Assembly: GCA_021732145.1 (NCBI GenBank)
Contig: JAKFVN010000006.1
Span: 1 to 64,000 of the forward strand
Direction of reading: 5' to 3'
Length of the DNA stretch: 64,000 nucleotides
Source of the DNA: Alphaproteobacteria bacterium
GTDB taxonomy: Bacteria > Pseudomonadota > Alphaproteobacteria > UBA9219 > RGZA01
Under the pieces are notes generated by a model that was not told where the DNA came from, ran no database searches, and saw only the letters and a program-made list of their open reading frames with translations. Within the stretch, counting starts at the first letter, position 1; every line of letters begins with the position of its first letter. The position numbers and the translations under genes were made by a program. Shown here one piece after another: positions 1 through 64,000 of this stretch.

Positions 1-174
1 GAAGATACCATCTATGTTGTGATCAGAACCTACGAACGCTGGGCAGTCGACACGATGGTCGATCAGCGTTTCGCACTCGCGGTTGAACTCAACTACGACG
101 GCTGCGCCACACTCTACCAAAGCTGTAGCGAACTCAATGTAGTCTTGCGAAACCGCATTGATCTACCTGCTTGA
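1..174 (+). CDS. 3' end of a truncated hypothetical protein (open frame from window edge, ...RIDLPA*)
   Basis: Frame 1 open from base 1 to TGA at 172-174; short and cut by the window edge. Confidence 0.35.
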   Translation, partial: EDTIYVVIRTYERWAVDTMVDQRFALAVELNYDGCATLYQSCSELNVVLRNRIDLPA

Positions 175-225
175 GGAAATTCAAACCCACTAAACCAAAC
201 AGAAGAGCAGCCGAGAATTTTAAAT

Positions 226-1350
226 TTAGCCTGGCGTACGCACCAACTCTAACCTGGGTCGTATGGTCGTAGGTGCATTCGATACACCATGCTCCTTTCG
301 ACCAGACAATCCAAACGTCAGCTCATCGATGTCTCGCGGGTAGATGCAGAACGTCGTGGCGAGTTTTTGCTTCGTTATGCGGCGGGCGCGCAGTGTCGCG
401 AAGATCGAGGCCAGCAATACTGATCTTTCGCTTGTCACGTCCTCATCTGATGCGTTGGTCTCCATGTTCGCGACTTCTAACCTCAGCCGCCGATATTTAC
501 GTTCAGTGAGCATGCCAAGTGCTTGAAGGCGCCGAGCAAGGGCCAACTCGGAAACACCGAAATCATTCGCGGCTTTATGCAATTGGTCGATGCTCTCTGG
601 CACTGACTGCAGCGCCTTCATCTGCTCAGCAGGCATCAATAAGGCGTCGGCAAAGTCGGCTGCTTCGCGGCAAGCAGCATCCCCAACAGCCCCATTTGGA
701 TGAAGGAGGATGTGTCCAAGCTCGTGTGCCAAATCAACGCGCTGATCTCCTCGACTCTTGCTCGTGTTCAACATGATGAACGAACGCTCGGCGAACCGAA
801 ATGAAAAGCTGTCGGCGGCTACGCTGTCGGGCGGCAGCGAGAAGACACATACACCTCGCTCTTCCAGCAGCGGCAAAAGGCGCGGGACTGCAACTTGATC
901 GAGATCCCAGCGGTCACGAAGCATGTTAGCCGCCCGCGTCGGCAATTTGTTCGAAAGGTTGGGGAGTTGAGTATGGGGCAGCGATAACAACTGCGATGCC
1001 TGCTGGTGGAAGGCAACGGCAGTCATGGCGCTGCCGATGGCAATAGCTCGCACCGTGGCCGGGAGCGCATAACAACACCGGAAGCTGATGGCTTCAGATG
1101 ATAGGTTGCCGATGTCTTTGCCGAGGAAGAAAGCAGGCGGAAAGCCCAGAGCCTTCGCCGCTATATTTAGGTGTTCTCCAGTTGGAGCAAACTGCCCGGC
1201 CTCGTACCGGCTGACGGTGTGTCGTTCCACACCGATCAGTTCCGCCAGCCGACCAGTGCTAAAGCCCCGCCGCAACCTCGCTCCCCGGAAACGCATCGGG
1301 CAAAAGTCCTGGGAAGCCGCTGACTTGGGGAGACTGAACGTCATAGTCAC
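226..1350 (-). CDS. XRE-family regulator with ImmA/IrrE-type metallopeptidase domain
   Basis: 374 aa ORF; N-terminal HTH (LRRGFSTGRLAELIGVERHTVSRYEAGQFAPTGEHL) and zincin motif HELGHILLHP. Confidence 0.85.
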   Translation of the reverse strand: MTMTFSLPKSAASQDFCPMRFRGARLRRGFSTGRLAELIGVERHTVSRYEAGQFAPTGEHLNIAAKALGFPPAFFLGKDIGNLSSEAISFRCCYALPATVRAIAIGSAMTAVAFHQQASQLLSLPHTQLPNLSNKLPTRAANMLRDRWDLDQVAVPRLLPLLEERGVCVFSLPPDSVAADSFSFRFAERSFIMLNTSKSRGDQRVDLAHELGHILLHPNGAVGDAACREAADFADALLMPAEQMKALQSVPESIDQLHKAANDFGVSELALARRLQALGMLTERKYRRLRLEVANMETNASDEDVTSERSVLLASIFATLRARRITKQKLATTFCIYPRDIDELTFGLSGRKEHGVSNAPTTIRPRLELVRTPG

Positions 1351-1386
1351 AGCATACTGAAACCAGCGTCAAATTTACAGGCAAAA

Positions 1387-1430
1387 TGGAACGTTCCATG
1401 TGCCAAATTTGTGCCATGTAATGGCACAAA
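1387..1430. promoter_or_regulatory. Palindromes upstream of the XRE/ImmA gene (putative operator)
   Basis: TGGAACGTTCCA (1387-1398) perfect palindrome; TTTGTGCCAT-gta-ATGGCACAAA (1408-1430) perfect inverted repeat; 37-80 bp upstream of the start codon. Confidence 0.45.
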
Positions 1431-1520
1431 ACGGATGGGAACGGATCGCGGAATCCGTGTAAATGGCTGATATGTATAGGAAATTGTGGGAATGCACAAA
1501 AACAGTGCATGGCACATGAA

Positions 1521-1541
1521 AACGGGCCGTAACGGCCCGCT
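1521..1541 (-). terminator. Rho-independent-like terminator downstream of tRNA-fMet
   Basis: Minus strand CGGGCCG-TTA-CGGCCCG followed by TTTT. Confidence 0.6.
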
Positions 1542-1569
1542 TAGTTCATTGATTTCATTGAGAGAAGTT

Positions 1570-1646
<77 letters not shown>

Positions 1647-1780
1647 TCACCAAATAGCGGATGCATGACCCGCGCCTTCGAAACGCTTTATTAAAACGTG
1701 TGGCCTGTTTAGGCCTTAACAAACTGAAAAGCAAGGACAACCTTTTAGCCGTGATTGCATGCCTATTTAAGCCTTTTCAA

Positions 1781-1899
1781 AATCTCGCTGCGGCTAGGGA
1801 TTATGGATGTTTTCGAGAACCGGAGCGCAACGCACTTGTGGGTACGTGAGCACCGGAAGCGGAGAAAACGAACATAAGCTAACGCCGCAGACAGAGATT
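1781..1899. repeat. Long hairpin repeat element A, copy 1
   Basis: AATCTCgCTGCGGC...GCCGCAGacAGAGATT ends; conserved core CGAGAACCGGAGCGCA...GTACGTGAGCACCGGAAGCGGAGAAAAC shared with 20730-20849. Confidence 0.85.
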
Positions 1900-1909
1900 G
1901 TGACTAGGC

Positions 1910-2581
1910 TTATCCGCGCATCAGCTTTTCAAAACCTTCATCGGAAGGCTGTTGATTATCGCTGTCGCCGCCAAAACCTGAGGTCAAACCGCCTTGAGTT
2001 TCGCTGCTTGCTGCTGCGGCATCGGCCGCTGCCAATGCGGCTTGCTGTTCTTTTGGCAGATGCTTACGGCTTTTCGCAACGGCGGCATTCAAATCGGTTT
2101 GCTTGCACAGGCCAAGGAACACAGGATCACGCGGCTTGATGTTGCTCATGTTCCAGTGCGAACGGTCACGGATTTTTTCGATGGTGCTTTTGGTGGTGCC
2201 TATCAGGTTCACCAACTGGCCATCGGTCAATTCCGGATGGTTCTTCACCAGCCACGCAATTGCATCCGGCTTATCGCCGCGCTTGGTCACTGGCGTGTAG
2301 CGCGGGCCCTTTTGGCGGGTTGCCACTTCCGGCAGCTTGTTGACCTTCATGGAAATCTTTGCGCTTGGGTCTTTTTCGCAGCGTTCGATTTCTTCCTTGG
2401 TAATCTGGCCATTTAACACCGGGTTTAAGCCCACCATGCCGATGTTGACTTCGCCATCGGCAATCGCCTTCACTTCCAGCGGGTGCAATTCGCAGAATTC
2501 CGAAATCTGGTCAAAGCTCAACGCGGTATTTTCAACGAGCCAAACGGCAGTTGCCTTGGGCATAAGAAGATTGGTAGCCAT
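1910..2581 (-). CDS. DUF1013 family protein (TrcR-like cell cycle regulator)
   Basis: MATNLLMPKATAVWLVENTALSFDQISEFCELHPLEVKAIADGE... characteristic of the DUF1013 family; ATG at 2581 preferred over the longer ORF start at 2608. Confidence 0.85.
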   Translation of the reverse strand: MATNLLMPKATAVWLVENTALSFDQISEFCELHPLEVKAIADGEVNIGMVGLNPVLNGQITKEEIERCEKDPSAKISMKVNKLPEVATRQKGPRYTPVTKRGDKPDAIAWLVKNHPELTDGQLVNLIGTTKSTIEKIRDRSHWNMSNIKPRDPVFLGLCKQTDLNAAVAKSRKHLPKEQQAALAAADAAAASSETQGGLTSGFGGDSDNQQPSDEGFEKLMRG

Positions 2582-2792
2582 ATTCAGCCTCACTTTACAT
2601 AAAAACAAAAAAACTCAACACTCTTCCCCTGCCGGGCGGCTTCTGGGCCATCCGGACGATCCGATAGTGGGGGACCGATTTAAAGGGGTATTCCTGCTTA
2701 ACAGGTGCACACATAGTAGCGCAGTGCTCAGGAAAAGCTACCGTTTTTTATGCACCAAACCTTATGGAAAGGCACTAAATCTTTGATTTATC

Positions 2793-3800
2793 TTAGAACG
2801 TAAGCGCTAATTTGCCGAAATGCTTGCCTGTTTCCATGAGCCGGTGCGCATCCACGACTTCATCCAGCGTAAAGGTTTTGTATAGCTGCGGCTTGACTTT
2901 GCCCGCTGCAATCCACGGCCAGACATGCGCTTCGATTTCGCGCGCTAACCGTGTTTTTTCGGCAATACTGCGTTGGCGAAGCATTGAACCTGTCAGCGTT
3001 AAATTCTTTGCCATCACATCACGGAAATTGATTGCCGCCAGCGCCCCATGCATGGTTGCGATACTGACATGGCGGCCCCCATACACCATGCATTCCATAT
3101 TGCGCGGAAGATAATCTGCTCCAATCATATCCAGCACAACATCCACGCCGTGCCCATTGGTGAGTTCCATCACGGCTTTTTTATAATCCGTGCTTTCATA
3201 GCTGATGGCATGGGTTGCGCCCAGATTTTCGCATAATACCGCTTTTTCTTGACTGGCAACGGTCACGATTACCTTTGCGCCCGCTGCAATTCCCATTTGA
3301 ATGGCATAGGTGCCAATACCGCTGGTTCCGCCATGCACCAAGGCCGTATCGCCTTTTTTCAATTGGCCCGATTCAAATAAATTGGCCCATACGGTGAACA
3401 CTCCTTCGGGCAATGTGGCCGCTTCCACAATATCCAGATTGGCTGGAACGGGCAGACACTGGCCTTCGGGCACGACGGCGTATTCCGCGTAACTTCCACC
3501 AGCCACCAGCACGCAAACTTTATCGCCCACTTTGAAACGCGACACACTTGCGCCTACCGCGATAATCTCGCCCGCGCCTTCCAGGCCCAAAATGCTGGTG
3601 ATGCCCTGGGGCGGCTTATACTGCCCTTCACGTTGCAGCACATCGGGGCGGTTAATCCCCGAAGCGGCCATTTTAACGAGCACTTCGCTAGTGGCTGGCG
3701 TTGGCACCAGCATTGTTTTAACCTGTAATACTTCCGGCCCGCCAAATGGTTCGGCTATCACTGCGCGCATCATTTGGGGTAGTTGGGATGAATTGGACAT
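2793..3800 (-). CDS. NAD(P)H-quinone oxidoreductase, zinc-type alcohol dehydrogenase-like (PIG3 family)
   Basis: 335 aa; MRAVIAEPFGGPEVL, GINRPDVLQREGQY, VHGGTSGIGTYAIQ. Confidence 0.88.
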   Translation of the reverse strand: MSNSSQLPQMMRAVIAEPFGGPEVLQVKTMLVPTPATSEVLVKMAASGINRPDVLQREGQYKPPQGITSILGLEGAGEIIAVGASVSRFKVGDKVCVLVAGGSYAEYAVVPEGQCLPVPANLDIVEAATLPEGVFTVWANLFESGQLKKGDTALVHGGTSGIGTYAIQMGIAAGAKVIVTVASQEKAVLCENLGATHAISYESTDYKKAVMELTNGHGVDVVLDMIGADYLPRNMECMVYGGRHVSIATMHGALAAINFRDVMAKNLTLTGSMLRQRSIAEKTRLAREIEAHVWPWIAAGKVKPQLYKTFTLDEVVDAHRLMETGKHFGKLALTF

Positions 3801-3853
3801 CGGACGAATTCCTCTTTATGGTCTATGCATAACCTACACTTAAAAGATTGGTC

Positions 3854-4375
3854 ATGGCTAAACGAATCAAACCAACGAAATCCGCATCATCCAAATCACG
3901 CCCGTTAGTCGGTATTATCATGGGCAGCCAGTCGGACTGGGCGACCATGAACCACGCCGCAACCTTATTAAAAGAATTCGGCGTTGCCTGTGAGGTTGCG
4001 ATTGTTTCCGCGCACCGTACCCCAAAGCGCTTATTTGATTATGCGGGCATGGCATCGGCGCGCGGCCTGAAAGTCATCATTGCTGGCGCGGGCGGCGCGG
4101 CGCATTTGCCCGGTATGGCGGCTGCCATGACCACCCTGCCCGTCTTTGGCGTGCCAGTGGAAAGCAAAATACTGAAAGGCATCGACAGCTTATTATCTAT
4201 CGCGCAAATGCCAGCGGGTATTCCCGTTGGCACCCTGGCGATTGGTGAAGCCGGCGCAAAGAACGCAGCGCTGCTGGCGATTGCCGTCTTGGCATTGGAA
4301 GATAAAAAACTGAACAGCAAGCTGGCCCAGTTCCGCGCCATGCAAACCGCAGCGGTGGCAAAGCGGCCAAAATAA
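3854..4375 (+). CDS. purE: 5-(carboxyamino)imidazole ribonucleotide mutase
   Basis: [45 protein letters not shown] motifs. Confidence 0.95.
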
Positions 4376-5157
4376 TGCTTCGGGTCATGCTGTCTTATCT
4401 AACCGATTTAGGGTTGTTCTTTTTCGTTGCACAGGCCGTGATTTTTTCGATTGGCGGCGGCGTGCCATTTTATGGCGCGATTGTCCTGCTGTTTTTTTCG
4501 CTGTTTATCAAAATTGCGCGTGACAATAATTTTTTAGGCAAGCTTGTTGCAATCGCTCCCCGTGCATGTGGACGCGAAGCCTTGCAACGCCTGTTTGCGC
4601 GTGATAATGCAGCATTATTTATCAACGGCGTTTTTCTGATGACGCTGGGCGTGCTAACCGTTCTGGACATCATCTTTAATTTCAATCCTGATATGCTGTT
4701 CCAGAAAATCCTGCTCGCTGCAAACGGCTTTGGGTATGGCATGGCGAACATGCGCAAATCGGCAGAGCTGGACGGGTTATGGGTCTTGCCAAACAAAACT
4801 ACGATTGCAGGCAATATCATCGCCAGTCTTTCGCGCCCTGAATGCATCTCCGTTTATTCAACGATACCTGCTTCCATTCTTGGCAGCGCCATCGGCACAT
4901 GGATGATTTTGCCATTGCTTATTCCTGCCTTCCTTTTCTGCATCAAAACAGGAATTGAAGAATTCGATAATGTGTTCCTGTCGCAACCCAAGCGCGTTGT
5001 TGCGGCGCGCATGTGCATCGGGCTTTCGAATTGTGTGGTGGGTTCCATCGCATTGCTGGATGGGCGGATGGGTGCAGGCATTGGCCTGTTCATGTTCTTT
5101 ATCGGCAATTGCGGGATTGCCTATCGCACATACCAAGTTCAGCAAAAGCAGGCTTAG
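4375..5157 (+). CDS. Hypothetical multi-pass membrane protein
   Basis: 260 aa ORF whose ATG overlaps the purE stop; several hydrophobic segments. Confidence 0.7.
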   Translation: MLRVMLSYLTDLGLFFFVAQAVIFSIGGGVPFYGAIVLLFFSLFIKIARDNNFLGKLVAIAPRACGREALQRLFARDNAALFINGVFLMTLGVLTVLDIIFNFNPDMLFQKILLAANGFGYGMANMRKSAELDGLWVLPNKTTIAGNIIASLSRPECISVYSTIPASILGSAIGTWMILPLLIPAFLFCIKTGIEEFDNVFLSQPKRVVAARMCIGLSNCVVGSIALLDGRMGAGIGLFMFFIGNCGIAYRTYQVQQKQA

Positions 5158-5936
5158 GCAATCGCGTATTTCGTGCGTCTGTCATCAAAACGCAGTGCAT
5201 TGCCGCGCATCGGCACTTTTGCCAATTCACCAATGGATTCTGCGATAATTTTTTGGCCAGCTTCAAAATTCTTGGCCATGACATTCCATCTATCCAGATA
5301 TGGGCCCGCCATATCGCGGCGCCAGCCATCGCTCATTTGGTAAGCGTTGGATGCCTGGTCTACCACGGCTTCAATCAATTCATGCAATGGCAATGTGTTG
5401 TCATCAATGCCTGCGGTTTTGGCAACGCGGTCGGTTATTTCTTCGATCAGCGCATTATGGATATAACGGCGTGGTTGCGCTTCGCCATCAAAGCGCCTGC
5501 CACTGATGGATTCTTCAACGCCCGTATAACCAATAGTGTCGCGCAATACCAAAACGCGCTTTAACGCATCTGGCTTAATTTCAAATCCATTGAACAGCGG
5601 TATGGGTCTAAACCGCCCCAAAATAGCAGCAGCGTCGCGGTTATCGGGATTGCCAATCGCATACAAAAAATTGGCGTAGGTGTTTCCGCCCCTATCCTTG
5701 TTTCCAATATGATCTTGGTATGCTTTTTCGGTCATTGCGCGCACCAATAATCCCAATTCCTGAAGATCGGTGTTATCCTGAACGGCATGGGCAACTTCCA
5801 TGGGCAAGAACACAGGGTGTTGCTGCCCAGTTGGGCCGGTAATGAATGGGTTCTGCGCAAAGTTACCTGCGCAAACTAATGTTTGAACCAGTAAATTCGG
5901 CCCTAAAAAGCGGCCTATCACAACGTCAGCGCCCAT
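5154..5936 (-). CDS. Hypothetical protein
   Basis: 260 aa ORF, convergent with the preceding gene; no recognised domain. Confidence 0.65.
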   Translation of the reverse strand: MGADVVIGRFLGPNLLVQTLVCAGNFAQNPFITGPTGQQHPVFLPMEVAHAVQDNTDLQELGLLVRAMTEKAYQDHIGNKDRGGNTYANFLYAIGNPDNRDAAAILGRFRPIPLFNGFEIKPDALKRVLVLRDTIGYTGVEESISGRRFDGEAQPRRYIHNALIEEITDRVAKTAGIDDNTLPLHELIEAVVDQASNAYQMSDGWRRDMAGPYLDRWNVMAKNFEAGQKIIAESIGELAKVPMRGNALRFDDRRTKYAIA

Positions 5937-6014
5937 TTGATAAATTCCTAAAATATGCTATTTTGCGCGCCCAATGTACCAATCGGTAATACTTTCAACA
6001 ACATAGACTTCGTT

Positions 6015-7076
6015 ATGAAACTTATCCCACCAGGGGCAACCATAGGCATTTTAGGCGGCGGGCAATTGGGCCGCATGACCGCGCAAGCCGCACAAAGCCT
6101 TGGGTACAACGTTCATATTTATGCTGAACACGCTGATGAACCCGCCTGTCAGGTAACATCTTTTAAGACCCTTGGCGATTTTAACGATGAAACACAGTTA
6201 AAAAAATTCGCCGATGCCGTCGATGTGATTACGCTGGAATGGGAAAATGTTCCAGTAAGCACCATTGAATTTTTGGCAAAGCATAAACCGGTTCATCCCG
6301 GCGCAACGGCGTTGAAGATTACGCAGAACCGCGTTGCCGAAAAAAGCTTTGCGATTGAAAATTCGGTTTATGCCCCTGCCTTTGCTTATGCGGGCACACT
6401 TGATGAATTGCGCAATGGCGTAATGAAAATCGGTATTCCCTGCGTTGTTAAAACATGCCGCATGGGTTATGACGGCAAAGGCCAAGCCATCATCCGCGAT
6501 TTAAAGCAAATTGATGCCGCATGGGAAAGCCTGCAAACCGATGAAGCAATTATCGAACGCTTCGTGCCATTTGAAAAAGAAATCTCCGTCATCATCGCGC
6601 GGCGCGAAGATGGCGTGATGCAAGCTTATCCTCCCGTTGAAAATCGCCACAAGGATGGCATCTTGGATGAAACCCAAGCACCCGCGATGCTTTCCACACA
6701 GATTGAAGAAATGGCGCTGAAATCTGCCAAGGCGTTGGCCGAAAAACTTGGCGTGATTGGTTTGCTCACGGTTGAATTCTTCGTGATTGATAACATGGTG
6801 GTCATGAATGAAATGGCCCCGCGCCCGCATAATTCCGGCCATTGGACGATGGATTATTGCGCAACATCACAGTTTGAACAGCTTATCCGCGCTATTTGTG
6901 GCCTGCCACTGGGCAGCACCGCCATTACCGCGCCATGCATGATGAAAAATCTGATTGGGGATGATGCCAATGATTGGCAGAAATACCTGAACGAACCCAA
7001 TGTTCATCTGCATTTATACGGCAAAGCCGAAGCGCGTAAAGGCCGCAAAATGGGTCACGTAAATAAGAAAGTCTAA
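6015..7076 (+). CDS. purK: 5-(carboxyamino)imidazole ribonucleotide synthase
   Basis: ATIGILGGGQLGRMTAQAA, ATP-grasp features, NEMAPRPHNSGHWT; start MKLIPPG inside the longer ORF. Confidence 0.95.
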   Translation: MKLIPPGATIGILGGGQLGRMTAQAAQSLGYNVHIYAEHADEPACQVTSFKTLGDFNDETQLKKFADAVDVITLEWENVPVSTIEFLAKHKPVHPGATALKITQNRVAEKSFAIENSVYAPAFAYAGTLDELRNGVMKIGIPCVVKTCRMGYDGKGQAIIRDLKQIDAAWESLQTDEAIIERFVPFEKEISVIIARREDGVMQAYPPVENRHKDGILDETQAPAMLSTQIEEMALKSAKALAEKLGVIGLLTVEFFVIDNMVVMNEMAPRPHNSGHWTMDYCATSQFEQLIRAICGLPLGSTAITAPCMMKNLIGDDANDWQKYLNEPNVHLHLYGKAEARKGRKMGHVNKKV

Positions 7077-8290
7077 AATCTATCCGGTCTATATGGCGCA
7101 TCGCTGGTGAACAGCGCCTCGCCTGTCATCATCTGCGCCAGCAACTTGCCTGTAGCTGGGCCAATGGTGAAACCGGAATGGCCATGACCAATATTGAACC
7201 ACAAGCCGTCATGATGCTGCGCGCGGCCAACAATCGGCAAGCTATCGGTTGTGCATGGGCGGCAACCCAGCCATGCTTCGGCTTCACTCGGCTCGCCAAT
7301 GTCCAGTAACTCACGCGCATGCGGCAATACACGTGAAATCTGCACAGGATTTTTTGGTGCATTCTGTGCGGCGAATTCCGCGCCTGTGGTGATGCGAATG
7401 CCTTTGGTGCAACCACCCATCACATACCCAATATCCGCATCCACAATTGCGTGGTTCATGGCCGCGCCTTTGAAATGCTGGTGATAGCCACGTTTCAGGC
7501 CAATCGGGAAGTTATAGCCCATCGGTTTTAAAAGGTTTGACGCCCATGGGCCAAGCGCAACAACGACATCCTTTGCCTGCGCGCCAGCCACTTCCCATTT
7601 GCCACCACTTTGCGTCAGTGTAGCTGCATCGCCTTTGATAAACGTGCCACCAGCTGCAATAAATCCTTGTGCATATCCTGCCACAACCGCGCCGGGGTCA
7701 GTCACGCGCGCGGAGCTGCTCAGCTTCAGCGCCTTATAAAAAATCGGTTTGATGTTGGGTTCGATTTTCGCGAACTCACTTGGGTCTAATACTTCAAACG
7801 GCACGCCAAGCTTGGTCAGTGTTTCGCGCTCAAACGCATCACCATCGAATGATGCTTTGCTGCGGTGAATTTTTACGCGGCCCGTTTTACAAAAATACTT
7901 CTCGGCATCATTACCCTTCATTAGGGCCTGATGTTCTGCAACCGCGTCCTGCACCAATGGGCGCATGAAAACCCCGTTTTTACTGCGGTTTTCAGCATTG
8001 GATTGAATATAAAAATCCAACAGCCATTTCAGCATGCGCGGCAGGAATACCAAATCCACGCGGGCGGATGCGTCCTTATCCAGCAAAATATCTTTAAATC
8101 GGCGCGGTGCGGGAAAACCAAATGGCAACACGAAGGATGCTTCGATGATGCCCGCATTGCCATACGAAGTTTCTTGCCCAGGGTCACGTACATCAACCAG
8201 TGCAACATTCTTACCGCGTTGCTGTAAATGCCGCGCGGTAGAAACGCCTGCGATGCCGCCACCCAAAACAATAACGTCAAAGCTTTGCAT
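7073..8290 (-). CDS. FAD-dependent oxidoreductase, D-amino acid dehydrogenase-like (DadA family)
   Basis: FDVIVLGGGIAGVSTARHLQQRG; C-terminal WLGCRPCTTDSLPIVGRA and GHGHSGFTIGPATG. Confidence 0.85.
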   Translation of the reverse strand: MQSFDVIVLGGGIAGVSTARHLQQRGKNVALVDVRDPGQETSYGNAGIIEASFVLPFGFPAPRRFKDILLDKDASARVDLVFLPRMLKWLLDFYIQSNAENRSKNGVFMRPLVQDAVAEHQALMKGNDAEKYFCKTGRVKIHRSKASFDGDAFERETLTKLGVPFEVLDPSEFAKIEPNIKPIFYKALKLSSSARVTDPGAVVAGYAQGFIAAGGTFIKGDAATLTQSGGKWEVAGAQAKDVVVALGPWASNLLKPMGYNFPIGLKRGYHQHFKGAAMNHAIVDADIGYVMGGCTKGIRITTGAEFAAQNAPKNPVQISRVLPHARELLDIGEPSEAEAWLGCRPCTTDSLPIVGRAQHHDGLWFNIGHGHSGFTIGPATGKLLAQMMTGEALFTSDAPYRPDRF

Positions 8291-8295
8291 ACAAC

Positions 8296-9885
8296 TTATT
8301 TGGAATTGGTTGCGGTAATCAGCGTCATGTCGTCTGGCGCTTTTTTCTCGCGCTTCGTCATCAGCTTCGTTAAACCATGAATATAAGCGCGCGCGGATGC
8401 AACCAGCGTATCGGGGTCTGCCCCCTGCCCGTTTACCGTGCGGCCATTTTCCTCAAGTCTGACGGTCACTTCCGCTTGCGCATCCGTGCCTTGCGTGACG
8501 GCATGAACCTGATACAGCAAGAGCGAAGCTTCATGCGGAATAATCTGTTTAATCGCATTAAACGTCGCATCCACAGGGCCGTTTCCGGTCGCGGTTACCT
8601 TGTGAACTTTTCCATCAAATTCCAATTCCAGCTCCGCGCGTTGCGGGCCTTTTGAACCGGCATAGATTTCAAGGTTCAGGAATTTAATGCGCGCCAATGC
8701 ATTTGCCACTTCATCATCCACCAAGGCGATGATGTCATCATCAAACACATCGCGTTTTTTATCGGCCAAATCCTTGAAGCGTTTAAATGCATCTTCGAGT
8801 GCATTGTCGCCGAGTTCATAACCAAGCTCTTTCAACTTGGAGCGGAACGCATTGCGGCCCGACAATTTGCCAAGCTTTAATGACGATTTGGTCAAACCAA
8901 CCGAAGCTGGCGTCATAATTTCATAGGTCTCACGGTTTTTAAGCATACCGTCTTGGTGCACTCCGCTTTCATGGGCAAACGCATTCGCGCCCACAATCGC
9001 CTTGTTCGGCTGTACAGGAAAACCTGTAATGCTAGACACCAAACGCGATGCTCTTGTGATGACCTCGGTATTAATCCCTGTGGTGAATGGCATGCGGTCG
9101 CCGCGCACCTTCAATGCCATCGCGATTTCTTCCAAAGCTGCGTTACCTGCGCGTTCACCCAACCCATTCACGGTGCATTCCACCTGACGTGCGCCGTTGA
9201 TAACACCGGAGAGCGAGTTTGCAACCGCCAAGCCCAAATCATTATGGCAGTGAACGGAGAAAATCGCCTGATCCGAATTCGGCACGCGGTTGATAAGGTT
9301 CTTGAACATCGCACCATATTCATCGGGCGTGGTATAGCCAACGGTGTCCGGAATATTAATCGTGCTTGCGCCAGCTTTAATCGCGGCTTCCACGCAGCGG
9401 CAGAGGAAATCAGGATCGGAACGTGAGCCATCTTCCGCGCTCCATTCCACATCATCGGTCAAATTGCGTGCAAAGCTCACGGCATCAATCACCGCTTGCA
9501 ATACTTGCTCCGGCTCCTTCTGCAATTTGTACTTCATGTGCAATGGCGAGGTTGACAAGAACACATGGATACGTTTGCGCGCAGCCGGCTTTAATGCTTC
9601 GGCGGCGCGTTCAATATCGGTCTTGGCGGCACGGGCCAACCCGCAAATAGTCGAATTTTTGATAAGCTTGGCCACTTCATTCACGGCCTGGAAATCGCCC
9701 GCTGAAGACACAGGGAAGCCCGCCTCGATGACATCCACGCCAAGCTCCTCAAGGACTGCCGCGATGCGCAGTTTTTCTTCAAGATTCATCGCCGCGCCGG
9801 GGGATTGTTCCCCGTCACGGAGTGTGGTGTCAAAAATGATGACACGGTTCTTGTCGTTTACTGCGTTCGTCGTAGGCTTAGCCAT
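8296..9885 (-). CDS. leuA: 2-isopropylmalate synthase
   Basis: FDTTLRDGEQSPGAAMN, SVHCHNDLGLAVANSL, C-terminal LeuA allosteric-like domain; 529 aa. Confidence 0.96.
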   Translation of the reverse strand: MAKPTTNAVNDKNRVIIFDTTLRDGEQSPGAAMNLEEKLRIAAVLEELGVDVIEAGFPVSSAGDFQAVNEVAKLIKNSTICGLARAAKTDIERAAEALKPAARKRIHVFLSTSPLHMKYKLQKEPEQVLQAVIDAVSFARNLTDDVEWSAEDGSRSDPDFLCRCVEAAIKAGASTINIPDTVGYTTPDEYGAMFKNLINRVPNSDQAIFSVHCHNDLGLAVANSLSGVINGARQVECTVNGLGERAGNAALEEIAMALKVRGDRMPFTTGINTEVITRASRLVSSITGFPVQPNKAIVGANAFAHESGVHQDGMLKNRETYEIMTPASVGLTKSSLKLGKLSGRNAFRSKLKELGYELGDNALEDAFKRFKDLADKKRDVFDDDIIALVDDEVANALARIKFLNLEIYAGSKGPQRAELELEFDGKVHKVTATGNGPVDATFNAIKQIIPHEASLLLYQVHAVTQGTDAQAEVTVRLEENGRTVNGQGADPDTLVASARAYIHGLTKLMTKREKKAPDDMTLITATNSK

Positions 9886-10013
9886 TATTTTAGTCCTTTT
9901 TTTCTAACCCAATTAGTGCAGAATAGACCTCGTGCTGTCCAGCATTTCATTTTGTTTTCAAGCGGTTTCCATTCATTTTGTTGCCTAAATAAGGCGTTTC
10001 AAGGCCCAGACAG

Positions 10014-10943
10014 ATGAAATTTTCTGTAATAGTTGTGAATGAAGGCGATGGAGGGATGCTTTCCCGCTGCCTTGCCAGCGTTGCGCAGCAAACCCAGCGC
10101 GATATTGAAGTGCTGGTGGTTGGCATAAAAACCCCGCTTCCGGATGAACGTTTCCGCAGCATTGAAATCGGTACATCGAACCTGATTGCTGCAAAAAATC
10201 TGGCAGCCAAGCAGGCGAACGGCGAATGGTTATTATTCATCAATGAAACATCGGTGCTGGAAGAAGAGTGCCTTGCGCGGCTTTATGCCGCCAGCTTGCG
10301 TTTTCCCGATTGCGCAATGTTTGCTGCAACCCAGCTTGATAACGCAGCGCCGGAAATGCTGGCGGCGGCCGGTAAATCATACTTCTTTTCCGGCTTTCCA
10401 TTTTGCGGCGGCAAAGATTGGCCGATGGATATTTTGCCCGATGAAGGCGAATGTTTTGGCGCAAACAACGCCGCGATTTTTATTCAAAAAAATGTATTCG
10501 AACAGCTTGGTGGATTTGATGCGGAGTTTGAAACATTCTGCGAAGATACGGATTTGGCGTTTCGCCTGCGCCTGCTTGGGCATCATGCCATGCTGGCCAG
10601 CGAAGCGGTGTTGTTCGTCACCGACCATCCGCATAAAGAAGCGTATTTTTATGAAAGCCGCAACATCGCCTGGACGTTCGTCAAGAATATGCCGGATGCG
10701 CTGTTCTACCCGCTCATTCCGCTGCACATCCTTGCCCATGTCTTTCTGCTGTGCGACCTGCTGCATGTTAATGCGCGGCTTGCTGGCTTGATTGATGCAT
10801 TCAAGCACCCCAAAAAGCTCTGGCAGAAACGCAAAGCGGTTCAAGCGACGCGCAAGGCGGGCATCATGCGCATTGCCAATGCCCTTACATGGAATTTAAG
10901 CACCGTCTTTTGGCGCAAGCCTGATGTCAGAAAGAAAAAATAG
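10014..10943 (+). CDS. Family 2 glycosyltransferase
   Basis: FSVIVVNEGDGGMLSRCLASVAQQTQRDIEVLVV; FGANNAAIFIQKNVFEQLGGFDAEFETFCEDTDLAFRLR. Confidence 0.85.
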   Translation: MKFSVIVVNEGDGGMLSRCLASVAQQTQRDIEVLVVGIKTPLPDERFRSIEIGTSNLIAAKNLAAKQANGEWLLFINETSVLEEECLARLYAASLRFPDCAMFAATQLDNAAPEMLAAAGKSYFFSGFPFCGGKDWPMDILPDEGECFGANNAAIFIQKNVFEQLGGFDAEFETFCEDTDLAFRLRLLGHHAMLASEAVLFVTDHPHKEAYFYESRNIAWTFVKNMPDALFYPLIPLHILAHVFLLCDLLHVNARLAGLIDAFKHPKKLWQKRKAVQATRKAGIMRIANALTWNLSTVFWRKPDVRKKK

Positions 10944-11052
10944 CGGCCAATCTATCTGCTGCCAATCTATCTGCTGGGTGAGCTGACACAGCTAATAATT
11001 CCGGATAGGCGAATTGAGCAGGCCCCAAAAGAATAGCGCGTCAGAATAAGAA

Positions 11053-11367
11053 TTATTTTTCTTCTTCTTTATCGTCGTCATCTGCCTCAACTTCAACGTC
11101 GTCGCCGCCAAGGTCATCGGTGTTTTCCAACACTTCATCGCTCTCGGTCTCCTCGACTTCTTCTTCGGTATCCACCACTACTTCTTCAACGGTTTCAACC
11201 TTCTTCACTTTTTCTTCCGGCATGGCGCGGCGGCGTGACTTCAACAGCGCTTCAGGGTCAAACACCGTATTGCAGCTTGGGCATTCGGGTGCCTTCTTCT
11301 TGAAATCGTAATATTTAGCGCCGCAGGAATGGCAGGTGCGCTTAATGCCCCAATCCGGATTGACCAC
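11053..11367 (-). CDS. TIGR02300-like (FYDLN acid domain) protein, zinc-ribbon-like
   Basis: NPDWGIKRTCHSCGAKYYDFKKKAPECPSCNTVFDPE then an acidic tail; GTG start with AGGGAG upstream preferred over the longer ATG ORF (to 11454). Confidence 0.75.
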   Translation of the reverse strand: MVNPDWGIKRTCHSCGAKYYDFKKKAPECPSCNTVFDPEALLKSRRRAMPEEKVKKVETVEEVVVDTEEEVEETESDEVLENTDDLGGDDVEVEADDDDKEEEK

Positions 11368-11500
11368 GTTGTAACTCCCTAGAATGACTATTGGAATCTT
11401 GTATATTGTGAAAAACAGAGCCGCTGACTTGCCATAGGTGAGGTTTGCTGTCAAAACTATTTTGAAAACACCCTAACTACCTTGTTTTAAAGAACTTTTC

Positions 11501-12832
11501 ATGTCGCACGCATCCCAGCCCCTAAGCAGTCATAAAGCCAATTCCATAAAGGGTGAACTGGCCGTTCCGGGCGATAAATCCATCTCCCACCGCGCGCTGA
11601 TGCTGGGCGGCATGGCCATTGGCAAAACCACCATCCGCGGCCTATTGGAAGGCGAAGATGTTTTGAACACAGCCAAAGCACTGTCCCAAATGGGTGTGCA
11701 ATCCGGCACAAATGCCGATGGCTCATGGTGGGTGCAGGGTGTTGGCGTCGGCGGTTTATTGGAACCCGATAATGTTTTGGATTTGGGAAATTCAGGAACC
11801 TCCACCCGCTTGCTGATGGGTTTGGTGGGCAGCTATGGCTTTACCACTTTTTTTACAGGCGATGATAGCTTGCGCAAACGCCCGATGGCGCGCGTCACTA
11901 TTCCACTTCAACAAATGGGTGTTGGGTTCCATGGCCGCTCTGCTGGGCGTTTGCCACTCGCAGTAATCGGCACGTCATCTCCCATTCCGATTACCTATTC
12001 ATTGCCCGTTGCATCGGCGCAGGTGAAATCGGCTGTATTGCTGTGCGGCCTGAACACCGCTGGCATTACGACGGTTATTGAACCAACGCCAACGCGTGAT
12101 CACACCGAAACCATGCTGGAACATTTTGGCGCGAAGATTACCTACGCCAAAAATAAGGAGGGCAAAAACGTCATCCATCTGCATGGCCAACCTGAATTGG
12201 TTGCAAAGGATATTGATGTTCCTGCCGACCCATCATCGGCCGCCTTCCCTGTTGCGGCGGCGCTGATTACCCCTGGTTCAAACCTGCTTGTTAAAAATGT
12301 CTGCATTAATCCGCTGCGCGCTGGGTTCTATGACACCGTGCGCGAAATGGGCGGCGATGTGGTTTATGAAAACGAACGCATGCAGGCGGGCGAAAAAGTT
12401 GCAGATATCCGTGTGAAGCATTCCGCGCTGAAAGGCGTGCATGTGCCAGCTTCCCGCGCCGCATCGATGATTGATGAATATCCCGTATTATCGGTACTGG
12501 CTGCATTTGCCAGCGGCACCACGACGATGGATGGTCTGTCGGAATTGCGCGTGAAGGAAAGCGACCGCTTGGCGATGATTGCATCTGGCCTGTCGGCTTG
12601 CAGCGTGGAACACGAGATTAAGGGTGAAACATTGATTGTGAATGGCAATGGCCAAGCACCAAAAGGCGGCGCGAATATCGCCACCGCGATGGACCACCGC
12701 ATTGCCATGAGCTTTCTGGTGATGGGTTTGGCATCTGAACAACCCGTAAACATCGATGATGGCAGCTTCATTAACACCAGTTTCCCGAATTTCGTTGGCC
12801 TGATGAACAACCTTGGAGCAAGCATCCGATGA
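11501..12832 (+). CDS. aroA: 3-phosphoshikimate 1-carboxyvinyltransferase
   Basis: GELAVPGDKSISHRALMLGGMA, LGNSGTSTRLLMGLV, IDEYPVLSVLAAFASGTT. Confidence 0.96.
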   Translation: MSHASQPLSSHKANSIKGELAVPGDKSISHRALMLGGMAIGKTTIRGLLEGEDVLNTAKALSQMGVQSGTNADGSWWVQGVGVGGLLEPDNVLDLGNSGTSTRLLMGLVGSYGFTTFFTGDDSLRKRPMARVTIPLQQMGVGFHGRSAGRLPLAVIGTSSPIPITYSLPVASAQVKSAVLLCGLNTAGITTVIEPTPTRDHTETMLEHFGAKITYAKNKEGKNVIHLHGQPELVAKDIDVPADPSSAAFPVAAALITPGSNLLVKNVCINPLRAGFYDTVREMGGDVVYENERMQAGEKVADIRVKHSALKGVHVPASRAASMIDEYPVLSVLAAFASGTTTMDGLSELRVKESDRLAMIASGLSACSVEHEIKGETLIVNGNGQAPKGGANIATAMDHRIAMSFLVMGLASEQPVNIDDGSFINTSFPNFVGLMNNLGASIR

Positions 12833-13431
12833 ATGACCAACCCGTTAAAAAAACATCCGACATCCATCTGGTTGACGATGCGGATATGGCGCTGTTTACC
12901 GGCAAAAACTGGGCGCAATACGAGCCCACATGGCGCGCGCTGAAATATGCAGAGCGCCCGAAAAACCTGTTCGACTTTAAAAATATCAACTGGCTGGCCT
13001 TGGCGCTCGCGCCCGTGTGGTTTTTGTACCGCAAAATGTATTGGTCGATGCTGGCCTATTTCGTCATCGTCTATTTCATTGACCTTGGCCTTGAAATGAT
13101 AGGCATTAAAAACATTCCCGGCGTTGTCTATGCTGTTGCCGTGCAACAAGTCAGCCGCATGATTTACCTGCAAATTAACGCCAAGCGCATTCTTGAAATC
13201 CGCAAACTTGGCGAAACCGAAGAAGTCGCCACCAAAAAACTGGCGGAGGCTGGCGGCGTTTCCAGCACTGCCGCTTATATCGGCACGGCCGTCATTGCGG
13301 GTTACCTTGGCTATGCGATTTACGACACGGCCATCAACCGCAAAGAAATTATCACGGGTACACCATACCATATGGAAGCGCCGGTTGATGGTTCCATCAC
13401 CACTGACGGCACCAACACCGAACAAAAATAA
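12829..13431 (+). CDS. DUF2628-like membrane protein
   Basis: WRALKYAERPKNLFDFKNINWLALALAPVWFLYRKMYWSML; ATGA overlap with aroA. Confidence 0.7.
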   Translation: MNDQPVKKTSDIHLVDDADMALFTGKNWAQYEPTWRALKYAERPKNLFDFKNINWLALALAPVWFLYRKMYWSMLAYFVIVYFIDLGLEMIGIKNIPGVVYAVAVQQVSRMIYLQINAKRILEIRKLGETEEVATKKLAEAGGVSSTAAYIGTAVIAGYLGYAIYDTAINRKEIITGTPYHMEAPVDGSITTDGTNTEQK

Positions 13432-14835
13432 CTAGCGTTCGGATGCCAATCGGCTTTGCATTTTGCGCAAATTAAATGGCCGCATCGGCGTGACGTCTTG
13501 GCCAAAAACGCGCGCTTCCGTATAGGCCCAGCGTTCATTTAATGCAATTCCTGCAAGGATTTTTGCAAAGCGAATGGAAAACGCATTGCCATGCCCCGCC
13601 AGCCCAAACACGCCAATGATGGGCGCACGCGGAATATGCCGCGATGTTTGCCCTGTCGTTAATTCAGGCATCGGGGTAAGTTGTTTGGAAGCCGGGCTTG
13701 CCATCACGAATTGTGGAATTTCATTTTCGGTGTAATGCAATTCACGCGCCCATGATGTGGTGATGGCAATCGACTGATCATCCAGATACGGTTCCAACAT
13801 CGGGAAGATGCGCAATAATTCATTCAGCACATCTTTGCCGATTTCATCGGTTTCGTTTTTGCCTGCCCTGCCGCCTGCGCCGAATAGCAAACGATGCTTG
13901 CCATCTTCCATTTCTTCAAACCGCCAATAGGGCGGGCTATAGGTGGCACTGCCCTGCACGGGCACATCCGGCCCCGTGCCATTTGCTATTAGTTTAAATA
14001 GGTTATCAGGCAAAGCTGATGTAGCCAGCATGGCGGTTACAACGGGCTGGGGCTTTACCAATCCCTGCACCCAATGCAGCAGATTATAGGTTCCGCCGCC
14101 TGCCAGAATAACGCGCTTGGCGTTTAACTGATAGCCATCCTTGGTTGTCACATTGACGCTGGATTTTGTGCCCGCTTCCATCGTTTCTACTTCTGTATTC
14201 TCAAACACATCCACCGATTTGCCATGGAGATGTTTCAGCAGGCTAAGAATGGTCGTCGCGGGATTATAGATGCCCCCGTTTTTTGAAAAATAACCTTTGG
14301 GATATTCCGCGCTGCCGGTTTGGTGTCGCTCAAGAATGGATTCCGTTTTGATTTTATAAATATGCGGGAAAAGCTTTGCCATGAAAGCGCGCATCTTGCG
14401 GTAATCCGCCCATTCCTGCGCACGGCTGAATACTGTTATATAGCCAACGCTTTTAAATGCGGTTTTAATGCCGTGGTCACGCTCCAGATGGCGCAGATCA
14501 TTCACGGCCGTAAGGCTGGTTTGCGCAATCTTTTGAGCAATCGCTTCGCCATTCGTTGCATGGTAACGCTTCGCCAATTTAATGGGCGAACCCTCCATCA
14601 AATCCAGAACAATGCCGCCGTTGTTCCCTGCTGCTTCACTGCCAATCGCACCCTTATCCATCACGCATACTTTTTTGCCGCGCTTGGTCAGGATGAACGC
14701 AGCCAAGAGCCCCATAATGCCCGCGCCAATAATCGCGACATCATAGCTTTCCTTGCCGTCTTCGGTCATTTTGCGCGCGGCACCGCGCTTATGTTCCCAA
14801 TAAACCGACGGCGCTGTGAAGTCTTCCGATGCCAT
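13432..14835 (-). CDS. FAD-dependent oxidoreductase (DAO family)
   Basis: YDVAIIGAGIMGLLAAFILTKRGKKVCVMDKGAIGSEAAGNNGG. Confidence 0.85.
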   Translation of the reverse strand: MASEDFTAPSVYWEHKRGAARKMTEDGKESYDVAIIGAGIMGLLAAFILTKRGKKVCVMDKGAIGSEAAGNNGGIVLDLMEGSPIKLAKRYHATNGEAIAQKIAQTSLTAVNDLRHLERDHGIKTAFKSVGYITVFSRAQEWADYRKMRAFMAKLFPHIYKIKTESILERHQTGSAEYPKGYFSKNGGIYNPATTILSLLKHLHGKSVDVFENTEVETMEAGTKSSVNVTTKDGYQLNAKRVILAGGGTYNLLHWVQGLVKPQPVVTAMLATSALPDNLFKLIANGTGPDVPVQGSATYSPPYWRFEEMEDGKHRLLFGAGGRAGKNETDEIGKDVLNELLRIFPMLEPYLDDQSIAITTSWARELHYTENEIPQFVMASPASKQLTPMPELTTGQTSRHIPRAPIIGVFGLAGHGNAFSIRFAKILAGIALNERWAYTEARVFGQDVTPMRPFNLRKMQSRLASER

Positions 14836-14936
14836 AAAAATCGCTATTTTTAAAACTGGTCACTGTTATAAAGTGATGCTAGAAGAATTTCATTTCTGCC
14901 TAAAGTCAATCACTGAGCGCATATGATTATCGCCCT

Positions 14937-15575
14937 ATGCTTATAGCCATCGACGGCCCATCTGCCAGCGGCAAGGGCACCATTGCCCGTAAGCTCGCTG
15001 ACCATTTCAAGCTCCCCTATCTTGATACGGGGCTGCTGTACCGCTGGGTGGCATTAAACCTTAAACAGCAGAATAAGGCAGCCGATGATGTAGCCAGTGC
15101 GACGAAAGCTGCCATTCACCTGCGTCAGCACATTAAGACCATTTCATTTGATGACCCAGACCTGCGCAGCCATGCGATTTCACAGCCCAGCAGCCAGGTT
15201 GCGGCCATGCCGGAAGTGCGCCGTGAACTGGTTGAATTACAGCAATCCTTTGCGGGTCAGGCCGGCGGGGCCGTGCTGGATGGCCGTGATATCGGCACGG
15301 TTATCGCCCCCCATGCCAAAATTAAGCTGTTTATTACCGCTTCTGCCGAAAAACGGGCCGAGCGGCGATTTAAAGAGTTGCAAAACAAGGGTGAAACCAC
15401 TACATATGATGCCGTTCTAACGGATTTACAGGCGCGTGATGCAAGGGATGAAACCCGAACAACGGCGCCTTCCAAGATTGCGGCGGATGCCGTGAAACTG
15501 GATACCAGCGATTTGAATGTGGATGAAGCCTTCCAAGCCGCCCTGAAAATCGTGAACTCCCAAAGAAATACGTAG
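14937..15575 (+). CDS. cmk: Cytidylate kinase
   Basis: IAIDGPSASGKGTIARKLADHFKLPYLDTGLLYR; LDGRDIGTVIAPHA. Confidence 0.96.
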   Translation: MLIAIDGPSASGKGTIARKLADHFKLPYLDTGLLYRWVALNLKQQNKAADDVASATKAAIHLRQHIKTISFDDPDLRSHAISQPSSQVAAMPEVRRELVELQQSFAGQAGGAVLDGRDIGTVIAPHAKIKLFITASAEKRAERRFKELQNKGETTTYDAVLTDLQARDARDETRTTAPSKIAADAVKLDTSDLNVDEAFQAALKIVNSQRNT

Positions 15576-15617
15576 GGCGGGTTGTGCCGACAGGCACAGA
15601 CGCATCACGTAAATAAT
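15571..15617. repeat. Short palindromic repeat element B, copy 1 (overlaps cmk stop)
   Basis: CGTAGGGCGGGTTGTGCCgacaGGCACAGACGCATCACGTAAATA; related to 17621-17668 and to the ubiH internal units. Confidence 0.8.
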
Positions 15618-15619
15618 AA

Positions 15620-15637
15620 GTTCAACATGTGTTGAAC
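15620..15637. promoter_or_regulatory. 18-bp perfect palindrome upstream of rpsA
   Basis: GTTCAACATGTGTTGAAC. Confidence 0.5.
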
Positions 15638-15721
15638 GATGATGATGTGTTTCACTACACCCGTGCGGACGGGTTAGATGACAAAAAACACTTCGTCATT
15701 TTAAAACCAAACCCCTCCGCC

Positions 15722-15738
15722 GAAAGCCAACGGCTTTC
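15722..15738 (+). promoter_or_regulatory. Leader hairpin just upstream of the rpsA start
   Basis: GAAAGCC-aac-GGCTTTC, 15 nt before the rpsA ATG. Confidence 0.45.
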
Positions 15739-15752
15739 AAGAAAGAAACCCA

Positions 15753-17618
<1,866 letters not shown>

Positions 17619-17620
17619 GA

Positions 17621-17668
17621 ACGCAGCCGCGGTTGCGCCGTAAGGCGCAGAGCAGTCGCGTAAATATC
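17621..17668. repeat. Short palindromic repeat element B, copy 2 (just after rpsA stop)
   Basis: ACGCAGCCGCGGTTGCGCCgtaaGGCGCAGAGCAGTCGCGTAAATATC; aligns with 15571-15617 and the ubiH units. Confidence 0.8.
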
Positions 17669-17670
17669 AA

Positions 17671-17702
17671 ACACCCGCCCTTAAAAAGGCGGGTGTTTTT
17701 TT
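17671..17702 (+). terminator. Rho-independent terminator of rpsA
   Basis: ACACCCGCC-cttaaaaa-GGCGGGTGT followed by T-run. Confidence 0.9.
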
Positions 17703-19161
17703 ATCGCAGCGATGGCGGGAATGTAATGTCGTGGAAAATGGTTTCCAGTGTTGGGCGCTGCGCCAGCTTCTCGCGGTATTGGCGCAAGAACGCATTACCG
17801 TTGCTGTTCAGCTCTGCATAAGCTTCGCCGGTCATGACCTGAACCACGTCATAGCCTTTATGACCCAGTTGGAACGGCTTGCAGATTTTAACAAGGCCGA
17901 TGTTGCTGCCAGCGCGCGTTGGCTGCGTTTCCAATTTCATATCCGCAGGCGTACGATCCGTCATCAATGTGCCTGCATAAACCGTTGCGCTGATTTCTTT
18001 TAAAAATGTGCAGCCCAGCGCCGCAATTGAATTCGCTGATACATAGTCCATCGCCTGAACGGCGCAATCATGCATAAACAAAATGCCATCCACCCGTATA
18101 TTATAAAGCGCAAAAGCCTCGCGATGCAGTTGGTAGGGCGAGCGCAGCTTGTTCAACATCAAATCGCCCGCAACATGCAGCGTTTGATGGCGGTGCCGAT
18201 CCACCAAATCCAGATAACTAACCAACCCGCTTGTGGTTTTCACAATGCCCGTGCGGTACACATGCGGGGTTACATCCAACCCATAGTCTGTTGCAAAATC
18301 AATAATCGCAGCCATGTATTTTCTGTTCAGCAATTCGCTTTGCTTGCCGCTGGCTTCCTGAATAACGCCGTTTTGTACGCTGAGCAGTCCATGAACTTCA
18401 CCCTGCGCACCGCATAGCGCAATAAATTCTACCCTGCCCGACTGGAATAAGGACTGATAATCCAGATGTAATTCATTATCGCGCGGCTTGTTACGCAAAC
18501 AATTCTGCAAATCCTTGCCCGCTTTATTCAGCGCAGCGAGTGATTTAATGCGCACAAAACGCAGCCCGTCTTTGGTGATGGCCGGGCGGCCGTTTAAACG
18601 CACCGTTTCATAATCAAGCCCGCGCGCCAAACCGGCCATGCGAAAGCCTTTGAAATCGGCATGGGCAAGCTTAAGCAAGCCTTCACCCTGCTGTTTGGAA
18701 TGATTGAACAAATCAATGCGACCCAATTTGTCATAGCTGAACAGCCAGTGTTTTTGCTTGTCCACCGCATCCACCAGCCAATCGATGACTAAATCAAGGC
18801 TGTATTGCTGCACTTTGAAATCACCTTCAAACCCAAGTGACTGACGCAATTCGCGCTTCACGCGGTTCATGAAGCTGGTCATTTCATAACCTGCTTGCAA
18901 AAACTCAGCAGATAACGCGCTCCAACGTTCCATCGCTTTCAAATAACGCGGTGTACGCTTTTCGTGATTTTCAACGCGGCCCGTTTTTGCAACCACGGGC
19001 AATAATGCCTGACCCAAGCAATCAATCAGCTGTACTGCTTTTTTCTGGTCATAAGGGAAATGCTGCTCGGCGATGTGCTGAAAATAACCTTGAAGGGCAT
19101 CTTCTGCTTCAAACCAATAGGTAATACCTTGCCTATATGCACGTTGTTCGTCGGTCGCCAT
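17701..19161 (-). CDS. PcfJ-like domain protein
   Basis: 486 aa; ...SLAALNKAGKDLQNCLRNKPRDNELHLDYQSLF... resembles the PcfJ-like family. Confidence 0.6.
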   Translation of the reverse strand: MATDEQRAYRQGITYWFEAEDALQGYFQHIAEQHFPYDQKKAVQLIDCLGQALLPVVAKTGRVENHEKRTPRYLKAMERWSALSAEFLQAGYEMTSFMNRVKRELRQSLGFEGDFKVQQYSLDLVIDWLVDAVDKQKHWLFSYDKLGRIDLFNHSKQQGEGLLKLAHADFKGFRMAGLARGLDYETVRLNGRPAITKDGLRFVRIKSLAALNKAGKDLQNCLRNKPRDNELHLDYQSLFQSGRVEFIALCGAQGEVHGLLSVQNGVIQEASGKQSELLNRKYMAAIIDFATDYGLDVTPHVYRTGIVKTTSGLVSYLDLVDRHRHQTLHVAGDLMLNKLRSPYQLHREAFALYNIRVDGILFMHDCAVQAMDYVSANSIAALGCTFLKEISATVYAGTLMTDRTPADMKLETQPTRAGSNIGLVKICKPFQLGHKGYDVVQVMTGEAYAELNSNGNAFLRQYREKLAQRPTLETIFHDITFPPSLR

Positions 19162-19333
19162 TCATAAAGCCATAAAATATTACAGTGAAATATAGTGTAA
19201 AATATGCGCCTATTGATATGGGAAAAACCACCCCGATTTACAGGTTAATTTTACTTTCAAAGCCAAATTGCCCTGATTGCATGGCTATAGTTTCAGCCTT
19301 ATTTGGTATAACATCGCAACATCTTGAAAAGAT

Positions 19334-19930
19334 ATGGATATGAGCCAGTTAAACCTCATCACCTTTACGCCGCACGAATTTAAGACGGTTGCCCATGAAC
19401 TGGGCGAACGGGTTGCGCCCTACTTCGCGCCGCCGAACCGCATTAATGTTATCCGCACCGATTTAATCGGCATCAGCGGCAGTGGCAAATCAACGTTTCA
19501 ACTTTCCATGGCGCGTCCCATGATGTTCGGCAATATGGTTACAGCTCCAACGAATTATAACGACGAGCTCGCCTACTCCTTTGAAGCACAAACCGCCGCA
19601 GGCGTAGTGCGCCAGGCCATTTTTGTGGATAGCCGTGGCCTCGATTACATTGTGCAAAAGCGCGACATTCCGGAACGCACCGCGCCCGGCCCATTATTCG
19701 TGCAGCATCCCGCATGCGATAAACATCTAACGCCTGAAAATGCGGCGAAGATTGATACCGCAACGCAGGTTACCGTCAGCCTGATACGCTATGCCGATAA
19801 CGAACACAGCATCACCATGAATGTTGATATTCCGAATTTCCCGATGGATCGTTTGGTGGGCCGATTAATTCAAAAGAACATCATCACGCCGCCGCGCCGC
19901 AAACTGAACCACGTTGTAGCTTCGCGTTAG
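19334..19930 (+). CDS. P-loop protein, possibly TsaE-like NTPase
   Basis: Walker A GISGSGKST; 198 aa; family uncertain. Confidence 0.55.
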   Translation: MDMSQLNLITFTPHEFKTVAHELGERVAPYFAPPNRINVIRTDLIGISGSGKSTFQLSMARPMMFGNMVTAPTNYNDELAYSFEAQTAAGVVRQAIFVDSRGLDYIVQKRDIPERTAPGPLFVQHPACDKHLTPENAAKIDTATQVTVSLIRYADNEHSITMNVDIPNFPMDRLVGRLIQKNIITPPRRKLNHVVASR

Positions 19931-19932
19931 AA

Positions 19933-20463
19933 CTACTTATTCTTCGCGTCTTCAATGCCTTTGGTGATGAGCGCCTTGGCTTCTTCCGGGCCAACCCATT
20001 GCACAATCTTCACCCATTTGCCTTTTTCAAGGTCTTTATAATGCTGGAAGAAATGCGCGATTTGCTCGCATAAACTCTGCGGCAAATCCTTATAGGACTG
20101 CACTTTTGAATAGAACGGGTGCAGCTTATCAACTGGCACCATCAAAATCTTTTCATCGCCGCCGGATTCATCTTCCATCAGCAATGCGCCAATGGGGCGC
20201 GAACGAATTACAGCGCCTGGCACAACCGGCATCTGGCACACAACCAGCGCGTCTACGGGGTCGCCATCGGCTGAAAGCGTGTGGGGAATAAATCCGTAAT
20301 TACTTGGGTACACCATCGATGTATGCAAAAAACGGTCAACGAATATCGCGCCGCTCTCTTTATCAAATTCATACTTAATTGGATTGCCGCCTTGGGGAAT
20401 TTCAATAATCACATTCACTTCATCCGGTGGATTTTTTCCAATCGGAATTTTCTTAATTTCCAT
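19933..20463 (-). CDS. ppa: Inorganic pyrophosphatase
   Basis: IEIPQGGNPIKYEFDKESGAIFVDRFLHTSMVYPSNYGFIPHTLSADGDPVDALVV. Confidence 0.96.
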   Translation of the reverse strand: MEIKKIPIGKNPPDEVNVIIEIPQGGNPIKYEFDKESGAIFVDRFLHTSMVYPSNYGFIPHTLSADGDPVDALVVCQMPVVPGAVIRSRPIGALLMEDESGGDEKILMVPVDKLHPFYSKVQSYKDLPQSLCEQIAHFFQHYKDLEKGKWVKIVQWVGPEEAKALITKGIEDAKNK

Positions 20464-20574
20464 AACGAATACGTCCTACTTTTTAAAAATACCAAACTCG
20501 CGGGATGATGTAGGCCTCACGCCATTTAACGTCAAGTTTCATCTTGGTTTTTCAGACTCTTCAACTTTAAGGTG

Positions 20575-20590
20575 TGTTTCACGTGAAACA
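20575..20590. promoter_or_regulatory. parS-like centromere site (ParB binding)
   Basis: TGTTTCACGTGAAACA, the perfect 16-bp bacterial parS consensus, intergenic. Confidence 0.88.
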
Positions 20591-20729
20591 TTTCATGCAA
20601 ATAGCTGATATATAAGACTAATTTTTAGCGGCCTTTTTGCTTTACACCCTGCCCTCCAACCCTCTATAAACACGGCCATCCTTGCTCATGGCGGTGGTCG
20701 CTGTGGGCTATGGTTTGGCGGGATTTTTC

Positions 20730-20849
20730 AATCTCGCTGTAACTAAGGATTTTTAGTGTTCTTCGAGAACCGGAGCGCAGCGTACGTTTAAGTACGTGAG
20801 CACCGGAAGCGGAGAAAACGCTAAAAAGCCAACGTTACAGTTAGAGATT
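20730..20849. repeat. Long hairpin repeat element A, copy 2
   Basis: AATCTCgCTGTAAC...GTTACAGttAGAGATT with the same core as 1781-1899. Confidence 0.85.
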
Positions 20850-20885
20850 GCCCGCACTGACCTGAGCATCCATAGGGAATATAAA

Positions 20886-21335
20886 ATGCCTCTATATGAA
20901 ACCGTGTTTATTGCACGGCAGGATTTAACGCCTGCACAAGTCGAAACGCTTACGGGCGAAATCGAAACTACACTGAAAGCCCAAGGCGGCAAAGTGACCA
21001 AGACCGAACAATGGGGTCTTCGCACACTTGCTTACCGCATCAACAAAAACAAAAAAGGCCATTACACGCTCATCAATATTGATGCGCCTGCGGCGGCTAT
21101 CACCGAAATGGAACGCACCATGCGTATTCATGACGACGTAATGCGTTACATGACCATCCGTGTTGATGAGCATGAAGAAGGCCCATCGGCTATTCTTCGC
21201 CGCGCGAATGATGATGAACGCCCATCCGGTGGCTTTGGCGATCGTCCAAGCCGCGGTGGTGATCGTGGTGACAGAGGTGGTGACCGAGGCTTTCGTCCTC
21301 GCGCGCCACGTAGCGAAGAAGGAGACGCAGCATGA
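20886..21335 (+). CDS. rpsF: 30S ribosomal protein S6
   Basis: [49 protein letters not shown]. Confidence 0.97.
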
Positions 21336-21658
21336 GACGCGAACGTGAACATACCCGCGGAGCATCCGCAAATGCAGAAGAAGGCGCGAGCAGCGCAACC
21401 GGCGGTGCTGGTGGCGGTGGTCGTCGTCCATTCTTCCGTCGTCGCAAGACTTGCCCGTTCAACAGCATCCACGCTCCAAAGCTGGACTGGAAGGACGTGA
21501 AGTTGCTAGGCCGCTACATTTCCGAACGCGGAAAAATTGTGCCAAGCCGCATTTCTGCCGTATCCACGCATCACCAACGTGATCTCGCAACCGCGATTAA
21601 GCGCGCGCGTTTCATGGCGTTGTTGCCTTACGCTCGTGAATCAGGAGACTTCTCATGA
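21332..21658 (+). CDS. rpsR: 30S ribosomal protein S18
   Basis: FRRRKTCPF...[49 protein letters not shown]. Confidence 0.97.
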
Positions 21659-22272
21659 TTGAAGTAATTCTACTCGAAAAAGTTGGCCGCATCGGCCAAA
21701 TCGGAACCGTGGTGAAGGTTAAGCCCGGTTATGCACGTAACTTCCTTCTGCCAAAGAAGAAGGCTCTGCGCGCGACCAAGGAAAACCTCGCTTACTTTGA
21801 AGCTAAGCGTTCGGAAATCGAAGCAGCAAACGCCGCAGCGCGTGCATCTGCCGAAAAATCCGGCAAGAGCCTCGATGGTAAGAAGTTCACTACCATCCGC
21901 CAAGCATCAGAAGTGGGTCAATTGTTCGGTTCTGTTACCGTTCGCGACATTGCTGAGCTTATCAAAGCTGGTGGTTTCACGGTTGAACGCCAATACGTTA
22001 TGTTGGCTGCGCCAATTAAGACCATTGGTGTGTTCCAAATCCCAGTGAAGCTGCATGCGGACGTGAGCGTGACCATCTCGCTCAACATCGCACGCACCGA
22101 AGACGAAGCAAAGATCCAGGAAAAAACTGGTAAGGCTGCTAAGTCACGCGAAGGCGCGGCTGAAGACAAGAAGGCAGAAGCAGAAATTAATGCTGAAAGC
22201 TTCTTTGAAAAGCCACCTGAAGAACTGGTTGCGCAAGCCACCGAAGCAGAAGCTCCAAAAGCTGAAGGCTAA
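21655..22272 (+). CDS. rplI: 50S ribosomal protein L9
   Basis: [41 protein letters not shown]. Confidence 0.97.
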
Positions 22273-22327
22273 CATCCATGAACCGCCCTTCCACTGCGGC
22301 ACAAGGTTTTGAAACACCTGTTAAGGG

Positions 22328-22428
22328 GGAAATAAATCCCAGAAATGGATTTATTTCCTTCGGTGGCATTAGCCACCGCTGTGCCACTTGGCACAGATTT
22401 GCTCGGTCATCCTTATGACCGAGCAAAT
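22328..22428. other. Array of four consecutive perfect stem-loops
   Basis: 12-bp stem 22328-22358, 7-bp 22361-22378, 7-bp 22379-22396, 14-bp 22397-22428; the last three abut directly and have 4-nt loops. Confidence 0.85.
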
Positions 22429-22720
22429 GGCATTAAGTGATTTCGAGCTTGTCCGCAATGCGAAGGGCGAATGGCTTTTAATTGTTACATCAGCCCCTGC
22501 TCCATTCCTTGATAATCCCCTGCAAACATTGACCGCGCAGATTGATGGCGCTGGCATTATTGTCCAAAGCGCAGTCGCTAAGATGCAGTTGCAGAACATC
22601 CTTTCTTCCCAATACATCGCTGCCTTGCAAACAGATAAGCCCTCAGCGCTTTTCTTTAGCGTGGTGGATGATGACGGCATCAAACAATTCAGCGCATCAG
22701 TCCCCGTTATTTGGGACTAG
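22415..22720 (+). CDS. Hypothetical protein
   Basis: ORF with ATG at 22415 (alternatives 22388 TTG, 22427 ATG); no recognised domain. Confidence 0.5.
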   Translation: MTEQMALSDFELVRNAKGEWLLIVTSAPAPFLDNPLQTLTAQIDGAGIIVQSAVAKMQLQNILSSQYIAALQTDKPSALFFSVVDDDGIKQFSASVPVIWD

Positions 22721-22734
22721 ACGAGTTCGCATCC

Positions 22735-22923
22735 ATGAACCTGAAAACCACCCGCACCATTGCCAGTTATTTGCACATCTTCGTTGCGGTGTTTCAGCTT
22801 TCGTACATTTACACGCCATTGCATAATGTGCCGCACATACTTAGCGTAGTGCAGTGGGTTTCAACCCCTGCTCTGCTCATCACCGGATTTTGGCTGAGCT
22901 CGGGTAAGAAGTTTTACAAGTAA
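22735..22923 (+). CDS. Small hypothetical membrane protein
   Basis: MNLKTTRTIASYLHIFVAVFQLSYIYTPLHNVPHILSVVQWVSTPALLITGFWLSSGKKFYK. Confidence 0.5.
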   Translation: MNLKTTRTIASYLHIFVAVFQLSYIYTPLHNVPHILSVVQWVSTPALLITGFWLSSGKKFYK

Positions 22924-22957
22924 GCAGTTTTATAAGTATTTTTTATAGGAACTTAGT

Positions 22958-23500
22958 ATGGCTATTTCAGTCCGCAAGCTCGCGCTTGCAACAGCAGCAG
23001 CACTTGCATTGTTTGCAATGTCATCCACAGAAGTCGCTGCACAAGCGACAGTGGCGCCCACGCAAATTAATACAGTTCCGAATACTCTGCCACCTGTAGA
23101 CCCAGCAACAAAGGCAGCAACGATTGCAAAGTTAAAAAGAGTGGTAACAGTTGCTGGTGACACCAAAGGACAAGAACTACCAGAAGCTTGCAACATTCGG
23201 ATAATCGCTTTTTCTCAAGCACTTCTCAAATACAGCAGAGATCCTGTACTTCAGCACGTTCTTATTAACGTAAGCGAAGATACACTTATGAATTATGCTC
23301 ATTTTGTTAATTGCACAGATAAGACTGACGCTAAAATTAGAGTTGTAAACTCTGCGGACGAAGATCGTTTGCGCACATTGATGGTTGCGAATGGCGTCAT
23401 TCCAAATACAGAGACGGCATATGGTCCTGCATACGGGCCACAACGACGCACTCCGCAAACTAAAGGTAGTCCTGCATTGAAAGATGCGCCAAAAAAATAG
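22958..23500 (+). CDS. Secreted hypothetical protein, paralog 1
   Basis: Signal-peptide-like N-terminus MAISVRKLALATAAALALFAMSSTEVAAQA; conserved tail DKTDAKIRVVNSADEDRLRTLMVANGVIPN. Confidence 0.7.
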   Translation: MAISVRKLALATAAALALFAMSSTEVAAQATVAPTQINTVPNTLPPVDPATKAATIAKLKRVVTVAGDTKGQELPEACNIRIIAFSQALLKYSRDPVLQHVLINVSEDTLMNYAHFVNCTDKTDAKIRVVNSADEDRLRTLMVANGVIPNTETAYGPAYGPQRRTPQTKGSPALKDAPKK

Positions 23501-23854
23501 CGCGCGTTTTTTCAAATAAATTTTCCATAACTATTTTTTTATAAAAAAAGTTTTCTGCACAAATTTTTTGCGGAAATATTTTGCATAAATATTTTGCTGG
23601 GTGATTTGCATTTTTCATGTGTAATTTTTTACTGGCCAAGTAATTCTGGACTCATTCAGTAGTAATTACTGTTGTCATGCCTTAAATGTAGCCAATTTGG
23701 TCATATATACTGGCTTGAAACTAATGAGTAATGAAAACAGTAAAGAATCCAATGACTTGGATATTTACTTTTCTATGGCAGTAATCAAGTCAAATAGTTA
23801 CTATTTACAGGCCTAAATAAAGACAAAAACGCCTTTTGTGGCTGGGAGTCTATT

Positions 23855-24406
23855 ATGTCAGTTTCCATTCGTGATGTCGCGCTCGCAACAGCAGCTGCAC
23901 TTGCATTGTTTGCAATGTCATCAACAGAAGTCGCTGCGCAAACAACAGTAGCGCCCACACACATTAATGCAATTCCAAACGGCTTACCGCCAGCTTTCAA
24001 AGATCAAGCAGCTCAAGACGCTTATAACGCAAAAATGCGCCGTGTTATTACCTTGGCATCAACACACCCTACTGGTGAAGTTTCTGAATTAAGCCGCGCT
24101 AGAGTTATTGGTTTTGTAGAAGCACTTAAAAAGTACAATAGAGACCCTGTATTGCAGCGCCTGCTTATTGTGCTCCCAGAAGATACGCTGAATAACTACG
24201 CACGGTTTGTCAGTGGCGTTGATAAAACAGATGCTAAGATAAGAGTTGTTAACTCAGCGGATGAAGATCGTTTCCGCACATTGATGGTTGCAAATGATGT
24301 TATTCCAAATAGCCCAACGGCATACGGCCCTGCATACCTGCCAGAACGACGTACATCGAGCCTTGAAGATCGCGCTGGCGCGACGCTTGCAGAAAACAAA
24401 AGATAA
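23855..24406 (+). CDS. Secreted hypothetical protein, paralog 2
   Basis: MSVSIRDVALATAAALALFAMSSTEVAAQT; tail DKTDAKIRVVNSADEDRFRTLMVANDVIPN. Confidence 0.7.
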   Translation: MSVSIRDVALATAAALALFAMSSTEVAAQTTVAPTHINAIPNGLPPAFKDQAAQDAYNAKMRRVITLASTHPTGEVSELSRARVIGFVEALKKYNRDPVLQRLLIVLPEDTLNNYARFVSGVDKTDAKIRVVNSADEDRFRTLMVANDVIPNSPTAYGPAYLPERRTSSLEDRAGATLAENKR

Positions 24407-24456
24407 GCTGCATTCTAAAGCCGCTTAGTTATAAAACCAAAATATTCAGTTAAAAG

Positions 24457-26019
24457 TTAGCCTATTCGTGGCGCGTTTGGTGCTGGCGTTTTAGCAGCCA
24501 CTTGTGTTGTTGCCGTTGCCGCAGCAGTTGTTGTAGATGCTGGTGCAGCGCTTGGTGTATTGTGCGCCACTACTGTTGCTGAAGGTGAACCACTAGGTGC
24601 TCCCGCCGTGCTTTGTGCGACTACGGTTGCCGATGGCGAACCGCTTGGCGTGGATGCTGCAACTGCCACAGATGAAGGAGTGCCTGTTGGAGCATCAGCA
24701 CGTTGCGTTGCAGTTGGTGCACCACCAAATTCATCCAAGGCCGACACTACAGATGCGACCTCTCTACGTTCAAGCGCAGTTGTTGATGGCGTTGCAGCAG
24801 ATGGAGCTGCCGATGGTGTAGCAGTTGGCGAACCTGTAGGTGAAAGTGTAGCTAAGTGCGTTTGTCTTGCTACAATTGACGCATCTTGCTGGTGGCCATG
24901 TCTATCGCGAGCGGCTTGCATTCTTGCTCTTATTTCTTCTAATGAGCGCGGGCCATGCGTTGGATGCATAGTGGTTGCAACTTCGGCTTCAGTCTTAGTA
25001 GCAAGTCTATCAAGCGTTGAGCGAGCATCAGGAGGTACACCCTGCTGCTGATGGCGCTCATGATGCTGTCTTTGCAACTCTTCGTATTGACGTGCTGCAG
25101 TAGCCATTCCGGCTTCATCCTTATTTTTCTTGGCTTCTTCGTATGCTTTCATGATATCTCGTAAGCGTTGACCATGTTGTCTAACATGATCCAAATCACC
25201 AGTGGTTGCAGCGCCGCGCTGAGTGCGTAAAAGTGCAACATCCGCTGCAACACTATTTGTAAAGCGAGTGTTCTCTTTACCTGCGCCAAGACCGATGCGG
25301 CCCACATCGCTGACAACTTGTTGCATCTGCGCTTCGCTGCGCACGCCCAAATTCCACAAGTCGCGGGATACGCCAGCATTGAATCCATATCTTGTATGGC
25401 CATATGCCGCATACGAACCATAATCGCGGAATGCTGTGCCACCGTAATTCGGATATGAACTATTTGCACTGCTGCTGGATACGTTATCAACGCTTCCAAC
25501 TGAACCGCCATTACCGATACTGCGCGCTGCAAAGATAGCTGCTTCAAGGTTAGGGAATGCGCCATAACGCGCCACAACAGCGTTATAATCAGCTTCGCTA
25601 ACTTGCTTCGATTTAAGATATTCCTGGAATGCTTTCTTTGATTCATCCGGCAATGCGGCGCCGGCGGCTGCAACAACTGCCTGCATAATCGCTTCCGTGT
25701 TTACAGTTCCAGTAGGCCCTGTAACGCTATTTGCTGCGCTTTCAGCTGCGGCGATAACATTGCTTAGATCCGCACCACGAAGCGGCTCAAGCCCTCTTGC
25801 GCGGCGCATGTCGTTAACGGCATCGATTTGCTTACGGATGATGAGATTGCGCTGTTCGCGGTTTAGCGGAAATTCAAGGCGTTCCGGCAGCTGGCGGTTC
25901 TGTTCTTCACGTGTCAGACCAGTAACGCTGATGGCAACGCGCTGTGCTCCGCGCAGGTGCGACGCACGGTGCAGCGGCAATCTGTGAACGTTGTTGTCTG
26001 GTCTGTCGCCCATCGCCAT
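24457..26019 (-). CDS. Hypothetical protein with Ala/Ser/Thr/Pro low-complexity C-terminus
   Basis: 520 aa; tail repeats such as GSPSATVVAQSTAGAPSGSPSATVVAHNTPSAAP. Confidence 0.7.
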   Translation of the reverse strand: MAMGDRPDNNVHRLPLHRASHLRGAQRVAISVTGLTREEQNRQLPERLEFPLNREQRNLIIRKQIDAVNDMRRARGLEPLRGADLSNVIAAAESAANSVTGPTGTVNTEAIMQAVVAAAGAALPDESKKAFQEYLKSKQVSEADYNAVVARYGAFPNLEAAIFAARSIGNGGSVGSVDNVSSSSANSSYPNYGGTAFRDYGSYAAYGHTRYGFNAGVSRDLWNLGVRSEAQMQQVVSDVGRIGLGAGKENTRFTNSVAADVALLRTQRGAATTGDLDHVRQHGQRLRDIMKAYEEAKKNKDEAGMATAARQYEELQRQHHERHQQQGVPPDARSTLDRLATKTEAEVATTMHPTHGPRSLEEIRARMQAARDRHGHQQDASIVARQTHLATLSPTGSPTATPSAAPSAATPSTTALERREVASVVSALDEFGGAPTATQRADAPTGTPSSVAVAASTPSGSPSATVVAQSTAGAPSGSPSATVVAHNTPSAAPASTTTAAATATTQVAAKTPAPNAPRIG

Positions 26020-26294
26020 AAAAAATTCAGCTCAAAAAAAATAAAAAAATCTGTTTAAAAAAACATGCGTTTACGCGCATAAAAAATTTCCCGCAAAAAT
26101 GCTGCGAGACACTGGTAATATTGCGTTATTGAGGTATTTTTTTTCTTAATATTGGCCGACATTTTACGCGCTGTTAATGAACGCAACAGGATTTGGCGTA
26201 GCGTGGTAAAACAAACTTAAGCTTTAACAAATTAGTTTTTTAAAACTTCGCCGTTCAACAAATTAGTTTGTAGTGCGCGTGAGTGGGTCTAAAC

Positions 26295-27626
26295 TCACTT
26301 TGGCAGCACATCCGCGCTGATTTCACCGCGTTTTATCCAGCGGTTTAAGCGCCATCCGAAAGATAACAGCGGAACCATGCGCCCCGCCCATGCAAATATG
26401 CCGTGCTTATCAATCCATAATCCGTACTGAACATAAACGGGATCTTCGGCAAGGATGCGTTCTTCGGCCCATGCACGCGCACCGAATATGACGCACACAA
26501 AGAAGAATGCGATTGTTAAACGGATGCATTCAAGAATGGTATCGCCTGACATAAACGGCAGCCACACCAACACCCATGTCACGCATTTGAAGACATAGAC
26601 CGGATGCTTGCAAAAATGGAATGGCCCTGCGGTGATGATGCCGCGATTGCACAGGTTTGATGAACGCGCGCCAAATATAGCTTCGCCCCAATAGTGCACC
26701 AGCTCCGATAAAATGATGATACCGCCGATGGTATAAAGCAAAATCTCATTGCTGTGGAATTGCGATACCCACGGCTTCATCCATTCCGGTTCCGGCGTAA
26801 CGGGATGGTAATTGGCCCAGCGGCCAAATACGCCGCCAACCAGCGGCGCATAGCAAATCAGCGTTACAATATACGCAAACCATGTATCGCTGATGCGGCG
26901 GATATGCGTGCCAAAAATGCGCGCGCTGAACAAATAACCCGGCATAATCGCCGCAATAATCAGCGCGTAGATAACCAGCACAATCATCGGCTGCAATTGC
27001 GGCCATGGCATTTGCAATATCATATCCTCGCGGCCACGGAACGCTTTCAGCGTTTTGGGAAGTTCACAAAAATTGATGGCAAAGAAAAACCCTTTGATAA
27101 ACCAGGTGAGGAGCTCATCGCGAATACCATCCCACTTTGCTTCCTTCCAGCGCAGCAGGGTAAACAGGCCCAAATCCTTCCCATCCCCACCCGATGGGCC
27201 AAGGCGCCATTCGGTATATAAATGCGTTAGGAACATAATCGGCGGGGTAATCATCAACGCATGGGGAAGCACTGCAAATAAAGGGAAATATTGCGCACGT
27301 TGGTATTCCTGTAATGCCCACCAGAAGAACAGCACCACCACCAACCCCGTCATGCTGCCAACCCATTTCAGCGCGGCGGATTTCAGCACGTCGTTAAATG
27401 GAACCTGCGGGCGCGGCGTGCCGCGCCACGGCGCACGCAACACTTCCAAACCGCACATCACGACGCTGAGCGTCACCAGAATAATTAGCGTGAGCTCCAG
27501 ATTGGTTATCTCTGTCGCACGGAAATAGAGATAGATGCCAACAATAATAATCAGAAATAAAAACGGGTCATACCAATGCGCGATGGATTTTGGCTTTGTG
27601 AGCTGCTGCGGCGGGGATGATTGCAT
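26295..27626 (-). CDS. Multi-pass membrane protein with isoprenylcysteine methyltransferase-like C-terminal region
   Basis: GPFHFCKHPVYVFKCVTWVLVWLPFMSGD...RAWAEERILAEDPVYVQY; start MQSSPPQQ preferred. Confidence 0.6.
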   Translation of the reverse strand: MQSSPPQQLTKPKSIAHWYDPFLFLIIIVGIYLYFRATEITNLELTLIILVTLSVVMCGLEVLRAPWRGTPRPQVPFNDVLKSAALKWVGSMTGLVVVLFFWWALQEYQRAQYFPLFAVLPHALMITPPIMFLTHLYTEWRLGPSGGDGKDLGLFTLLRWKEAKWDGIRDELLTWFIKGFFFAINFCELPKTLKAFRGREDMILQMPWPQLQPMIVLVIYALIIAAIMPGYLFSARIFGTHIRRISDTWFAYIVTLICYAPLVGGVFGRWANYHPVTPEPEWMKPWVSQFHSNEILLYTIGGIIILSELVHYWGEAIFGARSSNLCNRGIITAGPFHFCKHPVYVFKCVTWVLVWLPFMSGDTILECIRLTIAFFFVCVIFGARAWAEERILAEDPVYVQYGLWIDKHGIFAWAGRMVPLLSFGWRLNRWIKRGEISADVLPK

Positions 27627-27731
27627 GTGCTTAAACCGTGTGAATGTGTTCCGCTTATTCTCGCGGGCAAAGGTTAAGCAAAAAATAAGCTCACATCGCC
27701 GCTTGCACATTACGGGGAATGTTGCGCAGGT

Positions 27732-27892
27732 GAATCAAATTTGAATCGAGTTTGAATCGCGTTTGAATCAGCGGGGCCGATTCATTTGTGAGTCTTATGC
27801 GCAACACTTTTGCGCATTTACCGAAAATCGTTCGCGCGGCGCGGCCGAAGCACTGAATCACGAATAAAAATATGGTAAAGAAACTATGAATC
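27732..27892. promoter_or_regulatory. Cluster of eight GANTC sites, four in an 11-bp phased array
   Basis: GAATC at 27732, 27743, 27754, 27765; GATTC 27779; GAGTC 27790; GAATC 27855 and 27888. Confidence 0.6.
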
Positions 27893-27943
27893 TGAACGAA
27901 GCTACTAACAGAAATAATTCGGGGAAAATTCGAACCAGAGCAT

Positions 27944-29095
27944 ATGACTGAAACGGCCAAATCCATCCTCGCCAGTACAAATACCAGTTACAGGGGCGAA
28001 CTAACACAAGCGGCGTTTGATGCATTCTTCGCCGCCGGCGGATTGACCGTTTATGCCGCAACCTCCTCGCCTTGGCGCTGGTTGATTTGCGCGGGCCAGC
28101 GCAATTTCCAAACCACGCTCATCTCGCCTGAAAGCATGTTCGAAACGGGTGTGGGTGAACATACCGTCACGCCGCTGGTTATCCGCGAGAAACCCCAGGT
28201 TAAAAACAATCGGCGCAAAACATTCGAACAAAGCAAGCTGGTGCAATGGTTGCTGCGCGCCGCCCAGCAAACAACCGATATCGCGCCCGCCGCGCATTAT
28301 AATAAGCTGGCCGAGGAAGCCGATGTGGAAGCCTTCACCACATTGGTGCGAATGGATAGGAATGAGTGGGATTTGTTGAACGCCCTGCCTTCCCTTTCGG
28401 CCGCTGAAATCCGGTATTTCGAGCAATCCCACAATGCCGCGCTATCCGATATTGAAAGCGCATTCCTGCCAGCCAAGCTGGAACTCCCCGCCGCCCTTGC
28501 CAATTTTTATATCCGTTACCTCACGCAAGCGCGCCGTGATGTGGAAGCATCCCTCACCATCGCGCAGGCAACGCACTCCACCCGGCTTCCGCGTCTGATG
28601 TCCGATGCCTTGGCGGTCAGCGCATTTGAAGGCGCGCAAGTGGAACCGGTGCGTCATGAAAATAATCAATACGCATCATCGGCATTAACTGACACATCCG
28701 TTTTCATTGATGCAGCCCTACGCATCGCGCAGCAAAAACTCAGCCTGCCCATCGACCATGACAGCCATTTGCTGCGCCTGAACGTGCAGGAAATGAACCG
28801 GCTGGCGGCTGATATTGTCGACCAGCACCGCCTGCACCCCTTCGCTTTCTTGCTCAAAGCCAAGGAATTGCTGATTGGCCGTGCCGATGTGTCGCGCTTC
28901 CCGCCCCTGCTACGCTTTGCCACAGCCGTGCAGGAACGTGATTTAAACGGCGACGAGCCGTGGGTGCAGCGCATTGCGCTGGCGTATGAACGCCTGTTTG
29001 AAGGCAAGGCCCCATCAGTTACACATGGGCCTGTTCCCGATATGCCGCATATGAGCCAAGAAGCAGAAATTTTACGCTTCACCCGCAAAGCATAA
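27944..29095 (+). CDS. Hypothetical protein
   Basis: 383 aa ORF; no recognised domain. Confidence 0.65.
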   Translation: MTETAKSILASTNTSYRGELTQAAFDAFFAAGGLTVYAATSSPWRWLICAGQRNFQTTLISPESMFETGVGEHTVTPLVIREKPQVKNNRRKTFEQSKLVQWLLRAAQQTTDIAPAAHYNKLAEEADVEAFTTLVRMDRNEWDLLNALPSLSAAEIRYFEQSHNAALSDIESAFLPAKLELPAALANFYIRYLTQARRDVEASLTIAQATHSTRLPRLMSDALAVSAFEGAQVEPVRHENNQYASSALTDTSVFIDAALRIAQQKLSLPIDHDSHLLRLNVQEMNRLAADIVDQHRLHPFAFLLKAKELLIGRADVSRFPPLLRFATAVQERDLNGDEPWVQRIALAYERLFEGKAPSVTHGPVPDMPHMSQEAEILRFTRKA

Positions 29096-29112
29096 GAACA
29101 CTATAATAGCTT

Positions 29113-29454
29113 ATGCAGAATGTTACCCCGCTCCAACTCGAGACTGAAGTTTCCTACACCAAGGATGGCCTTGTCGCCGTCATTGCGCAGGACGTAAAAA
29201 CCAAAACCGTTCTGATGATGGCGTGGATGAATAAGGAAGCATTAAGTATCACTCTCAAAACGAAAGATGTGACATATTATTCACGCTCCCGCCAAAAACT
29301 TTGGCGCAAAGGCGAAACGTCCGGTCATACGCAAAAATTAATCGAAGCTTTTATTGATTGCGATGGCGATACACTGCTGCTGCTTGTTGAGCAAATCGGC
29401 GCAGCGTGTCATACGGGTGCACCTCATTGCTTTTTTCGCGCCATTAAAGATTGA
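29113..29454 (+). CDS. hisI: Phosphoribosyl-AMP cyclohydrolase
   Basis: [44 protein letters not shown]...[21 protein letters not shown]. Confidence 0.95.
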
Positions 29455-29544
29455 TAAATACGTTTTTAACCCAGCATCAACCCTTTGTTGCTAGAAACCG
29501 TTCACCCGTAAATCAAACGGGAAAAAACAATAAGGGCTGAACCG

Positions 29545-29724
29545 ATGCAAAATCATTCTCAAGAACTTCATGAATCCTGGGCGCTCGCCGGTTTGATGCG
29601 CGCGCAGTATGGCGAGCAAGCATTACCGCAAGCGGTATCCCACGCTCGCAACGGGTCAGACAGCGACACCGCACCCATCTGGTTATCCGTTGTGGAATGC
29701 CTGTCGTTCATGAACAAGCGCTAA
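29545..29724 (+). CDS. Small hypothetical protein (59 aa)
   Basis: MQNHSQELHESWALAGLMRAQYGEQALPQAVSHARNGSDSDTAPIWLSVVECLSFMNKR*; below the ORF-track length cut-off. Confidence 0.5.
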   Translation: MQNHSQELHESWALAGLMRAQYGEQALPQAVSHARNGSDSDTAPIWLSVVECLSFMNKR

Positions 29725-29736
29725 TCTACTTTTTGT

Positions 29737-30420
29737 TTAGCGGCGATAAACGAACAGATTGCCCTTAAAGGGGGTGTACATCGTTATCGCTTCCGGCGCT
29801 GGCCAGCGGCCTTTCAGTTCAAACTCATTGGTAATCACCAGCGCGCCCATTTTCAGCTCGTTATACAGCTTTTCGCCTAAAAGCTCCGTCATACGGCCAT
29901 TTAAGAAAATAACGACGGCATCGACATTGCGACAGTCATGGGCAAAGAAATCCTGCTGCTGATAGTCGATATTTTTAAAGCCCATCACTTTTTTAAAAAA
30001 CTGCGATTGCCGATATGGCAGCGTTGCCATTTCAAGCCCCAGTACCTGCGCCGCTGGTACCGCACGCGCAATCGTGCGCGTCATCTGCCCTTTTCCTGAA
30101 CCGCAATCCAATACATTGTAATCCGGTTTGTTCTTGGCTTTGAAATCTGCCTTTATCAGCTCAGCTATTTTTTTGATTTCAAAAAAGCCCGTCGCCATGG
30201 TTGGCACATTCGCGCGGTTGAATGTGAATTCATAAAAAATGCGCAGCATGTAGTATGAAAGAATGGCGAGCAGAATTCCTTTTTCAAAACTCACCTCGCC
30301 CGATAACTGCGCGACCATGAACGCGATATAACCGAAAAACAGCGCGAGGATGAGGAAATCCACACTGCGAAATCCGGCAGCTTTCATTCGTTGCAAAAAC
30401 CGTGCTTTGGGCGTGATCAT
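29737..30420 (-). CDS. Class I SAM-dependent methyltransferase, membrane-anchored
   Basis: YNVLDCGSGKGQMTRTIARAVPAAQVLGLEMATLPY; hydrophobic N-terminus. Confidence 0.7.
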   Translation of the reverse strand: MITPKARFLQRMKAAGFRSVDFLILALFFGYIAFMVAQLSGEVSFEKGILLAILSYYMLRIFYEFTFNRANVPTMATGFFEIKKIAELIKADFKAKNKPDYNVLDCGSGKGQMTRTIARAVPAAQVLGLEMATLPYRQSQFFKKVMGFKNIDYQQQDFFAHDCRNVDAVVIFLNGRMTELLGEKLYNELKMGALVITNEFELKGRWPAPEAITMYTPFKGNLFVYRR

Positions 30421-30580
30421 TACCAGCTCTTATTTGCTGCGGGTTAGGGACGCGTTTACCTTTATTAACCATTTAAGGTTAAGATTAAGTAACTTTTACT
30501 GAGCAGATTCACGCGCCCAAGTCTGGGGCACGATCTGCTCAGGGATGATTTCAAAATTGTACATCGCTTTTCTAATCTAA

Positions 30581-33500
30581 ATGAGCCGGATGCCACTCGA
30601 TAACAACACAACGCTTGAAGACCTCCGCCGCCGGATAACGCAGCTTACGCTGGCCGATGAAGAAAGCTGTGTTCGCGCCCTTTCCCCCTTAAGCCGCCTT
30701 TCCATTCAAGATGAACGCACGGTAAGCGCGCAGGCAAAAGAATGGCTTACCTATTTACGGGATGCTGCGCAAAAAGCCGAGCCGATTGAAAAACTCATCC
30801 ACCGTTTTCGCTTAACGGACAAGGAAGGCGTTGCGTTGATGGCGCTGGCCGAAGCACTGCCACGTGTTCCCGATGATTTAACCGCTGATGCGCTGATTGC
30901 CGATAAATTATCGCAAGGCAATTGGCGCGAATATCTGAATCAATATCCCGATATGATTTCGAAAATGGCCTGGCTTGGCCTTTCGCTGGGTAAAGACGTC
31001 AGTTCATCCAATCCATTAAGTTCGTGGGTTAACAAGATAAGCCAGCACGGTTTACGTGAAGCCGTGCGCATGGGTATGAAGCGTTTGGGTGAGCATTTTG
31101 TATTAGGCACAACAATCGAAAACGCCTTAAAAAATTCACTTGGGCAAAACAGCGGTAAAAAGAAACATGCGTTGGAGCGTTATTCCTTCGACATGCTGGG
31201 CGAAGCAGCCCATACAAGTATTGATGCGGAGCGTTATTTTAACGCCTATAAGCACGCGATTGAAGTGCTGGCAGGTTACCATTCCGCGCATAAAATTGGC
31301 GGCAATGCCGTGCATGGGCCATCCATTTCTGTAAAACTATCCGCGCTGCATCCGCGCTATGAATGGGCGCAGCATGAACGTGTGCTCAACGAAATTACGC
31401 CGCGCTTGATGGATTTGGTGGAGATTGCCGCGCATCATAACATTGGATTGACCATTGATGCGGAAGAAGCCGAGCGGCTTGAGCTGTCATTGGCGATTAT
31501 TGAGCAGGTTTTGGCGAGCCCGCATTTGAAAAACTATTCTGGTTTTGGCGTGGCGGTGCAGGCATACCAGAAACGCGCGCCCGCTGTGCTGGATTGGCTA
31601 TATGAACAGGCGCAATTGCAGGGCGTGAAGATAACAGTGCGTTTAGTAAAGGGCGCATATTGGGACACGGAAATTAAACGCGCACAGGAACGTGGCCTTA
31701 CCAATTATCCCGTTTATACACGAAAAGAAGCGACAGATATTGCGTATCTGGCATGCGCCAAAAAGCTGCTGGGCTGGCGCGATGTGATTTTCCCGCAATT
31801 TGGTACGCATAATTTGCGTACCGTACTTTCCATTCGCGCTATGGCGGGCAGTGAACGCGATTATGAAATTCAACGACTGCACGGCATGGGCGAAGATTTG
31901 CACGCGCGCATGTTGGAAGAAGGCGTTCCAAGTTGTGTCTACGCCCCCGTTGGCCCGCATAAAGAATTGCTGAGCTATCTGGTACGCCGTCTGTTGGAAA
32001 ACAGCGCCAACACATCCTTCGTCAACCAATTGCATCAAGGCACGATGGATGTGGATGCACTGACCGCAGACCCATTACAAAAATGGGAAGATGCAGATGT
32101 GAAACCCCACCCCGCTATCCCCTTGCCGCAGCATATTTTTGGCGCGGAGCGCATGAATTCATCTGGCCTCAACCTGCATGACAGCAGCGTAACGGCCAAA
32201 ACCAGCGCGATGCTGAAGAACGCAAAAACGCAAGTGTGGCAGGCATTCCCAGTCATTGATGGTAAGAAGCAAAAAGACAATCTGGCGCGGGAAATGAATA
32301 GCCCCGCCAACAGCTATCAAAAAATTGGTGAATGCGTTGATGCCATTCCATTGCATGTGAACGCCGCGATGCAAAGTTTGGATGCAGCCTTTCCTGCATG
32401 GTCAGCAAAACCTGTAAGCGAACGATGCATTCCGATTGAACGCCTTGCACATAAACTGGAAGAAAACCGCGACGAGTTGATGGCGCTGCTGTGCTATGAG
32501 GGTGGCAAAACCATTGCCGATGCGATTGGCGAAATCCGTGAAACGGTTGATTACTGCCGTTATTACGCAGCGCGTGCGCGTGAAGTATTTGGAAGCCCAA
32601 CGCATCTGCGCGGCATAAGCGGCGAAAGCAACGAATTACGCATTCATGGGCGCGGCGTGTTTGCATGTATCGCGCCGTGGAACTTCCCACTCGCCATCTT
32701 TGGCGGACAAATCATTGGCGCGTTGCTGGCAGGCAATACGGTTGTTGCAAAGCCGGCTGAGCAAACACCGCTGGTAGCAGCCAAGTTTATTGATTTGATG
32801 CTGGAAAGCGGCGTTCCAGAGAACGTTATCGCCCTCCTCCCCGGTTATTCGGATGTGGGTGCGCAGATTATCAACCACCCATTACTGGCCGGTGTTGCGT
32901 TTACAGGTTCAACGCCCACCGCGCGCGCGATTAACCGCGCGCTGGCAGCTAAAGACGCGCCCATTATTCCGTTCATTGCGGAAACGGGCGGCATCAATGC
33001 GTTGATTGCTGATAGCTCTGCACTGCCGGAACAGATTGTTGATGATGTGATGTTGAGTGCATTCCGCAGCGCGGGGCAGCGTTGCTCCGCCGCGCGGTTA
33101 CTGGTGTTACAAGACAGCATTGCCGATGATGTGATTGCGATGCTGAAAGGCGCATTACTGGAATTGCGCGTCGACGACCCCATGCATTTATGCGCGGATG
33201 TTGGCCCAGTGATTGACCAACACGCCAAAGAAATGCTGGAAGCGCATGAACGCACATTAAAAGGCAGCGCGAAATTGATTGGCAGCGCACGCGCAACGGA
33301 AGCCGTAAATATGGGGCATTTCATCTTGCCGCAAGCGTGGGAAATTCCCACCATCGCATCATTAGACAAAGAAGTGTTTGGGCCCATTCTGCATGTTGTG
33401 CGTTTTAAAACGGGCGAACTGGTTCAGACATTCAACGCCATCAACATGCTGGGCTATGGATTAACCGGCGGCATTCACAGCCGCATTGATACAGTGATTG

Positions 33501-33718
33501 AACTTGCCAAAAAACATCTGCGCGTTGGAAATCTTTACATCAACCGCTCCATCATCGGCGCGGTTGTGGGCAGCCAGCCCTTTGGCGGTGATGCGTTATC
33601 GGGCACAGGGCCAAAAGCTGGCGGGCCCAACTACCTCATGCGCTTTGCAGCCGAACGCGCGATTACGCAAAACCTTGCAGCCGCTGGCGGCGATGTGAAT
33701 TTGCTGAAGCTGGATTAA
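30581..33718 (+). CDS. putA: Bifunctional proline dehydrogenase / delta-1-pyrroline-5-carboxylate dehydrogenase
   Basis: 1045 aa; PRODH region (VRLVKGAYWDTEIKRAQ) plus ALDH region (FACIAPWNFPLAIFGGQI, GQRCSAARLLVLQ). Confidence 0.96.
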   Translation: MSRMPLDNNTTLEDLRRRITQLTLADEESCVRALSPLSRLSIQDERTVSAQAKEWLTYLRDAAQKAEPIEKLIHRFRLTDKEGVALMALAEALPRVPDDLTADALIADKLSQGNWREYLNQYPDMISKMAWLGLSLGKDVSSSNPLSSWVNKISQHGLREAVRMGMKRLGEHFVLGTTIENALKNSLGQNSGKKKHALERYSFDMLGEAAHTSIDAERYFNAYKHAIEVLAGYHSAHKIGGNAVHGPSISVKLSALHPRYEWAQHERVLNEITPRLMDLVEIAAHHNIGLTIDAEEAERLELSLAIIEQVLASPHLKNYSGFGVAVQAYQKRAPAVLDWLYEQAQLQGVKITVRLVKGAYWDTEIKRAQERGLTNYPVYTRKEATDIAYLACAKKLLGWRDVIFPQFGTHNLRTVLSIRAMAGSERDYEIQRLHGMGEDLHARMLEEGVPSCVYAPVGPHKELLSYLVRRLLENSANTSFVNQLHQGTMDVDALTADPLQKWEDADVKPHPAIPLPQHIFGAERMNSSGLNLHDSSVTAKTSAMLKNAKTQVWQAFPVIDGKKQKDNLAREMNSPANSYQKIGECVDAIPLHVNAAMQSLDAAFPAWSAKPVSERCIPIERLAHKLEENRDELMALLCYEGGKTIADAIGEIRETVDYCRYYAARAREVFGSPTHLRGISGESNELRIHGRGVFACIAPWNFPLAIFGGQIIGALLAGNTVVAKPAEQTPLVAAKFIDLMLESGVPENVIALLPGYSDVGAQIINHPLLAGVAFTGSTPTARAINRALAAKDAPIIPFIAETGGINALIADSSALPEQIVDDVMLSAFRSAGQRCSAARLLVLQDSIADDVIAMLKGALLELRVDDPMHLCADVGPVIDQHAKEMLEAHERTLKGSAKLIGSARATEAVNMGHFILPQAWEIPTIASLDKEVFGPILHVVRFKTGELVQTFNAINMLGYGLTGGIHSRIDTVIELAKKHLRVGNLYINRSIIGAVVGSQPFGGDALSGTGPKAGGPNYLMRFAAERAITQNLAAAGGDVNLLKLD

Positions 33719-33723
33719 AAAAC

Positions 33724-33770
33724 TGGCGACCCCGATACGATTTGAACGTACGACCTATTGCTTAGAAGGC
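33724..33770 (-). repeat. 47-bp copy of the tRNA-Arg 3' portion (att-like direct repeat)
   Basis: TGGCGACCCCGATACGATTTGAACGTACGACCTATTGCTTAGAAGGC, identical to 34825-34871. Confidence 0.95.
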
Positions 33771-33987
33771 CCAGTACTTATTAAGTAAATCAAATGGCTT
33801 TCAAACTATTTCACGATATGTTCATGCAAAAATTGTCATTTTAAATCAAAGGGTATTTCTTAAAGTTTGAAACCTCCCCACTGGTAGGCGCTAATACTTA
33901 TGGCGATTCATAGCTATTTAGACCAAATCACCATTTGATATTAATTTATTGTTAGGCTAATTTTAGCATAATCAAGGAGTATGATGC

Positions 33988-34368
33988 ATGGCACGCAAAA
34001 ATCTTCACTGGATAGGCTCTTCAAAGAAAGACTTGAAGAAAGAGAGTGATGACGTGAAAAGACAAGTGGGCTATGCGCTATTACTCGCGCAAGAAGGCGA
34101 TAAGTCAGCGGTAGCATGTCCGTTGACCGGCTTTAAAGGCGCTGGAGTTTTAGAAGTTGTTGTTGACGATGCGGGGGATACTTATCGTGCGGTTTATACA
34201 GTGAAATTTGCTAAAGCGGTTTATGCACTCCACTTCTTTAAAAAGAAGTCCAAGAAAGGCATTAAAACCCCTCAGCCAGATATTGAATTGATTAAACAAA
34301 GACTGAAGGAAGCTGAAAATCACTACACAACTAACTACATCAACAACAAACAGGCGATGGAGGCTTAA
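33988..34368 (+). CDS. RelE/HigB-like toxin (phage Gp49-like family)
   Basis: SSKKDLKKESDDVKRQVGYALLLAQEGDKS...LEVVVDDAGDTYRAVYTVKFAKAVYALHFFKKKSKKGIKTP. Confidence 0.88.
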   Translation: MARKNLHWIGSSKKDLKKESDDVKRQVGYALLLAQEGDKSAVACPLTGFKGAGVLEVVVDDAGDTYRAVYTVKFAKAVYALHFFKKKSKKGIKTPQPDIELIKQRLKEAENHYTTNYINNKQAMEA

Positions 34369-34369
34369 A

Positions 34370-34702
34370 ATGGCTAGAAAAAGAAAAAACACAGTTAGCG
34401 ATGCCGTCACCGATGTATTTGCAGACCTCGGCATTCAATTAACTCAAGAAGATTACATAAAGATTGGTTTAGCCAGAGCTATCAATAATAAGATTGTTGA
34501 TAAAGGGCTAACGCAACAACAGGCTGCCAAACTCATGAAAATTGATCAGCCAAAAGTATCCGCAATACTAAGAGGAAAACTAAAAGATTTCTCAACAGAT
34601 AGATTGATGTCTTTTATTACTAATCTTGGTAGTGATCTTGAGATAAAAATTCATAGACGGCAAAAAGGAATTGGCACTGTTAAAATAAAAGAATGTGCTT
34701 AA
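34370..34702 (+). CDS. XRE-family antitoxin (HigA-like)
   Basis: NKIVDKGLTQQQAAKLMKIDQPKVSAILRGKLKDFSTDRLMSFITNLGSDLEIKI; adjacent to the toxin gene. Confidence 0.88.
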   Translation: MARKRKNTVSDAVTDVFADLGIQLTQEDYIKIGLARAINNKIVDKGLTQQQAAKLMKIDQPKVSAILRGKLKDFSTDRLMSFITNLGSDLEIKIHRRQKGIGTVKIKECA

Positions 34703-34713
34703 TACTTAAGGAA

Positions 34714-34748
34714 AAGGGTATAAGCAATTTCATTGCTTATACCCTTTC
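34714..34748. terminator. Strong stem-loop downstream of the TA pair
   Basis: AAAGGGTATAAGCAA-tttca-TTGCTTATACCCTTT, 15-bp perfect stem flanked by A and T tracts. Confidence 0.8.
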
Positions 34749-34824
34749 TAATTAATCGTCTACTTGTGTCTTTTATAGAAAGTTTGAAGGGTTTTTAAAA
34801 CACCTTCTAACTCATTGAAAAGAA

Positions 34825-34901
34825 TGGCGACCCCGATACGATTTGAACGTACGACCTATTGCTTAGAAGGCAATTGCTCTATCCAGCTGAGCTACGGGGT
34901 C
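34825..34901 (-). tRNA. tRNA-Arg (TCT)
   Basis: GACCCCGTAGCTCAGCTGGATAGAGCAATTGCCTTCTAAGCAATAGGTCGTACGTTCAAATCGTATCGGGGTCGCCA. Confidence 0.95.
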
Positions 34902-35035
34902 ATTAGTGAAACACGCGTGTTTAGACAATTATGGCGTAGCATAAAGTCAAAGCGTTAAAAAGTGTTGAGTTAGGAAAATACCGCCATTTACCTGCGCCGT
35001 TTCGGCACGTTAATCTATTTGCCTTCGGCAAAGAG

Positions 35036-35347
35036 TTACTCGTCCTGCGGGCGGGTTGTCTTGAAATTATCAAGGTAGTTCTTGGGCGTGATTACACGCA
35101 CCGCTGGTTCAGCAACCGAATATTCCCAACCCTGTTTTTCTGCAAAAGCAATGGCCTGCGCGCGGTCGTTAAACTGCATTCTGTATTTAAGTTCGCCCAT
35201 CGTGTCGCCCGCACTAACCCAGCCCATGATGGGTTCAGGTGTGCGCGCGGTTAGCAAGTCAGGCTCGATGCTCCATTCGCCGGATTTACCGCGACCGGAT
35301 TGCATGGTGCTTTTTGCTGCTTGGAAAATACGAACGCGAAGGGTCAT
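35036..35347 (-). CDS. ETC complex I subunit, NDUFS4-like
   Basis: VRIFQAAKSTMQSGRGKSGEWSIEPDLLTARTPEPIMGWVSAGDTMGELKYRMQFNDRAQAIAFAEKQGWEYSV; start at 35347 avoids overlap with tRNA-Pro. Confidence 0.88.
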   Translation of the reverse strand: MTLRVRIFQAAKSTMQSGRGKSGEWSIEPDLLTARTPEPIMGWVSAGDTMGELKYRMQFNDRAQAIAFAEKQGWEYSVAEPAVRVITPKNYLDNFKTTRPQDE

Positions 35348-35369
35348 ACGTGAGATGATACTGGATAAA

Positions 35370-35447
35370 TGGTCGGGGCGCACGGATTCGAACCGTGGGC
35401 CTCTAGTACCCAAAACTAGCGCTCTAGCCAGGCTGAGCTACGCCCCG
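35370..35447 (-). tRNA. tRNA-Pro (TGG)
   Basis: CGGGGCGTAGCTCAGCCTGGCTAGAGCGCTAGTTTTGGGTACTAGAGGCCCACGGTTCGAATCCGTGCGCCCCGACCA. Confidence 0.95.
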
Positions 35448-35506
35448 AAGTATTTAGAAGTAGGTTTTGTAGGCGTTTAAGCGGGTTTATTCAATAGCAA
35501 AATTAG

Positions 35507-36019
35507 CTACTTATCCGTATTGCCAAAATAGCTGTTATATACGGTATCGCCGAGTTTTATGCCCCTTGCCGCCACCTGCCCACCCTTGATTTCAAGGGTC
35601 GCGCGAACCGGAAAATGGGACGAAATCACCCTTTCATCAAAGGGCTTGGTGTTCTCTGCAATCCAGACAATTTTGCCCTTATTATCGATAAACAGCATAT
35701 CGAGCGGGATAAGGGTGTTCTTCATCCACATCGTTGTTTCCTGAACACTGGTATAGACAAACAACATCCCATAATCATCGGCAATTTCTTCACGATTCAT
35801 CAGCCCTTTTTGTTGTTCAGGTACCGTCAGCGCAAGCTCGATGTTGAAGACGTGCTGTTTCTTGTCGCCCGTAACAATCATCAGCTGGTCGGATTTAAGG
35901 CTGCTGGCTTCCATCGCTTCATGGACACCCTTCCCCGATACGAATAAGCCATTGAAAATAACCGCTGTGCTAAGGGCGATGAGCAGATAGGCAACCCATT
36001 TAAGAATTTGTTTAGGCAT
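35507..36019 (-). CDS. DUF192 family protein
   Basis: VFNIELALTVPEQQKGLMNREEIADDYGMLFVYTSVQETTMWMKNTLIPLDMLFIDNKGKIVWI. Confidence 0.88.
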   Translation of the reverse strand: MPKQILKWVAYLLIALSTAVIFNGLFVSGKGVHEAMEASSLKSDQLMIVTGDKKQHVFNIELALTVPEQQKGLMNREEIADDYGMLFVYTSVQETTMWMKNTLIPLDMLFIDNKGKIVWIAENTKPFDERVISSHFPVRATLEIKGGQVAARGIKLGDTVYNSYFGNTDK

Positions 36020-36131
36020 TTCGCGCTCAATACTGGGGGTAAACAGGATGCGCCTATTATGCCCCGATTGCTTTTGGGCATTCAAGGCAGCAAAATGGTT
36101 TCAGAATCAGGCCAGTAAAAAACGGGTACCC

Positions 36132-36914
36132 ATGCGGGCATATCATCGGTTTTCAGCGTTGCTGCTTTTCATGCTTGGCATAAGCATGAACACGCCCATG
36201 CAAGCACACGCGCAAGACATGTTTGTTCGCCCCAATAACCAGGCCGCACATCCCGTTGATTTGGGAATTGCCGTAAAGCCTGCTCCCGCCCAGCCAGCGA
36301 CTACGCAAAAAGCGACACCGCCTTCACAGCAGCAACCTGCCCCCCAACAGGCCGGGCAACGCCCAGCACCATCCTCTGTTCAGCAAGCACAGCCCGCACC
36401 GCAACCTGCTCCCGTGCAACAGCAACCAAATTTTGTACCGCCACAACCCGATGGCACACTTCAAGTTGTTACCGTTAATCAACCCCCAGTCGTTATTCCG
36501 CCAGGAAGCGGTGCAAACACATTCAGTGTTGGATTACAACCCGCAGCGATTGGCCAGATGGAAGTAAATGCTCTGTATAAACAGCTTGGCTTAAGCCCGC
36601 AGGAAATTGTCGCGAACTGCACATTTGAAAACATGGTTGTGCTCGCCATGGGCGAACGCAATGGCTCTGCGCTAAACATGGGCCGCACGACATCTGCGCA
36701 GCAACGCTTTAGTATGCCATTGACGGAAGTAAACGTGCTTCCAACGCTGGCATGCAAAAAAATCAAGCCGCCAGTTAGTGGCACGGTGATTGACCAAGGT
36801 GGATTTTATAAAATCAGCGCAGGGAGCGTAAGCTGCCCGCCAACGCATGGCGGATCCATTGCTCTGAGCTTCAAGTATCTGGGTAATGGCAAAGGTGAGT
36901 GCAGCTATCAATAA
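36132..36914 (+). CDS. Secreted Pro/Gln-rich hypothetical protein
   Basis: Signal-like N-terminus MRAYHRFSALLLFMLGISMNTPMQAHAQD, then a P/Q/A-rich linker. Confidence 0.65.
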   Translation: MRAYHRFSALLLFMLGISMNTPMQAHAQDMFVRPNNQAAHPVDLGIAVKPAPAQPATTQKATPPSQQQPAPQQAGQRPAPSSVQQAQPAPQPAPVQQQPNFVPPQPDGTLQVVTVNQPPVVIPPGSGANTFSVGLQPAAIGQMEVNALYKQLGLSPQEIVANCTFENMVVLAMGERNGSALNMGRTTSAQQRFSMPLTEVNVLPTLACKKIKPPVSGTVIDQGGFYKISAGSVSCPPTHGGSIALSFKYLGNGKGECSYQ

Positions 36915-36921
36915 ATGATGC

Positions 36922-37926
36922 CTAGTTCCGGCGGCGATGCTTTGTTGCGGGCGCGGGCTGCGCTGCTGGTGCTTGCTGAACAACAGGTTGCTGAACAAGG
37001 GGTTGCTGCGCAACAGGCGGCGCGGCAAGCGGTGCAACGGGCGCAGATGGCGCGGCAGGCTGAAGCGCTGGCGCGGTTTGCTCCAAGCCCGCCATGAACG
37101 CGAAGATATTCCTTACAATATCGGGCGAAGAATAAATTTCCATATGCCCCGCCTTGATGTTCGTCAGCATGCTTTTGGGTGGCGGCGTTGCTTCGAATAA
37201 CTTCTTGGCAAAGATGGGCGGAATAACCTTGTCTTGCCCTGCCTGCAAAATCAGCACGGGCGCTTTGATATTCTTCATCTTGGCTACCGATTCATATCTG
37301 TCCCACAGCATCCAGAAAATCGGCACGAATGGATAGCGATAGGCCCCCACTTCCGGAATGGATGTATAGGGAACTTCCAGAACAACGCCGGCTGGCGGGG
37401 CAACACCGCCCATTTCAGCGGCCATTTCAACGGCAACGCCAGTGCCAAGGGATTCCCCGTAAAGAATCATATTGCTGATGGGAACGCCCTTTTGGCGGAT
37501 GGCATCAATCGCGCTGCGCGCATCTTGATATAATCCGGTTTCACTTGGGCTACCTTCATTTTTTTCAAAGCCGCGATAGGTTGCCAGCATCACGCCGTAA
37601 CCCTGGTCGCGCCACATCTTGATTTTCTCAACACGCACGCCCAGGTTTTGCGCATTGCCCTGGAAAAAGACGATGGTTAAACGGCGCGGCGATTTTGGCG
37701 GCGCAAAAAAACCATGAAGCTTCACGCCATCTGCGGCGACATAATTGAGTTCTGTGAATCCTTCCAAATGCGCCTGAGCAGGCGAGAAGCGTATATCATC
37801 GGGGAAATACATCAACTGGCGCTGAACCAGCACCAAAAAGGCCAAAAACACGACATAAATGGCAAATATGGTGCCGAAAATACCCACAAGGCGTCTTAAA
37901 TAGTTCGGTTCGAGGGTTGAACGCAT
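36922..37926 (-). CDS. Alpha/beta hydrolase
   Basis: LTIVFFQGNAQNLGVRVEKIKMWRDQGYGVMLATYRGFEKNEGSPSETGLYQDARSAIDAI...LYGESLGTGVAVEMA. Confidence 0.82.
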   Translation of the reverse strand: MRSTLEPNYLRRLVGIFGTIFAIYVVFLAFLVLVQRQLMYFPDDIRFSPAQAHLEGFTELNYVAADGVKLHGFFAPPKSPRRLTIVFFQGNAQNLGVRVEKIKMWRDQGYGVMLATYRGFEKNEGSPSETGLYQDARSAIDAIRQKGVPISNMILYGESLGTGVAVEMAAEMGGVAPPAGVVLEVPYTSIPEVGAYRYPFVPIFWMLWDRYESVAKMKNIKAPVLILQAGQDKVIPPIFAKKLFEATPPPKSMLTNIKAGHMEIYSSPDIVRNIFAFMAGLEQTAPALQPAAPSAPVAPLAAPPVAQQPLVQQPVVQQAPAAQPAPATKHRRRN

Positions 37927-38028
37927 AAAAATCCTTTTCTTTGCTTGACGCGGAGTATGAGGGGAGCTTACTAGGGAACGGATAAATGTAAATGCCCCAC
38001 TTTAATTTTTGCCTTAATAATTGAGTAA

Positions 38029-38775
38029 ATGCAGTATCACCCACGACCATTTGTAACCAAGCGTAAAGACCCCATTCGCAGGTGGTTTGCGCGTCTGAGT
38101 CATGAGTTTAAAAGCGCCAGAGGCCCCATGGAAACCCAGGGGCAGCGCGCATTGGCGGTTGTGGAATCCCTATTCATCGACCATACGATTGTCAGCATGC
38201 TTAACCCCAACCGCCATCGCGTGACGGATGGATTGTGGCGGTCAAGCCAGCCTACGCCATCGCAAATTGCGGCATTGGCAAAGGAAGGCATTCGCACGAT
38301 TGTGAATCTGCGCGGCGAGCGCGACTGCGCATCCTATTATCTGGAAGCCGAAGCATGCCGCGAAAACGGCGTGGAGCTGATTAATTTCCCGGTGAATTCC
38401 CGCCAGCCGCCCAAGCGCGAAGTGCTGGAACAGTTGGAAGCATTATTTGCGCGCGTTAAAAAACCGGCATTGATGCATTGCAAGGCTGGCGCTGACCGCG
38501 TGGGCATCATGAGCGCGCTGTATCTATTAATTCATGACAAAGTGCCAGTTGAAAAAGCGCTGCAGCAGCTTTCATTTAAATATGGTCACGTGAAACAATC
38601 GAAAGCTGGTGTGCTGGATAAATTCTTTGAAACCTACCGTGATTTCAACGCCAAAACTCCCATGCCCTTTATGGAATGGGCAATGAACCATTATGACCGT
38701 GACAGCGTTATCGCATCCCATAAAATCGCGGGTTGGGCTGAATGGCTGTATAATGATTTCTTGAAGCGGGAATAG
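38029..38775 (+). CDS. Dual-specificity/tyrosine phosphatase-like protein
   Basis: TDGLWRSSQPTPSQIAALAKEGIRTIVNLRGERD; P-loop-like MHCKAGADRVG. Confidence 0.82.
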   Translation: MQYHPRPFVTKRKDPIRRWFARLSHEFKSARGPMETQGQRALAVVESLFIDHTIVSMLNPNRHRVTDGLWRSSQPTPSQIAALAKEGIRTIVNLRGERDCASYYLEAEACRENGVELINFPVNSRQPPKREVLEQLEALFARVKKPALMHCKAGADRVGIMSALYLLIHDKVPVEKALQQLSFKYGHVKQSKAGVLDKFFETYRDFNAKTPMPFMEWAMNHYDRDSVIASHKIAGWAEWLYNDFLKRE

Positions 38776-38795
38776 ATAGCATCCAATTATAACAC

Positions 38796-39157
38796 CTCAT
38801 GCCGACGAAAGTCGGCATCCATGTTAGTTATTTAGACAATCATAGAGATCATTCCATTCTGGGTTATCTTTTTCAATTAAATCAATTTTCCATTGCCGCT
38901 TCCATTCTTTCATTTGCTTTTCACGTTGAATTGCAAATAACAATTCTGCAAATTCTTCATAGTACACCAAGCAATGAACCGCGTATTTTTTTGTAAACCC
39001 TTCGATAATATTGTTTTTATGTTCAAGCATTCGGCGGTAAAGATTTTTAGTAACACCAATGTAAAGGGTACCATTTTTCTTGCTTGCCAAAATGTAAACA
39101 AAGCTTCGAGGCATGTTTCACAACAATCAAATGGATACCGGCTTACGCCGGTATGAG
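38796..39157. mobile_element. GIY-YIG gene bounded by 27-bp hairpin-forming inverted repeats
   Basis: Left CTCATGCCGACGAAAGTCGGCATCCAT (38796-38822); right, reverse complemented, CTCATACCGGCGTAAGCCGGTATCCAT (39131-39157). Confidence 0.65.
38824..39114 (-). CDS. GIY-YIG nuclease family protein
   Basis: FVYILASKKNGTLYIGVTKNLYRRMLEHKNNIIEGFTKKYAVHCLVYYEEF. Confidence 0.93.
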   Translation of the reverse strand: MPRSFVYILASKKNGTLYIGVTKNLYRRMLEHKNNIIEGFTKKYAVHCLVYYEEFAELLFAIQREKQMKEWKRQWKIDLIEKDNPEWNDLYDCLNN

Positions 39158-39164
39158 GAAAAGG

Positions 39165-40940
39165 CTAAGCTTTAAACTGCAAACGATAGAGTTCGGCGTA
39201 GGCGCCATTCTTGGCGAGCAATTCGTCATGCTTGCCCTGTTCAATCACTTGGCCTTTATCAATCACATAAATCACATCGGCCTGACGCACGGTTGATAAA
39301 CGGTGCGCGATGATGAATGTGGTGCGGCCTTGCGCCAAACGTTTAATCGCGTGCTGCACCATTTCTTCCGATGCTGCATCAAGCGCTGACGTTGCTTCAT
39401 CCAGCAACAAAATGGGGCTATTGCGCAGGAATGCACGCGCCAGCACCAAGCGTTGTTTTTGTCCGCCGGATAATGAACTGCCCTGCTCCCCCACTACGCT
39501 GTCGTAACCCGCAGGTAGTTTGGCGATGAATTCATGCGCTTCGGCTGCGCGCGCGGCATCCTGAATATCTTCAATGGTTGCGCCCCCCGTTTTACTATTT
39601 GGGCGGCCATAGCCGATATTGGCGGCTGCGCTTTCGTTAAACACAATTACATCCTGACTAACCAGCGTTACGGCATCGCGCAGGCTTGGAATAGTCACAT
39701 CGCGCACATCCTGCCCATCAATCAACACCTGCCCGCCCTGCACATCATATAGGCGCGTGAGCATATTAAAGATTGTGGATTTACCGCCGCCGCTCCGGCC
39801 AACCAATGCAACGGTTTGGCCTGCTTCAGCAACCAAATTCAAATTTTGCAATACGGGGCGTTCAGGTTTGTAGGCAAACACAACTGATTTCAATTCAACA
39901 CGCCCTTGCTTTACATCCAGCGGCATGGCGCTTGGGCGTTCGGTAATTTGCGGATGTTCATCCATGATTTCAAATACGCGCTGCGCGGCAGCCAGCCCTT
40001 CCTGCATCACGGCATTCAGATTTCCAAGGGAACGTACAGGCTGTGCAGCCATCAGTAATGCTGTTACAAAGCCAGTAAAATCACCAACGGTTCCTGTGCC
40101 CGATGCAACGCGCCATGTACCAAATGCAAGTACGCCCGCCACAGCAAAACCACTGGCAACCTCCAATAAAGGGTCAACGCGGGCACGAAGGCGCGATGCT
40201 TTAATAAGCGCGGTATATAGCGTTTTAAACGCACCATCGGCGCGCTGTTCTTCATCGCGTTCCAAGCGGTAGGACTTAATCATCCGCACGCCCAAAAAGC
40301 TTTGCTGCAGGAATGCGGTTAAATCACCAATCCCTGCCTGCAATGAACTGGCGGTTTTGCGAATGCGTTTTCCGATTTGAATAATCGGGTAACCCATGAC
40401 CGGATAAACGACGAGCACGATAACCGTGAGCAGCGGGTCGATATATAAAATGGTGCCAAGCAGTGCGACTACCGTCAGCCCGTCGCGCACAATGCCTGTC
40501 AGGCAGCGGTTGATGGCCATGCGCAACGCTTCCACATCGGCCGTAAAGCGTGAAGTCAGTGTGCCCGCCGCATCACGCTGCAAACGTGCAAGGTCGGAAC
40601 CCAGCAAATGGCGGTACAGCGCATTTTGAATATCCAGCACAATCTGGTTCACCATTGTGCTGGTCGAAATCGCCTGAAAGTACAACGTCGCGGCGCGGCA
40701 TGTGGTTACCGCAATAATCAGAATGGGTATCAGGTAGATGGTCTTGGTGTCTTTTTGGTCAATCAGCTTGAACGTCCACTGAATAACCAGCGGGTAAGCC
40801 GTAGTCATTACGGCAGCGAGCACCATCAGCAGGAATACACCGATGATTTGGGTGCGGTATGGTTTTATCCAGAGATGCCACAGGCGGGAAACAAGCGTGG
40901 CGGTACGGTTATCAATAGGCTGTAGCACAGGTTTAAGCAT
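39165..40940 (-). CDS. ABC transporter permease/ATP-binding protein (MsbA-like)
   Basis: TM domain plus VALVGRSGGGKSTIFNMLTRLYD, LSGGQKQRLVLARAFLRNSPILLLDEATSALD. Confidence 0.9.
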   Translation of the reverse strand: MLKPVLQPIDNRTATLVSRLWHLWIKPYRTQIIGVFLLMVLAAVMTTAYPLVIQWTFKLIDQKDTKTIYLIPILIIAVTTCRAATLYFQAISTSTMVNQIVLDIQNALYRHLLGSDLARLQRDAAGTLTSRFTADVEALRMAINRCLTGIVRDGLTVVALLGTILYIDPLLTVIVLVVYPVMGYPIIQIGKRIRKTASSLQAGIGDLTAFLQQSFLGVRMIKSYRLERDEEQRADGAFKTLYTALIKASRLRARVDPLLEVASGFAVAGVLAFGTWRVASGTGTVGDFTGFVTALLMAAQPVRSLGNLNAVMQEGLAAAQRVFEIMDEHPQITERPSAMPLDVKQGRVELKSVVFAYKPERPVLQNLNLVAEAGQTVALVGRSGGGKSTIFNMLTRLYDVQGGQVLIDGQDVRDVTIPSLRDAVTLVSQDVIVFNESAAANIGYGRPNSKTGGATIEDIQDAARAAEAHEFIAKLPAGYDSVVGEQGSSLSGGQKQRLVLARAFLRNSPILLLDEATSALDAASEEMVQHAIKRLAQGRTTFIIAHRLSTVRQADVIYVIDKGQVIEQGKHDELLAKNGAYAELYRLQFKA

Positions 40941-41119
40941 GGGGGGCTTTATAGCAGGGTTTGCGCCGCAAAATGTGACTTATGTTGCACAACAGCAAAA
41001 AAAATGAGCAATGGCAATGCAGTTTCAATGGCTATCAGCCCTTTGGCGGCAATAAAGTCTTTAGAACTAGTCCTCTATAATGCCCTTAGCAAGCAACCCC
41101 TACCCCTGACCAACCACCC

Positions 41120-42124
41120 ATGAACGAACGCACCGCAAACCCTTCCCGCCGCAAAATTGGCTTGGCACTTGGCAGCGGATTGGCACGTGGCTGGGCGCAT
41201 ATCGGCGTTATCCGTGGATTGAAGCGTTTGGGTTTGGAACCAGACATTATCGCCGGCGCATCCATCGGCGCGGTCGTGGGCGGATTATATCTTGCCAATA
41301 AACTGGACGAGTTGGAGCAATGGGCGCTTGGGCTCAATAAGAAAAAAATCATCAACTTTCTGGATTTGCGCATTCGCACTGGCGGATTAATTGGCGGCGA
41401 AAAAGTAACCGATGAAATTCGCAGCTATGTTGGCGAAACCAAGATTGAAGATTTGGGTCATCCTTTTACCGCGGTTGCCACTGACCTTGTCACCGGCCAT
41501 GAAGTCTGGCTGCAAAAAGGAAGCATTGTGGATGCGATGCGCGCATCCTTCGCCATGCCCGGCGTATTCACGCCTGTCAAAATGCAAGGCCGCTGGTTGC
41601 TGGATGGCGCGCTGGTGAACCCTGTGCCTGTGGCGGCGTGCCGCGCGCTGGGCGCCGACATGGTCATCGCCGTGAACCTCAATTCCGATATTATCGGTAA
41701 ATCCCGTAAATCCGGCTCATCCATTCCAACGGCGGCTGGCTTTGATTTGCTCAAGATGATTGACCAGACGGGCGATGAAGGCGCGCCCACGGTGGATAGC
41801 CTGTCGCGCCGCGTATTCCGCCGCGAAAGCGATGCGCCAAGCCTGTTTGGCGTGATGGTCGCAACACTGAACATCATGCAGGATCGTATTACCCGCTCCC
41901 GCATGGCGGGCGAACCGCCTGACGTGATGATTGCACCGCGTTTGGGTAATGTGGGCTTGCTGGAATTTGACCGCGCCGAAGATGCCATCGCAGAAGGCGA
42001 ATTAGCCGTTAGCCGTGTGCGCCCTGAAATCGCCGATGCATTATCGGTATTGGCGCAAACGGTGGTTCAGGAAGATAAGGACATCGATGAAAAAGAAATC
42101 GATGAAGACGAACGCGAAGATTAA
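41120..42124 (+). CDS. Patatin-like phospholipase (RssA-like)
   Basis: IGLALGSGLARGWAHIGVIRGLKRLGLEPDIIAGASIGAVVGGLY; DGALVNPVPV. Confidence 0.88.
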   Translation: MNERTANPSRRKIGLALGSGLARGWAHIGVIRGLKRLGLEPDIIAGASIGAVVGGLYLANKLDELEQWALGLNKKKIINFLDLRIRTGGLIGGEKVTDEIRSYVGETKIEDLGHPFTAVATDLVTGHEVWLQKGSIVDAMRASFAMPGVFTPVKMQGRWLLDGALVNPVPVAACRALGADMVIAVNLNSDIIGKSRKSGSSIPTAAGFDLLKMIDQTGDEGAPTVDSLSRRVFRRESDAPSLFGVMVATLNIMQDRITRSRMAGEPPDVMIAPRLGNVGLLEFDRAEDAIAEGELAVSRVRPEIADALSVLAQTVVQEDKDIDEKEIDEDERED

Positions 42125-42137
42125 TCCGCGCCTTGAA

Positions 42138-43121
42138 TTACAGCCATTTTTTGAATTTAAAATACACAAACGGCAAGACAGCGCTCATGACCATGAGGGT
42201 TACGGCAGCCGGATAGCCAAAATGCCATTCCAGTTCCGGCATCCATTTAAAGTTCATGCCATAAATGCTGGCCACCAGGGTGGGCGGCATCAGTACCACC
42301 GACACAACCGAGAACAGCTTGATGATCTGATTTTGCTCAACGTTGATCAAGCCCAGCGTTGCTTCCAGCAGGAACCTGACTTTGTCCGACAAATAATCCG
42401 CATGCTCGGATAAGTGCGTGCTGTCACGCTCAATGGTGGCAAGACGGGATGCCGCATCCTTATCCAGCGTGACGTGATTGGACTGACCATACAGGAACGT
42501 CGCCATGCGCGAGAATGACACCAGCCCTTCGCGGATGACCGCCAGCATCTGGCCCAACATGCCGATGTGTTGCAGCATGTTGCGCCAATTACGCACCGAA
42601 AAGCTGTTAAGCGACTTTATTCTCAGCGCGTGGGGTTGCGTGAAAATTGAACGGCCAATCCCATCCAAACGCGCCGTTTTCTTTTCCAGCAAATCAGCGA
42701 ATGCGGCGACAAACGCCTCCATCATGCTCAGCAGCAATTCCTGCGCCGTTGGCGCAGATTTACGCAGCAGCCTGGTTGCAAATGGCGTAATCACGCGCGT
42801 AAGCACATAACGCATGGTAACGATATAATCCTTAGCCACAACAAAGGTGATATTCACATTCGAATAATCATCCTCCGCCTGTTCAACGGGAAAGGATGCG
42901 ATGGCAAATAACTGCTGGTCTTCACTGTAAAGGCGCGCGGAAACTTCCAGTTCCTGCATTTCCTCGCGCGTGGGCAAATCAATGCCCAGCAAGCTTTCAA
43001 TGAACGCTTCGTCTTCCTTGGTGGGGTTCAGAATATCGTACCAGAAAATGCCGGCCGTGCTGGTGGGCTTGGTTTCAGTGACCGAGATAGCGCCGTTTTG
43101 ATTGGAGTAGTATTGAATCAT
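42138..43121 (-). CDS. corA: CorA-family magnesium transporter
   Basis: C-terminal MPPTLVASIYGMNFKWMPELEWHFGYPAAVTLMVMSAVLPFVYFKFKKWL; start MIQYYSNQ, since the longer ORF runs into the tRNA-derived repeat. Confidence 0.9.
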   Translation of the reverse strand: MIQYYSNQNGAISVTETKPTSTAGIFWYDILNPTKEDEAFIESLLGIDLPTREEMQELEVSARLYSEDQQLFAIASFPVEQAEDDYSNVNITFVVAKDYIVTMRYVLTRVITPFATRLLRKSAPTAQELLLSMMEAFVAAFADLLEKKTARLDGIGRSIFTQPHALRIKSLNSFSVRNWRNMLQHIGMLGQMLAVIREGLVSFSRMATFLYGQSNHVTLDKDAASRLATIERDSTHLSEHADYLSDKVRFLLEATLGLINVEQNQIIKLFSVVSVVLMPPTLVASIYGMNFKWMPELEWHFGYPAAVTLMVMSAVLPFVYFKFKKWL

Positions 43122-43162
43122 TGGCGTAACACCCGCGCTGGAAACCCATTCCGGACGAAATG

Positions 43163-43312
43163 AGAAATGGTGACCCCGATGGGATTTGAACCTCATGCGG
43201 AGCATGGATAGGTTATGGGTTCAACACCCGCAACCCCAGAAATGGTGACCCCGATGGGATTTGAACCTCATGCGGAGCATGGATAGGTTATGGGTTCAAC
43301 ACCCGCAACCCC
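43163..43312 (-). repeat. Two exact 75-bp tandem units, each containing a copy of the tRNA-Lys 3' end including CCA
   Basis: AGAAATGGTGACCCCGATGGGATTTGAACC... at 43163 and 43238; a third start at 43313 runs into the intact tRNA-Lys. Confidence 0.95.
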
Positions 43313-43317
43313 AGAAA

Positions 43318-43393
43318 TGGTGACCCCGATGGGATTTGAACCCATGACCACTCGATTAAAAGTCGCGTGCTCTACCAGCTGAGCTACAGGGTC
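43318..43393 (-). tRNA. tRNA-Lys (TTT)
   Basis: GACCCTGTAGCTCAGCTGGTAGAGCACGCGACTTTTAATCGAGTGGTCATGGGTTCAAATCCCATCGGGGTCACCA. Confidence 0.95.
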
Positions 43394-43573
43394 TTTATTT
43401 CAAAGATGTGTCTAGATAGCGGTTACGGGCGCTGGGGTCAACATTTCAATTTACATGGCTTTTATAAGGGTTACCGCGCCTTGCGCTGTGCATAACCATG
43501 CCTGAAATGCCCGAAAAACCCTTAATTACTTTCCAAGGCCGATGCTAGGTTAGCGCCATATTTTAAAGGATTT

Positions 43574-44224
43574 TTGATGAATACCGTTAGCTGTGCTTCC
43601 ATTCCGTCCGATGACCTCGATCAATTGCGCGAGATTATCGGTTATCACTGCCGCCTGATTCAGTCCCCGGTTGTTCAGCAACATCTGGCGGCTATTCCCA
43701 ACATCTATGTGCTCGATACCATGATACGCGGCGGCGCGAATCTTCGTGCTTTTAGCGATGTGGTTGATACATTCCGCCATTGCCAAACCCACGGCAAGGT
43801 TATTGTGGCCAAGCGCGGCAATACGCCAATCGGCTATGCTGCCTACACTTCGTTTCCCGGCAGGAAGCTGGGCATTACGCACCGCGCCAATGAACCCGTT
43901 GCATTCATCAACTTTTTCCGCGTGGCCGATTTGCCAACAGGCCAGCATGATGCCGATACCGCCATTAAACTTGTAACGACGATGCTTGATGAATTACGCG
44001 AACATTCAAGGCATTTCCGAATTGCGTACCGCTTTATCACGCCGCCGGAAAACGTGCTTACCTACCTTGCGCAGATTATGAAGCCAACGGCATTGGGTTT
44101 TGATGATTATGGCACATGGCGCGTGGCAGGATTAAATGCCGCTGACTTATCCTTGGGGATTATTCGCCGCCCCGCCAAGGCAGCCCCCAAACAGCCGGCT
44201 GCCATGCAGGCCAGCAAGCTTTAG
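43574..44224 (+). CDS. Hypothetical protein, possibly GNAT-like acetyltransferase
   Basis: 216 aa ORF; weak GNAT-like pattern (VIVAKRGNTPIGYAAYTSF). Confidence 0.6.
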   Translation: MMNTVSCASIPSDDLDQLREIIGYHCRLIQSPVVQQHLAAIPNIYVLDTMIRGGANLRAFSDVVDTFRHCQTHGKVIVAKRGNTPIGYAAYTSFPGRKLGITHRANEPVAFINFFRVADLPTGQHDADTAIKLVTTMLDELREHSRHFRIAYRFITPPENVLTYLAQIMKPTALGFDDYGTWRVAGLNAADLSLGIIRRPAKAAPKQPAAMQASKL

Positions 44225-44225
44225 G

Positions 44226-44753
44226 CTATTTCAGCTTTTGCTTGATGTGTTTTAAAACGCGCTCGCTGACAAACGGGCTGACCTCGCCGCCCAGACGCGC
44301 GATTTCTTTTACAAAACGTGACGAGATGAATTGGTATTTATCCGATGACATCAAGAACACGGTTTCCAAATCAGGCGCGATTTTGCGGTTCATTGCCGCC
44401 ATTTGAAATTCATATTCAAAGTCGGATACCGCGCGCAGGCCGCGAATAATCACCTTCGCGCCCACCTGGCCTGCAAAATCAATCAGCAGGTTTTTAAACG
44501 GGCGCACGTCAATTTCAATGCCGGTATCCAGCTTGGCCACTTCCGCTTCGACCATTTTAATGCGGTCTTTCAGGCTGAATAGCGGGCCTTTGCCTGCATT
44601 ATCGGCAACGCCCACTACCAATTTGTGCACGACCTTTGCGCCGCGCAGAATAATGTCGGTATGGCCCAAGGTGATGGGGTCAAACGTGCCGGGATATAGG
44701 CCAATCAGTCTATCGCTGCTGTTAGACGTGCGGGCTGGGTTCGTCTTTTTCAT
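44226..44753 (-). CDS. coaD: Pantetheine-phosphate adenylyltransferase
   Basis: [52 protein letters not shown] start. Confidence 0.95.
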
Positions 44754-47460
44754 CCGTTGTTTCTTCCTGAATAAGGGCTGAGGACACAACGTGTTCGCCT
44801 TCGGCAACGCGGAACAGGGTTACGCCCTGTGTCGCACGGCCAGCCACGCGAATGTCCTTCACCGGCATGCGGATGATTTGGCCGCCATTGGTGACCAGCA
44901 TCAAATCCTGCGTCAGTTCAACGGGCAGCGACGCCACAATCGCGTTGTTCTTCGTGCCCATATTCATGACCCAGATACCCGAACCACCGCGACCGGAGAT
45001 ACGGTATTCGTAGGATGATGTGCGCTTACCAAAGCCGGATGTGGAGACAGTGAGGATGAATTGCTCGGCATCCGCCAATTGCTTCATGCGTTCGGGTGAC
45101 AGTGTAATGCTTGCTACGCTACCATCTTCATCAGAAGCTTCCACGGTTTCTTCAACGCCGCTTTCAGCGCGGCGAAGAGCTGCAGCCGCACGCAAATATG
45201 CAATGCGTTCTTCAGCGGTTGCTTCGGTGTGCTTGATGATGGACATGGAAATCAGTTCATCGCCATCAGATAATTTAATCCCGCGCACACCCATAGAGTT
45301 ACGACCCGCAAATACGCGGATGTCGGTCACGGCAAAGCGGATAGCCTTACCAAGGCGTGATGCGAGCAATACGTCATCTTCTTCATCACAGGTGTGAACG
45401 GAGATGAGCTTTTCGCCCTCCTCCAGCTTCATCGCAATCAAACCGGATTGGCGGATGCTGGTGAAGTCGGACAGCTTGTTACGGCGAACGGTACCAGCCG
45501 AAGTTGCAAACATGGCGTAGAGGTATTCCCAGCGGGATTCTTCTTCCGGCATGCGCATGACGGCGGTGATGGTTTCGCCCTGCTGCAATGGTAACAAGTT
45601 CACCAAGGCTTTACCGCGTGCGGCGGGGTTACCCAGCGGCAGCTTATACACCTTCATTTCATACACCATGCCGCGCGATGAGAAGAACAGCATTGGCGTG
45701 TGGGTGTTAGCCACGAATACATCCACCACCACGTCTTCTTCCTTGGTCGTCATGCCGGTGCGGCCTTTACCGCCACGGCGCTGCGCGCGGTAGGTTGAAA
45801 GCGGCACACGTTTGACATAGCCCGCCTGCGAAACAGTAACCACCATGTCTTCGCGCTGGATTAAATCTTCGATATCGCTTTCAAACTCTAAATCCTCAAC
45901 CGTAGTACGGCGCGGCGTATTGAATTGCAGCTTAATCGCCGCCATTTCATCACGCATAATAGTAAGTACGCGCGGGCGATTGCTTAAAATATTGATGTAA
46001 TCAGCGATACGCGCGGCAATTTCCTTCAAATCGTTGGAAATCTTTTCGCGTTCCAGACCGGTTAAGCGGTGCAAGCGCAAATCCAGAATTGCCTTCGCCT
46101 GAATTTCATCGAGGCGGTAGGTCTTGCGTGACTTATCTTCGCTGCCTTCCACCAGAACCAGCAATGGCGCAATCGCATCTGCCGACCATTCGCGGGCAAG
46201 CAATTCAGCCTTCGCAATCGCAGGGTCAGAAGCACCGCGAATGATTTTGATAACTTCATCAATATTGGCAACGGCAATCGCCAAGCCAACCAAGATGTGT
46301 GCACGGTCACGGGCTTGTGACAATTCGTATTCGGTGCGCTTGTTAATGGTCTGTTCGCGAAACGCTAGGAACGCTTCCATCACCTGCTTGATATTCAGCA
46401 ATTCCGGGCGGCCATCGCGCAGCGCCAGCATGTTCACACCGAAGGATGTTTGCAGCGGCGTATGCTTGAAAAGCTGGTTCAGCACAATTTCAGGCATCGC
46501 TTCGCGCTTTAATTCAATCACGATGCGAACGCCGTCGCGGTCGGACTCATCACGCAAATCGGAAATGCCTTCAATCACCTTGTCATTCACCTGCGATGCG
46601 ATGATTTCGATGAGGCGGAGCTTGTTCACCTGATACGGAATTTCGTTGACGATAATCGCCATCTTATCCTTGCGCACTTCTTCAATTTGCGTGCGTGCGC
46701 GGATGATGATGGAACCGCGGCCCGTATGGAACGCGGAGCGAATGCCGTTACGGCCGAGAATAATACCGCCAGTTGGAAAGTCTGGCGCTGGCATTACTTC
46801 CATTAAATCTTCAATCGACGCTTCCGGGTTATCAATCAACATGCAACATGCATCAATCACTTCGCCCAGATTATGGGTTGGAATGTTGGTGGCCATACCC
46901 ACCGCAATACCGCCCGCACCATTGATAAGCAGGTTTGGAAAACGTGCAGGAAGCACAGTTGGCTCGAATACGGATTCATCGTAATTGGGCTGGAATGCTA
47001 CGGTTTCTTTATCAATATCTTCGAGAAGCGTTTCAGCGGTTTTGCCCAGACGTGCTTCGGTATAACGCATCGCGGCTGGCGGATCGCCATCCATCGAGCC
47101 GAAGTTACCTTGGCCGTCAATGAGCGGCAGGCGCATGGAGAAATCCTGCGCCATACGAACCATTGCATCATAAATCGCGCTATCACCGTGCGGGTGATAT
47201 TTACCCATCACGTCACCAACGATGCGGGCGGATTTTTTGTAAGGCTTGGAGCTGTCATAGCCGCCATCTTTCATGGCGTATAAAATTCTGCGGTGAACTG
47301 GTTTTAATCCGTCGCGCACATCTGGCAGAGCGCGGCTCACGATTACGCTCATCGCGTAATCGAGGTAGGATTTCTTCATCTCATCTTCAATAGTGATGGG
47401 CAGCGTATTGGTGTTGGATGGTGGCTGCGCCGGTGGCATGGTGTTTTGATTACTGCTCAC
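44722..47460 (-). CDS. gyrA: DNA gyrase subunit A
   Basis: [80 protein letters not shown]; GyrA beta-propeller repeats. Confidence 0.97.
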
Positions 47461-47684
47461 GTGGTTTTCCTAAGATTTATGATTCTAATGCTGGAGAGTG
47501 TAGGCATGGCGCACAGAAAAGCAAGCATTTATAAGCCTAAATAACGCTTAATAATCAAGACGTTACAGGGTGATTTTAAGGGGATTTTTTATATGGCAGT
47601 TTAGAAAGAAGATTTGCCATTCTTTGCTACTTCCACTAGTTAAAAAGCTTCAAATCTCAATCCTATTCAGTTGAAGGTCATCTT

Positions 47685-48614
47685 ATGAAACTCACCCGTA
47701 AAGTTCGCGAAATTCTTGATAATTATGAAAGCGATTGCCCCGGCACCAAAGCCAATCTTGCCCGCATGTTGATGGCAGGACGTTTGGGCGGCACCGGCAA
47801 AATGATTATCCTTCCCGTTGACCAAGGATTTGAACACGGCCCCGCACGCAGCTTTGCGCCAAACCCGGAAGCATACGACCCGCACTATCATTACCAATTG
47901 GCGATTGATGCAGGCCTTAATGCCTATGCCGCTCCTCTTGGAATGTTAGAAGCTGGCGCATCAACCTTCGCTGGCACCATTCCAACCATTTTGAAAATGA
48001 ACAGCGCCAACAGCCTGTCACGCCAAAAGGAAGCGCCCGATCAAGCCGTTACCGCCAGCGTAAAAGACGCGCTGCGTTTGGGCTGCTCTGCAATCGGTTT
48101 TACGATTTATCCCGGTTCGGATGTGATGTATGACCAATACGAAGAATTCCGCGACCTGTCACGCCAAGCAAAAGAAAACGGCTTGGCCGTGGTGTTGTGG
48201 TCGTACGCTCGGGGCGGCAATTTGTCGAAGGATGGCGAAACCGCGTTTGACGTAATTACGTACGCTGCGCACATGGCGACACTTCTTGGCGCACATATTA
48301 TCAAGGTCAAATTGCCGACTGATTTCCTGGAACAACCGGATGCGAAGAAGGTTTACGAAGCCAAGGCCATTCCAAAAGCAACGCAAGCCGACCGCGTGAA
48401 GCATATTATGCAATGCTGCTTTAATAATCGTCGCATTGTTGTATTCAGCGGCGGCGCAACCAAGGGCGAAAGCAGCGTGTTTGATGATGCGCGCGCCATT
48501 CGTGATGGCGGCGGCAACGGCTCCATCATCGGGCGCAACTCCTTCCAGCGCCCACGCGAAGATGCATTAAAGCTGCTTGATGAATTGGTAAAAATCTACC
48601 AAGGCAAAGCGTAG
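47685..48614 (+). CDS. Class I fructose-bisphosphate aldolase
   Basis: VREILDNYESDCPGTKANLARMLMAGRLGGTGKMIILPVDQGFEHGPARSFAPNPEAYDPHYHYQLAIDAGLNAYAAPLG. Confidence 0.93.
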   Translation: MKLTRKVREILDNYESDCPGTKANLARMLMAGRLGGTGKMIILPVDQGFEHGPARSFAPNPEAYDPHYHYQLAIDAGLNAYAAPLGMLEAGASTFAGTIPTILKMNSANSLSRQKEAPDQAVTASVKDALRLGCSAIGFTIYPGSDVMYDQYEEFRDLSRQAKENGLAVVLWSYARGGNLSKDGETAFDVITYAAHMATLLGAHIIKVKLPTDFLEQPDAKKVYEAKAIPKATQADRVKHIMQCCFNNRRIVVFSGGATKGESSVFDDARAIRDGGGNGSIIGRNSFQRPREDALKLLDELVKIYQGKA

Positions 48615-48649
48615 CTATATTCAGGTCGCGCGCGGATGGAGAGCAACCT

Positions 48650-49282
48650 CTGACACGCATTTATCTTATCACCCCGCCGGAGTTTGAGCTGGCTGCGCTG
48701 TCGCAGCAGCTTCCGTCGGTGCTGGATAATGCGGACATTGCCTGTGTACAATTACGCATCAAAGACAAAACCAATGATGATTGGGAACGTGCCATTGAAA
48801 CGCTGATGCCCATTTGCTGGAAGCGCGATATTGCGTTCATTTTGAACGATCGCGTGGATTTGACGAAGCGTTTTAGCGCCGACGGCGTGCATATCGGCAA
48901 GGAAGATATGACGTACACCATGGCGCGCAGCATTTTGGGCAAAGACAAAATAATCGGTGTCAGTTGCTATGCCAGCAAAGACAGCGCGATGGATGCCGCC
49001 GAAGAAGGCGCGGATTACGTGGCGTTTGGCTCCGCCTTTCCATCATCCACCAAGGAAAATGCGCCGCTTGTTCCGTTAAGCGTATTTGAGGACTGGGTGA
49101 TGGCCGTCAAAACACCCTGCGTTGCCATTGGTGGCATCACGGCGCAGAACTGCGCCCCGCTGGTCAAGGCAGGCGTGGAATTCGTTGCTGTTATCGGGCA
49201 AGTCTGGAATCACGCAGACGGCGCAGCTGCGGGCGCGAAGGAACTGCAAAAAGCAATCGACCAGCATAAAAAAACAGCTTAA
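48650..49282 (+). CDS. Thiamine phosphate synthase-like protein
   Basis: RIYLITPPEFELAAL...CVQLRIKDKTNDDW...IGKEDMTYTMAR...DYVAFGSAFPSSTKENAP...CVAIGGITAQN. Start uncertain: homology extends upstream of the GTG at 48719, to a possible CTG at 48650. Confidence 0.82.
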   Translation: MTRIYLITPPEFELAALSQQLPSVLDNADIACVQLRIKDKTNDDWERAIETLMPICWKRDIAFILNDRVDLTKRFSADGVHIGKEDMTYTMARSILGKDKIIGVSCYASKDSAMDAAEEGADYVAFGSAFPSSTKENAPLVPLSVFEDWVMAVKTPCVAIGGITAQNCAPLVKAGVEFVAVIGQVWNHADGAAAGAKELQKAIDQHKKTA

Positions 49283-49316
49283 GGTTTTAGCTTCAGTTTT
49301 TTGCCGCGAGGTTTTT

Positions 49317-49739
49317 ATGGTCAACACCCCTTCCGTCACGATTTTATATGCAGGGCTTTTCGGGTTATTGCTGCTCGTGCTCTCGCTCAACATTTTCCGC
49401 GAATATATCCGCGTCGCGATTAACGCCAAATCAAGCAATGAAGAATTATGGCGCCGCGCGGAACGCGCGCAGCACAGTTTCGTTGAATTTGTGCCGATGT
49501 GCCTTGTGCTGATGTTTCTGATTGAAGTGCATGGCGCGCCCGCGCCCGTGCTGCATTGCCTTGGCATCATGCTGCTGACCGCGCGCGTGCTCCATGCATA
49601 CGGCGTTGGCAAAGATAGCGCCGCGAATGTCATGCGCATTATCGGTACGCAAACAACCTATTTGACGTTAATGATTAGCAGCCTGGCTGCGATTTACTAC
49701 GCCTTACTGCCAATACTGGTTGTGAAGATTGCCGGCTAG
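49317..49739 (+). CDS. MAPEG family membrane protein
   Basis: VTILYAGLFGLLLLVLSLNIFREYIRVAINAKSSNEELWRRAERAQHSFVEFVPMCLVLMFLIE. Confidence 0.85.
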   Translation: MVNTPSVTILYAGLFGLLLLVLSLNIFREYIRVAINAKSSNEELWRRAERAQHSFVEFVPMCLVLMFLIEVHGAPAPVLHCLGIMLLTARVLHAYGVGKDSAANVMRIIGTQTTYLTLMISSLAAIYYALLPILVVKIAG

Positions 49740-49819
49740 AAAGTAATTAACCGCTATAGCCCTTTCCACTTCTTTGCTATTCCTACTGCCAACTATTTTA
49801 AAAAATTAGGCGGTAAGCA

Positions 49820-50422
49820 ATGCGTATATACGTTCCATCCAAAGACACCACTGCGCTGAACAGATGGGATTATTTATTCGCCCAAATCAAAAGCAAACCA
49901 ACCATTCCTGCCGATAATATTATTCCGGATATTTCCGGTGATTGGGTGCGCACCGACCGCGCGATGGAATGCCGCAATGCAGATGAAGCACCAGGCCTAA
50001 AATGGTTTGTAACGCCCAATGGTTCACGCAGCGAAGTTTCCCCGCCAGACATTGACCGCGCAACCAAACGCGCGCGCATGTTGCACTGGTTTATTACCAA
50101 TAGTGAAATCACTGGCAAGTTTACGGGTTCAGGCGCGGGCTCCGCGCATGACCACGGCTCCGTGATTGAATACACGGGCATGGTCGATGGGCAGCATGTT
50201 TTTAAATACACGACAACGCGCAGCGTATTGGATAAAACGCAAGGTGAGATTAAAACCGATATGTATGGTGTGCTGGTAGTTGATTTGGATGAATACGGAA
50301 AACCACGCAAGCTGACCAGTGTTGTTTATGACAATGATGGGCGTGACCCCGATTTGCCAAAAACCCCTGATAAGGTTTTCAAAGAAATTTCAATCTGGAA
50401 ATTGAACGCAGCGCCAGCTTAG
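49820..50422 (+). CDS. Hypothetical protein
   Basis: 200 aa ORF; no recognised domain. Confidence 0.6.
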   Translation: MRIYVPSKDTTALNRWDYLFAQIKSKPTIPADNIIPDISGDWVRTDRAMECRNADEAPGLKWFVTPNGSRSEVSPPDIDRATKRARMLHWFITNSEITGKFTGSGAGSAHDHGSVIEYTGMVDGQHVFKYTTTRSVLDKTQGEIKTDMYGVLVVDLDEYGKPRKLTSVVYDNDGRDPDLPKTPDKVFKEISIWKLNAAPA

Positions 50423-50655
50423 TTGATTAGGAATAGCGTTCCCTGAACAAGGCAACCAAGCCCCAGCACCATTAAGGCAATGCCATAGACTATTACACCC
50501 ATAAAGCTTGGGCGCTTGCTGTTTATGCTGGACAGCCCTGCGTCGGCTTTTTCGGGATTCATCGAATCGCCATATGCCCAAAGGAGCAAGCCGCCGATTG
50601 AAAGAAATGATAGCCCCGCTATCACGCACCATGCCGCCCAGTCCATTATTGCCAT
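50419..50655 (-). CDS. Small hypothetical membrane protein
   Basis: MAIMDWAAWCVIAGLSFLSIGGLLLWAYGDSMNPEKADAGLSSINSKRPSFMGVIVYGIALMVLGLGCLVQGTLFLIN. Confidence 0.6.
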   Translation of the reverse strand: MAIMDWAAWCVIAGLSFLSIGGLLLWAYGDSMNPEKADAGLSSINSKRPSFMGVIVYGIALMVLGLGCLVQGTLFLIN

Positions 50656-50720
50656 GATTGTTCCTTCCTAGCTCGTAACGTCTTTTAGAATATATCGGTT
50701 CTATCCTTTGTTCAACTTCG

Positions 50721-50736
50721 TTAAATTCTCTTTAAC
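50721..50736. promoter_or_regulatory. CtrA-type site TTAA-N7-TTAAC upstream of motA
   Basis: TTAA-ATTCTCT-TTAAC, in the intergenic region before motA. Confidence 0.5.
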
Positions 50737-50827
50737 ACTCACTGGTCAATAATTAACAAAGTATCGCAGGCTCCGTTTAACTCACCAAATTACCTAAACC
50801 TTTTTCATAACTTTTTGAACAGTCTCT

Positions 50828-51691
50828 ATGAACGCAATTATCGGTATTTTGGTTGTTATCTTGTGCACCATGGGAGGCTATGCCTTCGATCACGGCAACC
50901 TTGCCGTATTATGGATGCCATTTGAATTCATCATCATCCTTGGTTCAGGCATTGGCGCATTCATTACATCAAATACGCCTGCGACATTGAAGCGTGTTGG
51001 CAAATTATTGCCCACCGCATTCAAAAAACCCGCGCACACCAAGCAAAGCTATATCGAATTGCTGAGCGTTTTATATCAAACCTTCAAGCTTGCAAAAACC
51101 AAGGGCATGCTGGCACTGGAAGCGCACGTTGAAAAACCCGATGAAAGCACGCTGTTTCAGCCCTTCCCCAGCTTTCTGGCCGACCACCACGCGGTTGAAT
51201 TTTTCTGCGACTATTTGCGCCTCGTGACATTGGGCGCGGATAAAGCTTATGAACTTGAAACATTGATGGATCAGGAAATCGAAGTTCACCATCAAGAAGA
51301 GCACGAAGTGTCCGGTGCCATTCAAAGCATGGCCGATGGTATGCCCGCGCTGGGTATTGTGGCTGCGGTGCTTGGCGTTATTAAAACGATGGGGTCGATT
51401 ACCGAGCCGCCCGAGGTATTGGGCCACATGATTGGCGGCGCGCTGGTGGGTACATTTTTTGGCGTATGGGTTTCCTATGGTTATCTGGCCCCATTAGCAA
51501 ACGCATTGAATGCACAATTTGCCCTGAACGGTAAGTACTACCAAGTCATCAAGGCCGGTTTGCTGGCGCATTTGGGCGGTTATGCGCCATCCATCTCGAT
51601 TGAATATGCACGCAAATCCATCCCCAATGATTTGCGCCCGACCTTTCTGGAAATGGAAGAAGCTACATCCGCATTGCCAGCCCCTGGTTAA
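50828..51691 (+). CDS. motA: Flagellar motor stator protein MotA
   Basis: FEFIIILGSGIGAFITSNTPATLKRVGK; DGMPALGIVAAVLGVIKTMGSITEPPEVLGHMIGGALVGTFFGVWVSYG. Confidence 0.94.
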   Translation: MNAIIGILVVILCTMGGYAFDHGNLAVLWMPFEFIIILGSGIGAFITSNTPATLKRVGKLLPTAFKKPAHTKQSYIELLSVLYQTFKLAKTKGMLALEAHVEKPDESTLFQPFPSFLADHHAVEFFCDYLRLVTLGADKAYELETLMDQEIEVHHQEEHEVSGAIQSMADGMPALGIVAAVLGVIKTMGSITEPPEVLGHMIGGALVGTFFGVWVSYGYLAPLANALNAQFALNGKYYQVIKAGLLAHLGGYAPSISIEYARKSIPNDLRPTFLEMEEATSALPAPG

Positions 51692-51709
51692 CCTTACAGG
51701 ACACATATC

Positions 51710-52903
51710 ATGGCCAAAGGTAACGACAGCGGCGGCACAACCATCATTATCAAGCGTATCAAAAAAGGCGGGCATGGCCATCATGGCGGCGCATGGAAAG
51801 TGGCTTATGCCGACTTCGTGACGGCGATGATGGCGTTCTTTTTGCTGTTATGGCTTTTAAACGTCACCACCGACGTAGAACGCAAAGGCATTGCCGATTA
51901 TTTCTCCCCTGCCTCCATCTCGAAATCGGAATCCGGCGCGGGTGGCGTATTTGGCGGCAAGACCGTCACCACGGAAGGTGCGCAAATCAGCGAAACATCG
52001 CCGCCGGGATTAAGCAAGGCCGTTCCTGAACAGAACGAAACCGATGAAGATCACCAGGAAGACCCCGCTTATGGAACACCTGCCGGCACAAATAAAAACA
52101 TGAACGACAAGCTGACCAGCGGCGATGCGGCCGCGGTTTCACAGCTTCAAAAACTGGTGGCGCCAAAAGTCCCCGATGAAGTCGCGCCCGATAAAATGAA
52201 CGAAGCTGCTTTGGAAGAAGCCAAGAAACGCGAAGAAGAAAGCTTTAAGAAGGCCGAGGACGCGCTGCGCGAAGCCATCAAGCAATCCCCTGAAATGGCA
52301 TCCCTGGAAGAAAACCTGCTGATTGACAGTACGCCAGAGGGCCTGCGCATTCAAATCGTCGATAAGAACGGTTATTCGCTGTTTTCAACCGGCAATGCCA
52401 ATCTGGTTGGCCGCAGCCGCGATTTGGTGATGACGGTAGGCAAGGTTATCTCCCGCCTTCCGAACAAGATTACGATTTCAGGCAATACCGATAGCACTCC
52501 CTATCGCGGGATTTCGCGCAGCAATAACTGGGAACTGTCATCGGGCCGCGCTTTTTCCAGCATGATGGCGTTGATTGCAGGCGGCTTTACCGAAGACCGC
52601 GTGATGGATATTCGCGGCAAGGCTGACCGCGAGCCATTGATGAAGGAAGATACCAAGAACCCGCAGAACCGCCGCATCAGCATTGTATTGCTGCGTCGTT
52701 ATGGGAATGAAAAACAGGAAACACAGCCAGATGCGGCCAAGAAGCAAGATGCTGAAGCAGCGCCGCCCGATACAAATGGGGGCCCTGCAATTCATCCTGC
52801 TGCTGATTTTACGAATAAGATGCCGGAAGAAAAACCCGCTGCATCACCCGCGCTTACGCCCGGCAATGTGCCGCGCTTAACGCCGCCCTCACCAATTCAT
52901 TAG
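51710..52903 (+). CDS. motB: Flagellar motor stator protein MotB
   Basis: HHGGAWKVAYADFVTAMMAFFLLLWLLN; OmpA-like ITISGNTDSTPYRG...SNNWELSSGRAFS. Confidence 0.94.
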   Translation: MAKGNDSGGTTIIIKRIKKGGHGHHGGAWKVAYADFVTAMMAFFLLLWLLNVTTDVERKGIADYFSPASISKSESGAGGVFGGKTVTTEGAQISETSPPGLSKAVPEQNETDEDHQEDPAYGTPAGTNKNMNDKLTSGDAAAVSQLQKLVAPKVPDEVAPDKMNEAALEEAKKREEESFKKAEDALREAIKQSPEMASLEENLLIDSTPEGLRIQIVDKNGYSLFSTGNANLVGRSRDLVMTVGKVISRLPNKITISGNTDSTPYRGISRSNNWELSSGRAFSSMMALIAGGFTEDRVMDIRGKADREPLMKEDTKNPQNRRISIVLLRRYGNEKQETQPDAAKKQDAEAAPPDTNGGPAIHPAADFTNKMPEEKPAASPALTPGNVPRLTPPSPIH

Positions 52904-53430
52904 TTCTGAGGTGGCATTGGTGCGCGCGTTGGCGTACCGCGCAGAGCTTCCGATGGTGCAGAAAATGGCACAGTTGATGGCACAGAGATTGGCCCAGTAG
53001 GTGTAGGCGAAGACGATGGTGTTGCAGCAGCAGATGCAGCGCCATTGATGATTGCTACCATACCTGCGCGGTCAGCGGCATTGATATTTGACGTGGTTGG
53101 CGTTGATGCCTTGATAACCATGGATTTGACCATCGCTTCAACCATGTCAACGTTATAAGGGGTCGCACGCATGGTATCGCGCAATTGATTGACCATATCT
53201 GCGGGGAACTGTTCGTTAGAAGTTCCATCCACAACATGACCCCATAATTTACTGAAATTTTCCTTACCGCCAGCACGGTTTTCAAACCAGTCACTGCGGT
53301 CCATACTCATGGCTATGCGCATACCCACAAAATTTCTATGGAGATTGAATCTATCATATGCTGACAGGGCTAATGGTTGACCATTCGATGGTTCAACTGC
53401 ATTTGAAAATGCCTTGCTAAAATCAACCAT
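52900..53430 (-). CDS. Hypothetical protein with Pro/Ser/Thr-rich C-terminus
   Basis: 176 aa ORF; tail ASAAATPSSSPTPTGPISVPSTVPFSAPSEALRG. Confidence 0.6.
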   Translation of the reverse strand: MVDFSKAFSNAVEPSNGQPLALSAYDRFNLHRNFVGMRIAMSMDRSDWFENRAGGKENFSKLWGHVVDGTSNEQFPADMVNQLRDTMRATPYNVDMVEAMVKSMVIKASTPTTSNINAADRAGMVAIINGAASAAATPSSSPTPTGPISVPSTVPFSAPSEALRGTPTRAPMPPQN

Positions 53431-53537
53431 AAAAAATCCTTTTCAAAAATCTGATAAGGGAAATATAGTTTATTGGGCTTAACCAACTCTGAATTCTGCT
53501 TAAGAATTGCTTCAAATTTTAGGTATAGGCTGGTTTT

Positions 53538-54275
53538 ATGTCGTTTATTGGCGAAGAGCTGAAAGAACTGCCCTTTTATCTAACGCGGCCAAGCCCTTGC
53601 CCCTATCTGGATGGGCAGGTGGAGCAGAAGATTTTTACCCGGCTTTTGGGAAATGGCCCGTCTGACTACCTGCTTACCAGCCAATTAACGCCTTTTGGCT
53701 TCCGCCGCAGCCAGAGCATTATATATAGGCCTGCCTGCCCGACCTGCATGGCCTGCGTTCCCGTACGCATCAAGGCGAATGAATTTGCCCTCACCCGTAA
53801 CCTAAAACGCATCCACGCCAAAAACCGTGATTTGACGACGAAGGTGATTTCAACCAGCGAAGCCGAACCGCTGTTTGAATTATTCAGCGCATACCAAAAC
53901 GCGCGGCATAATCAGGGCGACATGGCGCAAATGCAATTGCCTGATTTTACCGCGATGATGCATGAAGGCAGCGAAAACAGCGCCTTGCTATGCCTGCACG
54001 ACAAAGCGGGCATTACGGTTGGCGCAATGCTGATGGACAAATTGGCGGGCGGCACATCTGCGGTTTACAGCTTTTTTGACCCTGAGCTGGATAAACGCAG
54101 CCTTGGCAGCGAATTGATTATTCGCTTGGTTGAAGAAACGAAAAACCAACGGTTGGAATTCGTGTATCTGGGGTATTGGATTAAGCAATCGCGCAAGATG
54201 GCGTATAAGGCGCGCTTTCCTGCGCTGCAATGCCTCACCGCGAATGGCTGGGAAGATTTTGTTCCTGAGGATTAG
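53538..54275 (+). CDS. bpt: Aspartate/glutamate leucyltransferase (arginyl-tRNA-protein transferase family)
   Basis: FRRSQSIIYRPACPTCMACVPVRI; YLGYWIKQSRKMAYKARFPALQCL. Confidence 0.93.
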   Translation: MSFIGEELKELPFYLTRPSPCPYLDGQVEQKIFTRLLGNGPSDYLLTSQLTPFGFRRSQSIIYRPACPTCMACVPVRIKANEFALTRNLKRIHAKNRDLTTKVISTSEAEPLFELFSAYQNARHNQGDMAQMQLPDFTAMMHEGSENSALLCLHDKAGITVGAMLMDKLAGGTSAVYSFFDPELDKRSLGSELIIRLVEETKNQRLEFVYLGYWIKQSRKMAYKARFPALQCLTANGWEDFVPED

Positions 54276-56524
54276 GCAGGCTTGGTTTCAGTTGCGATAA
54301 CCGTTGCCGTTTTTGAATCCAGTTGTTGCCGGTTTTCACCCTGCAATGCCATATCAATCGTTTTTTGAACGCTGATGGGGTACGGAATATCGATGCCCGC
54401 CTTATCAAACGCGGCTTTTAAGCGCAGCATATATTCGCGCTTGATCGCCCATTGCTTCTGGCCATCGGTTTTCATGCGCGCGCGCATGGCAATGGATGAT
54501 GCATCAAAACGCTCAATCCCGAAGATTTCCATCGCTTCGTAGATATAACGCGTATAGGCCTGATCTTTGCGCATGACATCGGCAACCTGCTTCATTATTT
54601 CCATGACTTGCTTCAAATCGGCATCATAGCCAACGCCCACATCAACCAGGACATAGGCATAATTTTTGGTCTGGTTGACAATGCTGGTCACTTCACTGAA
54701 GGGGATGGAATGCACATGGCCTGTTATATCGCGCAATCGAAGCGTACGGATGGTGAAGCTTTCGACAACGCCTGAATGTTCCCCGACCTTCACGACATCA
54801 CCTATGGAAATGGTATCTTCAAGAAGGATAAAGAGGCCGGTGATAAAGTCTTTTACAAGGGTTTGCGCACCGAACCCCACCGCCAAGCCGATGATACCAG
54901 CACCCGCAAGAAGCGGCGTGATATTAAGCCCGAATTCGGAAAGGATAATGAAGCTCGCAATGATAATCAGCGTTGCATGCGATGCATAGCGGACAAGCGG
55001 CAACAGTGTGCGCATGCGCGCACTGCGTTCAATGCAACGGCCATGCGCATCTTCGCCTTGCAAATACCGATCCACGCCGTTGCTGACAAACTCCCACGCC
55101 ACAATAACAATGAACAAGGTAATCATGATGGAAACGGCAGACGAGAGAACCTTCTTGCCGATGGGCGATGCAAACCATGCCGCTGTATCAAAGCCCCATG
55201 CACTTAAAATAATGAACGTGCCGATAATCCAGGCAAACGCCTTTACCACCCGATCCAGAATGGGAAGATATGAATTGGTACGCTGCTCAAGAAACGGGTA
55301 CTGGCGTTTTAATTCCTCGGGCAGCGCAAAGCCCTTCTCCACCAGGTGGTTAATACTGGAAAGAATAAACCGGAACAGGATAAACGTCACAAGCGTGATC
55401 AGCGTCGCCTTAATCAGCGTCGTAAAGCCCTGCTCAATATCCAGCGCGGCAATCACATAGCCGATCACCAGATAGACAATCGCCAGCACGTGCCACACAT
55501 CGGCAACGCGTTCCCGCGTGGATTGAACAAATCCTGACTGCTGTTCCTTGTGCTTGCCACGCAGCCAGCTTGAAACCTGCGCGCGGTTTTGCAGAACAAT
55601 AATCACCACCATCAAGGTAATCATCAATCCGATGAAGGACGAGAATGCATGGACAGATCCCTTTGGCACATCCAGATACAGCGCGGCTTGCGACAGGAAG
55701 AAGCCGAATACGATGAAGGCCGATAAACGCGTGCACCATACGAACAGATAGGCCGCGCTTTCATCTGCCAGCGGCAGGAAGCGCAACCGTGGCGCACGTT
55801 CCGCGAAAATCATTTGCAATACCCATGTAATCACATGCTGCACAATGAAGGCATCAAGGAAAGCCACCATCGCCTTGGCCGGCTTGGGTTCAAGCTCGAA
55901 CACACCAAGCGTAAACAGTGCCGCGGCCGTGAACCCGATGACCGGCAGCAATGATAAGAGATGGTAGCCAAAAAATGCACCCAGCTTGGAGGGCAGGTTA
56001 TTGAAATTCAATTCAGCAAGCATGCGGCGTGGACGGCGCAAAAACAGCTTCACGATATATTTGGCAATCAGCCCTGCCATGATGGCTGCTGCGGCCTGCG
56101 CAAAGAAATTAAGCCATGCCGCGCGTGCCTCCTCGCTATCAAACTGCTTTTGCAGCCATTTGGATATCTGCGGTAAATCGGCAAAGCTTCTCACGATCAT
56201 CGTAAAGGTCGAGCTTGCCGCTGTCATCGAATTGGTGATGGCATCAAGCGCCTGAACACTGGGCACGGCAGGTTGTTTACTTGTTGCATCGGTTGAGGCG
56301 GTGGCGGCTCTTAATGCCTTCAGCTTATTGAGGAACGCGTCACGCTCTGCCTGGTTTTCCAAGGTCTGAATGACCGTGTTGATCTGCTCATCGGTCAGCT
56401 TGGTGTCATTCTTTTTCAACGCCTCTTCTACTTTTTGCGCAACCGCAGGCCCGGACGGCAATTGCGCAACCGCAGGCGCGCCGAATGATAAAACCAGCAG
56501 AAGGATAAGTGGAAGGTACCGCAT
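54272..56524 (-). CDS. Mechanosensitive ion channel, MscS family
   Basis: GLAVGFGAQTLVKDFITGLFILLEDTISIGDVVKVGEHSGVVESFTIRTLRLRD. Confidence 0.92.
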   Translation of the reverse strand: MRYLPLILLLVLSFGAPAVAQLPSGPAVAQKVEEALKKNDTKLTDEQINTVIQTLENQAERDAFLNKLKALRAATASTDATSKQPAVPSVQALDAITNSMTAASSTFTMIVRSFADLPQISKWLQKQFDSEEARAAWLNFFAQAAAAIMAGLIAKYIVKLFLRRPRRMLAELNFNNLPSKLGAFFGYHLLSLLPVIGFTAAALFTLGVFELEPKPAKAMVAFLDAFIVQHVITWVLQMIFAERAPRLRFLPLADESAAYLFVWCTRLSAFIVFGFFLSQAALYLDVPKGSVHAFSSFIGLMITLMVVIIVLQNRAQVSSWLRGKHKEQQSGFVQSTRERVADVWHVLAIVYLVIGYVIAALDIEQGFTTLIKATLITLVTFILFRFILSSINHLVEKGFALPEELKRQYPFLEQRTNSYLPILDRVVKAFAWIIGTFIILSAWGFDTAAWFASPIGKKVLSSAVSIMITLFIVIVAWEFVSNGVDRYLQGEDAHGRCIERSARMRTLLPLVRYASHATLIIIASFIILSEFGLNITPLLAGAGIIGLAVGFGAQTLVKDFITGLFILLEDTISIGDVVKVGEHSGVVESFTIRTLRLRDITGHVHSIPFSEVTSIVNQTKNYAYVLVDVGVGYDADLKQVMEIMKQVADVMRKDQAYTRYIYEAMEIFGIERFDASSIAMRARMKTDGQKQWAIKREYMLRLKAAFDKAGIDIPYPISVQKTIDMALQGENRQQLDSKTATVIATETKPA

Positions 56525-56547
56525 GAATGATAATACGCTGTATAGGG

Positions 56548-56886
56548 TTAGATGGCGGCTGCGCCACGTTCTTGGGTGCTGATGCGCACCACCTGTTCAA
56601 TGTTGTAAACAAAGATTTTGCCATCGCCCACTTTACCGCTGCCGGCGGATTTCAAAATGGTGTCCACAACGGCATCGACCTGGCTATCTTCCACTGCAAT
56701 GTCAAATTTTACTTTGTTAACGAAACTGGTCGCGGCTTCCGCGCCCACATACATTTCCGAATTGCCTTTTTGGCGGCCATAGCCGCGCACATCCGTCACG
56801 GTCATGCCATGCACGCCCATTTCATTGAGCGCTTCACGCACTTCGGTAAGCTTGAAAGGCTTAATGACGGCAATAATCATCTTCAT
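56548..56886 (-). CDS. P-II family nitrogen regulatory protein (GlnB/GlnK)
   Basis: MKMIIAVIKPFKLTEVREALNEMGVHGMTVTDVRGYGRQKG...GDGKIFVYNIEQVVRISTQERG. Confidence 0.95.
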   Translation of the reverse strand: MKMIIAVIKPFKLTEVREALNEMGVHGMTVTDVRGYGRQKGNSEMYVGAEAATSFVNKVKFDIAVEDSQVDAVVDTILKSAGSGKVGDGKIFVYNIEQVVRISTQERGAAAI

Positions 56887-56983
56887 GTAAGGGCTCCGGC
56901 AATCGTGATGTCTGGTATGAAATTCTGTGTTGTATATCCAGTGAATTGGCCTAAATTATAGCAATCATTTGAACCGGTCAATT

Positions 56984-58348
56984 ATGCGTAAAACAAGCGA
57001 AAAACAAAAAAAACAGCACGATGTCATCATCGCGGGCGGCGGCCTTGCGGGGCTTGTCATGGCAGCGCGGCTTGGCAGCGCCGGGCTTGACGTAGCGGTG
57101 GTTGAACGCATTGCCCAGGCCAACATGACCAGCACCGCCTTTGATGGCCGCTCCACCGCCATTGCCTATGGCTCCGCCAGAATTCTCGATGCATGCGGTG
57201 TGTGGAATAAAATTAAAGATACCACCTGTCCGATTGATGATATTCGCGTCGCCGACCAACGCAGCGCCCTGACACTGGATTTCGAAAGTAAGGACGTATT
57301 TTTATGCGATGCCTCTGCGCCAAATGGCGCAACCGGCCCTGCTAAGGACGTATTTTTATGCGATGCCTCTGCGCCAAATGGCGCAACCGGCCCTGCTAAG
57401 GACGTATTTTTATGCGATGCCTCTGCGCCAAATGGCGCAACCGGCCCTGCTGGGGGCGATAAGGCTTTTGGCTATATTGTTGAGAACACGGTTTTCAGAA
57501 CCGCGTTGTTTGAGCGGTTGGCCGAACTAAACAACGTAACGCTCGCCTGCCCAGTTGCCATACAAGCTATTCATTATGAAGACGATGCCATAACGCTGGC
57601 TTTAGATGATAATTCAACGCTGCGCGCCAGGCTGCTGATTGCGGCGGACGGCAAAAAATCATTCTGCCGCGAGCATGCGGGCATACAAGCGCGCCATTGG
57701 TCATATAACGAAACCGCGCTGGTGGTCACGATTAAGCATACCATGCCGCATCATAATCTGGCGCTGGAATACTTTTACCCCGGCGGGCCATTCGCTGTGT
57801 TACCGATGAGCGATAACCGATCCAGCATCGTATGGACTGAAAAGCCTGATACCGCCGCAGCATTGCACACAATGCCGGAAGACGAGTTTATTGGGCTATT
57901 GAAAGAACGTGGCTGCGAAAACCTTGGCGGCATTTCGCTGGCAACACCGCGCCAGCAATACCCGCTGCGCTTTATGCTGGCAGATAGTTTGCACGCCCCA
58001 CGCCTTGCCTTGATTGGCGAAGCCGCGCACAGCATGCACCCCGTCGCGGGCCAAGGATTCAATCTAACTGTACGCGACATTGGCGTATTGGGCGATTTGA
58101 TTGAAATGCGTTTCAAAACCGATGGTGATATTGGCGCGGATGAATTGCTGCAACGCTATGATGCTGGGCGGCAGCTTGACCACTTCACCTTCATGACTGC
58201 AACCGATGTACTGGTAAAATTATTCTCAAATAATGTCCTTCCCTTGCGCCTTATCCGCCGCTTTGGCTTAGCGTTGATTGAGAAAATTCCGCCTGCAAAA
58301 AAATTCTTCTCGCGCATGGCGATGGGCTTGATCACCAGCGGTAAATAA
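56984..58348 (+). CDS. UbiH/VisC-like FAD-dependent ubiquinone biosynthesis hydroxylase with internal 18-aa triplication
   Basis: HDVIIAGGGLAGLVMAARLGSAGLDVAVVE; LIGEAAHSMHPVAGQGFNLTVRDIGVL. Confidence 0.92.
   Translation: MRKTSEKQKKQHDVIIAGGGLAGLVMAARLGSAGLDVAVVERIAQANMTSTAFDGRSTAIAYGSARILDACGVWNKIKDTTCPIDDIRVADQRSALTLDFESKDVFLCDASAPNGATGPAKDVFLCDASAPNGATGPAKDVFLCDASAPNGATGPAGGDKAFGYIVENTVFRTALFERLAELNNVTLACPVAIQAIHYEDDAITLALDDNSTLRARLLIAADGKKSFCREHAGIQARHWSYNETALVVTIKHTMPHHNLALEYFYPGGPFAVLPMSDNRSSIVWTEKPDTAAALHTMPEDEFIGLLKERGCENLGGISLATPRQQYPLRFMLADSLHAPRLALIGEAAHSMHPVAGQGFNLTVRDIGVLGDLIEMRFKTDGDIGADELLQRYDAGRQLDHFTFMTATDVLVKLFSNNVLPLRLIRRFGLALIEKIPPAKKFFSRMAMGLITSGK
57290..57451 (+). repeat. 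Three exact 54-bp tandem repeats inside the ubiH-like CDS (repeat family B)
   Basis: Starts 57290, 57344, 57398; each encodes KDVFLCDASAPNGATGPA and contains TGCGCC-aaat-GGCGCA. Confidence 0.97.
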
Positions 58349-58508
58349 TAGCCGCCGCATAATCGGGCCGGGCAACCAGTCAAGTAACGCCTTGAAATTG
58401 TATCGTTATTTTCGAATAACATTGAATCGTCACAATTGGCTATTATGTTCTGCATGCGCGCATCACCACACCCAAGCTTTAACACGCGCTTCATAGGAGA
58501 ACAAAAAC

Positions 58509-59246
58509 ATGACGAACAATCCATTCAATCGCGGCGCTGATAGTGCGAGCATTGAACGCCTTGGCATGGACGCAGGCCTTCGTGCCCATATGCTGCGCAT
58601 CTATAATTACATGGGATTAGGCGTTGCCATTACCGGTCTCATCGCCTGGCTGATTGGCGAAAACCCGGCGCTGTACGCACCGTTCTTTAATGAAGTAACG
58701 CGTAAAATTTCCATCCTTGGCTATGTCGCCATGTTTGCCCCGCTGGTATTCATGCTGTTCATGGGCGCTGTATCGCAGCGTTCATCCGCATCAACCCTGC
58801 AAGGCATGTTCTGGCTGTTCTGCGCCCTGATGGGTGTTTCGATGTTTAGCGTCTTCATCATCTTTACAGGCGCAAGCATTGCAAACACCTTCTTTGTGTC
58901 GGCGGGTATGTTTGCTGCAACATCATTGTCGGGATATACGACCAAAGCCGATTTGACCAAATTCGGCAGTTTCCTGATGATGGCAGTCATTGGCCTGATT
59001 ATCGCATCCATCGTGAACATCTTCCTGAATTCCACGATGATGCAGTTCATCATCTCTGGCGTTGGCGTGCTGGTATTCGTGGGCTTGACCGCGTATGACA
59101 CCCAGCGCATCAAGGACAGCTATTCGGAAAGCTATGGCGCAGAAAGCAACGACAAGCTGGCTATACTGTCGGCATTACAGCTTTACCTGAACTTCGTGAA
59201 CTTGTTCCAGTACATGCTGCAATTCATGGGTAGCCGCAGGAACTAA
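58509..59246 (+). CDS. Bax inhibitor-1/YccA family membrane protein
   Basis: LRAHMLRIYNYMGLGVAITGLIAWLIGE; FVGLTAYDTQRIKDSYSESYGAESNDKLAILSALQLYLNFVNLFQYMLQFMGSRRN. Confidence 0.95.
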   Translation: MTNNPFNRGADSASIERLGMDAGLRAHMLRIYNYMGLGVAITGLIAWLIGENPALYAPFFNEVTRKISILGYVAMFAPLVFMLFMGAVSQRSSASTLQGMFWLFCALMGVSMFSVFIIFTGASIANTFFVSAGMFAATSLSGYTTKADLTKFGSFLMMAVIGLIIASIVNIFLNSTMMQFIISGVGVLVFVGLTAYDTQRIKDSYSESYGAESNDKLAILSALQLYLNFVNLFQYMLQFMGSRRN

Positions 59247-59268
59247 GCGCTACGCATAACCGATTATA

Positions 59269-59300
59269 AAACCGCTCAGCGAAAGCTGGGCGGTTTTTTT
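59269..59300 (+). terminator. Rho-independent terminator
   Basis: ACCGCTCAGC-gaaa-GCTGGGCGGT followed by T-run. Confidence 0.88.
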
Positions 59301-59367
59301 ATGACCCATATGCGCTCAAACGCCGCGTAGCTTCGCACCATTTAGGTGCGAGCCGCCCTTGGCGGCC

Positions 59368-60657
59368 TTAATTCTTATTGATTGATTGCTTGTGCAGCGG
59401 CGTTGCCCAGTGCAGCGTATTAAAGCGGTTGCAGGATGCGCAAATGCCCTGCCATTCACCATGCGGCTGCTTGCAGGATGTGCACACCCATGCTTCATCG
59501 GGCGGCGCGGAAACCGCCAGATTTTTCCATTGCGCAACGGCAGCTTTATCATTCGTTTGAACATCTTCGATATGCGCCAGCAAATCATAATAATCGCGGC
59601 GCGGATGCGCTTCGGCCAATGCCTTGGCATAACTGCGCGCCTGGCCCCAAAGCCCAGCCTTGGTCAATGCGCGTGCAACAAGGAGTTTTGAGCCCGGATT
59701 GGCCAGATTGCTGTTGGCCAGTTTTTCGGCGGCTTGCGCTTTCTGCAAATCGCTGCGGCCGGTTTTCAAGCTTAAGTATAAATCGCCCAGCTGTTCATGC
59801 CCGCAATGCGGCCATGCGCGTTCAATGAGCGCCGCGGCTTCCTTTGCCTTATCCTGCTTTGCCAGCGCCCTGGCAGATGTCAGCACCGTTGGCACCCAGT
59901 GGGGGTGCATGCGGTCAGCCTGGAGAGTCATTTCAAATGCCTGCGTCGGGTGATTATGTTCCAGCGCTTCGCGCGCGCGTTCGGTCAGCAATGCCGCCTT
60001 GGTATCGCGCCATTCCTTGCGCGGCATGCTGTGGTGAACGCGAAGCTGTTCCAGTGTCTGCATCGCCTTTTCCCAGCTGCGCTGACGCACCAGCACTTCG
60101 AATAACAGTTTTTTGGCAAGCGGCAGTTGTGGATGCTTTTCGGCAAAGCTGGTGGCGGCTTGCAATGCCTCACCCTGCTTGTTGTCGCGCAAATGCTGTT
60201 CAATGATTTGCTTCCACGCATAGGGCGAACTGGTTTCGGCCACCGCGCTGGTGGTGGGTTCCTCTGCCTGCTGCCCTACATGCGATTTCACAAGATCAAC
60301 AATCTGCGATGGGCCAAGCAGCTTTTCAGCCTTGCGCAGGAACTTCACGCCCTTGCCTTTTTTCTGCTCGGAAAACGCGCCAATCGCATCGGTAAGCATT
60401 TTTTGACCCAGGCGCTGCTGGCGCAAATGGGTGTGCATGCGGTAAAGGCGCGGCGTATTGCGGATGGCCGCAATGGTCTTTGCGGTTTTATAGGAAATGA
60501 CAACCAGCAGCGCCACAACGCCCAACGCAAGCGCAGCCGATGTTTCAATAACACTGTCTTTCCATTCAAAGGTAATCCGGCCCGCACGCTCCGCCACCCA
60601 TACGGCGACAAAGACAACCAGAATGATCTTTAAAAGGAATACGAGTAATCTAATCAA
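59368..60657 (-). CDS. HemY-like heme biosynthesis-associated membrane protein (TPR region)
   Basis: MIRLLVFLLKIILVVFVAVWVAERAGRITFEWKDSVIETSAALALGVVAL...; located next to hemD/hemC. Confidence 0.85.
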   Translation of the reverse strand: MIRLLVFLLKIILVVFVAVWVAERAGRITFEWKDSVIETSAALALGVVALLVVISYKTAKTIAAIRNTPRLYRMHTHLRQQRLGQKMLTDAIGAFSEQKKGKGVKFLRKAEKLLGPSQIVDLVKSHVGQQAEEPTTSAVAETSSPYAWKQIIEQHLRDNKQGEALQAATSFAEKHPQLPLAKKLLFEVLVRQRSWEKAMQTLEQLRVHHSMPRKEWRDTKAALLTERAREALEHNHPTQAFEMTLQADRMHPHWVPTVLTSARALAKQDKAKEAAALIERAWPHCGHEQLGDLYLSLKTGRSDLQKAQAAEKLANSNLANPGSKLLVARALTKAGLWGQARSYAKALAEAHPRRDYYDLLAHIEDVQTNDKAAVAQWKNLAVSAPPDEAWVCTSCKQPHGEWQGICASCNRFNTLHWATPLHKQSINKN

Positions 60658-61778
60658 TGGACGGGTTCCTCAGATACTTTTTCTGGCGCTTTCTTTACCG
60701 CAGGTTTTTCTGCTGGCGCAGCAACGGAGGCTGGTGCTGGCGGTTCGGCAACGGGAATGCCGACATCCTTTAAATCATTTAAAACGAGATGTTGCAGGGC
60801 ATTCACTGCTTCTTCGGTCAATGCGCGGTCACGCAGTTTTTCCTGCCAGCTTGCAAAATCCTTTGGCAGTTGCGCGGGGTTTTTCTCGGTAAAGGTTGAA
60901 GCAATACTGGTCGCCCTTGGCCAGTCGCCGGTTACGATGGCCGTTTGCAATTCATCCAGTGATTTGCCGATGGGGGTTCCATCATCCACCTGCCCGCTTT
61001 TTTTGCGCACCACGACCAGCTTTTGCAACTGGATGCCGATTTTATCCATCAGGCCATCGGCCTTATCGAGTTTCTCCCGCGCAAGGAAATCAGGCGCGAG
61101 TGCATGAAGGCCGTTTAGTAATGCAGTGTCGGATGCCAGTGGCTTATCAAAGCCTTTCAGCATATTATAAGCGTGCGCTGATGTTTCATTGGGAATGATG
61201 GTCGCTTCCAGTTCCTTCACATCATTCTGGAAGGATAAACCCAGCTGTGCCTTGCGCGTAATGCGTTCCAGCACCGATAACGCGGCGATGTTCTTTGATT
61301 TGGCCAGCAGTTCCGCCTTGATGTGCTGGCGCAGTTCCGCGTTTTGCTTTTCCCAATCCGCCATTTTGATATTTACGGCAGCGGCCGTGCCGGAAAGCTC
61401 CGCTGTATCCTTTGCTGGCGCTGGCATTTCATTCAGCTTTTGCGCCAGCGCATCCAATTGCTTTTTGAACGTGTCATTCATTACCGTCAGGGTGTTTTCC
61501 TGCGCCTTTAAGCGGCTTGCCATATCGCTCGATGAGTTTTCGGTCATCAATGGCGACACCACCTTGCCTTCGCGTACATCGGCGGTTGACCACAGTTGAT
61601 AGCCGGAAATGCCCAGCGCAAGCAGCGAGAAAATAAATGCAATTGTCGCGCGTGTCGTGCCGGCGACATGCGGCGACTTCGGATTAATCGTTGAATCGGA
61701 TTTCATCAGCGAGGAGCTGGTGGAGGGTTCGTTGGTCATGCGTGGCACCGGTTTATGCAACTGGGTTGTATCAATCAC
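60654..61778 (-). CDS. Mitofilin-like (COG4223-type) inner membrane protein
   Basis: One N-terminal TM, coiled coil, alphaproteobacterial hemC-hemD neighbourhood. Confidence 0.75.
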   Translation of the reverse strand: MIDTTQLHKPVPRMTNEPSTSSSLMKSDSTINPKSPHVAGTTRATIAFIFSLLALGISGYQLWSTADVREGKVVSPLMTENSSSDMASRLKAQENTLTVMNDTFKKQLDALAQKLNEMPAPAKDTAELSGTAAAVNIKMADWEKQNAELRQHIKAELLAKSKNIAALSVLERITRKAQLGLSFQNDVKELEATIIPNETSAHAYNMLKGFDKPLASDTALLNGLHALAPDFLAREKLDKADGLMDKIGIQLQKLVVVRKKSGQVDDGTPIGKSLDELQTAIVTGDWPRATSIASTFTEKNPAQLPKDFASWQEKLRDRALTEEAVNALQHLVLNDLKDVGIPVAEPPAPASVAAPAEKPAVKKAPEKVSEEPVH

Positions 61779-61796
61779 CCCACTAGCATGTGGCTT

Positions 61797-62525
61797 TCAA
61801 AGGCCTTTTGCAAGACAATCCCTTAAACAATCCATCATCGCCTGATGGGTGGGCGATTTTGCAACGAAAACCGATTTCCATGCGGTTTTATCAAGCGATG
61901 CAGCAATGCTGTCGCTCAAGCAAAATGCGCGAAGGCGTTTGGTATTTCCCTGTAGCCCAGCCGCTGTTATGAGGGTATTGAAAATATCCGCCGTGCGCGC
62001 GGAATAAAACAACACGCCCGCCAGTTTGCTTTGCTCCAAGGCATTCAATGTTGCCGCATCAAACTGCTTTACCGCATTGGCGGTATAGACCAGACGCTGG
62101 TCAATGCCAAAACCTGCATCCAGTAACGGCTCATAAAATTCGGTATGCGCATGTTCCGATGTAATATGCAGCAGCGCGCCTGCATTTGGTTGCACCGATG
62201 CCTTGATAAGGCGTGGCAAATCAGCGGATTGCTCAGCGGTGGCGGCGATATTTTTAAAGCCTGCCGCCTTGAACAGGGCTGCGGTTTCCTTGCCTACAAT
62301 AAACATCGGCAATGTTTCGGCGTTTTCCAGCGCTTTGATGCCCACCAGCGCATTGCGGCTGGTAATAATCAGGGCAGATGTGGTTGCAGAAATGGGTTCC
62401 ACGCCCGTAATCGGCTGAATATCCATCATCGGGTCAAGCAATGTACTGGCCCCCAGCGCTTCCACATCCTTTTGCGTTGCGGCGGCATGTTCAATCGCGC
62501 GGGTGATAAGAATAACTGGTTTCAT
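61797..62525 (-). CDS. hemD: Uroporphyrinogen-III synthase
   Basis: MKPVILITRAIEHAAATQKDVEALG...; downstream of hemC; VLFYSARTADIF. Confidence 0.88.
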   Translation of the reverse strand: MKPVILITRAIEHAAATQKDVEALGASTLLDPMMDIQPITGVEPISATTSALIITSRNALVGIKALENAETLPMFIVGKETAALFKAAGFKNIAATAEQSADLPRLIKASVQPNAGALLHITSEHAHTEFYEPLLDAGFGIDQRLVYTANAVKQFDAATLNALEQSKLAGVLFYSARTADIFNTLITAAGLQGNTKRLRAFCLSDSIAASLDKTAWKSVFVAKSPTHQAMMDCLRDCLAKGL

Positions 62526-62526
62526 A

Positions 62527-63474
62527 TTATTCCGGTAAGATGCCTGCGGGAACCTGTTTGCGTAATGCGCGGCCAACTTCGCGGCCAAGGCTTACCGCAT
62601 CGCTGACAACGGCATATTGCTGGCTTTGCCACATGCCCTTGCCGTCGGGGTGCGCAACAAGACCTTGCAGCAGCAAGCCATCGGCATTATGCACTGCAAG
62701 CCCCGCGATGGGGGTGTGGCATGAACCATCCAAGACTTCCAGCATGGCGCGTTCTGCCACCATGGATGACATGGTTTTGGCGCAATTGATGACGCTAAGG
62801 TTGCTGCGAATGCTGTCATCGGTGGCGCGGATTTCAAGGCCGATAATCCCCTGTGCAACCGCAGGCAAAATGCTGGTCGTATCCAGAATGGCGTTGGCAC
62901 GTGATGCAAGCCCAATGCGTTTCAACCCCGCATGGGCAAGCAATGTGGCATCCACCTGCCCGGCTTCCAGCTTTTTAATGCGCGTTTCGATATTGCCGCG
63001 CAGTGGCACGACCTTTAAGTCAGGGCGCTTGTTCAACATCTGCGCCTGGCGGCGAAGGCTGGATGTACCCACCACCGCGCCTGCCGGCAGCGCATCAAGG
63101 CTATCAATGCCATTGGTAATCAGCACATCGCGCGGATCTTCGCGCGTCAGCGTGGCTGCGATTTCAAGGCCTTTGGGCAGCCATGTCGGCACGTCCTTCA
63201 TCGAATGCACCGCAATGTCGATGCGGTTTTCCAACAGCGCTTCTTCCAATTCCTTGGTGAACAGGCCTTTGCCGCCTACATCCACCAGCCGTTCGTCCTT
63301 GCTGCCAAGCACATGATCGCCGGAGGCTTTTAGCACCACGATTTCAACAGCCGCAGAATCATTTAATTCGGGATAATGCTTGCGCAGCTGGGTTAGCACC
63401 GTTTGCGTTTGCGCCAATGCCAATGGACTTGAACGCGTGCCGAGGCGTAATACTTTTGAAAATCGATTCTGCAT
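62527..63474 (-). CDS. hemC: Hydroxymethylbilane synthase
   Basis: LRLGTRSSPLALAQTQTVL; IDIAVHSMKDVPTWLPKGLEIAATLTREDPRDVLI; LEVLDGSCHTPIAG. Confidence 0.97.
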   Translation of the reverse strand: MQNRFSKVLRLGTRSSPLALAQTQTVLTQLRKHYPELNDSAAVEIVVLKASGDHVLGSKDERLVDVGGKGLFTKELEEALLENRIDIAVHSMKDVPTWLPKGLEIAATLTREDPRDVLITNGIDSLDALPAGAVVGTSSLRRQAQMLNKRPDLKVVPLRGNIETRIKKLEAGQVDATLLAHAGLKRIGLASRANAILDTTSILPAVAQGIIGLEIRATDDSIRSNLSVINCAKTMSSMVAERAMLEVLDGSCHTPIAGLAVHNADGLLLQGLVAHPDGKGMWQSQQYAVVSDAVSLGREVGRALRKQVPAGILPE

Positions 63475-63869
63475 TGATGGTCTTTTTTGGGGTGGCTTTC
63501 GAGAAAAAAACGGCGAAGGCCGATTTAGGAAAAAAATTTCGTGGCGGAGATAAAACACAGTTTAGTTAAAGCGTCACCTGAATCTTCATGTGCCAAATGG
63601 CTGATTTCCTAGGGTTTCGTTGCGATGCGACAAAGTGTCGTTAAGCTTTGCTAATTTTCTGCAAATATCCAGTAAAATTTGAGCCAATTTTCGCCAGTTT
63701 TTCTCCGGTAATTAATTGAATTTAACCATAAAATCGCCTGAAACTATTGTAAGCGATGCGCAAATGAAGAGTTTTTTAACGATTACAGTGTTTACTGATA
63801 TGGCTATTAAGAAATTAGGTGGAATTTTGAATTATTTCCGAACGATTTAGGGAAACAAAGAATTATAAC

Positions 63870-64000
63870 ATGAACGTAACTATCGGCGAAAAATTACCAG
63901 AGATTTTCAATCTCGCCAGAGAGCGTTCCGAGCCGAGCCGCGTCAAGCTGGCTGGCATTCTTGCAGACATCTTCCTTTCCGATAACGCACTCAGCGATCG
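63870..64000 (+). CDS. N-terminus of a DUF2336-like protein (truncated by window end)
   Basis: MNVTIGEKLPEIFNLARERSEPSRVKLAGILADIFLSDNALSD. Confidence 0.55.
   Translation, partial: MNVTIGEKLPEIFNLARERSEPSRVKLAGILADIFLSDNALSD

Follow-up and report, generated by a model that had tools for sequence, protein, structure and literature searches.

The palindromic repeats ERIC, RPE and CIR have been reviewed together (PMC2229807), and it is with these, and with several repeat families of the rhizobial and Brucella literature, that the element analysed here is best compared. RPE are alphaproteobacterial palindromes of 100-150 nt (PMC2229807), and the same review describes the CcrM-associated intergenic repeats (CIR; Chen and Shapiro 2003) as alphaproteobacterial elements of about 110 bp that carry GANTC sites and consist of two hairpins with a linker. 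PMC10800456 and PMC2267715 present Bru-RS1 and Bru-RS2 (Halling and Bricker 1994) as palindromic dispersed repeats of Brucella, 103-106 bp long and lying downstream of genes; Bru-RS is also described in PMC3163539 and PMC2266754. RIME, Sm and the A/B/C repeats are introduced in PMC2573895 as rhizobial intergenic palindromes, with their function given there as unknown.

The window (by which we mean the whole stretch of 64,000 nucleotides that was analysed) contains two copies of a palindromic repeat, one of them in the leader of rpsF. Its closest known counterparts are ERIC, Bru-RS, CIR and RIME, the last three of which were compared by description only. Like ERIC, the element is long (about 130 nt), palindromic, intergenic and dispersed; the centre of ERIC has a similar tip (AGC-UUAC...GUAA-GUGA), and the ERIC copy at ybhI-ybhJ is also placed at a stop codon. 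The two differ in their arms and in host class, and the ERIC tip pattern was found neither in the window's genome nor in any alphaproteobacterium listed in the sample. Membership of ERIC, with its 127-bp consensus, was rejected, since only the tip motif is similar and the two asymmetries of strand and orientation reported below are both missing in ERIC. The ERIC type suggested at first is no more than an analogy, real ERIC copies having neither asymmetry in the same analysis. RPE often lie in frame within genes, whereas the present element falls inside a predicted ORF in only 3 of 152 contexts.

By description, Bru-RS shares both the host branch and the palindromic dispersed form of our element, and RIME, Sm and the A/B/C repeats resemble it as rhizobial intergenic palindromes. 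A likeness to CIR, again from its description, lies in the arms, in which phased GANTC is enriched 3.6-fold (0.50 per 100 nt in the repeat versus 0.14 in the flanks, phased at -36, -21 and -40); CIR consists of two stem-loops and a linker, whereas the present element is a single long hairpin. It is quite possible that some of Bru-RS, CIR and RIME are branches of the present family. The family is not one already catalogued in Rfam, where no match reached the gathering score and nothing relevant appeared at E<10 for the rpsF copy, and a literature search for the letters of its core found no occurrence. We put at roughly two in three the probability that the repeat represents a non-autonomous, mobile palindromic (MITE-like) family of the Alphaproteobacteria, the rpsF copy being a lineage-specific insertion into a native leader.

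The repeat at rpsF and its family

Both copies that the first-pass annotation had placed at 20730-20849 and about 1779-1900 are present, and they are 82% identical over 89 nt. The compensatory stem swaps that it had noted between them were confirmed, CTGCGGC/GCCGCAG standing against CTGTAAC/GTTACAG and TTATG/CATAA against TTTTTAG/CTAAAAA, as was the unchanged outer stem AATCTC/GAGATT. The hairpin of ~120 nt exists too, although its true extent, as matched by covariance model R1, is slightly longer (Table 1).

Table 1. Coordinates of the repeat copies, their parts and the rpsF leader in the window.
Feature	Position	Strand	Evidence or remark
Repeat copy 1, tRNA-Met on one side, next gene on the other	1769..1910	+	R1 match, E 1.2e-26
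Native rpsF leader, 5' half	20672..20717	+	Aligned with the leaders of repeat-free relatives (L157, L158)
Repeat copy 2, full extent including outer stem GCGGG/CCCGC	20718..20860	+	R1 match, E 1.5e-28; fold
5' arm of copy 2, AATCTCGCTGTAACTAAGGATTTTTAGTGTTCTTC	20730..20764	+	Sequence, fold, copy alignment
Conserved core, GAGAACCGGAGCGCAGCGTACGTTTAAGTACGTGAGCACCGGAAGCGGAG	20765..20814	+	Asymmetric internal loops and CCGG/CCGG helix
Terminal hairpin, GCGTAC-GTTTAA-GTACGT	20780..20797	+	Pairing in 43-copy alignment
3' arm of copy 2, ending CTAAAAAGCCAACGTTACAGTTAGAGATT	20815..20849	+	Sequence, fold, copy alignment
Native rpsF leader, 3' half, CTGAGCATCCATAGGGAATATAA	20861..20885	+	Common to relatives without the repeat
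rpsF (ribosomal protein S6)	20886..21335	+	Single match in each of 15 genomes

In the window's genome (2.09 Mb in 54 contigs) blastn found about 21 copies, which in alignment share the core GAGAACCGGAGCGCAGCGTAC-N4-7-GTACGTGAGCACCGGAAGCGCAGAA. The almost invariant core of the family as a whole is GAGAACCGGAGCGCAGCGTAC-N-GTACGTGAGCACCGGAAGCGCAG; its stems are interchangeable, and among the aligned copies several sequence classes of arm can be told apart, all of them still complementary. The core of copy 2 is near-invariant in 43 diverse copies and in no fewer than 117 stretches from named alphaproteobacterial genera, which include Phyllobacterium, Mesorhizobium, Brucella/Ochrobactrum, Devosia, Agrobacterium, Sphingobium and Stappia. 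Model R1 recovered 19 to 80 copies in each of six named alphaproteobacterial genomes (Phyllobacterium, Mesorhizobium, Brucella/Ochrobactrum, Devosia and Sphingobium), and B. tritici has 26 copies with the present core. Distribution is patchy, with the family present in 17 of 59 relatives and R1 matches in 28 of 289 genomes across the class. Other proteobacterial groups gave weak R1 matches in which the stems differ and the tip AGCGCAGCRTAC-N-GTAYGTGAGCA is kept. The repeat is found on large secondary replicons; there was no match to it in phages, and no viral relatives turned up for a neighbouring protein. Separately, in several genomes of one genus outside the Alphaproteobacteria a hairpin sharing this tip is present in single copy (family f173, L226-L231), apparently at one orthologous site between two genes.

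At rpsF, which has rpsR-like and rplI-like genes after it, the end of the repeat as first delimited lies 36 nt before the ATG, the gap given by the first-pass annotation, which had gone on to suggest a regulatory role in the leader. A highly stable, covarying hairpin on the sense strand at that distance is what would be expected of a cis-regulatory ribosomal-protein leader that binds S6/S18 or controls translation. Against this, the two relatives from the same genus (G001 and G002; the window's genome is G000) keep the flanking leader without the hairpin, some 20 further copies adjoin unrelated genes and the repeat matches no Rfam leader. The regulator reading was dropped in view of the repeat-free sites in these relatives, and we consider it extremely improbable; any effect of so long a hairpin on rpsF would be incidental.

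The leader is uninterrupted in both G001 and G002 and is split by the repeat in G000, which argues that the insertion is lineage-specific; among the other rpsF leaders listed, too, the repeat was not seen. Judged from these alignments, the rpsF copy is a recent, lineage-specific insertion into the native leader. The heptamer AATCTCG stands beside the insertion point in G002, which leaves two readings: the exact left boundary is uncertain, or a copy once present in G002 was deleted and left a short scar.

Covariation and strand preference of the fold

Folding of 20720-20860 as plus-strand RNA gave -60 kcal/mol against -34 +/- 3.6 for dinucleotide shuffles (z -7.3), with 0 of 200 shuffles as good. 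Across the 43 diverse copies, 14 of the 23 consensus pairs are changed on both sides. Paired cells amount to 91%, compared with 76% after shuffling and 29-44% when the partner strand is slid by 1-3 columns, and there are 145 doubly changed cells where shuffles give 49. None of 500 shuffles reached the observed paired cells, doubly changed cells, pair types or covariation score; the fifth measure, the number of doubly changed pairs, was reached by 4 of 500. Selection on the folded structure, as originally proposed, is therefore supported by covariation above all shuffles on four of five measures, together with a strand-specific tolerance of G.U pairs. The first pair of the terminal hairpin is a conserved G.U (36 GU, 5 AU, 2 GC).

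In some copies GGAAGC within the core is replaced by a two-hairpin module, for example CCCGCTTCGCGGG-TTCTATATAATG-TCCTGCAAAGCAGGA (L020, L021, L026, L027), and a further variant with this module occurs in G001 (L205). A TATAAT-like link connects its two covarying hairpins, and in four module copies from the window's own genome complementarity is again preserved in each hairpin though the letters vary.

Because covariation alone cannot separate an RNA from a DNA palindrome, we counted wobbles, aligning the arms with a scoring that is equal for all mismatches; A.C on the plus (core) strand is the same wobble as G.T on the opposite strand. Stem mismatches on the plus strand were G.U rather than A.C in 267 versus 71 (versus 65 in the comparison with ERIC) and in 45 versus 13 cells. 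The excess is found in all five sequence classes (150:19, 26:9, 20:8, 13:4 and 11:2 cells), and after shared sites were collapsed 95 copies had more G.U than A.C against 18 with the opposite. The ERIC control of 30 loci gave 57 versus 56 cells, and 8 versus 11 copies. An excess of G.U on the plus strand that is not seen in ERIC argues for selection on the plus strand in folded, single-stranded form, and on these counts only this one strand appears to be under selection to fold, whether as RNA or as single-stranded DNA. Single-stranded DNA has an excess of C-to-T change; since the orientation data below would put the minus sequence on the exposed strands, this excess would be expected to act against the G.U bias.

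The arms of a palindrome can correct each other through replication errors, and complementarity might in principle be maintained in this way, by hairpin-templated quasipalindrome correction and without any selection on the fold. Such a neutral palindrome would also be consistent with an interior deletion seen at one orthologous site (see below). Templated correction, however, gives no bias of G.U over A.C, a bias that the present element has and ERIC lacks, and it leaves the conserved asymmetric loops of the core unaccounted for, making this account very unlikely. On our preferred reading of a mobile, MITE-like family, the folded single-stranded plus strand (GAGAACCGG..., as RNA or single-stranded DNA) would be recognised by a factor, most likely one that mobilises or processes the element.

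Placement at stop codons and relative to replication

Gene context was obtained with a purpose-written ORF caller, and shared sites were collapsed to give 137 independent contexts. In 91 of these an antisense gene has its end at the element's 3' end, and in 82 the stop codon lies no more than 60 nt from the edge of the core; for co-oriented genes that finish at the 5' end the figures are 49 contexts, 20 of them within 65 nt. Between tandem genes the element is antisense in 51 cases and sense in 12 (p 7e-7), whereas ERIC, over its 30 loci, divides 10 to 10 without bias. The 3' junction is fixed and the 5' distance more variable, in convergent pairs as well (31 versus 15 of 35). In rhizobial copies the flanking TNA is itself the stop codon, and in one clean case (L289) TGA stands on both flanks: the stop codon of the gene upstream, which is the first of the two, has itself been duplicated. 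On annotated plasmids the arrangement holds in 6 of 11 copies, two of these being the same site in related plasmids.

Orientation was also compared with replication. On contig 1 of genome G010 all copies between 0.25 and 1.11 Mb are on the minus strand and all others on the plus strand; GC skew switches sign near 0.2 and 0.9 Mb, and 15 of the 16 copies therefore agree with the skew. Of 104 loci of 8 kb from other genera, 68 have a negative skew when read along the plus strand (p 0.002), as do 38 of 53 in convergent or divergent contexts, where gene effects balance. The orientation of copies is thus probably linked to the replication strand, gene and fork effects being only partly separated here.

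So strong a placement and orientation at stop codons might instead mark a useful 3'-end element, through whose plus-strand RNA antisense or read-through transcription would be halted or processed at gene ends, and whose copies selection would keep there. A copy that separates the rplL stop codon from the terminator of that gene (L022), at a site common to G002, fits this idea, as does a report, cited in PMC2229807, that ERIC changes mRNA stability depending on its orientation (De Gregorio 2005). Yet turnover is high, most copies of the main class not being common to species of the genus, and no U-tract was noted after the hairpin, so that we regard this explanation as unlikely. If the family is instead mobile and MITE-like, copies may last mainly where they are least harmful, at stop codons with the plus strand antisense to the preceding gene, and those that persist would have the plus strand kept off the lagging-strand template. 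Their orientation could arise from the chemistry of insertion, or from loss of copies that expose the plus-strand fold in mRNA or in the lagging-strand template.

Mobility and candidate machinery

The view of the first-pass annotation that this may be a palindromic mobile repeat is supported, both by the 21 copies in the genome and by differences in presence and absence within the genus. At the site of copy 1 the element is absent in G002, and G001 has a two-hairpin variant instead; G002 also lacks the element at the L009, L011 and L012 sites, and only three of the G002 copies examined sit at sites common to G000. At the L013 site, G002 (L196) retains a residual mini-hairpin of the outer arms, CTACGG-TTTATG-CCGTAG, the apparent product of deleting the centre of the palindrome.

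Ends were set by class-specific end motifs, automatic outward extension of the arms being too permissive. In rhizobial classes I and IIa, 15 of 45 copies have identical 3-bp flanks, compared with 5.8 expected by re-pairing; nearly all of the agreeing flanks are TNA, and the target-site duplication is clear in a minority of copies. The combination of terminal inverted repeats with a short TNA duplication, as in a MITE with an IS5-type target, is thus found in these two classes. A DDE transposase accounts for these 3-bp duplications, and for the long inverted ends, more readily than does an RNA-mediated element, a bacterial analogue of SINEs, in which folded plus-strand RNA would be copied into DNA with priming at or near stop codons. 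In that scheme the 3' junction and the orientation would both be fixed; it is in keeping with the strand-specific selection on the fold, with the 3' junction at antisense stop codons, convergent pairs included, and with the looser 5' distance; all told, we think it quite unlikely.

Searches for machinery that could act on the MITE-like element gave no match to the Y1 (RAYT-type) transposase PF01797 in the window's genome, with five control genomes positive, and membership of the REP/RAYT group was dropped because of this absence. DDE_Tnp_1_2 (PF13586) was likewise not found in the window's genome, nor did the Phyllobacterium genome yield a partner IS that shares the class I end pattern; a candidate drawn there from an inverted pair of ends turned out to be two copies of the element and no IS. 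Conservation is higher in the core than at the ends, an uncommon pattern for a MITE. The family goes beyond an ordinary MITE or ERIC in three respects: a G.U-tolerant single strand, a 3' end at an antisense stop codon and an orientation related to the replication strand.

The way in which ERIC, Bru-RS, RIME and other bacterial palindromic repeats move is, to our knowledge, not known, and the near-invariant core, the strand-specific selection on the fold and the fixed relation to stop codons and replication provide three measurable handles on mechanism. The covariance model also allows annotation of the family where it may be mistaken for sRNAs or riboswitches. A broader and doubtful proposal is that mobile hairpins of this strand-specific kind extend across orders, the folded plus strand (RNA or single-stranded DNA) being the substrate of transposition and insertion taking place at stop codons in fixed orientation. 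If this were true, the related tips (AGC-NUAC...GUAN-GUGA) in other proteobacteria and in ERIC would mark one ancient superfamily, moved by undescribed machinery.

Other repeats were observed in the window. The 3' end of the adjoining tRNA gene has given rise to tandem 75-nt copies at 43163-43387, and similar tRNA-end tandem repeats occur close to tRNA-Met in relatives (L204, L205). Two 54-nt tRNA-end copies about 1.1 kb apart (33717-34871), 96% identical, resemble the ends of a small integrated element. Three tandem 54-nt repeats at 57289-57458 each have an ATG at the same position in the unit, and 22954-24406 encodes two adjoining paralogous small secreted-looking proteins whose DNA is 78-82% identical in two blocks.

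Follow-up and report, generated by a model that had tools for sequence, protein, structure and literature searches.

A toxin-antitoxin islet without an integrase gene, inserted exactly at tRNA-Arg(TCT), and two sister islets in the same alphaproteobacterial genome

An islet of 1.1 kb (islet 1), holding two genes only, both of a toxin-antitoxin (TA) pair, separates putA from tRNA-Arg(TCT) in the genome of an alphaproteobacterium (assembly GCA_021732145.1, here G000). It lies within the 64,000-nucleotide stretch of contig JAKFVN010000006.1 that was analysed, referred to below as the window. Comparison of the sequence with that of a congener strongly supports the view that islet 1 is foreign DNA, inserted exactly at the tRNA gene by tRNA-site-specific integration. 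The insertion is precise, the corresponding site of the congener is empty, no integrase gene is present, and two sister islets occupy other tRNA genes of the same genome. We infer that a tyrosine integrase acted, that it did so in trans, and that the islet could still be moved should such an integrase enter the cell again. Islet 1 is probably, but far from certainly, a non-autonomous mini-island integrated by an integrase acting in trans, and its current mobility is putative.

Results

The islet and its target tRNA

The original prediction had described an exact 47-bp repeat inside tRNA-Arg(TCT) and again beside putA, 1101 bp away, with only a toxin, an antitoxin and a terminator hairpin between the copies. 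Exact matching and ARAGORN recovered the repeat, and Pfam matches to PF05973 and PF13744 confirmed the two genes. There are exactly two copies of the 47-mer (Table 1), 1101 bp apart from start to start, where zero 47-mer repeats are expected in shuffled sequence, and no further copy is found elsewhere in the genome. The right copy extends from the anticodon loop of the tRNA to its CCA/3' end, and the left copy starts 5 bp past the putA stop codon. The hairpin downstream of the antitoxin gene, previously described as having a 15-bp stem, is indeed strong and terminator-like, but is built of 18 pairs with one bulge.

Table 1. Features of islet 1 and its flanks (window coordinates) and positions of the two sister islets (contig coordinates)
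Feature	Position	Strand	Basis or remark
putA, bifunctional proline dehydrogenase/aldehyde dehydrogenase, host flank	30581..33718	+	Pfam; 84% identical in G002, there abutting the tRNA
Displaced tRNA-Arg(TCT) 3' fragment, distal att copy, 47 bp	33724..33770	+	Exact match; runs on into the host flank of the intact tRNA at the G002 empty site
Distal non-coding end of islet 1, 32% GC; candidate att arm and toxin promoter region	33771..33987	.	In the 288 other class genomes searched, one weak 38-bp match only
Toxin, Gp49/RelE superfamily (PF05973), 126 aa	33988..34368	+	Pfam 5.9e-22
Antitoxin, HTH_37/XRE type (PF13744), 110 aa	34370..34702	+	Pfam 7.6e-24
tRNA-proximal non-coding end of islet 1, 30% GC	34703..34824	.	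AAAGTTTGAA common to both ends, not significant, P ~0.13
Strong hairpin 3' of the antitoxin gene, probable transcription terminator	~34710..34749	+	-22.2 kcal/mol, z = -6.1
att copy within the intact tRNA, nt 31-77	34825..34871	-	ARAGORN and exact match
Intact tRNA-Arg(TCT), integration target	34825..34901	-	ARAGORN; 77 nt identical to the G002 tRNA
Islet 2, at tRNA-Arg(ACG), 1.6 kb	L102:9934-11643 (G000:C5)		Exact 49-bp copy (nt 29-77), 1585 bp downstream
Islet 3, at tRNA-Ser(CGA), 2.7 kb	L119:29-2860 (G000:C30)		Exact 58-bp copy (nt 33-90), 2685 bp downstream

A precise empty site in a congener

In the congener G002, the end of putA and tRNA-Arg form one uninterrupted stretch, which is precisely the empty site that the original prediction had proposed to look for. 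The flanks of G000 and G002 differ by about 16%, and the 77-nt tRNA-Arg(TCT) is identical in the two. In the alignment, the G002 sequence is tRNA...TCGCCA-GTTTTCTAATCCAGC. This host flank also follows the displaced copy in the window (GTTTTTTAATCCAGC), whereas the window's intact tRNA runs on into islet DNA. The empty site and the matching flank of the displaced copy together argue for tRNA-site-specific integration and rule out tRNA duplication, which was accordingly rejected as the source of the repeat. The claim of tRNA-site-specific recombination without an encoded recombinase therefore stands, and the outcome that would have counted against it, an occupied site in every relative with a repeat better explained by duplication and decay, was not encountered.

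The toxin-antitoxin cargo

The toxin match covers the full PF05973 model and the antitoxin likewise spans its PF13744 model. The toxin family, Gp49, has a RelE-superfamily fold. The antitoxin has relatives of known structure in the HTH proteins 2o38 and 2a6c, and its relation to HigA2 is weak. The two genes are one base apart on the plus strand, toxin first, so that an adjacent full-length toxin and HTH antitoxin share one operon, as in type II systems. The pair is predicted from these features to be a type II toxin-antitoxin module of the Gp49/HTH_37 type. Toxin relatives with an adjacent antitoxin are present in many phyla, and the pair is kept in most of the relatives fetched; such conservation in many unrelated bacteria indicates a genuine TA-type module and not two chance open reading frames. 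HigBA/RelBE-superfamily modules that combine PF05973 with HTH_37 have the same toxin-first operon with both domains at full length. Compared with them, the islet pair itself is ordinary and its setting is unusual.

No comparable setting was found for the cargo. The original prediction had suggested a search for other TA pairs at such a repeat, and of the TA relatives checked for nearby tRNAs none was part of a tRNA-flanked islet. Islet 1 DNA had no match in the phages searched and weak similarity, to the toxin gene only, in the plasmids searched. The viral contigs yielded one relative of the toxin, zero of the antitoxin, and no match to the 31-mer core of the repeat. A search of 289 genomes of the class (288 others) with the non-coding end of the islet returned the islet itself and one weak 38-bp match. 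These searches gave no second occurrence of islet 1, whether elsewhere in this genome or in another one, which counts against a trans-mobilised unit.

Three islets of the same build

The original prediction concerned one islet. That islet is real, but it is one of three of the same build: when the tRNA flanks of the genome were fetched and scanned for partial tRNA copies, two more integrase-less islets were found, at tRNA-Arg(ACG) and tRNA-Ser(CGA). The repeats of all three start around the anticodon loop. Both flanks of islets 1 and 2 run into host genes that are collinear with G002. Islet 3 adjoins the very end of its contig, so that only its inner flank is readable, and it includes an extra degenerate tRNA 3' copy (L119:2620-2688). 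At tRNA-Arg(ACG), G002 has no insert like islet 2, but has a divergent stretch of ~480 bp after the tRNA.

Judged by profile matches, the cargo of each of the three islets is a single module, of TA or predicted defence type. The cargo of islet 2 is a HAD-like protein that matches the PADLOC candidate family PDC-S34 (5.7e-45), together with a 58-aa open reading frame, and that of islet 3 is a full pair that matches PD-Lambda-5 A (1.2e-161) and B (6.8e-120). PD-Lambda-5 came out of a functional selection in E. coli, where it was termed an RM+Abi-like system (PMC9519451). The GC contents of islets 1 to 3, at 36.3, 36.4 and 35.9% as against ~50% for the host, place all three within the bottom 0.5% of host windows. 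The displaced att copies are identical to the intact tRNAs at 154 of 154 bases over the three islets, for which P = 0.045 at 2% divergence. Since the displaced fragments are expected to be unselected, this identity indicates that the insertions are recent.

Repeats of another kind also adjoin tRNA genes in this genome. Upstream of tRNA-Ser(CGA) are six tandem 79-bp repeats (L119:2861-3335), each with the first 17 nt of that tRNA. Two tandem units of ~75 bp in the window (43169-43318) lie beside tRNA-Lys(TTT), and each includes the last 25 bp of that tRNA; they resemble the tyrT repeats of E. coli. Short tRNA 3'-end copies likewise follow tRNA-Gly and tRNA-Tyr (L093) and tRNA-Val (L097).

Recombinases and end motifs

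No recombinase gene lies between the repeats of islet 1, as originally claimed, and the integrases of relatives gave no credible tblastn match there. Proteins from the integrase loci of relatives likewise gave no credible integrase remnant in any of the three islets. The genome, rated 100% complete in a draft of 54 contigs, has two Phage_integrase matches, both nearest to XerC/XerD models and slightly below the NCBI cut-offs for the named equivalogs. Its intact tyrosine recombinases are XerC/XerD-like only. No integrase of tRNA-Arg(TCT) type, for which the original prediction had proposed a search, was found, and a search of the genome for serine recombinases found none.

A search with the integrase middle domain revealed a gutted phage-type integrase of P4 type downstream of tRNA-Leu(CAA) (L117:9126-9833; G000:C7). 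Relative to its homologue in G001 it has lost ~117 residues internally; the C-terminal catalytic part is absent, and the tail of another gene follows. No distal copy of tRNA-Leu(CAA) was seen within the stretch read. This remnant indicates that an integrase-bearing element once resided in the genome and that integrase genes do decay there by deletion.

Islets 2 and 3 each have a short sub-terminal motif that is common to their own two ends. In islet 2 this is a 14-mer, the core of which, TGTGCTATTCAA, is present in two copies at one end and in one copy at the opposite end (shuffle P ~0.003); the paired motif was not found in the viral contigs searched. In islet 3, both ends share the 19-mer TGTCCCAAATTTGTCCCAA, which was matched in 0 of 300 shuffles. 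The islet 3 motif recurs exactly, as TTTGGGACAAATTTGGGACA, in the IMG/VR prophage contig L245, where it lies 72 bp past tRNA-Cys(GCA) and is closely followed by a gene for a tyrosine integrase-like protein. Given this placement between a tRNA and an adjacent integrase gene, an arm-type integrase site is the natural reading of the islet 3 motif. In islet 1, AGTTTGAA occurs three times and AAAGTTTGAA twice, but these arm-like repeats were no better than in shuffles (P ~0.13) and were set aside.

tRNA elements and the putA gap in relatives

Relatives were surveyed over ~10 kb per tRNA in one genome per species. In G001, tRNA-Lys(CTT) holds a 9.2-kb P4-like element (L136:3404-12500; G001:C91) with genes for a P4-type integrase, a primase-like protein and an E1/JAB fusion protein that resembles defence genes. 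In G005, tRNA-Lys(TTT) holds an integrase-bearing element of ~10 kb. Both elements have the same att style as the islets. No integrase element with a tRNA-Arg(TCT) repeat was found in the stretches read, and the tRNA flanks read from G002, G003 and G013 contained no comparable small islets. A region of a different kind was seen in G013 (L224; G013:C11), where 9.4 kb with kdp potassium-transport genes lies between tRNA-Pro(GGG) and a 46-bp copy (95.7%) of the 3' part of that tRNA; its contig has no integrase match.

The gap between putA and tRNA-Arg(TCT) is occupied in other relatives as well, by a HigBA-type TA pair in G001 (L015/L069) and by a SIR2-like gene in G003 (L014/L071), in neither case with a tRNA repeat. 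Judged by its gene content, the gap is a wider, family-level hotspot for small defence genes, and the tRNA repeats in G001 and G003 may have decayed.

Discussion

Islet 1 could have reached its present form in two ways that the original prediction had already raised, as a unit mobilised in trans or as a remnant stabilised by the TA pair. We favour the first. A tyrosine integrase supplied by another element, such as a prophage or a P4-like satellite, would have recombined the 47-bp core of a circular form with the part of tRNA-Arg(TCT) that extends from the anticodon loop to the 3' end. The tRNA would have been restored by the incoming core, with its original 3' end pushed to the putA side. The islet would bring a single self-contained TA module, which may penalise loss of the islet and may act in phage defence, and it could still move if a suitable integrase re-entered the cell. 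Because the insertions are recent and no intact phage-type integrase is left, either an integrase acted in trans or three elements quickly lost their integrases. Integration in trans is favoured by the two extra clean islets at other tRNAs. Against it stand the failure to find a helper integrase specific for tRNA-Arg(TCT), the lack of a significant motif common to the ends of islet 1, and the gutted integrase at tRNA-Leu(CAA).

The main alternative, which we regard as possible rather than probable, is that a larger integrase-bearing satellite, prophage or ICE at tRNA-Arg(TCT) underwent an internal deletion that removed its integrase and most of its genes but spared both att sites and the TA pair. 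CIMEs are defined in this way (PMC5704250), the truncated P4-type integrase at tRNA-Leu(CAA) is found in this very host, full elements of 9-10 kb with an integrase and the same att style exist in relatives, and the TA pair would resist its own deletion. However, each of three islets would need a recent loss of its integrase, as dated by the 154 identical att bases, with retention of both ends and of exactly one complete module; integration in trans is the more economical reading. Recognisable integrase pieces are also missing from the islets, whereas scraps are plain at tRNA-Leu. No larger relative of islet 1 with the same ends was found in the class genomes, phages and plasmids searched.

The other explanations fare much worse. 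The putA-tRNA-Arg gap might acquire small genes of defence or TA type, either by illegitimate insertion or through homologous recombination in its flanks, the repeat being incidental. The occupants of the gap in G001 and G003, which have no tRNA repeats, fit such a process, but it would account neither for an exact tRNA repeat of 47 bp nor for the sister islets at two other tRNAs, and we consider it very improbable. Even less credence is due to the left copy as a decayed tandem tRNA-Arg duplicate, with the TA pair inserted between the copies or arisen beside them by ordinary means: the Lys, Gly, Tyr and Val tRNAs of the genome do have short tandem copies of their 3' ends, but the flank that follows the displaced copy belongs in G002 to a single unbroken tRNA, and the left copy has no 5' half and begins sharply at the anticodon loop, as do the copies at two other tRNAs. 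An assembly artefact, in which a foreign contig was joined at a repeated tRNA segment, is similarly hard to credit, since the draft state of the 54 contigs and the position of islet 3 at a contig end are outweighed by the collinearity of the flanks of islets 1 and 2 with G002 host genes and by the lack of further repeat copies in the genome.

Among known kinds of element, the nearest to the islets is the CIME, which is att-flanked and has lost its integrase. CIMEs, as in streptococci, are bounded by att sites and lack genes for integration or transfer (PMC5704250), and Dehalococcoides has 15 ssrA islands without an integration module (PMC3146451). Islet 1 likewise has no integration or transfer genes and is flanked, as by attL and attR, by a 47-bp exact repeat of the tRNA 3' end, for which there is an empty site. 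CIMEs and ssrA islands, like the islets, can target RNA genes, and they need the recombinases of other elements, as the islets would. They are usually described as decayed parts of tandem ICE/IME arrays or of large islands, whereas the islets are three solitary units of 1-3 kb at three tRNAs, with one module each.

As in Islander-type tRNA islands, a regenerated tRNA and a displaced 3' fragment mark the exact ends of islet 1. The Islander catalogue, the smaller size peak of which is at 13.6 kb, admits an island only if it contains an integrase gene (PMC4383910), which islet 1 does not, so that islets of this build would be filtered out by design. P4-like satellites and prophages with defence cargo (the 9.2-kb element of G001; PMC9122126) share with the islets the anticodon-loop att style and the defence-like cargo, but have integrases and primase-like proteins, neither of which the islets encode. 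Tycheposons are cargo elements bordered by a tRNA that span 4-200 kb and encode a tyrosine recombinase of their own (PMC10872708); islet 1, at 1.1 kb, has no recombinase. MITEs and CALINs, which hitch on transposases and integron integrases respectively, are like the islets short and free of a recombinase, and they depend on one supplied in trans, as the islets would (PMC11389934). They differ in recombinase and site: the islets are found at tRNA genes, and their defence cargo codes for proteins.

The islets are distinct from these known kinds in their extreme reduction, their recurrence at three tRNAs in one genome and their one-module cargo. A literature search, which left most subscription journals outside its reach, found no paper describing such a pattern. 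We tentatively suggest, as a possibility of some weight, a class of cassette-like, integrase-free mini-islands, each composed of a tRNA-targeting attP and a single TA or anti-phage module, that borrow the integrases of prophages or satellites.

If this reading is true, the islets would be to tRNA integrases what MITEs and CALINs are to transposases and integron integrases, and would have escaped notice because an internal integrase is a requirement of island finders. If such units are common, they would provide very small natural substrates for tRNA integrases, with a helper dependence that is directly testable, and would show how a mobile unit can consist of nothing but a TA pair. Part of the scattered single defence systems in genomes would then gain a concrete route of movement, one that current island finders discard by design.
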